From contig WJXW01000001.1 of the NCBI GenBank assembly GCA_015832175.1, positions 4,774,001 to 4,838,000 of the forward strand: a stretch of DNA of 64,000 nucleotides, given 5' to 3'. The notes beneath the pieces are model-generated. The model had not been told where the DNA came from. It searched no databases and worked only from the letters and a program-made list of their open reading frames with translations. A program made the position numbers and the translations under genes. Shown here in pieces: positions 1 to 64,000 of the stretch (within the stretch, counting starts at the first letter, position 1; the number at the start of each line of letters is the position of its first letter). Source of the DNA: Paraphaeosphaeria minitans. Taxonomy: Eukaryota > Ascomycota > Dothideomycetes > Pleosporales > Didymosphaeriaceae.

Positions 1-296
1 AGAATCTAAATAATAGATTAATAAATAGATTAAACATAAGTATAGAGAGTCTATCTTTGCGTTCCTATATACTAAGCAAAGTCTACTTTATAGGGAGCGC
101 TTTATAGAGAGCGCTCTGTATAAAGTAGTTATATATGTTATGCTCTGCACAGAGCAATTAAGCGCTCTATAGAGAGTAGTTACGTAACTCCTTTGTTTAA
201 GGCGTAGCTGGCATTAAGTCCCCGCTTAATCCTTGCTACGCGCCCGCTAGGTATAAAACTGGCTTCTCGCCATTATGTGGATTTTAGATCCTAACA
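1..296 (-). mobile_element. Gypsy LTR fragment (element Z), cut by window edge
   Basis: This is the last 296 bp of the same 430-bp LTR found at 1551-1980, 7785-8214 and 11953-12382. Position 1 aligns with base 135 of the LTR and the terminal TAACA ends at 296. The next base lies inside the 3' pol region of element A, at the point equivalent to 2798 in element B, so this LTR interrupts A. It is either a solo LTR or the 5' LTR of a whole minus-strand copy lying to the left. The expected 5-bp duplication on this side is TAGTG (297-301). Confidence 0.8.
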
Positions 297-1550
297 TAGT
301 GATATATAGAATACTAGGTGTATCTTTACATCTAGTGGTAGTTCTAACTTATAGTTTACTAGTAATATTTGCTTAGAAATGTAAAATAGTCTAACTTTAA
401 TATAATCTAGTTTCTTATGTTTCCTCTTCTAAGTTTAAAGGTTCTTTATAAGTAAATATACTTTATCCCCCTTCTTTAGCTAAGGTGCTATTTTTTATTT
501 TTAGTTTTAGTATAAAATTAATTACTGCTAAGCTTTCTTAAAATTTTCTTAGAGTTATTAGTATATTTTCTTTATATTTTCTACTATATCTATGGCTTCT
601 TTTGCTTTGATTGTCGTAGGAAATTATTAGTTAAAGAGATATAGGTGTCTTCTATAGTTTATATAGAATAGTGTATGTCCTAATACTGCTAATACTTTGT
701 TATTATAGGCTAACTATGCTATAGGTAGTAATAAAACCTAGTTATTCTTTTAACTGTTACAGTAGATGCGTAGGTACGTTTCTATAGTTTAGTTCGTACG
801 TTCTGTCTGTCCGTCTATTTGTGGATAGTAAGCCGTTAATAATTTTTATTTTATTCTAAGCAGTGCTATAAGTGTTGTCTAATAATTTAACATAAAGAGC
901 TTGTCTCTATTACTAATAATTATTTTTAGGATTCTGTGGTGTCTAATTAGTTAGTCTAGAATAAGAAAAGCGAGTTCCTTTGCTATTATTCTTTTAAGGC
1001 ATAGAATGAGCTTAATATACTTAGTTAGTTAGTAGACTACTACTATTATACTATTGTATTTGATTCCTATTGTTAGATCTTTAGAGTTTAGAATTCCTGT
1101 AATAAAATCTATAGTAATATCTTCCTATAGTGCTGTTAGTATTCTAATTGCTTATATCTCTCTATATTTAAAATATATACTATATTTATTTCTTTAGCAT
1201 TCTATATATTTATAGATGTAAGTTGTTATAGCTTCTTTAATTCCTTTAAAAGTATAATTCCTTTAGATAAGTTCTATTATTTTCGTAATGCCTAGGTGTC
1301 TATACATAGAGTTATTGTGGTATTATTAGATAATCTTAGTCTATAGATATTCTAGAACTTCTTAGTTAATTACTAAAAGTTAATTTAGTTCCGCTATTAG
1401 TTCTAGAGATCTATCTTTAGCTTTGCGAAGAATTGTAGAGAAGGTTTTTTTTTTTTCTCTTACTAGATTACTTTATTAGCTAAGAGCGTTTACTCTACTA
1501 TTTTCTTTTCTAGCTATATAGATGATTTTAAACTTGTACTACCTTATAGT
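297..1550 (-). pseudogene. Gypsy element A, integrase part of pol (left fragment)
   Basis: This stretch is collinear with 2798-4051 of element B and encodes, on the minus strand, the integrase core up to the end of RNase H. The frame is full of TAG/TAA stops of RIP type. The right end stops at TATAGT, where element B is inserted, and the rest of A resumes at 8215. The bases ATAGT at 1546-1550 are repeated at 8215-8219 and form the target-site duplication of B. Confidence 0.85.
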
Positions 1551-1980
1551 TGTTAAATCCAAGAGGGTAGCTAGTCCTAAAGGGTTAAGGTTAGTTCTTG
1601 GGCAGGAGTACTTATAGAAGGTAGAAGGTCTTATTAATATAATAGTATCTTACAAAGTGTAACAAGTTAACAATTTAGTCTGCTAGAATCTAAACAATAG
1701 ATTAATAAACAGATTAAACACAAGTATAGAGAGTCTATCCTTGCGTTCCTATATACTAAGCAAAGTCCGCTCTGTAAAAAGCGCTCTGTAGAGAGCGCTC
1801 TATGTAGAGTAGTTATATATATTATACTCTGCACAGAGCAATTAAGCGCTCTATAGAGAGTAGTTACGTAACTTCTTTATTTAAGGCATAGCTAGTATTA
1901 AGTCCCCGCTTAATTCTTACTACGCGCCCGCTAGATATAAAACTAGCTTCCTACTATTATGTAGATTTTAGATCCTAACA
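1551..1980 (-). repeat. 3' LTR of element B
   Basis: This 430-bp LTR starts TGTTAAATCC and ends GATCCTAACA as read on the plus strand, so both termini are intact TG...CA. The next bases (1981 on) are the complement of the polypurine tract, which fixes this copy as the 3' LTR of a minus-strand element. Confidence 0.92.
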
Positions 1981-2090
1981 TTATCCCCTCTCTTTTATAG
2001 ATTTGTCCTAAATTACATATCTAGACCTTAGCTATTGTTACGTAAGCCGTCCTACTAACCCTGCTTACTATAAGTACGTCTATTAGTATT

Positions 2091-2570
2091 ATGCCTAGTA
2101 ACTCTACTGTTTAAAAACATTAATTATATTATAAGATCTAAGAAGCTAACATTATTATAGAGAGCCTTTATATTAATTACAGTTTTAAAAGTTCTGTTTA
2201 CTATATTATACTAGGTTTAGGTTTAAAGTGTTCTAAATGTATTCGCTTAGGTTATCTGTGTGTGAACATAAGCTAGTTATTACTAGATAAGACTTATAAG
2301 GAGTATAAAAAGAAGGTTAAGGAGGATAAGAAAGCGTTGTCTCTCCTAATAGTGCAGTTATTACGAAATAAGAAAATACTAGCTTAGGCTAAAGAGTGTA
2401 CTTATAAGAAAATATTATATCTAGCTATAGAAATAACTGCGGATAGTAAGGACGTAAATACAGATACTATTAATTATCCTACTACTACAGCGACTGTTAG
2501 TTACTCTACAGTAATGTGGTTAACGCTTAATATAGTAGACACTATAGCGTTAGTACTGCAATCCTCCTAG
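2091..2570 (+). pseudogene. Antisense accessory ORF of gypsy element B (159 codons, RIP-disrupted)
   Basis: The frame lies on the strand opposite gag-pol, between the chromodomain end of pol and the polypurine tract. It starts with an ATG followed by Pro-Ser-Asn-Ser-Thr and ends at TAG 2568-2570. It holds five internal stops, all explainable by C-to-T or G-to-A changes, and no indel relative to element E. Around the middle there is a Cys-x2-Cys-x6-Cys motif (Leu-Lys-Cys-Ser-Lys-Cys). A Lys/Glu-rich stretch follows that looks like a coiled coil. I do not recognise the family. The triad spacing recalls half of a fungal Zn2Cys6 cluster, but that is only a resemblance. The same frame is found in C and E, and its start in F. 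Confidence 0.75.
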
Positions 2571-2585
2571 GTATATTTGTGTTTC

Positions 2586-5500
2586 TAATAGAATTCTTTA
2601 ATCTTTTGCTAATAGTTTCCTAAATTGTTTTTTAGTTCCTAGGTGTTTTCGCTATGTGGGTAACCTTTCCACTTAATAAGGTACGTGTTGTTATACTAAT
2701 TGTATCCTAGAATTCTTTTAACCTTAAATTCATTTTCTTCCTTAGTCTAGTAGTAGAAGGTGGTTTCAACTAGTGTATTAGGGTCTACTGGTTCTAGTAG
2801 TGATACGTGGAATACTAGGTGTATCTTTGCATCTAGTAGTAGTTCCAACTTATAGTTTACTAGTAATATTTGCTTAGAAATATAAAATAGTCTAACCTTA
2901 ATATAATCTAGTTTCTTATGTTTCCTCTTCTAAGTTTAAAGGTTCTTTATAAGTAGATATGCTTTATCCCCCTTTTTTAGCTAAAGTACTATTTTTTGTT
3001 TTTAGTTTTAGTATAAAATTAATTGCTGCTAAGCTTTCTTAAGATTCTCTTAGAGTTGTTAGTGTATTTTCTTTATATTTTCTACTATATTTATAGCTTC
3101 TTTTACTTTAATTATCGTAGGAAATTGTTCGTTAAAGAGATGTGGGTGTCTTCTATAGTTTGTATAGAATAGTGTATGTCCTAATGCTACTAATACTTTA
3201 TTATTATAGGCTAACTGTGCTATAAGTAGTAATAAAACCTAGTTATTCTTTTAACTATTATAGTAGATGCGTAGGTACGTTTCTATAGTTTAGTTTATAG
3301 GTTCTATCTGTCTGTCTGTTTATAGATAGTAAGCTATTAATAATTTTTGTTTTGTTCTAAGCAGTGCCATAAGCGTTATTTAATAATTCAACGTAAAGAG
3401 CTTGTCTCTATCGCTAATAATTATTTTTAGGATTCTGTAGTATCTAATTAGTTAGTCTAGGATAAGAAAAGCAAGTTCCTTTACTGTTATTCTTTTAAGG
3501 CATAAAATAAGCTTAACATACTTAGTTAGTTAGTAGACTACTACTAGTATACTGTTGTATTTAATTCCTGTTATTAGATCCTTAGAGTTTAGAATTCCTA
3601 TAACAAAATCTATAGTAATATCTTCCTATAGTGCTGTTAGTATTCTAATTGCTTACATCTCTCTATATTTAAGATATATACTATGTTTGTTTCTCTAGTA
3701 TTCTACACATTTATAGATATAAGTTGTTATAGCTTCCTTAATTCCTTTAAAGGTGTATTTCCTTTAGATAAGTTCTATTGTTTTTGTAATGCCTAGGTGT
3801 TTGTATATAGGGTCATTATAGTATTGTTAGATAATCTTAGTCTGTAGATGTTCTGGAACTTCTTAGTTAATTACTAAAAGTTAATTTAGTTCTACTATTA
3901 GTTCTAGAGATCTATCTTTAGCTTTACGAAGGATTGCAGAGAAGGTTTTTTCCTTTTCTCTTACTAGATCACTTTGTTAGCTAAGAGCGTCTACTCTGCT
4001 ATTTTCTTTTCTAGCTATATAGATAATTTTGAACTTATACTACCCTATAGTTTACAACTATCTTTATTATTATAGCGTAAGTTCTTTTATTGTTGTGAAC
4101 CTTAAAAGGTTCTTATAATCTATATAGATTTCTAGCGTTAAGTAACTAAGCGCGTAAATCCTCTAGTGCTTTAAGGCTTTAATAATAGCGTAGAGTTCTT
4201 TATTATATATGTTGTATTATGTTTTAGCGTTATTAAATTTGCATAAGTAATAGGCAATTAGGTGCTATTTGCTATTACATTCTTATTTAGCGTAGGCGCC
4301 TAGCGTAAGATTGCTAGCGTCTATTTTAAAGCGCAGTAGTTTATCGCTTCTAAAATAAATAAGGATAGGTTCTATAATACATACTATCTTAAGGAGTTAG
4401 AATAACATTCCGCACTTATTTATCTATTTAAAGGGTACGTCCTTCTTTGTAAGATTTATTAAAAGTATTGTAACTTTTACGTAATCTTAAATAAATTGTT
4501 AATTAAATCTATAGAATTCTAAGAATTCTTAGATATTCTTAGCTATTTTTAGTATTAGCTAGTTCTTAATATATTTAACTTTACTTAGTGCTATCTTAAT
4601 TCCTTTTATAGTAATAATATGTCCTAGGAATTTAAGTTATTTAACGTTAAACTTGTATTTCTTAAGTTTAATGTAAAGGCATACTTTGTCTAGTGCTTCT
4701 AGTACTGTCTATATATGCTTAGTGTGGTCTAATTTATTTTTAGAAAAGACAAGGATATCGTCTATATACGCAATAACAAATATGTCTAGATATTTATAGA
4801 GTACGTTATTAATAAGTGCTATAAAAGCTGCTAGTGCGTTTGTAAGTCTAAATAGCATAACTTTATACTTAAATAGTCTATAGCGTAATTAAAATACTAT
4901 TTTCTATTCTTCACCTTTTTTAATTTGTATAAGGTGGTAACTGTCTCTTAGATCTATTATTGTGAATATCTTAGCTTAAGATAGTTAATCTTATAGCTCT
5001 ATAATATTTAGTAGTAAATATTAGTTCTTTATTATTATATTGTTAAGTTATTAGTAGTTAACGTATAGTCTGTCTAATCTATCCTTTTTCTTAATAAACA
5101 TGAAAGGGCTTACTACTAGTGACTTTAATAGTTATATATATCCTTTCTTAAGGTTTATCTTAATAAAATCATGTTCTTTAAGGAGTTCTTCTCTTATCTT
5201 ACTATATAGTAGTCTAAAGGGTGGCGTCTTCTTTTCTTCTAGGTCTATTATAAGATCCTAAGGTTAATATTTAGGTAGGTTTACTTTTCCCTCTTTTTCT
5301 ATAAATATGTGTATCTATTTCCTATACTCTCTTAGTAAAGTAAAAGGTGTACTATTGTCCTCCTTCTTGCGCTTTTTAACCTAGTAGTTCCTGCTAGCGT
5401 CTACTAAGGTGTGTTTCTGTTTTTTAACTATCTATTGTAGTATTATATTATTAATAACTCCCTTATTTACTATTATTTTTAGTTAATGCGTAGGCTTTGC

Positions 5501-7784
5501 TTATAATACATAATTACAGCGGTTAAATAATATTTTCTTTGTACCCTAGTTAATCTGTAGGTTGTGTATTATTAACTAAGGTAATTCTAAGACTAACTTA
5601 TGCTTAGATCCTAGTAAGACATCTAAGGTAAGTTCCTCTTTATGTCCTTGGACTATTATTATGGTAGTGACCTCCTAGTATATTTAAGGTGTCTTAGGCA
5701 TTAGGGATCTATTCGCGATATAGACAATATAGGGTACTTTTTTCTCTAATATTATAAGTCCTGGTTATCTTATTATTTAATAAGATATAAAGTTCTTTCC
5801 TACTTCTAAGTCTATAAGAGCTTAAGCCTATATTCTTTTAAGCTGTACTAGTAGCTTAACTAATACTATGCTTACTATAGTATTTAATTTAATAAAGGCG
5901 TTTTCTTGTCTAAGTTTAGGCCTAAAAAAGACATCTATTTATATAGGTTGTAGTTAAGTTCTAGTGCCTAGTATGTGTTTTTAAGCATCTGCTTCTATTG
6001 TTACTCTTAAGTACGTAACTTATATAGATTGTCTTTTTCTTCTTCTTTCTATAAGGATATTCTTCTATTTTTTCTTCCGCAGTCTTTACTATTCCTGTGT
6101 ACTAGTTAAATTAGTAGTTCTGTTATTACTTCTTATGTAGGGTAGTTTGCAAAGCTGTCCAAGTATTTAGCTATATAGTAGTATTTACAGTTTTAGTTTA
6201 GACACGTATACTAGTATAGTTATATATAGTCTCTATTAATAAGTATATTACAGCATTTGTTGCCTTTTAGTGTAAGGTAAGGAAAGTATTTTACTTATTA
6301 TTTATTCTAGAGGTGTTTATTGTAAGCTGTAATAGGGTAGTCTGTCTATATCTATCTATAGCGTAATTTCCTTCTAGGTTATTTTTTATTCTCTTCTTTC
6401 TTTGCCTTATATTATGTATATATTAGTTCTTCGTAATACGTCTATATATAGAATTAGTGTGTAGGATTTTAGTAGTCTAGGTAGTACTTTAGTACGTAGT
6501 CTAACTTTTTATTTTTATAGGGTTGCATTCCTTTTAGTGCCTAGGGGGGTTCTATGTAGTCCTAAACATTTAGTTTGTACTTAGGTGATATAGGGTTGTC
6601 TTCTTCCTGCCTACTTTGTGGGTAAAGAGTAGGAGATCTTGGTATCTCTTCTACGTCTTCTGTGTTGTAGTATACATTAGAGTTATCTTCTAGATCTTTA
6701 TATAGTTATAAGTTAGGTAAATCTAATTACTTACTTTGCTCTAGTGTAACGTATTAGTAATTAAATAGCGTTATAATAACTTCCTATTTCTTATTAAGTT
6801 CTTAGTCCTTAATAGTTAGTATATTTAACTTAGTTTAATAGACTTTATTCTTTAATCTACAGTTCCTAGCTATATAGCCTAGTTTGCCACATGTAAAGTA
6901 TTTATAGGTCTTAGTTATTAATTATTAACTTCTATTAGAGACATGTTTATTAGGCTGCTTAGGGCCTATTCTTCCTCTTTTTTCTTTGCCTAAGTAGTTA
7001 AACTAGACATCTTCTATTAGTTTATATCTCTAGTAGTTCCTTAGCTGTTGCTTTTAGACGATTCTAATAAGGTTCTTATAAACTATTTTTACTAGTTATC
7101 TAAAGCTTATTGCCCTAGGGTTTTAGTAGAGCTCCTATTACAGTAAAAACCACTCTTTGTTAATTCTAATAGTTTCTTTGTATAGTTCTTTAAGGTTAGC
7201 GATTTGTGCACTACTATATAAGAGTTCCTTACGTAGTTTCTATTTAAGTTCTTATTTATATATATCCTAGAGAGATTTATTATCTTAGTTAAGTTATATA
7301 GTGTATCTGTAAAACTTAGCTGTATACTTAGCTACTAATTATTTCTAAGTTATAGTCTAAATCTTTGCTTTTATAATAAAGTTCTTATTAGTAATTTTAA
7401 AGAGTTGCTTAAGGTATTTTTTAAAGTTATTATAATTCTTAATAATATTAACTGTATTAGCGTGCTTGTTTGCGTAATTATTATTATTATTGTTGTAGTC
7501 TATTGCTAGGTACTTTTTAAGGTAAAGATGGATTTATAATCCTATATCTCTTTATATATATATCGCTGCGAAGATAACTTTCTTTTTGTCTTTAAGGGGT
7601 TTATCTAAGTTAAAGAAGTAGAGGTCTAACTAGAGAATCTAGATGTTAGTTTAAGATTATTTACTAAGGTAGAGATTAGGTTTATACGCCTTATTACTAT
7701 CTTTTATAGGAGTAATCTTAGTAGCACCTAAAGCTGTAGAAGAGGTAGAAGTTTGTAAAGTACTTATATTAAGGGTGTTTAAGA
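2586..7784 (-). pseudogene. gag-pol of gypsy element B, RIP-inactivated
   Basis: Reading the minus strand, the region gives a gag capsid-like section, a CCHC-type zinc knuckle near 6860-6901 and a retropepsin with its Asp-x-Gly near 5805-5812. Reverse transcriptase follows with its Tyr-Ile-Asp-Asp equivalent near 4757-4770. RNase H, integrase and a C-terminal chromodomain (Val-Lys-Trp-Lys-Gly-Tyr equivalent) come next, ending near 2586. The domain order with integrase after RNase H and a terminal chromodomain defines a Ty3/gypsy chromovirus. Stops are very frequent (TAG/TAA in place of TGG, CAG, CAA), as expected for RIP. No frame longer than about 70 codons survives. Confidence 0.88.
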
Positions 7785-8214
7785 TATTAAATCTAAGAGG
7801 GTAGCTAGTCCTAAAGGGTTAAGGTTAGTTCTTAGGTAGAAGTACTTATAGAAGGTAGAAGGTCTTGTTAATATAATAGTATCTTATAAAGTGTAATAAG
7901 TTAATAATTTAGTCTACTAGAATCTAAACGATAGATTAATAAACAGATTAAATATAAGTATAGAGAGTCTATCCTCGCGTTTCTATATACTAAGCAAAGT
8001 CTGCTCTATAGGGAGCGCTCTGTAGAGAGCGCTCTATACAGAGCAGTTATGTGTATTATACTCTGCACAGAGTAATTAAGCGCTCTATAGAGAGTAGTTA
8101 CGTAACTCCTTTGTTTAAGGCGTAGCTGGCATTAAGTCCCCGCTCGATCCTTGCTACGCGCCCACTAGGTACAAAACCAGCTTCCTACCATTATGTGGAT
8201 TTCAGATCCTAATA
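7785..8214 (-). repeat. 5' LTR of element B
   Basis: This 430-bp copy is collinear with 1551-1980, with both termini altered by RIP (TATTAAATC start, CCTAATA end). It is followed directly by ATAGT, the right-hand target duplication. Confidence 0.9.
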
Positions 8215-11200
8215 ATAGTTTATAACTATCTTTGTTGTTATAGCGTAAGTTCTTTTATTGTTGTGAACCTTAGAAGGTTCTTATAATCTATGTAGATTTT
8301 TAGTGTTAAGTAACTAAGCGCGTAAATCTTTTAGTGCTTTAAGGCTTTAATAATAGCGTAGAGTTTTTTATTATGTATATTATATTGTGTTTTAGCGTTA
8401 TTAAATTTATATAAGTAATAGGTAATTAGGTGCTATTTGCTATTACATTCTTATTTAGTGTAGGCGCCTAGCGTAAGATCGCTAGCGTTTGTTTTAAAGC
8501 GCAGTAGTTTATTACTTCTAAAATAAATAAGGATAGGTTCTATAATACATACTATCTTAAGGAGTTAGAATAATATTCTGCACTTATCTATCTATTTAAA
8601 GGGTACATCTTTCTTTGTAAGATTTATTAAGGGTATTATAACCTTTATATAATCTTGGATAAATTGTTAATTAAATCTACAGAATCCTAAGAATTCTTAG
8701 ATATTCTTAGCTGTCTATAGTATTAGCTAGTTCTTAATATATTTAACTTTACTTAGTGCTATCTTAATTCCTTCTGTAGTAATAATATGTCCTAGGAATT
8801 TAAGTTGTTTAACGTTAAACTTATATTTCTTAAGTTTAATATAAAGGCATACTTTGTCTAGTGCTTCTAGTACTATCTATACATGCTTAGTGTGGTCTAA
8901 TTCGTTTTTAGAAAAGACAAGGATATTATCTATATACGCGATAACAAATATGTCTAGATGTTTACAAAGTATATTATTAATAAGTGCTATAAAAGCTGCT
9001 AGTGCGTTTGTAAGTCTAAATAGCATAACCTTGTACTTAAATAGTCTATAGTGTAATTAAAACGCTGTTTTCTATTCTTCACCTTTCTTAATTTATATAA
9101 GGTGGTAACTGTCTCTTAGATCTATTATTATAAATATCTTAGCTTAAGATAGTTAATCTTATAGCTCTATAATATTTAGTAGTAAATATTAGTTCTTTAT
9201 TATTATATTGTTAAGTTATTAGTAGTTAACGTATAGTCTGTCTAATCTATCCTTTTTCTTAATAAACATGAAAGGGCTTACTACTAGTGACTTTAATAGT
9301 TATATATATCCTTTCTTAAGGTTTATCTTAATAAAATCATGTTCTTTAAGGAGTTCTTCTCTTATCTTACTATATAGTAGTCTAAAGGGTGGCGTCTTCT
9401 TTTCTTCTAGGTCTATTATAAGATCCTAAGGTTAATGTTCTAGTAGGTTTGCTTTTTCTTCCTTTTCCGTGAATATGTGTGTCTATTTCCTATACTCTTT
9501 TAGTAAGGTAAAGGGTGTACTGTTGTCCTTTTTCTTACGCTTCTTAACCTAGTAGTTTCTACTAGCGTTTACTAAAGTGTGCTTCTGTTTTTTAACTGTC
9601 TATTATAGTATTATATTGTTAATAACTCCCTTATCTACTATTATTTTTAGTTAATATATAGGCTTTACTTACAATGCATAATTATAGCGTTTAAATAATA
9701 TTTTCTTTATACCCTAGTTAATCTATAGGTTGTGTATTATTAACTAAGGTAATTCTAAGACTAACTTATGCTTAGATCCTAGTAAGATATCTAAAGTAAG
9801 TTCCTCTCTATGTCCTTAGACTATTATTATAGTAGTAACCTCTTAGTATATTTAAGGTGTCTTAGGTATTAGGGATCTATTCGCGACATAGATAATATAG
9901 GGTACTTTTTTCTCTAATATTATAAGTCTTGCTTATTTTGCTATCTAATAAGATATAAAGTTCCTTCCTACTCTTAAGTCTATAAGAGCTTAAGCCTGTA
10001 TTCCTTTAAGCTATACTAGTAGCTTAACTAATACTATGCTTACTGTAGTATTTAATTTAATAAAGGCATTTTCTTGTCTAAGTTTAGGCCTAAAAAAGAT
10101 ATCTATTTGTGTAGGTTATAGTTAAGTTCTAGTGCCTAGTATACGTTTCTAAGCATCCGCTTCTGTTATTACTTTTAAGTACATAACTTATGTAGATTGT
10201 CTTCTTCTTTTTCTTTCTATAAAGATATTCTTCTGTTTTTTCTTCTGCAGTCTTTACTGTTCCTATATACTAGTTAAATTAGTAGTTCTATTGTTACTTC
10301 TTACATAGGGTAGTTTACAAAGCTGTCTAAGTGTTTAGCTATGTAGTAGTATTTATAGTCTTAGTTTAGACACATGTACTAGTATAGTTATATATAGTCT
10401 CTATTAATAAGTATGTTGTAGCATTTATTACCCTTTAGCGTGAGGTAAGGAAAGTATTTTACTTATTATTTATCCTAGAGGTGTTTATTGTAAGCTGCGA
10501 TAGGGTAGTCTATCTATATTTATCTATAGCGCAATTTCTTTCTAGGTTATTTCTTATTTTCTTTTTTCTCTATTTTATATTATGCGTATATTAGTTCTTC
10601 GCAATACGTCTATATACAGAATTAGTGTGTAGGATTTTAGTAGTCTAGGTAGTACTTTAGTATGTAGTCTAACTTCTTATTTTTGTAGGGTTACATTCTT
10701 TTTAGTGCCTAGTAGGGTTCTATGTAGTCCTAAATATTTAGTTTATACTTAGGTAATATAGGGTTATCTTCTTCCTGCCTACTTTGTGGGTAAAGAGTAG
10801 GAGATCTTAGTATCTCTTCTACGTCTTCTGTGTTATAGTATATGTTAGAGTTATCTTCTAGATCTTTGTATAGTTATAAGTTAGGTAAATCTAATTACTT
10901 ACTTTACTCTAGTGTAATGTGTTAGTAACTAAATAGTGTTATAATAACTTCTTATTCCTTATTAAGTTCTTAGTCCTTAATAGTTAGTATATTTAACTTA
11001 GTTTAATAGACTTTGTTCTTTAATCTACAGTTCCTAGCTATGTGGCCTAGTTTACTATATATAAAGTATTTATAGGTCTTAGTTATTAATTATTAACTTC
11101 TATTAGAGACGCGTTTATTAGGCTACTTAGGGCCTATCTTTCCTTTTTTTCCTTTACTTAAGTAGTTAAACTAGACATCTTCTATTAGTTTATATCTCTA

Positions 11201-12382
11201 GTAGTTCCTTAGCTATTGCTTTTAGATAATTCTAATAGGGTTTTTATAAACTATTCTTACTAGTTGTCTAAAGCTTATTGCCTTAGGGTTTTAGTAGAGC
11301 TCCTGTTATAGTAAAAACTACTCTTTATTAATTCTAATAGTTTCTTTATATAGTTCTTTAAGGTTAGTAATTTGTGCACTACTACGTAAGAGTTCCTCGC
11401 ATAGTTTCTGTTTAAGTCCTTGTTTGTACATATCCTAGAGAGATTTATTATCCTAGTTAAGTTACATAGCGTATCTGCGAAACTTAGCTATATACTTAGC
11501 TGCTAATTATTTCTAAGTTATAGTCTAAATCTTTACTTTTATAATAGAGTCCTTATTAGTAATTCTAAAAAGTTGCTTAAGGCATTTCTTAAAGTTATTA
11601 TAATTTTTAATAATATTAACTGTATTAGCGTGCTTGTTTACGTAATTATTATTATTATTATTATAGTCTATTCCTAGGTACTTTTTAAGGTAAAGATAGA
11701 TTTATAATCCTACATCTCTTTGCATATATATTACTGTAAAGATAACTTTTTTTTTGTCTTTAAAGGGTTTATCTAAGTTAAAGAAGTAGAGGTCTAACTA
11801 GAGAATCTAGACGTTAGTTTAAGATTATTTACTAAAGTAGAGATTAGGTTTCTGCGCCTTACTGCTATTCTTTATAAGAGTAATCTTAGCAGCACCTAAA
11901 GCTGTAGAAGAGGTAGGAGTTTGTAAAGTACTTATATTAAGGGTGTTTAAGATATTAAATCTAAAAGGGTAGCTAGTCCTAAAGGGTTAAAGTTAGTTCT
12001 TAGGTAGGAGTACTTATAGAAGGTAGAAGGTCTTGTTAATATAATAGTATTTTACGAAGTGTAATAAGTTAATAATTTAGTTTACTAGAATCTAAATAAT
12101 AGATTAATAAACAGATTAAATATAAGTATAGAGAGTCTATCCTCGCGTTCCTATATACTAAGTAAAGTCCGCTCTGTAGGGAGCGCTCTATAGAGAGCGC
12201 TCTGTATAGAGTGGTTACGTGTGTTATACTCTGCATAGAGCAATTAAGCGCTCTATAGAGAGTAGTTACGTAACTTCTTTGTTTGAGGCGTAGCTAGTAT
12301 TAAGTCCCCGCTTAATCCTTGCTACGCGCCCGCTAGGTACAAAACTAGCTTTCCGCCATTATGTGGATTTCAGATCCTAATA
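8215..12382 (-). mobile_element. Gypsy element A, right part (RNase H through 5' LTR)
   Basis: This segment is collinear with 4047-8214 of element B at a constant offset of 4168 bp. On the minus strand it carries 5' LTR (11953-12382), gag, zinc knuckle, protease, reverse transcriptase and the start of RNase H. With 297-1550 it forms one element split by B. It interrupts the gag of element C; its right-hand target duplication should be TATAA (12383-12387), whose partner lies left of the window. All frames are broken by RIP stops. Short open frames such as 8854-9051 are chance frames antisense to pol. Confidence 0.88.
11953..12382 (-). repeat. 5' LTR of element A
   Basis: This 430-bp LTR is homologous to those of B, E and Z. 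Termini are TATTAAATC at the left and GATCCTAATA at the right, both one RIP transition away from TG...CA. Confidence 0.9.
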
Positions 12383-15300
12383 TATAATAACTTTAAGAAA
12401 TACCTTAAATAACTCTTTAAGATTACTAATAAGGACTCTATTACAAAAGTAAAGATTTAGACTATAACTTAGAAATAATTAGTAGCTAAATATATAGCTA
12501 AGTTTTATAGATATGCTGTGTAACTTAACTAGGACAATAAATCTCTTTAAGATATATATAAATAAGGACTTAAATAGAAACTACGTAAAAAACTCCTATA
12601 TAGTAGTATATAAATTGCTAACCTTAAGGAACTGTATAAAGAAACTATTAGGATTAATAAAGAATAGTTCTTACTGTAATAAGAGCTCTACTAAAACTCT
12701 AGAGTAATAAGCTTTAGATAACTAGCAAAAGTAGTTTATAAGAACCCTGTTAGAATTGTCTAAAAGCAATAGCTAAGGAACTACTAGAGATATAAACTAA
12801 TAAAAGATGTCTAGTTTAACTACTTAGGCAAAGGAAAAGGAGGAAAGATAGGCCTTAAGCAGCCTAATAAACGCGTTTCTAATAGAAGTTAATAACTAAT
12901 AACTAGGACTTATAAATACTTTATATATAGCAAACTAGGGTATATAGCTAGAAACTGTAGATTAAAGAACAAAGTCTATTAAACTAAGTTAAATATACTA
13001 ACTATTAAAGACTAAGAACCTAATAAGGAATAGAAAGTTATTATAACATTATTTAGTTACTAACGCGTTACACTAGAATAAAGTAAGTAATTAGATTTAC
13101 TTAGCTTACAATTATACAAAGACCTAGAAGATAACTCTAACGTATACTATAACGTAGAAGACGTAAAAGAGATACTAAGATCTCCTACTCTTTATCTATA
13201 AAGTAGGTAGGAAGAAGACAACCCTATATTACCTAAGTATAAACTAAATGTTTAGGACTATATAGAACCCTACTAGACACTAAAAGGGATGTAACCCTAT
13301 AAAAATAAGAAATTAGACTACGTACTAAAGTACTACCTAGACCACTAAAATCCTACACACTAATTCTGTATATAGACGCATTACGAAGAACTAATATATA
13401 TATAATATAAGGTAGAGAAAAAGGAGAATAAAAAATAACCTAGAAGGAAACTACGCTGTAGATAAATATAGATAGACTACCCTATTACAGTTTACAATAA
13501 ACACCTCTAAGATAAATAATAAGTAAAATACTTTCCTTATTTTATACTAAAAGGTAACAAATGCTATAATATACTTATTAACAGAGACTATGTATAACTA
13601 TACTAGTATACGTGTCTAAACTAAGACTATAAATACTACTATATAGCTAAACATTTAGACAGCTTTGTAAACTGCCCTATATAAGAAGTAATAATAGAAC
13701 TACTAATTTAACTAGTATATAGGAATAGTAAAGACTGCGGGAGGAAAAATAGAAGAACATCCTTATAGGAAGAAGAAGAAAATAATCTATATAAGCTATG
13801 TACTTAAAAATAATAATAGAAGCGGATACTTAGAAATATATACTAGGCACTAGAACTTAACTACAACCTACATAAATAGATGTCTTTTTTAGGCCTAAAC
13901 TTAGACAAGAAAACGCCTTTATTAAATTAAATACTATAGTAAGTATAGTATTAATTAAGCTACTAGTACAGCTTAAAGGAATATAGGCTTAAGCTCTTAT
14001 AGACTTAGAAGTAGAAAAAAACTTTATATCTTATTAGATAGTAAGATAAGTAGGACTTATAATATTAAAGAAAGAAGTACCCTACATTATCTATATTATA
14101 AATAGATTCCTAATGCCTAAGACACCTTAAATATACTAGGAGGTCACTACCACGATAATAGTCTAAAGACATAGAAAGGAACTTACCTTAGATATCTTAT
14201 TAGAATCTAAGTATAAGTTAGTCTTAGGATTACCTTAGTTAACAATATACAACCTACAGATTAACTAGGGTACAAAGAAAATATTATTTAAACGCTATAA
14301 TTATATATTATAAGCAAAGCCTACGTATTAACTAAAAATAATAGTAGATAAAGAAGTTATTAACAACATAATACTACGACAAATAGTTAAAAAACAGAAA
14401 TACACCTTAGTAGACGCTAGTAGGAACTACTAGGTTAAAAAGCGCGAGAAGGAGGACAATAGCACACCCCTTACCTTACTAAGAGAGTACAGGAAATAGA
14501 CACATATATTCATAAAAAAGGAAAGAAAAGTAAACTTACTAGAACATTAACCCTAGGATCTTATAATAGACCTAGAGGAAGGGAAGACGCTACCTTTTAG
14601 ACTACTATATAGTAAGATAAGAGAAGAACTTCTTAAAGAACGTAATTTTATTAAGACAAATTTTAAGAAAGGATATATATAACTATTAAAGTTACTAGCA
14701 GTAAGCCCTTTTATATTTATTAAGAAAAAGGATGGATTAGATAGACTATGCGTTAACTACTAATAACTTAATAATATAATAATAAAGAACTAATATCTAC
14801 TACTAAATATTACAGAGTTACAAGATTAACTATCTTAAGCTAAGATATTTATAATAATAGATCTAAGAGACAGTTACTACCTTATACAAATTAAAGAAAA
14901 TAAAGAATAGAAAATAGTGTTTTAATTACGCTATAGACTATTTAAGTATAAAGTTATACTATTTAGACTTACAAATGCACTAGCAGCTTTTATAGCACTT
15001 GTTAATAACGTACTTTATAAACATCTAGACATATTTATTATTACGTATATAGACGATATCCTTATCTTTTCTAAAAACGAATTAGACCACACTAAGTATG
15101 TATAGATAGTACTAGAAGCACTAAATAAAGCATACCTTTGCATTAAACTTAAGAAATATAAGTTTAACGTTAAATAACTTAAATTCCTAGGATATATTAT
15201 TACTATAGAAGGAATTAAGATAGCACTAAGTAAAGTTAAATGTATTAAGAACTAGCTAATACTAAAAATAGCCAAGAATATCTAAGAATTCTTAGGATTC

Positions 15301-17229
15301 TATAGATTTAACTAATAATTCATCTAAGATTACGCAAAGGTTATAATACCTTTAATAAATTTTATAAAGAAAGATGTACCCTTTAAATAGACAGATAAGT
15401 GTAGAATATTATTCTAACTCCTTAAGACAGTATATATTATAGAACCTATTTTTATTTATTTTAGAAGCGATAAACTACTGCGCTTTAAAACAGACACTAG
15501 CGATCTTACGCTAGGCGCCTACGCTAAATAAGAATGTAATAGTAAATAGTACCTAATTGCTTATTACTTATACAAATTTAACAACGCTAAAACACAATAC
15601 AACGTATATAATAAAAAACTCTACGCTATTATTAAAGCCTTAAAGCACTAGAGAATTTACGCGCTTAGTTACTTAACGCTAGAAATCTATATAGATTATA
15701 AGAACTTTCTAAGGTTTATAATAATAAAAGAACTTACGCTATAATAACAAAGATAGTTACAAACTATAAGGTAGTATAAGTTTAGAATTATCTATATAGC
15801 TAGAAAAGAAAATGGTAGAGTAGACGCTCTTAGCTAATAAAGTAATTTAGTAAAAGAAAAAGTAAAAACTTTTTTTATAATCCTTCGCAAAGCTAAAGAT
15901 AGATCTCTAGAGCTAATAGTGGAACTAAATTAACTTTTAGTAATTAACTAAGAAGTTTTAGAATATCTATAGACTAAGATTATCTAATAATACTATAATA
16001 ACCCTATGTATAGACACCTAGATATTACAAAGACAATAGAACTTATCTAAAGGAATTATACCTTTAAAGAAATTAAGAAAGCTGTAATAACTTATATCTA
16101 TAAATGTGCAGAATGCTAAAGAAACAAACATAGTATATATCTTAAATATAGAGAGATGTAAGCAATTAGAATACTAATAGCACTATAGGAAGATATTGCT
16201 ATAGATTTTGTTATAGGAATTCTAAACTCTAAGGATCTAACAACAGGAATTAAATATAATAGTATACTAGTAGTAGTCTACTAACTAACTAAGTATATTA
16301 AGCTTATTCTATGTCTCAAAAGAATAACGACAAAAGAACTCGCTTTTTTTATTCTAGACAGATTAATTAGACACCACAGAATCCTAAAAATAATTATTAG
16401 TAATAGAGACAAGCTCTTTACGTTAAATTATTAGACAACGCTTATAGCACTACTTAGAACGAAATAAAAGCTATTAACAGCTTACTATCTATAAATAGAC
16501 AGATAGACAGAATGTACGAACTAAACTATAGAAACGTACCTACGCATCTACTGCAATAGTTAGAAGAATAACTAGGTTTTATTACTACCTATAGCACAGT
16601 TAGCCTATAATAACAAAGTATTAGCGGTATTAGGACATACACTGTTCTATGCAAACTACAGAAGACACCTACATCTTTTTAATTAATAATTTCCTACAAT
16701 AATTAAAGCAAAAGAAGCTATAGATATAGTAGAAAATATAAAGAAAATACACTAACAACTCTAAGAGAATCTTAAGAAAGCTTAGCAGTAATTAATTTTA
16801 TACTAAAACTAAAAATAAAAAATAGCACTTTAGCTAAAGAAGAAGGATAAAGTATATCTACTTACAAAGAACCTTTAAACTTAGAAGAAGAAACACAAGA
16901 AACTAGATTATATTAAAGTTAGACTATTTTACATTTCTAAGCAAATATTACTAGTAAACTATAAGTTAGAACTACTGCTAGATGCAAAGATATACCTAGT
17001 ATTCTACGTGTTACTACTAGAACTAGTAGACCCTAATACACTAGTTAAAACCACCTTCTACTACTAGACTAAGGAAGAAAACAAATTTAAGGTTAAAAGA
17101 ATTCTAGAATACAATTAGCATAATAATACGTATCTTGTTAAGTAGAAAGGTTACCTATACAGTGAAAACACTTAGGAACTAAAGAACTACCTAGGAAACT
17201 ATTAGCGAAAGATTAAAGAATTCTATTAA
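12383..17229 (+). pseudogene. gag-pol of gypsy element C, RIP-inactivated
   Basis: Despite many TAG/TAA stops the plus strand shows the gag capsid region, a zinc knuckle near 12900-12960 and protease near 13970-14060. Reverse transcriptase has its Tyr-Ile-Asp-Asp motif near 15050 and RNase H its Thr-Asp motif near 15490. Integrase and a chromodomain (Val-Lys-(stop)-Lys-Gly-Tyr) follow near 17130-17160. The frame closes at TAA 17227-17229. The open frame 12513-12707 is out of phase with gag and is not a gene. Confidence 0.83.
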
Positions 17230-17298
17230 TAGACTTACTTAAGATAGTAACGCTAAGGAATTATTCTAGAACTCTAGAGGCAGATTGTCTATTATAGA

Positions 17299-17757
17299 CT
17301 ATATAGACGTGCTAAGTTTAGCTAGACTAGTGGGCTAAGTAGGATAGGCTAGGTCCTCCTTTAACTCTAACTCTATTAGCGCAGCACTCTCTACCGTAAT
17401 AACTTTACTAGCACGCTTTTTGTTATACGCTAATTATTTTAATAACTAATCCTCTTTTATACGCGCTATACGTAGGGCTTTAAACACTATATTTTATTTT
17501 TTTTATACCTCTAATATTTACGCCTCTAATTTCTTCTTCTTAGTAATTAACTATAAGAACTTATTCCTAGTAATAGCTATATTACACTTTAAGCCTTATT
17601 TCTAACACTTACTACACTTCCCTAAGCTAATATAGACTTTGTAAACGAAAAAATGTAACTTATAAAAGGAGCACTTTAACACTATAACTACTTTATAGTT
17701 TTTAATAGTAGAGATAAGGCTGTAATAACGCTTTGTAGAATTATAGTTAGTAGGCAT
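17299..17757 (-). pseudogene. Antisense accessory ORF of gypsy element C (152 codons, RIP-disrupted)
   Basis: This is the divergent counterpart of the antisense frames in B and E. It starts with an intact ATG at 17757 followed by Pro-Thr-Asn, as B has Met-Pro-Ser-Asn. A Cys-Ser-x-x-Lys-Leu segment comes next, then Lys-Cys-Ser-Lys-Cys and a further Gly-Leu-Lys-Cys. A long Lys/Glu/Ala-rich stretch follows that is likely a coiled coil. Ten or so in-frame stops are all TAG/TAA. The frame occupies the same place, between the end of pol and the polypurine tract, although the DNA here is otherwise unlike B and E. Persistence of start, Cys pairs and helical tail in a diverged background argues for a protein under selection before RIP. 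Confidence 0.68.
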
Positions 17758-17794
17758 AATTCTTTAGGACAAAGAATAGAAAGGGAGGGGATAA

Positions 17795-18205
17795 TATTAC
17801 GTACTAGATAATAATGTAGGACTTAGGCGCTTATAAAGGTATAATAAAGCGATAATAGGGTTATAAATATAATAAAGAGACGCTAAGTAACTTAGATTAG
17901 GTTATATAATATACTTAGTTACTTAGCGGCACTAAGTAGTAGAGTAAGTTACGTAAGGTGCTTAGTTACTTAGTGGCACTAAGTAGTAGAGTAGCCTTAG
18001 TATATAGGAACGTAAGGATAGGCTCTCTATACTTATGTTTAATCTGTTTATTAATCTATTATTTAGATTCTAGCAGACTAAATTATTAACTTATTACACT
18101 TTACAAGATATTATTGTATTAATAAGACCTTCCACCTTCTATAAGTACTCCTGCCTGAGAACTAACCTTAACCCTTTAGGACTAGCTACCCTCTTGGATT
18201 TAACA
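17795..18205 (+). repeat. 3' LTR of element C (411 bp, chimeric with the B/E LTR)
   Basis: It begins TATTACGTAC after the polypurine tract and ends GGATTTAACA. From about 18000 to the end it is nearly identical to the second half of the B/E LTR, while the first 200 bp are unrelated to it. The first part holds two near-identical 33-bp direct repeats at 17914-17946 and 17961-17993. Confidence 0.82.
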
Positions 18206-18616
18206 GATACCTCTAGTAATAGAGTAGCCATATCCTAGCTATTAAAACTACAAAAAACTGTTGCCCTAAGTAGCGTAGAAGCTGAATATATGGCTTTAAA
18301 AGAAGCTACTAAAGAGTCTTTATACCTAAATACTTTTATAAAGGAACTATTTAGTTTCCTACCTTTAAAGGAGTATTATAATTTTAACTTCTTAAGCACT
18401 ATAGAAAGTAATAGCCAATCTGCTTTAGATCTAGCTACAAACCCTATTTACTATACTAGAACTAAGTATATAGATATTTCCTATCACTTCCTAAGACAAA
18501 ACGTGCTAGAGAACAAGATTAAACTAGTTTATATTAATACTAGTATTCTTCTAGTAGATATTCTCACAAAGGCTACAAGTAAGCCTAAACTAGAAGCTTT
18601 TTTAATAAAGCTATAG
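18206..18616 (+). pseudogene. Ty1/copia RNase H fragment (element D)
   Basis: The plus strand encodes the C-terminal part of a copia-type polyprotein. Leu-Gln-Lys-Thr-Val-Ala-Leu-Ser-Ser and Glu-Ala-Glu-Tyr-Met-Ala motifs come first, then Asn-Ser-Gln-Ser-Ala, Arg-Thr-Lys-Tyr-Ile-Asp-Ile and the closing Asp-Ile-Leu-Thr-Lys. This is the standard RNase H tail of Ty1/copia elements. One TAG replaces an expected Trp (TGG) upstream of the uninterrupted 108-codon stretch (18290-18616). The 5' side is cut by element C, so the rest of D lies left of the window. Confidence 0.9.
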
Positions 18617-18761
18617 GTTTAAACAAAACCTAAAGAAAAAATAAGACTAAAAAGTTCTCTAAATTATTTTAAAGAGGCTAGCTGAAAGAAATTGTTTAAT
18701 CCCCATAATATTTAAAAAAGGGATATTTATTACCCTAGAAACCTATTAAAGGTTAAGGGGG

Positions 18762-19138
18762 TGTGTAAGGAATAGGTAACCTTTAAAGGTTCCTAGAGTT
18801 ACCTTTTCTATATTCTAGAACTTTCTATAATAACGTTATAATGACGTCATAGCCCTATAGATACTAGGTAACGTTATAGGTGACGTCATAAGGTGACGTT
18901 ATAGGTGACGTCATAGGTAACGTTATTAATAGTAGAGAATTACTAAGTAGAATACTCTAGAGTCTCTACTATATATATATAAGGAGAGTTACCTTCTACG
19001 TGTACTCTCTATCCTAGATAGCAATTCTAAGCCTATATCTAAGGTTTTATTACTCTATTTAACTACGTTTAATCTACCCTCTATTACTCTAGTCTCTACT
19101 ATTCTAGGTAACTAGTACTAGGGGAGAGAAGGTACTAG
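18762..19138 (+). mobile_element. Copia element D 3' LTR, first part (continues 25808-25857)
   Basis: A polypurine tract (GGTTAAGGGGG, 18751-18761) is followed by TGTGTAAGG, the LTR start. The LTR holds a set of TGACGTCA sites, then a TATA stretch at about 18968-18982. At 19138 it is broken by gypsy element E and resumes at 25808, ending TCTTTACA near 25857, about 427 bp in all. The right-hand target duplication would be GTTAA (25858-25862). The exact 3' end is inferred from TG...CA termini and the resumption of element G coding sequence. Confidence 0.72.
18842..18913 (+). promoter_or_regulatory. Cluster of CRE-type TGACGTCA sites in copia LTR
   Basis: Three perfect TGACGTCA palindromes lie at 18842-18849, 18881-18888 and 18906-18913. 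Related GTAACGTTAT and GTGACGTTAT variants lie between them, forming an irregular repeat of about 20 bp. This octamer is the binding site of CREB/ATF-type bZIP factors, including fungal ones. Its place upstream of a TATA box in the LTR fits a U3 enhancer. RIP acts mainly on CA, so the CG core survives. Confidence 0.6.
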
Positions 19139-19568
19139 TGTTAGGATCTAAAATCCACATAATGGCAGGAAGCTGGTTTTGTACCTAGCGGGCGCGTAGT
19201 AAGGATTAAGCGGGGACTTAATGCCGGCTACACCTTAAATAAAGGAGTTATGTAACTACTCTCTATAGAGCGCTTAATTGCTCTATGTAGAGTATAACAT
19301 ACGTGACCGCTCTATATAGAGCGCTCTTTACAGAGCACTCCCTACAGAGCGGACTTTGCTTAGTATATAGGAACGTAAGGATAGACTCTCTATACTTATA
19401 TTTAATCTGTTTATTAATCTATTATTTAGATTCTAGTAGACTAAATTATTAACTTATTATACTTTGTAAGATACTATTATATTAATAAGATCTTCTACCT
19501 TTTGTAAGTACTCCTACTTAAGAACTAACCTTAACCCTTTAGGACTAGCTATTCTTTTAGATTTAATA
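19139..19568 (+). repeat. 5' LTR of element E
   Basis: The LTR starts TGTTAGGATC and ends AGATTTAATA (RIP form of GGATTTAACA). It contains several GAGCGCTC-type palindromes and the AGTATATAGGAACG block shared with every LTR of this family in the window. Confidence 0.92.
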
Positions 19569-22500
19569 TCTTAAACACCTTTAATATAAGTACTTTATAA
19601 ACTTCTACCTCTTCTACAGCTTTAGGTGCCGCTAAGATTACTCTTATAAAGGATAGTAGTAAGGCGTATAAACCTAATCTCTACCTTAGTAAACAATCTT
19701 AAACTAACGTCTAGATTCTCTAGTTAGACCTCTACTTCTTTGACTTAAACAAACCTTTTAAAGATAAAAAGAAGGTTATCTTTGTAGTAATATATATGCG
19801 AGGAGATGTAGGATTATAGATCTATCTTTACCTTAAAAAGTACCTAGGAATAAACTATAATAATAATAACGACGATTACGTAAATAAGCACACTAATGTA
19901 GTTAATATTATTAAAGATTATAATAACTTTAAGAAATGCCTTAAGTAACTCTTTAGGATTGCTAATAAGAACTCTATTATAAAAGTAAAGATTTAGACTA
20001 TAACTTAAAAATAATTAGTAGCTAAGTATATAGCTAAGTTTTGCAGATACGCTGTGTAACTTAACTAGAATAATGAATTTCTCTAGGATATGTACAAATA
20101 AGAACTTAAATAGAAACTACGTAAGGAACTCTTGCGTAGTAGTGTATAAATTGCTAACCTTAAAGAACTGTACAAAGAAACTATTAGAATTAACAGAGAG
20201 TGGTTTTTACTGTAATAGGAGCTCTACTAAAACTTTAGGGCGATAAGCTTTAGACAACTAGTAAGAATAGTTTATAAGAACTCTGTTAGAATTGTCTAAA
20301 AGTAATAGCTAAGGAACTACTAGAGATATAAACTAATAGAAGATGTCTAGTTTAACTACTTAGGCAAAGGAAAAGGAGGAAGAATAGGCCCTAAGTAGCC
20401 TAATAAACGCATCTCTAATAGAAGTTAATAATTAATAACTAAGACCTATAAATGCTTTACATATAGTAAACTAGGCTATATAGCTAGGAACTATAGATTA
20501 AAGAACAAAGTCTATTAAACTAAATTAAATATACTAACTATTAAGGACTAAGAACCTAATAAAGAATAGGAAGTTATTACAACGCTATTTAGTTACTAAC
20601 GCGTTACACTAGAGCAAAGTAAGTAATTAGATTTACCTAACTTATAACTATATAAAGATCTAGAAGACAACTCTAACGTATACTATAATATAGAAGATAT
20701 AGAAGAGATACTAAGATCTCCTACTCTTTACCTACAAAGTAGGTAGGAAGAAGACAACCCTATGTTACCTAAGTATAAACTGAATGTTTAGGACTACATA
20801 GAACCCTACTAGGCACTAAAAGGAATACAACCCTATAAAAATAAGAAGTTAGACTACGTACTAAAGTACTACCTAGACTACTAAAATCCTATACACTAAT
20901 TCTATATGTGGATGTATTGCGAAGAACCAACATACGCATAACATAAGGCAGAGAAAGAGAAGAATAAGAAATAATCTAGAAGGAAATTGCGCTATAGATA
21001 GATATGGATAGACTACTCTATTACAGCTTACGACAAACACCTCTAGAATAAATAATAAGTAAAATACTTTCCTTACCTTACACTAAAGGGCAATAAATAC
21101 TGCAATATACTTATTAATAAAGACTATATATAACTGTACTAGTACACGTGTCTAAACTAAGACTATAAATACTACTATATAGCTAAACACTTAGACAGCT
21201 TTATAAACTACCCTATGTAAGAAGTAATAATAGAACTACTAATTTAACTAGTACACAGGAACAGTAAAGACTATAGAAGAAAAAATAGAAGAATATCCTT
21301 ATAGGAAGAAGAAGAAGAAAACAATCTACATAAGTTATATACTTAAGAGTAATAATAGAAGCAGATGCTTAGAAACGCATACTAGGCACTAGAACTTAAC
21401 TATAACCTATATAAATAGATGTCTTTTTTAGGCCTAAACTTAGACAAGAAAACGCCTTTATTAAATTAAATGCTATAGTAAGCATAGTATTAGTTAAGCT
21501 ACTAGTACAGCTTAAAGGAATATAGGCTTAAGCTCTTATAGACTTAGGAGTAGGAAAGAACTTTATATCTTATTAGATAGTAAAATAAGCAGGACTTATA
21601 ATATTAAAGAAAGAAGTACTCTATATTATTTATATTGCGAATAGATCCCTAATGCCTACAACACCTTAAATATACTAAAAGGTTACTACCACAATAATAG
21701 TCTAAGGATATAGAGAGGAACTTACCTTAGATGTCTTACTAGGATCTAAGTATAAGTTAGTCTTAGGATTACCTTAGTTAATAATATATAACCTATAGAT
21801 TAACTAGGGTATAAAGAAAATATCGTTTAAACGCTGTAATTATGCATTATAAGTAAATCCTATATATTAACTAAAAATAATAGTAGATAAGGGAGTTATT
21901 AATAACATAATACTATAACAGATAGTTAAAAAACAGAAGCACACCTTAGCAGACGCTAGTAGGAACTACTAGATTAAGAAGCGTAAGAAAGAGGACAATA
22001 GCACACCCTTTACTTTACTAAGAGAGTACAGGAAATAGACACACATGTTTATAGAAAAGGAAGGAAAAGTAAACCTACTAGAATATTAACCCTAGGATCT
22101 TATAATAGACCTAGAAGAAGGGAAAACACCACCCTTTAAACTACTATATAGTAAGATAGAAGAAGAACTCCTTAAAGAACGTAATTTTATTAAGACAAAC
22201 CTTAAGAAAGGATATATATAACTATTAAAGTTACTAGTAGTAAGCCCTTTTATGTTTATTAAGAAAAAGGATAGATTAGATAGACTATATATTAACTACT
22301 AATAACTTAACAACATAATAATAAAGAACTAATATCTACTACTAAATATTATAGAGCTATAAGATTAACTGTCTTAAGCCAAGATATTCATAATAATAGA
22401 TCTAAGAGACGGTTACCACCTTATATAAATTAAGAAAGGTAAAGAATAGAAAACAGCGTTTTAATTACGCTACGGACTATTTAAGTATAAGGTTATGCTA

Positions 22501-24767
22501 TTTAGACTTATAAACGCACTAGCAGCTTTTATAGCACTTATTAACAACGTACTCTATAAACATCTAGACATATTTATTATTGCGTATATAGATAATATCC
22601 TTGTCTTTTCGAAAAACAAATCGGACCACACTAAGTATATATAGACAGTACTAGAAGCACTAGACAAAGTATACCTTTGTATTAAACTTAAGAAATATAA
22701 GTTTAACGTTAAATAACTTAAATTCCTAGGACACATTATTACTATAGAAGGAATTAAGATAGCACTAAGTAAAGTTAAATGTATTAAGAACTAGCTAATA
22801 CTAAAGATAGCCAAGAATATCTAAGAATTCTTAGGATTCTGTAGATTTAATTAACAATTTATCTAAGATTACGTAAAAGTTATAATACCCTTAACAAATC
22901 TTATAAAGAAGGACGTACCCTTTAAATAGACAGATAAGTATAGAATGTTATTCCAACTCCTTAAGACAGTATATATTATAGAACCTATCCTTGTTTATTT
23001 TAGAAGCGATAAACTACTGCGCTTTAAAACAGACGCTAGCGATCTTGCGCTAGGCGCCTACGCTAAATAAGAACGTAATAGTAAATAGCACCTAATTACC
23101 TATTACTTATGCAAATTTAATAACGCTGAAACACAATACAACGTACACAATAAAGAACTCTACGCTATTATTAAAGCCTTAAAGCACTAGAGGATTTACG
23201 CGCTTAGTTACTTAACGCTAGAAATCTACACAGATTATAAGAACCTTCTAAGGTTCACAACAACAAAAGAACTTACGCTATAATAATAAAGATAGTTATA
23301 AACTATAAAGTAGTATAAGTTTAAAATTATCTATATAGCTAGAAAAGAAAATAGCAGAGCAGACGCTCTTAGCTAATAAAGTGATCTAGTAGGAGAAAAG
23401 GAAAAAACCTTCTCTGCAATCCTTTGTAAAGCCAAAAATAGATCTCTAGAACTAATAGCGGAACTAAATTAACTTTTAGTAATTAACTAAGAAGTTCTGG
23501 AACATCTACAGACCAAGATTATCTAACAATACTATAATAACCCTATGTACGGACACCTAGGCATTACAAAAACAATAGAACTTATCTAAAGGAATTACAC
23601 CTTTAAAGGAATTAAGGAAGCTGTAATAACTTATATCTATAAATATATAGAATGCTAGAGAAATAAACACAGCATATATCTTAAATATAGAGAGATGTAA
23701 GTAATTAGAATACTAACAGCACTATAGGAAGATATTACTATAGATTTTGTTACAGGAATTCTAAACTCTAAGGATCTAACAATAGGAATTAAATACGATA
23801 GTATACTAGTAGTAGTCTACTAACTAACTAAGTATGTTGAGCTTATTCTATGCCTTAAAAGAATAATAGTAAAAGAACTTGCTTTTCTTATCCTAGACTA
23901 ACTAATTAGACACTACAGAATCCTAAAAATAATTATTAGTGATAGAGACAAGCTCTTTATATTAAATTATTAAATAACACTTATAGCACTGCTTAGAACA
24001 AAACGAAAATTATTAATGGCTTACTATCTACAAACGGACAGATAGACAGAACATATAAACTAAACTATAGAAACGTACCTACGCATCTACTGCAATAGTT
24101 AAAAGAATAACTAGGTTTTATTACTACCTATAGCACAGTTAGCCTATAATAATAAAGTATCAGCAGTATTAGGATATACACTATTCTATGCAAATTATAG
24201 AAGACACCTATATCTCTTTAACTAATAATTTCCTATGACAATTAAAGCAAAAGAAGCTATAGATATAGTAGAAAATATAAAGAAAATATACTAATAACTC
24301 TAAAAGAATCTTAAGAAAGCTTAGCAGCAATTAATTTTATATTAAAACTAAAAACAAAAAATAGCACCTTAGCTAAAGAAGGGGGATAAAGCATATCTGC
24401 TTATAAAGAACCTTTAAACTTAGAAGAGGAAACATAAGAAACTAGATTATATTAAGGTTAGACTATTTTATATTTCTAAGCAAATATTACTAGTAAACTA
24501 TAAGTTAGAACTACCGCTAGATGTAAAGATACACCTAGTATTCTATATATTACTACTGGAACTAGCAGACCCTAATACACTAGTTAAAACCACCTTCTAC
24601 TACTAGACTAAGGAAGAAAATGAATTTAAGGTTAAAAGAATTCTAGAATATAATTAGTATAATAACACGTACCTTGTTAAGTAGAAAGGTTACCTATATA
24701 GCGAAAACACCTAGGAACTAAAAAACAATCTAGGAAACTGTTAGCAAAAGATTAAGGAATTCTATTA
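19569..24767 (+). pseudogene. gag-pol of gypsy element E, RIP-inactivated
   Basis: Domains in order: capsid-type gag from about 19920; CCHC knuckle (Cys-Phe-Thr-x-Ser-Lys-x-Gly-Tyr) at about 20452-20500; retropepsin with Asp-x-Gly at 21541-21549; and reverse transcriptase about 22200-22700 with Ala-Tyr-Ile-Asp-Asn at 22582-22596. RNase H follows with Thr-Asp-Ala-Ser at about 23028-23040. Integrase has its zinc-finger His in Gly-His-Leu-Gly near 23550, then Ile-Asp-Phe-Val-Thr-Gly near 23740 and Ser-Asp-Arg-Asp-Lys near 23940. A chromodomain lies at about 24620-24765. The catalytic second Asp of reverse transcriptase has become Asn by a G-to-A change, and dozens of TAG/TAA stops interrupt the frame. 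The minus-strand frame 22554-22736 is antisense noise. Confidence 0.9.
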
Positions 24768-24782
24768 GAAATATAAATATAC

Positions 24783-25262
24783 CTAGGAGGATTATAGTAC
24801 TAACGCTATAGTGTCCACTATGTTAAGTGTTAACTATATTACTGTAGAGTAACTAACGGTTGCTGTAGCAGCAGGACAATTAATAGTATCTATATTTACG
24901 TCCTTACTATCCGCAGTTATTTCTATAGCTAGACACAACGTCTTCTTATAAGCACGCTCTTTAGCCTAAGCTAGTATTTTCTTATTTTGTAACAACTACA
25001 CTATTAGGAGAGACAACGCCTTCTTATCCTCCTTAACCTTCTTCTTGTACTCCTTATAAGTCTTATCTAGTAATAACTAGCTTATGTTTACACATAGACA
25101 ACCTAAGCGAATATATTTAGAACACTTTAAACCTAAATCTAGTATAACGTAGTAAATAGAACCTTTAAAACTGCAATTAATATAAGGGCTCTCTACAATA
25201 ATATTAGCTTCTTAGATCTTATAATACAATTAATATTTTTAAATAGTAGAGTTGCTAGGTAT
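24783..25262 (-). pseudogene. Antisense accessory ORF of gypsy element E (159 codons, RIP-disrupted)
   Basis: This is the exact positional counterpart of 2091-2570 in element B, again 480 nt with no indel. The start codon is mutated ATG to ATA (25262-25260) and is followed by Pro-Ser-Asn-Ser-Thr. The product has Ile-Asn-Cys-Ser, then Gly-Leu-Lys-Cys-Ser-Lys (the second Cys of the pair is now Tyr) and Gly-Cys-Leu-Cys. A Glu-Tyr-Lys-Lys-Lys-Val-Lys-Glu helix-like section follows. Both B and E end with the same stop after a Leu-x-Ser-Ser tail. Function unknown. Confidence 0.74.
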
Positions 25263-25372
25263 AATACTAACAGACGTACTTATAGTAAGTAGGGTTAGCA
25301 GGATGGCTTATATAACAATAGCTAAGGTCTAGATATGTAATTTAGGACAAATCTGTAAAAGAGAGGGGATAA

Positions 25373-25802
25373 TATTAGGATCTAAAATCTATATAATAGC
25401 AGGAAGCTAGTTTTATACCTAGTAGGCGCGTAGTAAGGATTAAGCAGGGACTTAATGCTAGCTACGCCTTAAATAAAAGAGTTACGTAACTACTCTCTAT
25501 AGAGCGCTTAATTACTCTATACAGAGCATAATATATATAACTGCTCTATATAGAGCGCTCTCTATAGAGCGCTCCCCACAGAGCGGACTTTGCTTAGTAT
25601 ATAGGAACGCAAGGATAGACTCTCTATACTTGTGTTTAATCTATTTATTAATCTATTATTTAGATTCTAGCAGACTAAATTATTAACTTATTACACTTTG
25701 TAAAATACTATTGTATTAACAAGACCTTCCACCTTCCGTAAGTACTCCTGCCTAAGAACCAACCTTAACCCTTTAGGACTAGCTACCCTCTTGGATTTAA
25801 CA
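25373..25802 (+). repeat. 3' LTR of element E
   Basis: This 430-bp LTR is preceded by the polypurine tract, starts TATTAGGATC (RIP form of TGTTAGGATC) and ends in an intact GGATTTAACA. It includes two perfect GAGCGCTC palindromes at 25553-25560 and 25567-25574. Confidence 0.92.
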
Positions 25803-25857
25803 ACTAGAAGGTCTAGAAGGTTACTCTTTATCCTCTAGCCTCTACCTCCTCTTTACA

Positions 25858-27730
25858 GTTAATCCTTACCTACTGTAGATACTTATATAGCACCTATATC
25901 CTAAAGTTCTCTCTAGAATCTTGTGCGATATTATCCTTCTAGAGTAAAAAGTTATATAGGTGTCCCTTTAGAATCCTCTCCTTTACTATAGTAGATGTTC
26001 TCTCTAGTTATATAATAGAGGTATATAGTAAAAGTTAAAAAGGAAGTAGCCTTCTATACTTCTTCTTTATTACTTTAGTGATTTATTTTACTATCTTCTT
26101 CTTTTATATAACTATATTTATCTTCTAGGTCCCTTTTAAACTTAAGAATATATACTTATATATCTATAGTAGTAGGGTTCTAGTTATAGAAGTTAGTGTA
26201 TAATGCTATGTACTGCTTCTTTGACCTATAGGTATCTTTTAGTAGATAGTTAGTTAACTAATATTACTCCTTATAGTATATAAAATATTTCTACTTTATA
26301 CGAGAGCTTAAACTTCTAAAGTTAGACCTAGATTTCTATTTAAAGTTAGATCTACTTCTAGATAGGCTAGATCCTTTTATATAATTAGGGTTATTATATC
26401 TTCTATTAGTGTAGAATACTTCTTTATTTTCCTAGAGAAACTAGGAATTCTTCCTATCTTTAGCTACCTAAAGCGACGTATAAAGGTCACTAAGTAAGCT
26501 TTCTACTATATTCTTAGGGTTAAATATAGCTTATTTAAGGTCTAGGTGGCCTTAGTATACTTGTATAATAGTAGTGTATAGTTAAAGTTTACTACTAAAC
26601 CCTTCTCCTAAAGCTCTTTAGGCTAGGGTAAGCTTATTAATTATTATATCTAAAGCCTCGTGCGCTATATTACTAAGATTGTTTTACTAGTATTGTGTAA
26701 AGGTAAAAGTAGTCCAGTCTGTCTAGTATTAGTTGTGGTTTATACTAGTGTTAAAGTGTCTATTTAGTTAATTATACAATTCCTCCTATTAAAGCCCTAG
26801 TTCTATATTGTAAAGATAGTAGGTGCTTACGTGATTAGAGAGAATACCTAGGAAGATGTTTATATACTAGTCCTATAGTATGCCTAGTCTATAGCATAAC
26901 TCTCTAAAGGGTTTTACCTTATCTACTAGTATATTATATAATTAGCTAGTGTAGTTTTTCTCTTTATTTTATACTTTCTAAAAAAGAATAATCTTGTCTA
27001 GCTAGATAAGGGCATAGTCCCTTTGTTATTAAGAAGACTAGGAGTGTCTAGCCTCTTTGTATAATGTAGTTTATTAGGCAAAAGCAGTCTGGGTTTTAGG
27101 CTACTGCCACTAGTGTGGCTTTATATATAGTGTCTCTGTCCTTATATATATAGGGATGGGCCCTAGCTATACTCTATATATATATATATTACCTATAGAT
27201 AGTGTAGGTTGCATTGTTAGGATTATGCGAAGTGGTTTAGGTTATAGTTACAGCGTTATTATATAAAGGGTCTATAGCTTATAGTTAAGCTGTGATAGTT
27301 TAAAGAGTTTCTTTACATAGGTATCCCTTACTATAGAGTCTAGAGTAGTAAATTCTTTTTATATAAGATAGGTAATAAGCTCTTATCTTATTATATAGCT
27401 AATTTACTTAAAGTTCTTCTCTATCTATTTAAAAAAGTTTTCTAAAAAGGAGGAGATTACCTCTTCTTCTTTAAGGCTGCTTATATAATACTAAATAAGC
27501 ATGTACACTATATATGTGTTTATACGCTTTATTAAAGGGGGTAGACTACTATATAGGTCTATTCTATCTATCTAGTATCTTTGTGCAATTTCGCCCTTTA
27601 GGGTAATAGCTCTAATATTTACTACTTCTTCTACCTAGTATAGCTATTCTAAGTTATTCTCTTAGGTAGCTTATTGTGCAATTCCTTCTTATACAGATTC
27701 CTCTAGGAAGTCTCCTAGTCCTAGTGCCAT
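25858..27730 (-). pseudogene. Ty1/copia gag-protease fragment (element G), RIP-inactivated
   Basis: On the minus strand a frame opens at ATG 27730 (Met-Ala-Leu-Gly-Leu-Gly-Asp). It runs through a long gag region to a CCHC-like knuckle (Cys/Tyr-rich, Glu-Gly-Tyr-Trp equivalent) near 26240-26300. A protease-like Asp-(Thr/Ile)-Gly-Ala segment followed by Val-Ser-Thr lies near 25900. The Cys-x2-Cys-x4-Gly-Cys-Trp style knuckle and following Asp-Thr-Gly-Ala are typical of fungal copia gag-pro. Many TAG/TAA stops are RIP-type. Pol is missing because copia D inserted at about 25858 and the rest of G lies left of the window. Confidence 0.68.
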
Positions 27731-27780
27731 ATTATTATCATCTTTCTTATTTATGCGACGTGTCTGTATTTAGTTATCGC

Positions 27781-27972
27781 TGTTATGGGCTAGCCTTAGA
27801 GAGTGAACAGAACTGTAAGTGCCAAATATAAAGGATGAATTCTAGGTATCAAGTCTCTATAGGGGGGTGTGCCGCTTATAAGAAGAGTTTTCCTTAGTGG
27901 GTCTACTTCTTTAGGGCAGTTCCTTTCCTCAAGATCCTTCTAAAGGCTGGGGCATAGCCCCAGCCCATCACA
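27781..27972 (-). repeat. 5' LTR of copia element G (192 bp)
   Basis: Read on the minus strand it starts TGTGATGGGCTGGGGC and ends CCCATAACA, near-perfect inverted termini with TG...CA. It lies 50 bp upstream of the gag start at 27730. Next to the start is a 21-bp perfect hairpin, GGCTGGGGC-ATA-GCCCCAGCC on the plus strand (27945-27965). It is clearly richer in GC and in CA/TG than the DNA around it, so it has suffered little RIP. Confidence 0.72.
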
Positions 27973-28038
27973 ATCGCTAGTTTAATTATATAACGTGTTT
28001 ACGTTTGGTTATCGCTAGTTTAATTATATAACGTGTTT
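27973..28038. repeat. 28-bp perfect direct repeat with 10-bp spacer
   Basis: The 28-bp sequence beginning ATCGCTAGTTTAATTATATA occurs at 27973-28000 and again, unchanged, at 28011-28038. It abuts the outer end of the element G LTR. It is too long for an LTR target duplication and is probably an old tandem duplication in the target DNA. Confidence 0.85.
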
Positions 28039-28814
28039 TTTAGGGTTGTAAATATGCTTACTATCTCCTTTTTTTTCTATAGAATAGCTTAGACTAGATT
28101 GTACAACTCTTTACAGATATACACACTTTATTTCTACTTATTATATAATCTAAAATTTAATCTCTAGTAAAGGTAATAATATAGAGCCTACGCATTTAGC
28201 TTATAGGGTGCTCCGTTTTCAGACCTTACTAGTTTACAGTTAATTAGAATTAACTACTAATTAGTATAGATTTAGCTTAATCTGTAATTAAGTATTTAAG
28301 GGTTAATAGTATACTATTATATAAAGGGTAAGAAGTAGGTTTAATTAATTACGTCTTGTCTATTATACAAAGGGGCACTAAGGGCTTTATAAAGTCTCTA
28401 CCTCTTAGCGCTAACCTAAGTAGTGGGTTCTTGTGCGGGTCCCCATAGGTAGGTAGGCCCCCACTTTACCCAGTGCTACTTGTACGATAAACTGTACAGA
28501 CAAATAAGGTGTTAAAAGGGTAGTAAGATAGTAGGCTTAAGGGACTAAGCCTAGAAGAGAGAGAGAAAAATATAGTATAAAGGTTAGCCTATAATAGAGA
28601 GTTAGAGAAATATAGGACTAATTAGCTGTTATTTAAAATAGCTAATTAGGAAATAGATAGGAGCTGGAAAATAATAACTAACCTAACTAGACAAGATATA
28701 AAGAGACCTAATAGATAATTAGAGTAGTTGAATTTGTATAATAGACTTTGGATAGAATAACTTAACTTATTCTTTTATATTCCTCACTTAAGGTAAACGT
28801 ATATATAACACTAC
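28039..28814. other. AT-rich relic DNA without identifiable gene
   Basis: I see no credible protein frame on either strand. The DNA is TA-rich with a short GC-richer island at about 28425-28500, around a CCCCATAGGTAGGTAGGCCC stretch. An imperfect inverted repeat around TAATTAGCTGTTATTTAAAATAGCTAATTA lies at about 28620-28650. It is probably decayed transposon or intergenic sequence. Confidence 0.4.
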
Positions 28815-29305
28815 ACTACGCGCCCTCCTAAGTATAAAACTAGTAGCGAGCTATTATTAGAGTTTTAGATCCTAATATTATCTTCCACTTTTCTAGTATT
28901 TATCCTTAAATTATATATCTAGGTCTTAGCCTTATTATATAAACTAACTTACTAACCCTACTTACTCTAAGTACATTTGTTAGCATTATATCTACTAACT
29001 CTACTATTTAAAAACATTAACTTTATTACAAAATTAGAGACGCTAATATTATCGCAGAAACCTCTTATATAAACTATAGTCTTAAAGGTCTTATTTAAAT
29101 ACAAGTATAGAGAGTCTATCCTCGCGTTCCTATATACTAAAGGAATCCTGCTCTGTAGGGAGCACTCTACCGCTCTGTAGAGAGCGATCACGTGATTCCT
29201 TTGTTCGGGGCGTAGTCAGCGTATAACCCACGTCAGACCCCTGCTACGCGCCCTCCTAAGTACAAAACCGGCGGCGAGCCATCGTTAGAGTCTCGGATCC
29301 TAACA
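28815..29305 (-). mobile_element. Chimeric gypsy LTR derivative, element F
   Basis: A truncated LTR end (28815-28877, ending GATCCTAATA) is followed by 3' internal sequence. That stretch includes the start of the antisense accessory frame (about 28880-29090, plus strand). At about 29091 it jumps directly into the U3-R part of another LTR copy that ends GGATCCTAACA at 29305. Gag, pol and part of the LTR are missing. The last 150 bp are GC-rich and hardly mutated, unlike the rest of the block. Confidence 0.7.
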
Positions 29306-29362
29306 CCCATCTATCCACCCACACTTGCACGCCGAGTGCGCAAAGAGACTAGACTAGCGAAA

Positions 29363-29389
29363 AGGGCGGGCACCACAGTGGTCCGCCCT
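29363..29389. repeat. Imperfect 27-bp palindrome upstream of PLD gene
   Basis: AGGGCGG and CCGCCCT arms flank a second pair, ACCAC and GTGGT, around a central A. It lies about 170 bp upstream of the start codon at 29556 and could be a factor-binding site or hairpin; no known motif is recognised. Confidence 0.35.
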
Positions 29390-29555
29390 CAGCCACCCGT
29401 ACCACTGGCGCTCAACGTCATCTCGTTGCTACATCCGCTCCTTTTATATCCCAGCACAACGTTCTGCAGAAGCACATTGCAAGTATTGTGTCTCTCTTGA
29501 ACGACTTTGGAGAGGTACCTCCGGCCTTGAGGCGTGTTGAAAACCCCCCCATAGC

Positions 29556-31040
29556 ATGCCACCACTCGAACCTCTGCCAGGTTCATTGCCTTGCATAGAC
29601 CCATTTGTTAAAGCCCTTACCGAAGCAGCACCCGTCAACCACCACGACGACCCGAACTGGTATGCACACGACCCGCAATGCCTCATCTCCGATTCTACCG
29701 TCAACTCATTCGTGACCGGAACTGGAGATGTCATCTATCGGTCGTTAACACCACTTTTGGAGGCGACGAACCATGAGCTCATATTGGTGACCTGCTTCTG
29801 GGCACGCTCCCGTACCCTCGATACACTCAATACACTCTTGCGGAAGCTTTCCATAAAAGCCATCAGACGTGGAACTGGAAAGATAGCAGTACGATTATGT
29901 TTCTCCTCCTCGGCACTCTTCCAGAAACTGTTCCACACGCAGTCAATAAATGGCCAAACCTATTCACCCACTTCGTGGACGAAGCAGTTCGGCCTGCCAC
30001 ACCCAAGCGAACTCGAAGGCCTCGACCTCCGCATGCGCTCCGTATTTATTCTCCCTTTTAGCGTCATGCATCCCAAATTCATCCTCGTTGATCGCCAGAC
30101 CGTCGTCCTACCTTCGTGCAACATCAGTTGGGAAGAGTGGTTCGAAGGCGCCATCACATTTTCTGGCCCCATCGTCGAGAACTTTTTCCAGTTCTACCAG
30201 AAATTCTGGTGTCGGATGGCCGTACAAAGCCTCCCCGCGTCAACAAGCAAATCCGGGCACCCCAATCCTCAACGCGCCGGCGCCACAGCTACGCAGAACC
30301 AGCACGCTAGCCCACCCCACGGCCACACCATGACGCCTATTCACACCGCTTCACCCCGCATCCCCACAGTATTCCTCCCCTCTCCACATAGACGAAACCC
30401 CCGCTTCCAACCCTTCGCCACCCCCTCTGCCGTCTCCGCACCCCCAACCCCACTCAATGTCTTTGTCCTCGGCCTGCTCGCCCGAGCAACACGAACAATA
30501 CGTATACAAACTCCAAACCTCACCGCGTCCCCCGTACTCTCTGCCATTTTGAACGCGCTTGAACGGGGCGTAGACGTCCAAATCTTGACGTCCGAGCGCC
30601 TCATGATTCTCGAGCAGCTCGTCACCGCCGGCACCACGACATCGCGCTGCGTGAAGACGCTAATCAAGCGGTACAAGAAACTCGCGCGAGCGGCAGCCGA
30701 TCGCCCCTCCACCGACGAAGAAGCAGCGCTCTCGGCTCCACGGCTGGGCGTGCTGAGGATATTGTATTTCGAGCCTCTGCATGGGAGCAAGGCGCGTGGG
30801 AAGGAGGCTGGCGAGCCGCAGCAGAGCCATCTCAAGATGACCATTGTGGATAGCGACGTGGTGGTGCTGGGGTCTGGCAATCTTGATCGTGCGAGCTGGT
30901 TCACGAGCCAGGAGCTAGGCGTCGCTTGTTTTGACAAGGGGCTTGTTGCGCAGGTACAAGAGGCTGTGGATCGGGGGATGAAGGGGAGAGCAAGGCTCGT
31001 GTTTGACGGGTCGAGGGCAGTTAGTAACCCAGTCTCATAG
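29556..31040 (+). CDS. Phospholipase D-like (HKD) family protein
   Basis: A single-exon frame of 494 aa holds two HxK(x)4D motifs. The first is His172-Pro-Lys174 with Asp179, followed by Ser-Cys-Asn and a Glu-Glu pair. The second is His425-Leu-Lys427 with Asp432, followed by Gly-Ser-Gly-Asn-Leu-Asp. Two such motifs build the shared active site of the phospholipase D superfamily, which cleaves or transfers phosphodiesters. A Pro/Ser-rich low-complexity linker of about 75 residues (roughly 240-310) separates the halves. There are no signal peptide or membrane segments, so it is probably intracellular. The substrate is not predictable: lipid, nucleic acid or cardiolipin synthase-like chemistry are all possible. 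The start at 29556 is the first ATG in frame after a stop. The gene begins only 250 bp from the transposon block yet keeps normal, high-GC codon use. Confidence 0.88.
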   Translation: MPPLEPLPGSLPCIDPFVKALTEAAPVNHHDDPNWYAHDPQCLISDSTVNSFVTGTGDVIYRSLTPLLEATNHELILVTCFWARSRTLDTLNTLLRKLSIKAIRRGTGKIAVRLCFSSSALFQKLFHTQSINGQTYSPTSWTKQFGLPHPSELEGLDLRMRSVFILPFSVMHPKFILVDRQTVVLPSCNISWEEWFEGAITFSGPIVENFFQFYQKFWCRMAVQSLPASTSKSGHPNPQRAGATATQNQHASPPHGHTMTPIHTASPRIPTVFLPSPHRRNPRFQPFATPSAVSAPPTPLNVFVLGLLARATRTIRIQTPNLTASPVLSAILNALERGVDVQILTSERLMILEQLVTAGTTTSRCVKTLIKRYKKLARAAADRPSTDEEAALSAPRLGVLRILYFEPLHGSKARGKEAGEPQQSHLKMTIVDSDVVVLGSGNLDRASWFTSQELGVACFDKGLVAQVQEAVDRGMKGRARLVFDGSRAVSNPVS

Positions 31041-32367
31041 ATGCGCTGCTCGGCTGCTCCACGACGTGAAGACCAGATGCGGCCCCTGCAGGAGAGAGAT
31101 TAGGGTTGGGTATGGGATGCCTCAGATGTAAGAGCGTCAAGCACGTGCTGGCCAGGGTCACAGTGCTCGTGGTCTGGCTGATACGCTGTCGTAAGATGGT
31201 GCACTAGAAACTTGCTGTGTGAGCAGGTCCCGGTGACAACCTTCGTAGAGCCTCCTGAAGTCGCCATTCAAGCACCTTTTCTCCGGTCCAAGTCACATAC
31301 CTATGGACAATTGCAGGCATATTGTAATATCCGCCCCTATCTTGCTCTAAATGAAAGGTGCCACACCGAATCCTAAAGCCCTTTGCCGTGGCGTCCGTGG
31401 AGGTGGCGCTAAAAGTTAAACATCTGTTCGGTATCCAACCAGGCAAGTTCGCCGAAGTCCGATCTACCATGCTTTGCCGGATAGCGCGGCAAGGGCCGTG
31501 CCTTAACACTTACGAGGCTCTGCTTGCAGGAGCAGACGTTCTTCTGAGAGGTAGCATTGCTGTGAGTAACTAAAGGCGATGTGATTTGATGAGGACACCT
31601 GCATTAGCACCTCCGATGCTCCTTCGTACACGTATGTCAATTAGAATGCATACATGCAAGAACGATTGCGTTGCAGGCCAGCCTGTTGGCTTCAAAACCG
31701 TTTTTTTTTCCTTCACTTCTAAATACTTGGGTATTGTGCGATGGTAAACGTGTCATATATCATTAGCCAAGCTCACATAGATATACAATGCGAACATTGA
31801 GGTGTGGGGAGCAAGTGGCAATGCTTAGGAAGCTTATCTGAAAGCTTGACTTACTACCCTAGCTTCGCTAACGCACCAGAAACCGCTAACCCCACATCTT
31901 CACAGTGTTGCAATCATTTGTATCCGATTTCGTTCTAGCTAGCATGGATGTTACCCCGGCTACATCCCTGATGATTTACATTGGCGCCATTCGCGGCATT
32001 TGCTTGGTGGTCAAATCGATTGACTTCACCATCGGGTCGATTGGCCTCGTCTACTCACATGCACTCCATCCAAATAATCCCTCCAGTCACCTGCGGCAGC
32101 GCTGATCTTAGTACCGGGCCCAGTACATGCCGTACTCCACTGGGAGCATCATAGAGGCGGCAGCGACCGGTCGCCAGCATCGAAAGTTGGCCGAAACTCG
32201 GCGCCGAGGGCCGCGAACGTCTCAATAATCCTTCTTGTCATACATGAGATGGATATAAATACACAAGAGCATCTGCATCATACATCGTCCTGCAGCTTCC
32301 TCAGCAAGCCTTCCATCAGATCACTCGAGACGCTTCGTTCGGAATCTCCTCCTTTCAAGCCGCCAGT
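31041..32367. other. Intergenic region between PLD and oxalate decarboxylase genes
   Basis: The short open frames here (for example 31204-31509 minus, 31358-31573 plus) show no recognisable domain. A T-rich run lies near 31703. The last 150 bp form the oxalate decarboxylase promoter. Confidence 0.5.
32254..32261 (+). promoter_or_regulatory. TATA box of oxalate decarboxylase gene
   Basis: TATAAATA lies 107 bp upstream of the start codon at 32368. It is followed by a C/T- and A-rich leader, a normal arrangement for a strongly expressed fungal gene. Confidence 0.55.
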
Positions 32368-33954
32368 ATGAAGGCCTTCCAAGCATCGTTGCTCGTCTAC
32401 ATCTCACATACATGGGCTGCTCCTGCTCCGCAAGCTTCTTCCTGTGGAAATTCAGGTAGTTTGAGGCCATGCCCCGGTCTAGTTGGGTACGACCCATCGA
32501 ACCATATTCCGACATCTCCATCAACAGAGGTGCCAACCGACCAATTCGAATTGGCACCTGGCCAGTCTGAGGACGCGGACCTGGGCTTGTTCATTGACCT
32601 GTCCAAAGTGAAAAACCCACAACCTATCAGGGGTGGAACAACTGGCCCTACTGATTCCGGACCGAGGTTAGATTGTGTCGATAGCACGAAATTCAGAAAG
32701 TACTGACTATCTGTTCTAGGACGGAGGCCTACGATCGCCTGAACAGTGATGTCTACGCACCACCAAGCACCGACTCTGGCGACATCCCGAACGCCAAATG
32801 GCCGTTCGCTTTATCGCACAACCGCCACGGCCTTGCAGGAGCCGGATGGGCCCGGAATCAGAACACAGACCAACTTCCCATCGCCACTTCCATGGCAGGT
32901 GTAGACATGCGACTTTCAGCAAACGCATACCGCGAACTCCACTGGCATAAATCAGCTGAGTGGGCTTTGATGCTCAGTGGAAGTGCTCGGGTAGGAGCTG
33001 TTAATGAGAACGGCGAGAACTTCCTTGACGATGTGACCGAGGGCGATGTCTGGTTCTTCCCCTCCGGTGTTCCGCACTCCATTCAAGCTTTGGAGAATGG
33101 GTGCGAGTTTCTACTCGTATTTTCAGACGGCAAGTTCAGTGAGGAAAACACGTTTCTGCTCACTGAGCTCATCGACCGAACTCCCAAGAGCGTTGTTGCA
33201 AAGAATTTTCGCACTTCTCTGGATACTTTCAAGGCTGCTCCCGACAAGCAACTCTGGATCTTCCCCGGTACTCAAGCGCCTACAGACATAGAAAAGCAGA
33301 ACCAAACGGGCCCTGCTGGAATAATCCCCAAGGAATTCACCTACAGCTTCCACTGGTCCGAGCAACAGGTAATTACCCACCACCTTGATAATAGTCTACG
33401 GCACTGACGAGACACTACTAGCCCTACCGTGTTCCAGGTGGAAGCATCAAGATCTTGGACCCGGAAACATTCCCCATTGCCAGCGAATTCTCCGTCGCCC
33501 TAGTCACAGTCGAGCCAGGAGCAATGCGCGAGATGCATTGGCACACAACGTCTGACGAATGGGTAAGTCCACTCCGTGCTACAACCAGACCCGCACTAAC
33601 CTTCTCTAGACCTACTTTATCAAGGGTCAGGCCCGCCTTACCGTCTACCAAGCCCCCTCCTCGTCGCGCACCTTTGACTTCTCCGCCGGCGATGTCGGCT
33701 ACGTCCCTGTTCCGAACGCGCATTACCTCGAGAACACCGGAAACGAGACGCTTATGTTCCTGGAGGTGCTGCGAGCGCCGCGGTATGCGGATATCAGCGT
33801 CAACCAGTGGTTGGGTATCACCCCGAAGCAGGTTGTGCAGGACCACTTGAAGGTTGGAGATGCTTTCCTGAACACGTTGCCCAAGGTGAAGCCTTACATT
33901 GTGCCGGGCAACACCAACTTGCTCACCACGAACTTCACAGGGAACACTTTGTGA
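32368..33954 (+). CDS. Secreted bicupin oxalate decarboxylase
   Basis: Four exons (32368-32666, 32720-33368, 33422-33562, 33610-33954) join in frame to a 477-aa protein. The introns are 53, 53 and 47 bp, with TACTGAC and CACTGAC branch points in the first two. A signal peptide covers about residues 1-18. The two cupin barrels carry the Mn ligands: His174, His176, Glu180 and His219 in the first, His355, His357, Glu362 and His401 in the second. The Phe-Ser-Glu-Glu-Asn-Thr segment after the first barrel matches the lid with the catalytic Glu that separates decarboxylase from oxidase. The enzyme converts oxalate to formate and CO2 without net oxidation, protecting the fungus from its own or host oxalate and raising pH. 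In other fungi it is acid- or oxalate-induced. Length and Gly-Pro-Thr-Asp N-region fit the fungal family closely. Confidence 0.95.
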
Positions 33955-36227
33955 TATCCCTGGTTAGTAAGGCAGATGGGTGAGAAGGCGGCTTAGCTTG
34001 GTACAGGCAAAGGTTCTACCGTCACTCGTTACATTGTCAGTTGCTCGCTTGATCACTTGATCAATGTAAGCACAAAGTCTAGCTACAGTAGGGTTAACGA
34101 CTCTTATATAGACTTAATGTTCATGGTAAACTTAATTGTGCGTTCCAATGTGAAGCCGTTCTTGCAAAGAGCAACGCCTCGAGGATCTACGTCTTATTAC
34201 TAATTCAGCACAATTCCCTGCTGAGTCCACAGTCGCGAACGCTGGATGTGAGTTAGTTCGCTGGTAAGAATGCAGCCAATCGAAACTAGACTTCTAGCCA
34301 CAGACAGTATCTTCAGCGCCGCTAAGAGTACAGTACGTTGGCCGCGCTAAGTATCTCATTAGCACATTTCAAGGGCCATTCAAGGTACGCTTTTTGGTCT
34401 TGTTAAAAACGCACACTAATTGCAATGAACAGCGTGTGGCCTTAAGGTAGCATATAAACGTTATAAGGAAGTCGTTTCCGTAGTGCTATATCTCTCTAAA
34501 AAAGGTGCAAGATTCCCATGAGTATAAGTCCGCCTACGGAAGCTATGTGGCGCCTATAACCGTACCACGATGCGTGGATGTGGATACGAATAGGCGATTG
34601 ACCCTGATGCCTCTGTCATCTTTCAATCCTTTCTTTTTATTAATGTCGGAAAGCTTCGGCCCCTAGATGCTCATAAGAAATTAACAGAGACGAGCAAAAA
34701 CTCTCGCAAAATAAAAGTTATTCTAGGGAACAAAAGCTTGTGCGTTTCTCAGGTTTGGGCCCTTATTTTGCAGTTAGGAACCATCGTTACCTATATACTA
34801 TACACACTTACGAAAACCTTTTAAAACCTTGCCGCATTTTCTATAGAATTGGTAAAGACGAGAGTTTTTCAACGCATAGATCTAGTCTTATTTATAATAT
34901 AGATAATGAAAACATAGTAAAATGCTCTTATATTACGTTAATGGTATCTATCCTGAGAGGGAACGCAGATTATTATCGATTAGCGAGCGGCATCTGTCCT
35001 TGGAGCCTGGTTGTTCAATGAAGCCTGATGTTTTGGAACAGACTGGCAGGAATTCGCAGGATTACATGGATCCAAAGTATCCAAAAGCGTACCCTGGAAA
35101 GCATAGTAGGTCGAAAAACTCCCATGAATTGTTGTCTGTATCCTGGCGCGATGATTCGCCAAAATCAGCTAGTCACAATGACTACTCCAGATCCTATCGG
35201 CGCAATGGAAGAAAAGCTTTTACGACCACCGTAAAGTCTGGTATAGAAGAGGATAGAGTGGCTATCGAGGATGGCGAGTATATCTGGCTTGCTCAGCCCA
35301 ATGGAGAAAGGGTTGATGGCGAGAGATTCTCATCGCCAAAGATAGTCAAGCCTAGATACAATGGGCCCGCAAAGCAACCGTACGACAACGCCGACGTAAA
35401 GTATTCTTTCCGAGCTTAAGACGAAGCAGATCTTTAAAGAAAAGATTATTTGGCTTTGTAAATTCCCGAACGCAATAAGGACGATAGAGTACAAAGTAGG
35501 TAAGGGGATAAGGACGTGTAGTCTTGTGCGAGATGGAGCTCCACGAGACCAAGATTCTTTTCGAGTATACAAGGCAGCTGCGGCCCAGATAAAATTCAAA
35601 TATAGATGCCAAAGAAGTATCTAGGAAAAACATAAAGAAAGTATTAGAAATAGTTCAGTGCATCAAGGTAAATCTCAGAGTGTCAAGGGCTCACAGGCAG
35701 ACACAAAGTATTGCACTGGACCACAACGCACGGAAAGATTCGATCGGCATAACACAAGCATATTCTTAGAACCTAACTTCATGGCTGCACTGTTCATCGC
35801 ATGGCTAACAGTGTAAGCGGAAACCAAACGTGATGCGTATATACATTATTCCTGTCCCACAATCAATCCCTCTACAGCGACTAATTTAAGATAAAACTGA
35901 CCCTTTGTGGAGACCTGACTCCTTATGTAGCATTAAATTGACACCCAAAATTACAAACATATGCTAATAATTGACCTACACAGGGCAAGACCCGGATTAA
36001 AGCACGCACACAAACCCCGAGTCGAAGTTTAATAATGACCTCATGAGCATCACGGTTTCATTCATCGTGGCGCAATTAATAAAGTTTCATTCCGATCCAA
36101 CAGGACTGCCGATTCCCCTCGGCACCGGTTCCGGGCCACACATGAAGCTGAGCAGGCCTTTATAGGGATGCGGCAGATTACATAACCAGAATTTAAGTCT
36201 CTTCTTCAGAGCCAAGATACCATCACC
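33955..36227. other. Long intergenic region, moderately AT-rich
   Basis: No gene with a recognisable product is visible. One open frame (34922-35419, +) has plausible codon texture and is listed separately. The rest has scattered short frames on both strands and no repeat of note. Confidence 0.45.
34922..35419 (+). CDS. Hypothetical ORF, 165 codons, doubtful
   Basis: An uninterrupted frame gives a hydrophilic, Arg/Ser/Asp-rich product with an Asp-Gly-Glu-Tyr-Ile-Trp-Leu section near its end. No domain, signal peptide or membrane segment is recognised. The N-terminal third looks AT-rich and non-coding; the likelier start is Met33 at 35018. It overlaps another frame (34740-35021). It may be a gene remnant rather than a working gene. 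Confidence 0.25.
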   Translation: MLLYYVNGIYPERERRLLSISERHLSLEPGCSMKPDVLEQTGRNSQDYMDPKYPKAYPGKHSRSKNSHELLSVSWRDDSPKSASHNDYSRSYRRNGRKAFTTTVKSGIEEDRVAIEDGEYIWLAQPNGERVDGERFSSPKIVKPRYNGPAKQPYDNADVKYSFRA

Positions 36228-37060
36228 ATGACTTGGAGAAGAGAATCTCGGATGAGATAGCGCTGTTCAAAAAAATGCATTGCGAAAATATTACAAGTTT
36301 AGCAGGGTCTAGTGAAATAGATGAACACGCAAAAAAGACTATTCTATTTCTCTTAAGGCGTGTTCTACAGCGGCAAATGGCCGATTTATGGTTCTGTCAG
36401 GATGCAATTCTCTCGAAGGCGCGAAAGTTGATTCATTATTGCGTGGTTGGCAACGATTTCACCGGTTACTGCGCCAATACTGGGGTTCATTTTACACAGC
36501 TACCGAGGCAAGTTAATCTGAGCTTAAATCAGGAACAGATGATTATGAATGCTCTCAAGGTGGCCATCAATGAAAATGCATATCCAATTACCAATCAAGT
36601 GCGTGTCAACGCATTCAATACTACGGATGATCGATTGTTACATCATATATTCACTGGTTTGGATGAGAAAGCAAAAAAAAAGAACTGGAGCTTAAGGGTG
36701 GTCGCTGACGCAAGCTTGTTCCGGCCCTCTGACGGCTTAGAATCTTATCCGAATCTGGAAAGTGTCTCTATACTATTCCATACGTAAATTCCAGCCTCAC
36801 GTTGGTACTTCACTGGTCCCGATGGCCTTGATCGCAGTGCTGAGGGACTCGAGGTCAACGACGAATCTTACCCCCATGTAGAGGACACCTCTGACGATGA
36901 AGCTTTCGATGAGGACGTTAATAATGATGGTCTGGATGCAAAAGTAGTAAAAAACAAGCGGTTCCGCGTCCCACCCGATGACGAGTCCTGCCTCCATTCC
37001 TTGCCTCCATTCCTTGTCGTGTTTACTCAAGCAGCACCTACGATGCCCCCGCTCAGATAG
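36228..37060 (+). pseudogene. Decayed gene of unknown function (frameshift plus nonsense)
   Basis: A 275-codon frame runs from 36233 to TAG 37058-37060 and is broken once, by TAA at 36785-36787. The frame goes on for 90 more codons with clear coding character (Trp-Tyr-Phe-Thr-Gly-Pro-Asp-Gly, then a very acidic stretch). The stop could come from CAA by one C-to-T change in a CA context, as RIP makes. A well-placed ATG at 36228, behind a leader-like CT-rich stretch, is one base out of phase. The frame's first internal ATG is 36275. So two lesions separate it from a normal gene. The product is helical and soluble with Lys/Glu-rich N-terminus; I do not recognise it. A short second gene version starting at 36275 and ending at 36787 cannot be excluded. 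Confidence 0.5.
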
Positions 37061-37866
37061 CAGACAGGTAATGCTTATGGAAACAGACGAAATAATCTTC
37101 TTTTTCCCCCGCAAGATGGCCTGATTGACCTCAGTGCGTGCAGTGGTCCGCATTACGGACGGTAAGACCTAGCTAGGTTACGGTACGGTAGGTTCTGGTA
37201 CGGTACGGCTGTGCACAATTTTTCATTGTATACAAGACGCTGCAATGAAAGGTCGTGAAAGTTAAAGGCTGTTTGCACTAGCGTACTGGACCTACTCTTA
37301 GCTTGTACCTACCTAGAACTAGTTCTTTTACATTTTCTACTACAGAAGTGCTATAGATTGGCTTTTTAGTGCGTAGAAGACCTTTGTGTAAGCTGTGCAC
37401 GACATAAAATATTAATAGAATATAGTTATATACCGACTATTATACGTAAGACTCTTACCGTGAGTCACGGAGAATTGCGCGTCGTTCCACAATAGAATCC
37501 TCAAAGGTTGTCTGTCGCGCATCAGCGCATGAGCACGGACCGGAATTAAAAATAAGCTTACCTACCTACTTGGCACAGTCTACCTACCTAGCGTCTAAAT
37601 GTCCGATCCGATGTCCGAACTTGGGTCGGGTGGATGCGTGCAGGGGGTTGGGGGCCGAAGACCACCCGCGATGGGAGCTGGGCATAAAGAAGAAGGATGC
37701 CAATGATTGATCACGGCGCCCAGTGGCCTCATTCCTTTCCGTACACGGCTTTTTTTTCCTTCTCACAGTCACTGGTTAAGGCTTGCTTTGAGCATTACAT
37801 TCTTTTTTATGATTTTCAAGACTGCTTGTGTTTTTCTGAGGTTGAACCTTGGGGTTTGACGGCATC
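37061..37866. other. Intergenic promoter region rich in GGTACGGTA and TACCTACC motifs
   Basis: The stretch upstream of the secreted-protein gene contains a GGTACGGTA-type cluster at about 37169-37208. TACCTACCTAG lies at about 37306-37317, and two further TACCTACCTA copies at about 37559-37592. A T-rich stretch (37748-37760) precedes the start. No credible gene is seen. Confidence 0.5.
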
Positions 37867-40330
37867 ATGAGATTCACAAAGTCGCTGCTGCTCCTCAGCA
37901 GCAGTCTCCTTGCTTCTACAGTCGTCGCCCAGAACACTGACTCCGAAGTCGCCGCTTCATGGACTGAACAGGGTATCTGCGCATTCTTTTATAAAAAACC
38001 GGGCGCATGGAAGTCACTGGCTCAAACTTGTGTCAAGTACTGCGAAAACAATGGTGGCCACGGGTACTCCGAGTGTGACCACACTCCATACGCTGGCATG
38101 AATCTTCCGAATGGAATCGATCAAAGCACCATCATGCACGATGACTCGGGCGACGTATACGTCCCGTGCAAGTGTAAATGCGACAACCCTGATGTTGAGG
38201 GAATCGCCAACGCTATCCTGGACGTCGTTATTGATGGGTTGAGTCAGCTCAATGAGATAATTTGCGGTGTCTTCATGACTGCAATGGTAAGCACTATCTT
38301 TTCTTTAGCTACGAACTGCACAATTCAATTCACGCTATGACCTACCAACGTCTCAACCCATCTTATCTTTATCCTTCTCACACTCGACAGGTATCCGTCG
38401 TTGAAACCGGTATCGACCTCATCCCAGGCGGCCCCGAAGCCGAGGCCGCAGCCCATGGCGTGGAAGCCGTGAAGTCCTTCACCGAAAACTCTCTCGACGT
38501 CGCCGACTCCATGGGCAACTGGGTTGGGAAAGCCTGCGGTATTAAAGACCCCAACTGGCCCAACAACATCTTCGATACGCTCTTGACAGCGCCTGATTCC
38601 TATGGGAAGAGTATTGGCTGCAAATTGAAGGTCAAGGCAGGCTGTAAACACCTCGATCCGATACCTGATAAGCCGAAGAAGAAGGAGCCGCATGACCCAG
38701 AGCCTGATAAGCCGAAGACAAAGGAGCCCGACGACCCAGCTACCAAGCGACCTGTTACGGCCACGAGCGCGGAGGCGCCGCCAGTTACGAGTGATACTGC
38801 TCCACCCGTTTCTTCCGATCCTGCACCGCCAGGCTCGAGTGATGTTCCCGTGTCGAGCAAAATGCCCAAGTCAAGCGACGTTTCTGTCTCGAGCGTTGAT
38901 CGATCCACCAGCGTCGGCCCTTCTGTTACCTCTTCGGTCCATCCGTCAACTACGAAAAGCAATAGCCGTTCGACCACGTCCAGTGCACATTCCTCGTCGA
39001 CCAATGGCACAGCCACCACTTCCACATCTCTGTCTTCATCCTCAATCACGGAACTTTGTGGCGCTGAAATTCACACGGTGGTTCATAGTCGTGGCGCCAT
39101 GCAAACCGCCGTCGCTCTGGCATGCGAGGCAATCAACGGCTGCATAATCACTCATCCCGACAAAGGCGGCGAAGACGCCCTCGAAGATGCTCTCGACGCC
39201 GTTAATGATGTCACCAACATCCTCCGCTTCCGTGGTATCGACGGACATCGCTCCCCACGCAGCATACTAGGTAAGCGCGCTCTCAATAGCGGCAAACCCT
39301 GCTCCAGCAGCCCCGGAAACGAGGACTTTGTCCTTCAGTCTGATGAATACCCTTCCAACAGCCAACTTGCTACAAACGTTGATTCCTGGGGTTACAAGCT
39401 GCAGAACAACAAGTGCGACTATCGCTGGCAGGATGGAAACAGGCACATTGTGGGTAATGACTACGACAGCGAACTCGTGATGGAGTGGCAAACGGTCATC
39501 GATTTCTTCGCACAAATGAACGCAAAAGGCGGAAAAAAATACAACCACCCGGATCCCAACAAGCCCGAAGGAACAAAGACGGACTTTTGCACGTACTGGA
39601 TTCAATCCTGGAGTCTGGACGCACGCCAGAAGTTCAGGGTCAATGGAAGCGCAGCTCACACGCCCTGGAATCACATCAAGACCGTGTACCCGGGCAAGAC
39701 GCTGGGGCACGCGTACAAATCAGAGATAATCAGGTTGCAGCAAAACATCAAAACGACTCCCAAGTCCAAGGTGAGCCTCCTTACTACTAAGCCACTGTCG
39801 GCACCCCACTGACCAGCTCTCAGATGTTCTCCAACGAATCCGAGTACATCTGGACCAAGGCCACAATGGACAAGTACGTCGTCGAAAAGAAAAAGCGGGA
39901 CAAAGTCCTCGAGCGCATGCGCCTCCTCCTCGGCGCCCGCACCTACCTAACCGACCCGAAAGTCAAAGCCATTTTCAAAAAGCAGAAAGAGCGCATGGGC
40001 GCCATGATCGGCCAGCTCGATACTGACATGCAAAAACACAGGCGGTCCACCACCGTCACCGATCCTGACACCGGCGCCGTCTCCACCGAAACTTTCCGTC
40101 CGTGGGTCAAGCAGAATTTGCTCAGGGAGTGGAACAAATTCATGGACCAGAAGTGGGCTTCGGCCACGGCGAAGCACAAAAAGGTCATGCATTATTTTAT
40201 TAAAGAGTTGGATCATAAGAATTGTAAGGGTCAGTCGAAGATGAGCATGGCGGATGAGAAGTTTTGTGCGAATTTGTTGACGCTGGAGATCAATTATCTA
40301 AATGCGACAGAGTTTAGGAGACCGTGGTAG
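37867..40330 (+). CDS. Large secreted Cys-containing, Ser/Thr-rich protein (768 aa), unknown function
   Basis: Three exons (37867-38286, 38391-39770, 39824-40330) join in frame; introns are 104 and 53 bp with good borders. The start was chosen because residues 1-21 form a textbook signal peptide ending Val-Val-Ala. Domain A (about 22-230) has a Cys-rich part, with Cys-Lys-Cys-Lys-Cys near residue 95, and an Ala/Gly-rich amphipathic section. Residues about 230-360 are a Pro/Lys- then Ser/Thr-rich linker, likely O-glycosylated. Domain B has a Lys-Arg site near 436 that Kex2-type protease could cut. It is followed by Trp-rich segments (Val-Met-Glu-Trp-Gln-Thr-Val, Tyr-Trp-Ile-Gln-Ser-Trp) and a Lys-rich helical end. 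Domain B loosely recalls C-terminal regions attached to some fungal secreted chitinase-like proteins; this is a weak impression. There is no GPI signal. Role unknown; extracellular. Confidence 0.8.
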
Positions 40331-41431
40331 GTTTGGTGGGTGCTGAGGTTGATGGGGGTGGAGAGCTGTGTTGTGATATACTTACATCCGGCGTAGCATG
40401 ATATAGGGTACCTGTGGCACGCTGCTGCCTGCTTCATCACGCGATACCTGTGCACAATTTCATCAGGTACAAGGTTTAGCAGCCAACGACATAGTAGAGA
40501 GCTCAAATCATCTTTTCAAAATCAAGCCAGAGAATTCAGCTGCGCTAGACACTATATTTCCTCCTCAAAACTACATTACACTCAGCATAGCCAACGTACT
40601 GCACTTTTAGCCCACAAAACTATATTCTGCTAACGTTTTATACTATAATTAGCTTATTGAACGGCCTCTGAAGCATAAGAGGACTAGACTGTAGCACCTG
40701 CACAGTACAGAAGGTAAACGAACATAGTCCTATACGCCAAGCGTAGGCCTGCAGACACCCACGAGCGCGTCCCGATTGTCTTCCACAGCTCCGGGGTCAA
40801 TACAAGTCAAACGTGCACACTACAGACATCGAACCCGGACGGCCCAATCGTGATCTTAAAAGGAATTGGCTGAAGGAATATGGAACGAACCACAAGCAGA
40901 TCTGCAGAAGCCCATCAGAGAGCCTCGAACACATGCACACACACGGCCCAGCTTTCTAGAGCTTCGGATCATCGACGTTGAAATTATCTGTCTTGTTAGC
41001 TTTGCCCGGGAAAAGTCGATGCGCTACTTTGGGTCATCGTTGGGTGGAATTTACGCACATCTTCGAGAGTAGTTTTATCGAACTTGACGGAACTTGAAAA
41101 TTCATATTCATTACGGTCACAATTTGAATGCCTACATGCGACCATTCAAGACGCGATTCGCGGCACTAAAGAGCTTGGTCTAGGTTCCTGGTGGATTGAC
41201 GTTCTTTGTACCATTCGAGATACTGAAGAAGCGTTCTCGCAATTCATACGCCAGATGGCTCAAATTTTTACGAGAAGTCGCATACAACTGCAATTAAAAT
41301 CGTCAAGAACCAATGCCATGCCGAACGCGAAGAAAGAAGATTAACATCATCATCACATTTTATTTCTGAATCGCTCTCCACGGAGCAATATCCGTCCCCC
41401 CCCCCACAAACACACACACATCCACTCCAAA
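40331..41431. other. Intergenic region without recognised gene
   Basis: Short open frames at 40866-41072 and 41084-41344 have no start context, domain or conserved-looking composition that I can support. Short C and CA runs lie just before the mutarotase stop (41396-41420). Confidence 0.45.
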
Positions 41432-41946
41432 CTACTCGACATAAAACACCTCCTCAGTCCGCCCCCACCACCCCGGACCCGTCGCGCTCCCTACTGCCCC
41501 CTCCACGGGTGACTCCTGCATACCATCCGTCATCCTCCACCACGCCTGCACCTTTTCATTCGCCGCCATCCTCTTCATATCCGCATCGAAAGCATGACCC
41601 ACGTACTTGAAGCTCGCAAAGAGCGTAGGCCGCGGTTCCATGCTGAGGAAAATCGAATCTGCATCCCCCCCCGGTCAGCGGTCAGTCGCACCAACTCTCT
41701 CACCTCACAAACCTAGATTCGCCTGTTTTCAAGCGAAAGGAGGGGGAAGGGGGACGTACAATCTTTGATGTTGGAATCGTGGATTTGTTCGAGAACGGCG
41801 GGCCACACGGCTGCGTGGCATTTTTTGTACTCTTCGATTTTTTCGGGCTTGAGGTACAGCCATTGGCCGATGCGGCGGGGGCCTTGGTGGGGAGCGGGTG
41901 GGGAGGCGGTGGCGGGCTTGGGGGTCCAGAGGCCTTTTGATGTCAT
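41432..41946 (-). CDS. L-rhamnose mutarotase
   Basis: Two exons (41946-41760 and 41658-41432) with a 101-bp intron encode 137 aa. The protein matches the small RhaM family, which interconverts the alpha and beta anomers of L-rhamnose. Conserved active-site positions are visible: Tyr40 and His44 in Glu-Glu-Tyr-Lys-Lys-Cys-His, Tyr63 in Asp-Tyr-Ser-Ile-Phe, and the Trp-Trp-Arg-Met-Thr-Asp-Gly-Met motif at 102-109. The C-terminal Glu-Glu-Val-Phe-Tyr is also typical. Met at 41946 is chosen; the frame is open further upstream to 42045, but that part is Pro/Thr-rich and non-conserved. It is cytosolic, without signal peptide. The gene lies directly downstream of an MFS transporter on the same strand (322 bp apart), suggesting joint use in rhamnose catabolism. 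Confidence 0.92.
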
Positions 41947-42268
41947 GGTTTCTGCCGGGGTGCAGTGCAGTGCAGGGAGGGAGAGATGTGCGTTGGGGGT
42001 GTACAGGACTACGGTAGGTGCGGAGGTTGTAGGTAGGTAGAACACGTGGTTGGGAAAGTCGCAGGCGATGGTGCCACGCTAGGTACGGTACGGTACCTAC
42101 AGGTCTCGGTGTGTTTTGCGCCGAGCGGGGCCCCGCTTAGGAGTGCCACGCTTGAGAGGAGAGGAGTCACGCGAACATGTCTGGCGATGGATCGTGGGAT
42201 TTTTCCATTGGTATGGATATGTACATGGAGCCCCCAAGATGTCATCCCGACGTCGCTAGGGTGGTCTC

Positions 42269-43878
42269 TTAGATGAGATACCTGAATCCCCTGATCAACT
42301 TCGTGCCCTCCTCCACAGACACACCCTCCGTCTTCGCGGTCTGCTCGGACACATCTCCGCTCGTTACCCAGGCCGTCTCGCCCTCGTCGATCTTCTTGTT
42401 GAGCCTCTGCAGGATGATCTTGAAGACCCAGCATCCGAAGATTGTAACGCCGAACATGGCCGTGACAAGGCCGTAGCTCTTCCTGTACCCGTTCGCCTTC
42501 ATGTTCCACACATAAGAGCCCGCAATGTTTCCGAGCTGCGAAAACGCGTTGATCATGGCGATGGCGACGGCGCGCTTCGCCGGCGGGCGCGGGAAAGAAG
42601 ACGAGATCCACGAGTAGAATACGATGAATCCTGCATAGGCAGAGGCCTGCAGGAAGAGCGCGACGTAGCGCGCGGCAACATTCTCGGTGGACATGCTGAT
42701 GACGAAGCCGACGATGCCGCCGATGATAGGGCCGACGATGTGCCAGAAGCGCTCCTCGCAGCGATCCGCGTGCCATGCGTTGATCAAGCTGACAATGCAG
42801 GCAAAGGCCCACGGCGGGGCGCTCATCAAAAGTGTCGGGACGTATCCGAAGCCCAGAGTGCCAGTAAGTGTGGGGAAGAAGGCGTTGAAGGAGAGCCCGA
42901 CGACGTAGGCAGTGAAGGTGAGCATCATGACGTAAATCTTGACGTCTTTTACGGCCATGACGAGTCCGTCAAATGCACCCATGGTCTCGGAGTCAACATC
43001 CGCTTCACCAACATCCTCCGTCATGCGCAGCACAGCCACGGCGCCCTCTTCCTCGGTGAAGCCTCTGGTGTTGTGCGGCAGATCGGGCAGAATAAAGATG
43101 GCGAGGATCGCAATGAACATGGTTGCCGAACCCTCGATCCAGAACAGCCATCTCCAGGCCCTGTGACCCAGCGTGCCCTCCATATTTGACAGCACCCCAG
43201 CGCCGACGAGGGAACTGAAGGCATTGGAGATCAGATTACCGCAGAAGAGGATGGCGTTGCGCTTCGTGAGTTCGCGACGCGTGTACCACTTAGATAGAAT
43301 GAGGAGGGCCCCAGGAAGGAAAGCCGCCTCGACGAAGCCGATGCAGAAACGGATGGCCACCATGCCGCCGAAGGAAGTGACGTTGCCGGAGAGGGTGGAA
43401 ATCATGCCCCAGAGCGTCATGACAATGCCGATGTACCAGGACGGGCGAGGTACTTTGTTGATGATCCTGGGCTGTGTAAGCATGCAAATCATACGGCTGA
43501 AGCGACTTGTCTCTTACATGTTGGACGGGATTTGCATCAAAATGTAGCCGACGTATACTGTACACGGTCAGCCCTCTGATTCGGCTAGGTAAGCGTGGCA
43601 GGTGTATACTGACAAATGCTGAGGCAAGTCGCATACTGCGTGTCGTCGAGATGGAGGTCAGCCTCGAGCCCCTTGAGACGAGCAGCTCCCAAGTTGTTTC
43701 GATCGAGATAGTTCATGATGTACATGAGCACGAAAATGGAGCATCGCAGGTCCAACTTCATCTTCAGCCTCTTCTCGACCTGTTTCCTCCTCTCGGGATC
43801 CATTTGGCTGGCATGGATGGCCTGGCCCACCCGCTCCAGCTCCTGCGCATCCAGGTCCTTGACGTCGGAGGCAGCCAT
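42269..43878 (-). CDS. MFS transporter, anion:cation symporter (ACS/Dal5-like) family; probable rhamnose transporter
   Basis: Three exons (43878-43614, 43557-43518, 43466-42269) give 500 aa; introns are 56 and 51 bp. The family is shown by Asn-Tyr-Leu-Asp-Arg-Asn-Asn-Leu-Gly-Ala-Ala-Arg at 56-67 and the small exon encoding Tyr-Val-Gly-Tyr-Ile-Leu-Met-Gln-Ile-Pro-Ser-Asn. Ser-Lys-Trp-Tyr-Thr-Arg-Arg-Glu in the first half and about 12 hydrophobic segments also fit. It acts at the plasma membrane by proton-coupled uptake of an organic anion, vitamin or sugar. The neighbouring rhamnose mutarotase makes L-rhamnose (or a rhamnose derivative) the likeliest cargo, by inference only. For the second intron an acceptor at CCCAG, not the earlier ACAG, keeps the frame. 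The C-terminus is a hydrophilic tail. Confidence 0.9.
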
Positions 43879-44665
43879 GGCGTGGCGGAAAACAAAAACG
43901 GGATGATGGCTCGACTCTCGAGGAGGGCGGCGAGGGGTCTTTATCTCACATCACCTCGTCTCGGGGGCAGCTGGCGGAGAAGAATTTACCCATGGGTCCC
44001 CACACCCCAGGAGCCGTCCTCGGCTTACCCAACGGGCACATGGCGAGGTGTTTCCTTGAATCGCGCGCAGGCAGTGTCAGCCAAGACAGCGCCCTTACCG
44101 CATCGAGCGGTCGCCTCGGGGCGCTAATGCGGGGAAGCAGCCATGTTGCAATTCGTTTGCAAATTCAATTCGAGTTCCCCATAGCGGCAGAGGTTGTCGG
44201 CAGGACGTTGCGTTGCGAATGCTTGTCGTCGGCAGACGTGGGCGCGGTGGTGCTGGTGCTGGTGGATGGTGCACACATAGCCTGGCCAGAACGGATGCAA
44301 CCCCAGTGGTTGTGATTGGCAGACACTACGGGGAAGACGCACGTGAGGGTGAAAGGTTGCGTTCCCGACACGCTACGCAGTGGGGGTAAGTGGCAGACTA
44401 ACATTGAGCCGCATTATGAGGCTCAAAACCATGCGGTGCAAGCTCGGGTCCTGGAGCGGTGAGCTTGTGCTAGACTACGTATCGGGAGAAACCGCCTTTC
44501 ATCGCATCATGGCCGGCTTGGAGGAGCTTCTCGCATCTTGGCATCGGTTTCGGCCAGGTTCCGAAGTCACCGTGATGATTCTTCTTCTTCATAACGCGTG
44601 ATGCTTCTCACAAGAAAGAGCCTTGCTCGCATGCTGTAGGCAGAGACATCAACGTGGTCGCGCAC

Positions 44666-44896
44666 AGTATGCGTTCGGACCTGTATCATTGGACGAGTGG
44701 CCACAGTATGCGTTCGGACCTGTATCAATGGCGAGTGGCCACAGTATGCGTTCGGACCTGTATCAATGGCGAGTGGCCACAGTATGCGTTCGGACCTGTA
44801 TCAATGGCGAGTGGCCACAGTATGCGTTCGGACCTGTATCAATGGACGAGTGGCCACAGTATGCGTTCGGACCTGTATCATTGGACGAGTGGCCAC
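44666..44896. repeat. Minisatellite, six units of 38/39 bp
   Basis: The unit begins AGTATGCGTTCGGACCTGTA and ends GAGTGGCCAC. Units lie at 44666-44704, 44705-44742, 44743-44780, 44781-44818, 44819-44857 and 44858-44896. Units 1, 5 and 6 carry one extra A (39 bp). Units 1 and 6 share TCATTGG where the others have TCAATGG. There are no spacers between the units. Confidence 0.95.
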
Positions 44897-45194
44897 ATTA
44901 CTCGCCGCGGCTGGCCTTTGTCGAGCAATTTGGACCAAGTTCGGCCTCAGTCCAACCCAAAACAGCAAGGCCGGTCTCCACGATGCTGACCTGCATGCAA
45001 TGTCCACTGCCTTGGCCGACTCTCTCTGCTGGCACCAGAACACCATCGGGAAAACCCCGGTAGAAACACGTCGACCTCGACGACTTTGCGAAATCTGTGA
45101 TGGATACAAACCAAGGCACTTGATCCAATGGCGAAGGTAGAGACGGCATCGAACAGTGTGTCTTCGCTAGGATTTCGACCCTGTGTGGAGAAAC

Positions 45195-45289
45195 AGCAAT
45201 GGAAAATAGCAGTGGAAAATAGCAGTGGAAAATAGCAGTGGAAAATAGCAGTGGAAAATAGCAGTGGAAAATAGCAGTGGAAAATAGCA
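45195..45289. repeat. 13-bp tandem repeat, about seven units
   Basis: The unit AAAATAGCAGTGG is repeated almost perfectly seven times. The first unit has a variant (AGCAATGG) and the last is cut short. The array lies about 310 bp upstream of the start at 45603. Confidence 0.95.
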
Positions 45290-45602
45290 AAATGGGAAGC
45301 CACTGAGCGATGCCTTTAGAAAGCCGTGATAATGCTGGGATCGAAAGAACGATGACCCATTCGAAGCAGCTGCTCTCAGCGAAGACAAGACGTGGACGGA
45401 GAACGGGTGTGCGGACTGGCAAGACGAGATGGCTGGGAAAGTGAAATTGGCCCGTGCTCGCGTGTTGATGACGTTCTGTCAACCAAACATCAACACCCAT
45501 TTTGCACCCCCTCAGAGCCTGCGCGGCGCACTCGACCCCACACCCGCATTTACTTCGCGCTCTTTCCTTCTGTGCACCGGTGTAATTTTGCGTATATTCG
45601 AA

Positions 45603-46642
45603 ATGGCCGACCGCCCACCGCCCACCGTTGCGCCGCGCGCATCGCGACGCGCCAGGCTGCCTTCGTTTGTGCGCCTACCCATGCTGCTCATCCTGAACAT
45701 CTGCCTCCAAAGCGCGCTCTGGACGGGTGCGGAAAATGTCCTCTCTCATGAGCTTGGCGCTGTGAGCAAGGTGCCGCGACCCGGACAAGAGCAGGAAGGG
45801 CTTGGGGAGCTTACGGAGCCCATCGTGCGGCTTGTGAGCAAGATCGCCCTGGTGTCCGTTGCGTGGGAGCTGCGATATGACTGTAAGACGCCCGCCGAAA
45901 CAGCCATGGCGGTGTACTGATCGTTGTAGACTTCGACATCGGCGCGCTCACAGCCGTCATCAACATCCCCTTCGCCTTCCTCCTCACCACCTTCTACAAC
46001 ATCTCCCTCTTGACTGCCGCCGCCTACGTCGCCATCGAAGTCATCTCCATCGCCCTCCCGACGTACCTCCTCCGCCCCATCGCCGACATCAACAACCCGG
46101 CCGTCCCGATCCGCAACCGCTACCTCCTCAACAGCTTCCAGGTCTCGTGGTCCAACACGGCGCTCGCCGTCGGCGTGTACGCCACCGTGCTGTACAGCTC
46201 CCTGCAGACGAACTGGCTCACCATCTTCCTCATCAACCACTTCGACCTCCCCAGCGTCGAGCTCGCCCACGATGTTCAGGCCGTGACCTTCATCCCCAAG
46301 CTCCTCACCGCGGGCTACGCGACCAAGGCTTTCCTCCTGGACCCCGCCATCGGCGCGCAGCCTGACACCGGTGCCGTGACGCCCGTGGGCCCGTTCGAGC
46401 CTGCCACCGCGACCCTCCCGCAGACGCTGAAGCACAACTTTTGGTTCTTCAGCCGGCGCACGCGGACGCTGATCCAGCGGAGCGTTGTGCTCAGCACCTT
46501 CTTGCTTGCCAACACTGTCCTCAGGGGCGCGACGCTCGAGGGAAGCGAGATTGCTGGCTCCGCTGGATACGCTGGTGTGTGGATCCTCGCAGCCAACATC
46601 TGCGCTGCGTGGTTCGTGTGGACGGGTGATGCCGAGCCGTAG
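45603..46642 (+). CDS. Conserved-looking multi-pass membrane protein, unknown function
   Basis: Two exons (45603-45882, 45930-46642) are joined across a 47-bp intron with a TACTGAT branch point and give 330 aa. A short Arg/Pro-rich cytosolic N-terminus is followed by about six to seven hydrophobic segments, at roughly residues 25-45, 75-90, 95-140, 165-190, 285-300 and 310-325. Between them lie loops holding Pro-Asn-Arg-Tyr-style polar residues. No transporter or enzyme motif is seen. High GC at third codon positions and consistent frame across the splice make it a real gene. It may sit in an organelle or plasma membrane. I do not recognise the family. Confidence 0.78.
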
Positions 46643-47247
46643 GGCGAGGATCGGAGAATGGCCAACTTTGGACGGGGCTAGGGCCGCTGGGGGTGGTGTC
46701 GGTCCAATCGAGGCATGGATGCCCCAGGATCGCAACGTCCCCGGGAGGGAGGAAAGCGGGGCTCTGAGAGGCACAGTCGGAGGTGGGTTGGTGGGATATA
46801 GGGCGTGTTTCTTTGGTTACTCTAGATACCAATTTTTCTTTTATATGCTGCGCACAGCGTGCGCGCGCGAATGGGATGCCTGCAAAACAGAATTCTACGT
46901 GTAGAGCATTCATCAGGAAATTAAAAGCATATTCTATGCTATACCATACTATACTATGCTATACTATCCTACGCAAATTCTCACTAAGGGAAAACAAGGG
47001 GAAACATTATGATAGATACGAAACCAAGGAAAATAGGCATGCAAGTGACATAGAAAGGGTATCTCGGTCCCCCAACCCCCGCGTTGCCCTAAAAAACCGA
47101 CGTGAACCTCCCAGTAGACCGCCACCCCTCCGTATCGTACAGCGTAGTCATACAGTCAGATTCCATGAAGCACACGATACACTTTCCCAACCCAGAAGAG
47201 CCAATCCCGTGCATGATCCAACGCGGCGGGGCGATCAGTCCTCGTCC
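46643..47247. other. Convergent 3' intergenic region
   Basis: It separates the ends of two convergent genes. It contains AT-rich repeats of the CTATACTATGCTATACTAT type at about 46935-46970, probably part of the polyadenylation region. No gene is seen. Confidence 0.5.
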
Positions 47248-49046
47248 TCAGTCCTCGTCCTCCTTCTCCGGCGGCGGCACCGTCTCCACCTCCACCGCAC
47301 CCATCGCGTTCCCCTCGCCGTCTCTGCTCGTGAGTTTGTACTTCCCGCCCTCCCACAGGTCCTTGAAGGTAAGCTCCTTCGTCCGGCCCAAGCTCTCGAT
47401 GTCGCCGATGCGATCCAGGGTGGCCTCCAGGAACTTTTCGAATCCGGGCTCGCTGCAGATCTGGTTGAACGCGCGCTGCATGGGCACGCTGTCGGCGCGG
47501 ACTCTGGCGTGGCGGTCGATTGCGAAGATGGACAGGTCGTGGTGCTGGCGGATGAAGTCGGCGCGCGTCATGATGTAGCGGGCCTGGTGGAGGGGGATTT
47601 CGGGGAGGATGTGGCCGACGGTGGCGTCGTACGTCTTGTCCATTTCCTCGTATTTCCTGTGAAGGGCGAGGGCCAGCACCATGGCCGTGGACGCGTACTT
47701 TTGCTGGTCCATGACGTCGTCGTCCATCTCGGTGCCGAGGATGCCGCAGTTGTTCAGGAACCACGTCTTCTCCATTTCGCAGATCTCGTCGCACTTGTGG
47801 ATCATGTCCTGCGCCTTTGCCACGCGGTTGAGGAAGGTGAGACGCCCGCCGATCTTGTTGTAGACCTCGGTCAGGACCGAGTCGGGCGTGGCTTCTTTCC
47901 AGTACTTCATGCGGTAGTTTTTGAGGGCCTGCATGGCGCGGTCTTTGGGGAGGTCCGAGACTTGGGTTACTTCCATGCGGGTCGCGTGATGCTTGAGGCG
48001 CTCGTAGACCCAGTATTTGTCCGTGTTTATGATGACGGTGGCGAGGTTGGAGGCGGCCCACTGCTCGGCGCGCTGCTGGATGAGCTCGATGAGGTAGCGG
48101 CCGTCGTCGTTATCCGTGATGAGATGGGCCTGGTTGATTATTAGGACGAGGGGGCGGCCGACGCGCGCGCGGCGTTTCAAGGCGACCTTTTCGAGCTTGT
48201 TGAAGGCGCGCTCGATGTCCAGAAGGGCCGAGGCATCGCGCGGTCCGCGGATGGAGAACAGGGCGCCGATGTTGTCTTCGTGGAATTCGAAATCCAGAGC
48301 GCGTCCCAGACGGATGCGGAAGATTTCAGGGTCGGCGTGGGCTTCCAGCATAGCTACGCCTTCGCCGTCGATCTTCGACATGGCTTCGATCAGCATGGAG
48401 CTCTTTCCAGTGCCTTTCTCGCCCATGAGCAGATGGTAGCGGCCCTTCTCTTCGCCGCATATGATCCCATCGATGCGTGCTTGCTCCTCGCGGGGTATCC
48501 AGCGATCGTACTCGCCCCCAACCTCAGAGCCTGGTACGGAGTCGTTCGCGTGCGGCGCATTGGGAACTTCCTTGCCAACCGCGGCAAGCTCGAGGACGGG
48601 ATCGCCGGGCGTAAAGGCATTCTCCATCTTGGACAGCACATTGTACTTGTAGTACCGCGTGTAGCTGTAACCGACTATGCCGAGGACCAGGATGGAAGCG
48701 CCGGTGGTCGCGGCAGCTTCGAACATCTTGAAGGCGGTGCCCTTGTACTTGTGCCACTTGCCACCATCATCGCCCTCGTTGGTGCTTTCGGTGGCATCGT
48801 CGACTGGGCTGGGCGCATCGTTGCCGGGCTTGGGTGGGCCTATGGACGCACGTCAGGAGCTGCGCGATGGTATATCACGGTGTATGTCCTACCACTCTGG
48901 CCTGTCAAGGCGCGGGCGAACGAGGGCTGGAAAGCTGCGCGGCCAGCCGGCTGTAACCGCACGATGGAGGGATATGGATGCTGGCGTTGAAACGGGACAT
49001 GGGCACGCGCAATGGCAGCGGTGAGAGCGGACGGGCGCATGAACAT
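47248..49046 (-). CDS. Mitochondrial membrane-anchored AAA+ ATPase (fungal family)
   Basis: Two exons (49046-48893 and 48839-47248), joined over a 53-bp intron, encode 581 aa. Residues 1-50 are rich in Arg, Ala and Ser without acidic residues, a clear mitochondrial presequence. A single hydrophobic segment at about 99-111 should anchor it in the inner membrane. The P-loop Gly-Glu-Lys-Gly-Thr-Gly-Lys-Ser-Ser lies at 191-199. The Walker B position (282-288) reads Leu-Val-Leu-Ile-Ile-Asn-Gln, lacking the usual Asp-Glu. The C-terminal half looks like a helical lid and winged-helix domain, as in ORC/STAND-like AAA proteins. It ends with a very acidic tail. Function is likely mitochondrial protein or nucleic acid handling; exact role unknown. 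The upstream exon was included because its phase fits and it supplies the targeting signal. Confidence 0.82.
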
Positions 49047-49730
49047 GTTTGACGCGTAGGTAGGTAGTGGATAGCTTTGTCGCGCACCCAACACGAGTCG
49101 CGCGGAGGCGTGCGCGCGCAAGTGAGGCCACGGCAATCAAATGTCAAACCGAGGGCATTCGAGGGCCAACGAGCCCCGGCGCGGTCTTGTAGGTGAATCG
49201 GCGGACTGTCCTGCCATGACGCCGGATTGCAATTTCAGGGAGGCTGGGGACGGGGGGGAGGGAGAAGGTCAGTGCATCCTGCAGCGCTCGGGATGGAACG
49301 GGCAAGCCCGCGGGAGGCAAGCCGCCGTCGAGGAGATCCATTGCGGCGTCCAGCAACAGCAACAGCAGCAGCAGCGACACATATATCCTGTGGCATGCAG
49401 GGCGCAATGCCGTCAGATCCGCCGGTCAGCGCATTGGGGGCGCATCGTTATTCTCCGTCTGCCCAGTGCCGGCGGAGAAGGCCAGGGCTGTTCGGCAGCG
49501 TCGGGGGTTAGCGGGATGCGGGCCCGTGTGCACGACTCGGCTCGAAAAAGTTTTGGACCATCGAGCTCCAGTGTCTCCCTTCTAAGTTCTCGCATTCCAC
49601 TAGACGCGTCCATTGTACATTAATGCTCCTTTTCTGTATATTATCTTTACAGTACAAAGCCGTTCCTTCCTTGTCAGCTGCGCTCTTGGAGTTGTGATCG
49701 GACCCAGTTGCACTTTCCCTCTTCGCCATC
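49047..49730. promoter_or_regulatory. Bidirectional promoter between AAA ATPase and CLU1 genes
   Basis: This 684-bp stretch separates the divergent start codons of two genes for mitochondria-related proteins. It holds a GTAGGTAGGTAG motif at about 49057-49068 and a CAACAGCAACAGCAGCAGCAG run at 49351-49376. A pyrimidine-rich leader precedes CLU1. The open frames inside it show no domain. Confidence 0.5.
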
Positions 49731-52700
49731 ATGTCTTCCAACAATGACGCTTCCAAGCCAGGTGAGCTCCCACGCCCCCACACCGCCCCAAAACCCGCCA
49801 GCACTGAGGCAGCATGCGTCTTTGGGAGTTCGTTGCTGACCGCAAGCGTCGAGCAGAAGCCGGCGAGTCTGATTCCGTTCAGCAGACCAACCCAGAGGGC
49901 GTCGCAGAGCAGAAAGGAGACATCGCCAATGGCCACGCCGACAGTACGTCAGAACATGAAACATCTGATCCGAGGGGCAGCACTGATGGAGGTGCAGCCA
50001 TATTCCAGATAACGGTCAAGCTGCCACATGCGCCGTATGAGCACGCCATCACTGTAGGTTGAGTCACGATGGAGGGGTAAACGACGCTGATGAAGAACAG
50101 ATCTCGACCAGCGAACAGGTCCAGGACCTCCGCCAGGCCATCATCGAGACCCCTCAGCTGTTCCAGTACTCCTGCTTCCATCTGGAGATCGACGCCCAGC
50201 CCATCAACGACTATGTGGAGCTATCCGAGGTCCCGGGTCTCAAGGCGGATGCCGTCCTCACCCTCGTTGAGGACCCATACACCGAGAAGGAGGCACGCAT
50301 GCACGTCATCCGTGTACGGGAGCTCATTGGCGCCGCAGGAGACCGCACGGATGCTCTCCACGGCATCATGGCTGGCATGTCGCTGCACGACACGGTTGGA
50401 CAGGAAGAGTCGGCCAAGGCAGAGGAGTCGGCCGAGCACACTCCCCTGAGCACCTACGACTTCAAAGCTGGCGGCTCCGTGAAGACACTGCAAGCACCGA
50501 CCCAGGAACCGGCGCCAAAGACGATCAAGTCCATCTCCGTCTCACCATGGAACCCTCCGCCGTACCATCTGCGATCCAAGGGCCACCTCCTATACCTCCT
50601 CCTCACCACCAATGAGAACGAGCAGCACCACATCACAGCGACCGTTTCCGGCTTCTACGTCAACAAGTCGTCCAACGCCAAGTTTGACCCGTCTCCTCGG
50701 CAAGCGCCCAAGGCACACTCGGCGCACTCGCTACTGACTCTTCTGGAAGAGCTCTCTTCTTCATTCTCTCAAGCGTTCCAGTCATACCTCGAGCACACGC
50801 AGAAACGAGACCCGCTCACTTTCTTCCAGCTTTCCAACGCAATTCCTGCCAACCCGTGGCTGGTTCCTGCGGCTAATTCTCCGCATACCACACATCAGCC
50901 CGATCTTGCGCGAACTCAGGAGAGCTATTTGATTTCAGGCGTGGAGAACACGGAGACGCTCCGAGACTGGAACGAGGAGTTCCAGTCCACCCGGGAGATG
51001 CCCAAGGAGGCCGTCCAGGACCGTGTCTTCCGCGAGCGACTTACCTCGAAGCTTTTTGCCGACTACAACGATGCCGCCACCCGCGGAGCCATGCTCGTAG
51101 CCCGTGGAGAGATCGCGCCCCTCAACCCTACCGAGGCCAGGGACGCCCAGATCTTCGTCTACAACAACATCTTCTACTCTTTCGGTGCTGATGGTGTCGG
51201 CACTTTCGGTACTGAGGGTGGCGATGAGGCTGCGCGTGTTGCCGTTGGCAAGGATGTCTTCGGTGTCCGCGCCGTCAACAACTTGGACATCCCCAACCTG
51301 TTCACGTCTGGTACCGTCGTTGTAGACTACCTTGGCAAGCGTATCGTCGGTCAGAGCATTGTTCCGGGCATCTTTAAGCAGCGTGACCCTGGAGAGCACC
51401 AGATCGACTATGGCGCGGTTGAGGGCAAGGAGATTGTCGCGGACGACAAGTCCTTCATTCCTTTGTTTGAGCAGATGTCCAAGGCACTTCGTGTCAAGAA
51501 GCATCCTGTCTGGGACAAGGACAATGTACGACACGAGCTCGAGGGCAGCGTCGAGACCAAGGGTCTTATCGGCACCGACGGAAGGCGGTATGCTCTTGAC
51601 CTCTACCGCCTTACTCCCGTCGATGTCAGCTGGATCGAGGAGCACTGGAGCGAGCCATCTGAGGACGGCAAGGAGAAGGAGGAGGGCAAGGACTACCCCC
51701 ACCGCATGGCAACCCTGCGACCTGAGCTTGTGGAGTCATTTGGCCGCTTGAAGCTTCGCGAGTACGTTAAGAAGGAGCTCGAGAAGAAGGGTGAGGCCAA
51801 GAAGGAGAAGGAAGAGGAGAACCAAAAGACTGAAGGCGAATCTGATGAGGTTGCCAAGGAGGAGGCAGAAGCTGCCGACCAGGATCGCGTCGATATTTCT
51901 GGCTTCAGCTATGCCCTCAACCCGGATGTTTTCTGCGGACAACATCCTCAAACCGAAGAGGACAAGGCGGAATGGGCCAAGGATGAGGCCGAGGTTCGCG
52001 CTGCCTGCAACCACCTGCTCTTTGAAGTTATGCCGCGTCTGATCCAGGAGCTCAAGGACGGCGATGTTGGATTCCCAATGGACGGCCAGTCGCTGAGCCT
52101 TCTCTTGCACAAGCGTGGTATCAACATTCGCTACCTCGGCGAGCTTGCGGAACTCTCGGACAAGGAGGACCCGCGTCTCCAGGCTCTCAGGCGCCTTGTG
52201 ATCCAGGAAATGATTGCTCGTGGATTCAAGCACTTCGCAAACTCCAAGCTGCGCAATGTGTCTGCTCCTTTTGCCGCGCCGTGCGTCGCGCACTTGCTCA
52301 ACTGCCTTGTTGGCGGCGAAGTCAATGCCAGGCCTGTAGCTGAGAGCGATGCCGATCTCAAGTCCCTCTACCCTGAGAATGACTTTAGCTTCGAGAAGTT
52401 GACGCCCGAAGATGTCAAGAAGGAAATCACTGCGCAGGTTGCTCTGAGATACCGGTTTGAGCTCGACGAGGCTTGGATTGAGCCTGGCAAGAAGCTGCAG
52501 ATGCTTCGTGAGGTCGCTCTGAAACTTGGTCTACAGCTCGAGAACAAGGAATACGCGTTCACGCAGGAGACCGCGGCAAAGGGCACGTCGAATGCTGCCC
52601 CCGCCACCAATGGCACTTCGACCTCGGGCAAGAAGAAGAAGGGCAAGACTGCGTCACCTGCTCGCGCTGCTAGTCCCGCGCCACAGAAGGTCGTTCAGAC

Positions 52701-53715
52701 TTTCCACGCTGATGATGTTCTCAACATCGTCCCGATCGTCAAGGAAGCGTCACCAAAGAGCTTGCTGGCTGAGGAGGCTTTGGAAGCCGGCCGCATGTCC
52801 GTTGCCCAGGATCAAAAGGAGTTGGGACAGGAGCTCCTCCTGGAGTCCCTGACCTTGCACGAGCAGATCTACGGTGTCCTGCACCCGGAAGTTGCCCGTG
52901 TTTACCACACCTTGTCAAACTTGCTATTCAACCTTGATGATAAGGCGGCAGCTCTTGAGCTCGCTCACAAGGCAGTCATTGTTTCTGAGCGCACCCTTGG
53001 TGTTGATCACACCGATACCGTTCTGGCGTACCTGAACCTTGCTCTCTTCGAGCACGCTACTGGCAACGGCAACACTGCTCTGGTCTACGTCCGCCATGCC
53101 CTGGAGCTCTGGAAGATTGTGTACGGCGTTGACCACCCAGACTCAATCACGACGCTCAACAACGCGGCAGTGATGCTGCAGACGTTGAAGAACTTCCCCG
53201 AATCCAAGGTCTGGTTCGAAGCTTCGCTCAGCATCTGCGAAGAGGTATCTGGCAAGGCTTCGATTAATACCGCCACTCTCCTCTTCCAGACTGCGCAGTC
53301 TCTTGCCCTGGTTAAGGACATGTCTGGTGCTGTCAAGCGCATGCAAGAGTCATTCCATATCTTCAAGGACGTCCTAGGCGTCGACGATCGCAACACCAAG
53401 GAGGCCGAGCAATGGCTGGAGCAGCTTACTACCAGTGCCGTCACGCAGGCGAAACAAAACCAAGCTCTTGCGTCTGGTCGCCTCCGCCGTCTTCAGCTCG
53501 GCAACCGCGGTGCTCTGCGCCCGCAGGCCGCGGTAGGACAGACTACCAACGAGACAACGACTGCGAACCGCCCGCGGAGTGGCACTAACCGTGTCGATCA
53601 GCGGAGCATCGAGGAGCTTATGAAGTACATCGACGGTGAGAGTCCTAAGAAGACGCCTAAGAAGCGAACTCCCGCGGCCAACCCCAAGAGGAGGGGAGGC
53701 AAGGCATCCTCATAG
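49731..53715 (+). CDS. CLU1: Clustered mitochondria protein CLU1/CluA
   Basis: Three exons (49731-49761, 49857-50053, 50101-53715) give 1280 aa, the usual length of fungal Clu proteins. The N-terminal domain begins near residue 60 and spans intron 2, with Phe-Gln-Tyr-Ser-Cys-Phe-His-Leu-Glu and Val-Glu-Asp-Pro-Tyr-Thr-Glu-Lys-Glu-Ala-Arg as hallmarks. The CLU domain spans about 353-577. A Lys/Glu-rich segment covers about 633-673 and the eIF3-p135-like region about 690-850. TPR repeats cover about 950-1177, and the tail is basic. The protein is cytosolic, binds mRNAs for mitochondrial proteins and the translation machinery, and keeps mitochondria dispersed. The end of the first intron offers two acceptors three bases apart (GAG|CAG), which would add or drop one Ala; CAG is preferred here. 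It is divergent from the mitochondrial AAA gene. Confidence 0.96.
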
Positions 53716-55128
53716 CGGACTTTGGCAGCGATATCCGTTCAACCTATATCGATATGACCAAAAGTACACATTGCCTTTGATTTTACGGCCGACATTGACT
53801 TGTTTGTAACATTAGCCATTTGATGCTTCCCTTCGTACGCTTGCGCTGCATTTTTTGGATCATTCATCTTTGCGAAAACATTTCACCTCGGTCGGCTACG
53901 GATCATCTCTTGTGTTTGGGTATAAGGTTGTTTTGGCGTAAGGAGGGAGCAAAATGGGGCGGGACGGGGCTTGGAGGGTGGATCGGAGGGAGACGTCTAT
54001 GAGGGATGGCTGGGTTTAACGACCTTGTACTGTATTATATCATTGGGGAGGGCATGATGGAAAAGGGTTATAGTGTAGATGCCGCTGGCGAGTATAAATT
54101 CTCCTCTTTTGCAGGAATGTTCTTCGGCTGTGATGTGTTGTGTTGTTGTTGTGGTGGTGGTGGTGGTGGTGGTGGTGGCGGCGGATGCGCGGCGATGATG
54201 AAATGCACGTAGATTTGCTTTGCAAGGATGGGGATTTGCGCATTACGGGGCATGACGCAATGCAGCAATGTCCAGTACCTAGATCTGCGTAGGGAGGTCA
54301 GGGACTAGCGACGTTGTGTGAGGCACTGGTTGATGGGTAATAGGGGTTCCCCATAGGCGTCGGATGCGCGCGGCGATGCGCAATGTGTACGTGAGGGTTG
54401 GTTCGCGCGTGGGTAGGTACCTAGTCATGATGTCTAGACTACCTACTTGTATTCCGCCTGTTTCGCGATAGATGGACCCGCTGGTAGGATGGCTGGTGAT
54501 GCAAATGCGCATGTTGGATTAAGGTTGGGGTTCGAATTGGCATGCACACGACAAGGCCCGCGGGGGAAGACATGGCGGCGCTAGCGCCCGTTGGCGATCA
54601 GAGATGACGTCGCGGCCGTCAATCACGGCGTGTATGCAGCCTTTTTGCCGGCACGCGTCTGCTACTGGCGCAGGACAATTCTCGGATGCCGCACGGCGCT
54701 GATAAATGCGGCGAGCGGTAGGTAGACTAGGTAGGTAGAACAATAAGTGTCGATATACAAAAGTCTCCCGTCGCCCGTGTTCGTCCCACCAACTTGATCT
54801 TTCACGAGAGCAAGCAGCCGTCGACGTTCTTGCCTAGTACCGAGTACCTACCTAGACATCTACCTAGCACAGTCATCGTTGCCTCCACAGCTCTTGCAAG
54901 CACACATTCCGACGAGGAAGAGCATACAACCAGACCACAGGGCCCATCCCGACTCAACTCCACTCGACATCTCATCTCCACGCGCCTCGCCTACGTGTAC
55001 ACAGTACCACCACACCATCCACTCCCCAGCCATCCGCTTTCGAATTTCAGCGCCCAACACCCACCTCCCTTTCATATCACTCCGTTCTATTCAGCTACGC
55101 CGCACACATTCTTCGCAGCTAGCACGCC
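53716..55128. other. Intergenic region with a GGT microsatellite
   Basis: A (GGT)9-like run lies at 54153-54179. Copies of GGTAGGTA/TACCTACC lie at about 54412-54420, 54716-54740 and 54845-54870. The CA-rich leader (54875-55125) looks like the 5' untranslated region of the next gene. No protein gene is supported. Confidence 0.5.
54153..54179. repeat. (GGT)n microsatellite
   Basis: About nine GGT triplets follow a short GTT run. The frames that read as poly-Gly or poly-His over it are artefacts. Confidence 0.9.
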
Positions 55129-56037
55129 ATGGCCGTAATATGGGGCCTCGACCTGAAGGATATGCAGTGGGGCAAGTTCAAGAACAGCTACATGTGGAAC
55201 AAGGAGTACCACCTTCGCCGGACAAAGTTCATCGTCTACCAGATCGCCATGATCTTCTGCGTTGTGAGCGAGAGTCTGGGCACCGCCGCGCTTAGTGGTA
55301 TGCATGCTTTCCCCTACATATGCCCTTCTATTCTGCTGCGATGTATAGATAGCTGACTGCCAGTAGATTACGTCGACCAGCAAGCCTTCGTCGCCGCGCA
55401 CTCTCCCGGCCCGGAAACCGCCACCGTCCACAACAACGACTACATCGGCATCGCCTCTTACAACATCTTCGTCGGCGTGTATGTCGCTACCATCTTCGGC
55501 TCGGCCTTCTTCTTCGACCTCTTCTGGCCCGAGCGCAAGGAGATTCCCTCCGTCAAGCTCGCATGGCGCATATGCTCCGTCCTCGCGTGCCTGTTCACGC
55601 TATCCTGCGCGCTCGCGTCCACCGTTATCCTCGCCACGCGCTCCGCATATGTGACTGGGACTGATGCGGCGACGGCTTCGCGGCTTCTCGCCGAGTATGG
55701 AGGGAGTCCATTGAGGTACAGGGATAACGGACGCGCGGTTGCGAGCGTGGTGTTCTTGTGGCCCGGAATGGTGGCTACGTTTGCTAGGTACATCATCCCT
55801 TCCCTCTCCCCTACCTACACTCCTGTCAGTATACATACTAACGACTCCAGCACCGCACTCCTCTGGCACTCCTTATCCCACATCGACGTCCACGGCCCGA
55901 AATCCACGCACGCCCGCACCCGCGACGGCATCAGCGCCGACGTCGACGCCGAGAAGTCTGTTGACGGCAGCGCGGACGGCATCGCGCCGGACACGCGCGT
56001 GGGCGGCGCCGAGGCGCGCTCGCAGGTCTCTGCATAG
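55129..56037 (+). CDS. Four-TM membrane protein, unknown function; frame may extend to 56322
   Basis: Three exons (55129-55297, 55367-55787, 55851-56037) give 258 aa. The introns are 69 and 63 bp; the second has a perfect TACTAAC branch point. Because it is a multiple of three without a stop, its retention would add 21 residues. Four hydrophobic segments lie near residues 34-56, 82-108, 115-145 and 178-203. The N-terminus Trp-Gly-Lys-Phe-Lys-Asn-Ser-Tyr-Met-Trp and the Phe-Phe-Asp-Leu-Phe-Trp-Pro-Glu-Arg motif look family-specific, but I do not recognise a named family. The frame closes at TAG 56035-56037, yet the same frame stays open and coding-like for 94 more codons to TAA 56320-56322. 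The true C-terminus is therefore uncertain. Confidence 0.78.
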
Positions 56038-56322
56038 TCTACAGAACGCCGCTTCGACGAGATCAGGCAATTCGTCAAGGATCACGCCGCGACGTGCAAC
56101 ATAATGCTCAACACGGCGCAGGGGGACAGGGATAAAGATAGGGCTGGGATTCGGGCGAGCGCCGCGCTGGATGGCGCTACGGCCGTTGATAGTGATAGGA
56201 GGACGGCGGGGGCTGGTCACAGTATCGAGATGCAGAATCTGGCCGAGTCGAGGAGCTTTCAGAGTTTAGAGGGCTTGTACAAGGCCGGGGAGGGGGTGAG
56301 TTGGGCTGCGAGTGATGTGTAA
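56038..56322 (+). other. Coding-like continuation behind an in-frame TAG
   Basis: The same phase as the last exon of the preceding gene continues after the TAG. The product starts Ser-Thr-Glu-Arg-Arg-Phe-Asp-Glu-Ile-Arg and ends Gly-Val-Ser-Trp-Ala-Ala-Ser-Asp-Val. Codon use is like the exon upstream. A 39-bp stretch from GTGGGC to GCATAG could be removed in phase as an unusually short intron. Otherwise the TAG is a nonsense change, a readthrough site or a sequence error. Confidence 0.5.
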
Positions 56323-57056
56323 TGGGCGTTCTGGTTTGGTTTGCGTGGGTTTGGTTTGGTTTGGTTCGGCTTGCATTAATACCCCAACACATGAGTGTGC
56401 GGCGTTTTCGGGGAGTTGCCCATTTCCAGTCAGGAGGGTACCTAGGTTAGGACGCCGCGAGGCTGCACAGGTTATAGATACCCCTTTACGGTCTGCTCCA
56501 CACCCTCTGCGCGTCACTGAACGGTGCGTAGACTATCTGCAACTGCGTTCAGATCGGCCTCGTGCGTCCCGAGTCATCTGTAACAGATGTTCTGGGCTTT
56601 GCCCATTTCTGCGGTTGCTAGGATTGTCTAGCATGCCGAAGTCTGGGTTTTGAAGAAGAAGAAGAAGAAAGCTCGGAGTAGGAGAGGGTGTGGTGGGGAT
56701 TGTCGTTTTTCGGTGCGGGGTGGTACGGAAGGGGGGGGGTTTGCCGATTTGGGGGATGGGGATGGGGGATGGGGGGGTGGGAAACGGGGAATGTGATATA
56801 GGAAATGAGACGAAGCAAGCCCACCTCGACTAACGTCGTTCCAAAGAAGAGACACAGTACTCATCCCCTTTGAATGGATCATAGAATCCCCCGATATTTG
56901 CGAGCTTCCCAGTATCCCGAGAGATTGACATGGCGGAAGAACGGGACCGGGTATAGTATAGTGGGGGTGTGGGTATTATTTACAGTGTCGAGCTGGACTT
57001 GGCTACTGCATGTCAGTTCGATGGTGGTTCTATCGCTGTGTGATTTTCCTATTTGG

Positions 57057-57134
57057 TGGATGGATGGATGGATGGATGGATGGATGGATGGATGGATGGA
57101 TGGATGGATGGATGGATGGATGGATGGATGGATG
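57057..57134. repeat. (TGGA)n microsatellite, about 19 units
   Basis: A perfect four-base repeat runs for 78 bp. Confidence 0.97.
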
Positions 57135-57756
57135 AACGAAGAAATGAATAAATAACTAACTAACTAAACAGTCAATCAAATCCTTTATGACACGTCACCA
57201 TCAACACGAACACAACACTCCGACCAAGCATATTTACATATGCATAACCAAATATATTACTTACTTACCCCGACGTTGCTGTCGGCGTACCATGTAGACT
57301 AGGTAGGGGATATATCTCCATTTCATCTAGGGAATCGTTCTTTGCAAAAACAAAATTGATCGTCGGGCTTTTTCTGTGATGTGATGTGGTGTGATTTGAT
57401 GTGATTATTCTGTTTTTAAAATGGAGCTGTGAAATATAGACATTGGAACGGGAAAGTGTAATCGGAAATTTTTCTGCAGGCTGGGTGGGTGCTGGACATT
57501 GTATGGTTTACGATGCGGTGGGTGTTTGGTAGAATCCTGGGGAAGAGGGAGAGAGAGAGAGAGAGGTATTCGGATGTGGATAGCGAATTATGTAGTGTGC
57601 TTCATACATGTGGACTCTGAAATAGTTGGTACGACGGGAAGCAATGTGTAGGATGATGCTGTAGTTCAGTTTCTGTTCTCTGCAGGCTTGGACGGGAAGA
57701 CTGCACGGAGGATAGCAGGTATGGAAGGCACACTGTGTGAAGTTGGAAGGGATGTA

Positions 57757-57807
57757 TGTAGGTCAAGTTCGATATGTAGGTCAAGTTCGATATGTAGGTC
57801 AAGTTCG
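57757..57807. repeat. 18-bp tandem repeat, 2.8 units
   Basis: The unit TGTAGGTCAAGTTCGATA is present twice in full and once in part. It includes the TAGGT core seen in many intergenic motifs of this window. Confidence 0.92.
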
Positions 57808-58340
57808 GAGAAACCTAACGTACGGATTACACTTCCGGTGAATACATCCCTTAGCCACCATCCCAGAACGTGCCAGACTCAATCTAGAATCCATATACAT
57901 AGCCTACGCGCAGATCTAGGCTTCTTAACACGCAGTATACAAACGACAAACGACGATGCAGCCCAGCCTAGCGCAGCGCAGCCCCGCACATCATCCAGAG
58001 CATGCGTGAGATGGAAGTTCAACGACTCAAAGCACCATCATCATCATCACCACCCATCCCGCAGGTACACTCCACACGAGCACCTCCTTCCGTCCCCACC
58101 CGCATCCCAGCAGTATCGCGCGACAAAGCCTCTACTACCCGCGCATCCCAAAACCCCCCATCACGCACTCAGCATCAGCATCAGCGTCAGCGTCAGCACA
58201 CCCCCTACCTACCTACCTACCTACCTACCCACGCGTTCTTGATCGAACACCCAGCTCGTCCTGCATGCGCCAACTCCCACTCCGAAGTCTGCCTCGCACC
58301 GTCCGTAGATGCTGCGGCCTAGCACGCAAAGGCGAAGCCG

Positions 58341-58434
58341 AAAGAGAAAGAGAAAGAGAAAGAGAAAGAGAAAGAGAAAGAGAAAGAGAAAGAGAAAGAG
58401 AAAGAGAAAGAGAAAGAGAAAGAGAAAGAGAAAA
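58341..58434. repeat. (AAAGAG)n hexanucleotide repeat, about 15 units
   Basis: A near-perfect purine-only repeat. It reads as Lys-Arg or Glu-Arg on one strand and Ser/Phe/Leu on the other, giving false open frames in several phases. Confidence 0.96.
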
Positions 58435-59440
58435 AGACCCGGAACAGCGAACGTACATGGGGTTCCGCACGTGGACGGGCAGACCCGCACCTGTCCACGC
58501 TCACCCGGTCAGCACCGCGCGTAGGTAGGTACACCTCAGCAGGCCGTGTGTCCACCGCTCCGGGGATACCTACCTGTAGGCTGCGGTGCTGAGGTAAGAG
58601 CGAGGCGAAGAACTGGTTGGTACGGTAAGGTACGGCAAGGGAAGGAAAGGGAAGTGCGTGAGCGGTGTCCTAGAGCAGGTAGGCGAGGCTGATGGGGAGG
58701 ACTGGGGTGCGGATGAGAAATCATGTGTCGAGCATATCTACGTGGGTGTCTAAGGAAGTTGGGTGCATGTATGCAGGCAGGTAGGTAGGGCTGAGTGCTA
58801 GGCTGATGCGGGCGATCCGTATCTCGAAGCTCTCGAAAAGGGCCGAGGTCGGCGGTGTTCCTTGGATGTTGCCTGACGGGGCGGTATCGTTCGGGCTGCA
58901 GGTGAGCTGATTGCAGAGCCTGCGTTTGGATGTTGGATGTGCGGTGCCATCTTGGGGGTTCCAGTGGAAGCACTGCGGACGTCGCGCCGGGGCTGCATGG
59001 CACAGGATTCGATAGATACCTAGCAGGACCCGGTGTTGCTTCGTCGCAGAGATGTCCATTTCGGTATTCGAGTAGGTAAGACGAACGATGCGATGGGTCT
59101 GTCCTACTCCTTTCCTCGAGCGGCCGTGCGCGGTGATTTGAGCGCGTTGAGTCGAGAGTTTCGCAGTGCCTTTGGAGGTGCGGCGGCGCGTCGATGGTCA
59201 GGTTAGCGAGGCGCCGTCCCACATCCGCGATGCGACGGAACGACGAGCGCACGTTTTAGGCAGCCGGATCGTACAGTAGCGTCCTGTAGAGGGCAGCGTG
59301 GCGTTTGGTTACCCCTGGATTGTGAAACCGTGTTTGGAGGCTGGCTTTTGGGGAGGGCGAGGACCGATGGGGATGCATGGCAGCCGTTTGGGTGGAGCAC
59401 CCCATGTACAAGGCGTAGCTAGGTACAGGAACGCCTCCGC

Positions 59441-59464
59441 AGAGAGAGAGAGAGAGAGAGAGAG
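59441..59464. repeat. (AG)12 microsatellite
   Basis: A perfect dinucleotide run of 24 bp. Confidence 0.95.
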
Positions 59465-59647
59465 AACGGGTGTTCGCGGTCCGCCATTTCGACTGCCGGA
59501 CGGATACTTGCAGCAACAGGCCCCCAGATCTTCATGCAGCGATGATGATGGGATGGCGCAGGATATCGAGCTTGGCTGGCCGCAGCAGGGCGCACAGCAG
59601 CAGCCGACGCACAAAAAAAGTACCTGTTACCGGGTAAACAGAGTGGG

Positions 59648-60012
59648 AGTGTTTGAGTGGTATTGTTATGAGGGTGTGTTTGATTGGTATTGATATGAGG
59701 GTGTGTTTGAGTGGTATTGTTATGAGGGTGTGCTTGACTGGTATTGTTATGAGGGTGTGCTTGACTAGTATTGTGATGAGGGTGTGTTTGAGTGGTATTG
59801 TTACGAGGGTGTGTTTGAGTAGTATTGTGATGAGGGTGTGTTTGAGTGGTATTGTTATGAGGGTGTGTTTGAGTGGTATTGTGATGAGGGTGTGCTTGAC
59901 TAGTATTGTGATGAGGGTGTGTTTGACTAGTATTGTGATGAGGGTGTGTTTGACTAGTATTGTGATGGTTGTGTGTTTGACTAGTGTCTATTGTTGTTAT
60001 GAGGGTGTGTTC
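59648..60012. repeat. 27-bp minisatellite, about 13 units
   Basis: The unit is close to GAGGGTGTGTTTGAGTGG followed by TATTGTTAT. Variation between units is confined to a few positions (GAGTGG, GACTGG, GACTAG, GATTGG; TTGTTAT, TTGTGAT). One unit near 59985 has an insertion. Because 27 is a multiple of three, a frame with a nine-residue period stays open across it. Confidence 0.93.
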
Positions 60013-61330
60013 CGCACAGAGACGCAGTATCTACCGCAAAACCTGGCGTCAAGTGTTTATGCTAGGCTTACCTACTGGGCGAGCACCAGGGGACGGGCGA
60101 TCGACTTCGCGTGTGGCTGATGGCAATACAGCCTGACATGCGGACACACGACACACGGCACACGACGCACGACACAGCTTCGACTCGCACAGAGGGCTTG
60201 TCTGACCGTTGTTTGGATGGACATGACGAAGGCGAGGGCGCGTTCCGCTCACCAGGTTCTGCTTCGAGAAGGCAGGTTACGTCCCGTCAGGCCCGTGGAA
60301 CGTTGCAAGAATGCAACTTGGGCCGCATCCTTCGCAGCCAGATTTCCTGTTCGGTGGCGGGCTCCACCGGCCATCAGCCTGTGTTGGTGGACGCTTTCGA
60401 GGGCTGTGGGCATCGCGGTGAAAATGCACATGGTCGCCGTGTTGTGGGCAGCTTGTCACGACTCATCGCGCAGCGCAGACAAGACTCTGCACAGTGACCA
60501 CGAGAGAGAGAGAGCGAGGGAGAGACACACAGACAGAGAGACAGACAGAGACAGAGGGACAGTCGCCCCTTTCGCAGACACAGGGCGAGCGATCGATCCA
60601 CGTGTCGGCAGGGTTGCCTTTGCAGGCTGCGATCCATGGGGATGGATGGATGGGGATGGATGGAGCCCGCTAGACCATCGTGCCTACGCGAGTGCCTACC
60701 CAGACTGCCTTACCCAGATGCAGCCCTTGGCGTGGGCTATCTTTTGGCTTCCGCTGCAAAGTCCACCCTCCCGACTCCCCGCGCAGACGCCAGCGCTGCA
60801 GATTTCAGGAAAAGAAAACTTTTCCGTGGAGAAGGGCCTGAAGAGCAGGACGCATCGGGGAAGTTGCAGCCAACGGCCGCAGCCGAGCAGCGATGGAGCT
60901 GGTAGCACCCATACCTACCGTACCGTACCCAACTGAACCGTCTGCTGCAACGGGAGCCGCGTCGGGGAACAGGTATCCCTCGCCTTGCGGAAACACAGCC
61001 GCCGAGCCCAGCGAGCCCAGCGAGCCCAAGCAGACAGTTTGGTCGGGGGGGTGTGTGCGTGTGTGTGCCAGTCTCGGTCTGCTGCTGCCCGTGTCCATGT
61101 AGGCCCGGCTGAGCAATACACGGACGCGGAGGCTGGTCCTGGCGAATCGCACCGGGGATGGGGTGCGAATTATGCCATTGGCAGCGGACCGTAGCCTTTG
61201 CGTTTGTCCCAGGACCATGTCTGACATGCTCATGGCAAGGTCATGGATGGGGAGGCGTCGCCGTAGGTAAGCCGCGTTCCAGGCGCAGCGCAAGAGGCAG
61301 CGCAGTCGACCTCGGTGGTCAAACAACAAG

Positions 61331-61366
61331 CACGCAAGCAAGCAAGCAAGCAAGAAAGCAAGCAAG
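61331..61366. repeat. (AAGC)n microsatellite
   Basis: A repeat of AAGC/CAAG with one AAAGC interruption, about nine units. Confidence 0.9.
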
Positions 61367-61561
61367 CAGCAGAGCAGGCGACTTCTCGTGGGCAGAGGAC
61401 AAAGGCAGCACCGACTGTGCGTGAAACAAGTCCAGACAGATGCAGATCCATGCGCTGCAGGTCGGAAGCGTGCAGCGAGCTTAACCCATCCCCTGGGCGG
61501 GCTTGCAGCGATCGCTCCCGCAGACGAGGGCAGAGGGCAACGTGCGACGGCAGACGATGAA

Positions 61562-61582
61562 GCAGGCAGGCAGGCAGGCAGG
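61562..61582. repeat. (GCAG)5 microsatellite
   Basis: A perfect GCAG repeat, five units. Confidence 0.9.
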
Positions 61583-61847
61583 CCCGTTTCGCAGGCCTTG
61601 GAGGGCTCCATGGCAGGCCACGGGCGCTTCCCCGTCGCATCTCGGCGGCAGCGCAAACCCTCGTCGTCGACTGGAGCAGCGAGAGTGACGGTCGATTCGG
61701 TGCCCACCTGGCGCGGTTGATCAAACGCCTTCTAGTCGCTTTCCAGAAGGCCATAGCCAAGCGAGGGCGACAGGGGCCCCGATGCGCCCTGCCCGTCGCA
61801 CTCTTGCGGATGATTACACCGCCGGTGCTTGAGCAGAGGTGTGGTCA

Positions 61848-61877
61848 GGATGAGGATGAGGATGAGGATGAGGATGC
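61848..61877. repeat. (GGATGA)n repeat
   Basis: About five units of a six-base repeat that reads as Asp/Glu-rich on the plus strand. Confidence 0.9.
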
Positions 61878-62283
61878 GGACGAGGATGCATCGCGAGTTG
61901 GGGGTTAGGGCTTTTTGGTGGTGGTGGAGGTGGTGCAGTGACAGACGCCCACGTGGAGCCCGGCGTCTGCCAGCACGGCACAGCATCTAGAGGGCGAGGG
62001 CGAGGGCGAGCAGGGCGAGGCGCAAAAGCAATGCTCGCTGGCAGGTCATGGCCAGGGGGAGGAGGAGCAGGAGGAGGCTGGAGAGCGCACAAATGCACTC
62101 ATTCCAACAGCCCGGGACAGGGCAGTGCGAGAGAAGGCGACGGGGAACAGCACCCGCGGCTCGGCGGGTCGTCGAGCATTCCATAAGCGCTTCTGCGAGC
62201 CTTCTGGCGCCGGCTGGGCGAGTCACGCAACTCAGTCGGCATGGCTACGGTCACGGCTACGGTCCCGGCCACGGCTGGTGGCC

Positions 62284-62385
62284 TGGTGGTGCTGGTGGTG
62301 CTGGTGGTGCTGGTGCTGGTGGTGCTGGTGCTGGTGGTGCTGGTGCTGGTGGTGCTGGTGCTGGTGGTGCTGGTGCTGGTGGTGG
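62284..62385. repeat. 15-bp GGTGCT-rich minisatellite
   Basis: Units of CTGGTGCTGGTGGTG repeat about six times. Reads as Gly/Ala, Trp/Cys or Ser/Thr repeats by frame; not a gene. Confidence 0.92.
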
Positions 62386-63138
62386 CCGCACGTCGCTGAC
62401 ACGGTCTCATCTCAGCCCAGACTCATCAAACGGACGACCAAACAAAAAAAGAGAGAAACCGAGAGAGCCACACCGCCGCCCGCCCGCGTGGGATGCAACT
62501 GTGCCGTGAGATATCACCGCCGAGCGGCCACGAGAGTCGTCAGCCGTGCGGACGCGCTGTCTGTCTGTCCAGCGTCTGCTTCCTGGCCGTTTGCTAGCCT
62601 CCACCGGTAGCGTTGCTGCACCCCCCCTGGCTAGCAACCCTTGTGCTGGGACTCAGCTGCAGATCCATGCTGCACAATCTGGCAAAGGGACGGCTCTCTC
62701 GGGGCGGTTTCAACGTGTTCCCTGCCGCGCTGCATCGGGGCCTGTCTCCCGGCACGTCATGGAGTTGCGCTTGGATGCCAAAAGCACTGTCGCTCATTTC
62801 CATTTGTCTCGTCGCTGGCCCAGGCGAGAGAGTCAGTAGACAGGCCCCTTAACGAGCGCCGCCTTATATGAGGAACGCCATGCCCGGCCGGAATTTCCTG
62901 CCCTCACGATTCCACCCTCTCACGCTCCTTGGGAGACACACAGTGTCCTCAGTCTTAATAATTACCAGCGCTGCCCGGCTGTAGTCTCTGGAACACGACC
63001 CTGAACACGTATCCCAACCCGACACTGCGCCTTTGCTGCCGACACATCATCCTCACTCGCTGTCCCTTTTGTCTGCTCCCTCGCACGCCGAATCACACGT
63101 CTGACGCCACGTTTTCGATCCCTTCTGCACCTTCATCC

Positions 63139-63999
63139 GTGAGTCAATCCCGCCCTGTCGGGTGTCTGGCGCCTCGTGAAACCCATCACTGACATATAAA
63201 GCAGCCGCCATCCCCACACGCACCATGATCCTCAGAGATTCCGAGTCGACCAACATGGGCCGCGGTGCTTATGATACAACGGGCACGCCCAAGCCTCCGC
63301 CTCCGCCTCCCAAGAGGCGATAGCCGTCTCGTCCAACGACCACCTGCTTGCCCACTCTCCACCGCCATGATTTTGCCCATGTCGGTTGACTGGCTCCATT
63401 TGGCTTCGGTGTTCGTTGGAAACTGGGATGCCAACACACGCATTCGTAAGTGGCCAGGCTCGGCAACGCCTTGCATGACTGACCAATATAGCCCTGCAGC
63501 CTTGCCCTGCCACCACACCAAACGACAACGCAACCCCGTACACCGCCCATCGTACTCATCATCTTCTGGCCCATCGGCTCCGTCTCTGCCTTTCCTCGGG
63601 ATTACGCACATTTTTAATACCTAGCGACTCTTCCTTTCACATCGTACCATAATACCCCCTGCGTTACCGGCTCCGCGTTCCTCGAGCGACTCAGCGACTC
63701 CCTCTCGGCCTGCATCTCCTTGCTTGCCCTTTTTTTTTAGCGACAGCATCTCCTTGCGAAAAGTCTTTCTCACTGGCGTTTTCATTATAGACTAGGAAAG
63801 GCCCAGGCATCGGATACCACAATCGGACTTACTTTTTCTTCTTTCTTTTCTCTCTTACAGTAGCATATCTGGATAAACCTTCCACACCTGCCTTCACTGG
63901 CACACCCCGGGTGTGGACTCTTTGTACCATAGCTCGCGGGCTGGTTGATCCGCAGACACACGACCAGCTCACGATTTGCATTCAGCGGAAGGCCGCCTT
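63139..63999 (+). promoter_or_regulatory. Probable spliced 5' leader of a gene beyond the right edge
   Basis: A GTGAGT donor at 63139 and a CAG acceptor at 63204, with a CACTGAC branch point, define a 66-bp intron. A GTAAGT donor at 63446 and TAG acceptor at 63491, with TGACTGAC, define a 46-bp intron. A pyrimidine-rich acceptor tract ends TTACAG at 63860. The exonic stretches are CT-rich, as in fungal leaders. Between them lie a 32-codon frame (63225-63323) and a frame starting at 63367 that crosses the second intron and stops at about 63620. No main coding region is identified in the window. Confidence 0.5.
63225..63323 (+). CDS. Small upstream ORF, 32 codons
   Basis: An ATG in good context (CACCATGATC), right after a likely leader intron, opens a frame encoding a polar peptide. 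It ends with a Lys-Pro(6)-Lys-Arg-Arg tail before TAG. It may be a regulatory upstream frame or a chance one. Confidence 0.3.
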   Translation: MILRDSESTNMGRGAYDTTGTPKPPPPPPKRR

Positions 64000-64000
64000 G

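Follow-up and report, generated by a model that had tools for sequence, protein, structure and literature searches.

Introduction

What is a gene doing on the strand opposite gag-pol in a fungal LTR retrotransposon, and on what would its product act? The question is raised by a stretch of 64,000 nucleotides from Paraphaeosphaeria minitans (hereafter the window; positions 4774001-4838000 on the first contig, genome total 47.45 Mb), the left 28 kb of which is AT-rich (26-32% GC) and full of nested, RIP-damaged LTR elements. An antisense accessory gene had been predicted in several of these elements from the letters of the window. It has long been known that LTR elements can carry antisense genes at their 3' ends; the one described here encodes a protein that has a recognizable DNA-binding layout, and its likely target adjoins it.

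Results

The antisense frame and its copies

Translation recovered the predicted frames in elements B (plus strand), E and C (both minus strand), of 160, 160 and 153 codons respectively, with 5, 8 and 9 internal stops when the final stop is excluded, and the start triplet in element E is indeed ATA. Their position opposite gag-pol, between the chromodomain end and the polypurine tract, was also borne out. The features are as follows.

1548-8217, element B, gag-pol on the minus strand, LTRs of about 435 bp
1548..1760, minus strand, TATA and R-U5 part of the 3' LTR of element B, common with element C (0 transversions in 210 sites)
1761..1980, minus strand, U3 of the 3' LTR of element B, cassette-specific (see below), with four copies of a 17-nt repeat like AAGCGCTCTGTAGAGAG
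1984..1996, minus strand, polypurine tract of element B
2091..2570, plus strand, antisense gene of B type (element B), RIP-damaged, from translation, relatives and copy alignment
2586..6045, minus strand, pol of element B, matching 13769-17228 of element C at 91% identity up to the cassette start
17239..17757, minus strand, antisense gene of C type (element C), compared with the open copy L069
17780..17791, plus strand, polypurine tract of element C
17795..17995, plus strand, U3 of element C (C type), CTAAGTA motif repeated
17996..18205, plus strand, R-U5 part of element C, common to B and E
24783..25262, minus strand, antisense gene of B type (element E), start codon ATA
25373..25595, plus strand, U3 of element E (B type), TATA at 25596 just downstream
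28932..29097, plus strand, element F, leftover start of a B-type antisense gene, adjoining LTR pieces

The C frame had been predicted to end at 17299, which proved to be wrong: the open copy L069 has Trp where this stop stands, and the frame continues to 17239. The equal length of B and E without indels extends to other copies of the type, with 0 indel columns against the 480 nt of B in 32/32 distinct B-type copies (B itself and E included); 29 of the 30 C-type copies likewise have none, and the remaining one has 6. Element F retains the start of the frame, as had been proposed (166 nt, 75% identical to B, with a 34-aa match at 28994-29095). RIP-type damage also fits, since at the six cysteine columns of the 32 B copies we found only Cys or Tyr, and Tyr is the change expected from G-to-A. 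Among the 30 C copies Cys is still present in some copies at five of the six columns, and in none of them at the third (codon 39).

Matches to the B-type gene make up at least 142 stretches in the genome, some of them pieces of one copy, and none is full-length without stops. For the C type 150 of 304 candidates were scored, and for a third type, K, 150 of 205 (both lower bounds), with one stop-free copy in each case. These two open copies, L069 and L078, encode 170 and 186 aa. In L069, pol spans 895-4230 and the antisense frame 4227-4739, an overlap of 4 nt; in L078 the antisense frame spans 648-1208, and the pol stop codon, read from the other side, lies at 1214. The L069 protein is identical to PMIN01_12119 of P. 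minitans, whose UniRef name begins "Zn(2)-C6 fungal-type". The pol tail directly adjoins the gene in 68/69 distinct B/C-type loci, the exception being L076. The host is a chromodomain Ty3/gypsy element (chromovirus), with reverse transcriptase, integrase and a C-terminal chromodomain: in pieces of L069, RVT_1 (4e-36), Chromo (5e-17) and Integrase_H2C2 lie above the Pfam cut-off, and rve (3e-7) lies slightly under it at 30.9 of 32.6 bits.

Some features of these copies were noted in passing. By eye, L069 carries an insert of about 1.15 kb in its U3 (4817-5976) that has a 13-bp direct duplication at its flanks and is absent from element C, and at 6967-8828 it has 49-nt perfect inverted repeats around a 357-aa frame resembling a DDE transposase. 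The pol C-terminus falls into two length classes (about 154-157 and 165-168 codons), which suggests more subfamilies.

The gene and its U3 are exchanged together

The DNA around the C frame had been described as unalignable with that of B. This is not so: the two elements are 91% identical in pol up to 2586 (B) and 17228 (C) and 94% identical over 210 bp of the LTR, the differences being confined to the antisense gene and U3. Transversions between B and C amount to 2/596 in pol and 0/210 in R-U5, against 190/666 over the stretch between pol and the TATA box that holds the antisense gene and U3 (Fisher, 5e-56). The latter value, 0.285 per site, is close to that of shuffled DNA (0.319; range 0.289-0.349 in 20 shuffles). 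L069 differs from C at 34/691 sites of this block and has the cassette type in common with it; its pol tail shows 6/590 differences from B and 4/590 from C, numbers too small to rank the relationships of the three backbones.

Inside the C type, pol and gene give opposite orders of relationship. L069 and L039 differ by 4/594 transversions in pol and 26/495 in the gene, L069 and L075 by 16/592 and 6/513, so that L069 is closer to L039 in pol and to L075 in the gene (Fisher, 0.007 and 0.0002). Similarly, the K copy in L058 differs from L078 by 1/561 transversions in the gene and by 9/390 in the pol tail. From this incongruence between pol and gene we conclude that blocks move between backbones. 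A pure swap is, however, countered by the older B-type lineages L071-L073, which have moved away from B in all three parts together, i.e. vertically: 0.03-0.05 in pol, 0.07-0.10 in the gene and 0.10-0.13 in U3. In pol, L078 too stands apart, at a distance of 0.07-0.08 from B, C, E and L069. Two separate observations concern the K type: its antisense gene lies close to a C-type element at 2472-3032 of L058, and L078 and L069 differ by only 2/205 transversions in R-U5 against 27/338 in pol, which would mean that R-U5 is strongly conserved or also exchanged.

The gene comes in three types, each having U3 repeats of its own, the pairing in the K type resting on one copy (L078). Among B and C types, for which 75 locus rows gave 69 distinct loci after 6 duplicates were dropped, gene type equals U3 type in 68/69 (L075, whose gene is L069-like and whose U3 is C-like, counted as one type); none is mixed, and L073 is without a U3 match. 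In element B the repeats are AGCGCTCT; L069 has a 47-bp unit, containing inverted repeats, in two copies, and L078 has 17-bp TCCCA repeats. Repeated 7-mers exceeded 500/500 shuffles in 4/4 U3s; the antisense genes of L069 and L078, and the pol and R-U5 of L069, showed no such excess. B, C, E, L069 and L078 all have the same sense TATA motif, AGTATATAGGAACG, which borders the exchanged block from just inside the shared part. The gene and U3 thus differ while TATA is shared, and therefore the upstream region of candidate binding sites changes with the gene and the core promoter stays. On the best reading of these sequences, gene and U3 form one cassette, which can be replaced whole while gag-pol and TATA-R-U5 stay unchanged.

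Why should a gene travel with its U3? A real zinc-cluster factor could act elsewhere, on host promoters, integration-site choice or nuclear entry of the cDNA, and U3 would then change with it only by adjacency at the 3' end of the RNA. Gene and U3 are indeed physical neighbors, and the chromodomain element crapaud of Podospora offers a precedent in which subfamilies differ in the 5' half of the LTR (U3), R and U5 are conserved, and LTR type and internal region evolve apart; template-switch recombination is suggested there, and the portion of the paper used here mentions no antisense gene (0 occurrences of "antisense"; PMC10787394). Against mere adjacency, the cassette-specific repeat arrays are found in U3 alone, and the shared polypurine tract (44-nt match, 75%) is a possible crossover point between gene and U3, yet 0/69 loci are mixed. 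We therefore regard an action elsewhere as rather unlikely, and consider that the protein probably binds the repeats of its own U3 and controls the element.

A small protein with a six-cysteine cluster

The Cys-x2-Cys pairs emphasized in the original prediction exist; they are not isolated pairs, though, and form part of a six-cysteine arrangement. Across B-type copies this reads C-x2-C-x6-C-x9-C-x2-C-x6-C (codons 27/30/37/47/50/57). The Zn2Cys6 (Gal4-type) spacing is C-x2-C-x6-C-x(5-12)-C-x2-C-x(6-8)-C. It was found in 118 of 127 relatives plus L078, and in 0/12700 shuffles; the 127 proteins are mutually related and hence not independent, and four of the five B-type proteins are among the nine misses. 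The predicted helix-like tail has its counterpart in a long helical tail in the structure model of the C type, in which a conserved C-terminal motif is acidic and contains Trp.

The three gene types can be compared by profile. C and K are homologous by this measure (hhalign 97%, score 79, over the six cysteines, with 40 shuffles reaching at most 20.1; 43 versus 18.2 for the first 75 residues alone). C and B are probably homologous (54%, score 36, against at most 19.4 in 40 column shuffles), and the B and K profiles gave no match.

The protein looks like a miniature Gal4-type DNA-binding factor. It shares with the Zn2Cys6 factors (PF00172) the six-cysteine spacing and a following helix, and its predicted fold may be similar; it differs in being far smaller, encoded by a mobile element and below the Pfam cut-off. 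The PF00172 gathering score was not reached (best E 0.064; 8/86 relatives at E <=1; L078 14.9 of 21 bits), Pfam returned 0 families at E <=5 for the three proteins (3/3) of the window frames, and a PDB sequence search gave no convincing match (CD2-LAC9 at E 3.2 and 0.2). The B-type structure model (pLDDT 46.9) was left out of the fold search. As a separate matter, three Pfam families were listed at E <=10 with the L069 protein as query, and an HBZ-like bZIP domain is not among them.

A small (160-190 aa), charged, cysteine-rich, helical protein might also serve as a nucleic-acid chaperone or structural helper, zinc-knuckle-like with a coil, in particle assembly or reverse transcription. This appears improbable in view of the CCHC knuckle already present in gag (L077), the spacing C-x2-C-x6-C-x8-C-x2-C-x6-C in 117/118 pattern-matching proteins, and the Foldseek results, in which 10/10 matches were zinc-cluster DNA-binding proteins, none of them significant (VIA-align agrees, but it re-aligns Foldseek's list and its agreement is not independent). 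A DNA-binding regulator remains the reading we prefer.

Coding capacity, selection and relatives

The antisense gene is conserved, protein-coding and under purifying selection. RIP makes only transitions, and transversions were therefore counted, scored as fixed when they separate L069 from at least 90% of 30 C copies. Across 495 sites there were 23, distributed 4/1/18 over the codon positions, 17 of them synonymous and 6 non-synonymous (18 to 6 at thresholds of 70 and 50%). With an expected synonymous fraction of 0.165, this gives a dN/dS of 0.070 (p 1.8e-9). In the K type, the two copies compared (L078 and L058) differ by the single transversion in 561 gene sites mentioned above, too few for an estimate of selection.

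Relatives with an open frame occur in other records. They comprise 5/45 candidates for the B type (all E <=1.2e-13) and 22/98 for the C type (all E <=3.4e-17), and the C profile found 296 relatives at E <=10 among 7995 scored, the best 120 of the 296 all at <=6.8e-65. Those named come from P. minitans, Sporormia fimetaria and Hortaea werneckii, and among the relatives listed a number lie on contigs of 6-7 kb, about the size of one element. The placement antisense to pol was read in P. minitans copies, the relatives in other organisms being protein matches. In viral contigs, 16 stretches with the pattern yielded 0 confirmed relatives, and 165 in prokaryote genome contigs likewise yielded 0.

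LTR-element antisense transcripts can act without a protein, as described in the part of PMC7264820 drawn on here, and on that precedent the transcript alone might matter, through double-stranded RNA or promoter interference, with the frame incidental. Purifying selection at the codon level and cysteine positions conserved in a wider alignment of 86 relatives make this very improbable. A mirror or chance frame opposite a sense gene is refuted, given that stops interrupt every sense frame of the L069 stretch (2, 3 and 7 of them), that 0/2000 base-composition shuffles of the L069 frame are open, and that relatives occur in other records.

Discussion

We propose that the chromodomain Ty3/gypsy element carries, antisense between pol and the 3' LTR, an accessory gene that would be transcribed from the U3 of the 3' LTR. 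The original prediction gave this gene its own antisense promoter. The position in or beside the 3' LTR holds in the two open copies; only about 37 nt (L069) and 30 nt (L078) separate the antisense ATG from the LTR, and the putative promoter would therefore lie in or right at it, antisense transcription itself being inferred. The product, with an N-terminal six-cysteine cluster of Zn2Cys6 spacing that presumably holds zinc and a long, probably dimerizing helix, would bind as a dimer to the motifs repeated in the adjoining U3, targets that would also be present in the 5' LTR. Binding would set the rate of the sense promoter, and activation seems more likely than repression because of the acidic/aromatic tail. 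Replacement of the cassette would then give subfamilies with different pairs of regulator and binding sites.

By analogy with the repressor and operator of temperate phages, the cassette may even be an exchangeable immunity-type module, each factor being specific for its own U3, so that elements with the same gag-pol are regulated independently and swaps found subfamilies. We put this forward tentatively, as a possibility that is somewhat doubtful. If true, it would explain why fungal chromodomain elements diversify in U3 and not in R-U5 or gag-pol. The U3 subfamilies of elements like crapaud, so far unexplained, would also have a cause under the proposal, and the three gene types, each with its own U3 (K on one copy) on related gag-pol backbones, provide a natural test.

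An antisense gene at this place is not in itself new. Extra antisense frames in LTR elements had been credited to plants, where they are known; one has already been described in a fungus too. This is brtn, an antisense gene in Boty-like retrotransposons of Botrytis cinerea (PMC8365987, PMC7264820, PMC4227169, PMC5987419), which by the descriptions in these sources, the only basis of comparison, likewise lies between pol and the 3' LTR of a fungal CHROMO-domain Ty3/gypsy element. The plant antisense frames (aORFs) include Grande gene23, RIRE2, Retand TRP28 and PvRetro13, with functions given as undetermined in the sections cited (PMC7264820, PMC11963269). In Grande, RIRE2 and Retand the gene also lies between pol and the 3' LTR, and a regulatory role has been proposed; the Grande product is nuclear and TRP28 is predicted to bind DNA (PMC7264820, PMC11963269). 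About half of the Retand clusters have tandem repeats in the antisense-gene region (PMC11963269). TRP28 has another domain, however, the words "zinc" and "coiled" being absent from the main text (PMC11963269), and the plant aORF regions are reported as 2.9-6.6 kb versus about 0.6 kb here. Exchange together with U3 is not mentioned in the cited sections of either source (PMC7264820, PMC11963269).

A parallel outside the retrotransposons is HBZ of HTLV-1, and our proposal would extend that parallel beyond retroviruses. HBZ is an antisense gene with its promoter in the 3' LTR, encodes a dimerizing bZIP factor and lowers the LTR activity of its own virus (PMC10186651). It differs in acting as a bZIP protein, via CREB-2 and other AP-1 family partners, with no zinc cluster, and the part of that source used here does not mention cassette exchange (PMC10186651). 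In the PMC literature we found no paper joining a Zn2Cys6-type protein with an antisense gypsy gene or with gene-plus-U3 exchange. The antisense gene at the 3' place is thus already known; by that search, the Zn2Cys6-type product and the exchange of gene plus U3 would be new.

Two further features of the window were noted. At about 28000-30000 the GC content shifts abruptly from about 30% (RIP-damaged repeats) to mostly 50-60%. In the GC-rich half, 59591-60022 contains eleven direct copies in register, 27 nt apart; the 162-nt units resemble the reference at 69-92% and may encode a 9-residue protein repeat.
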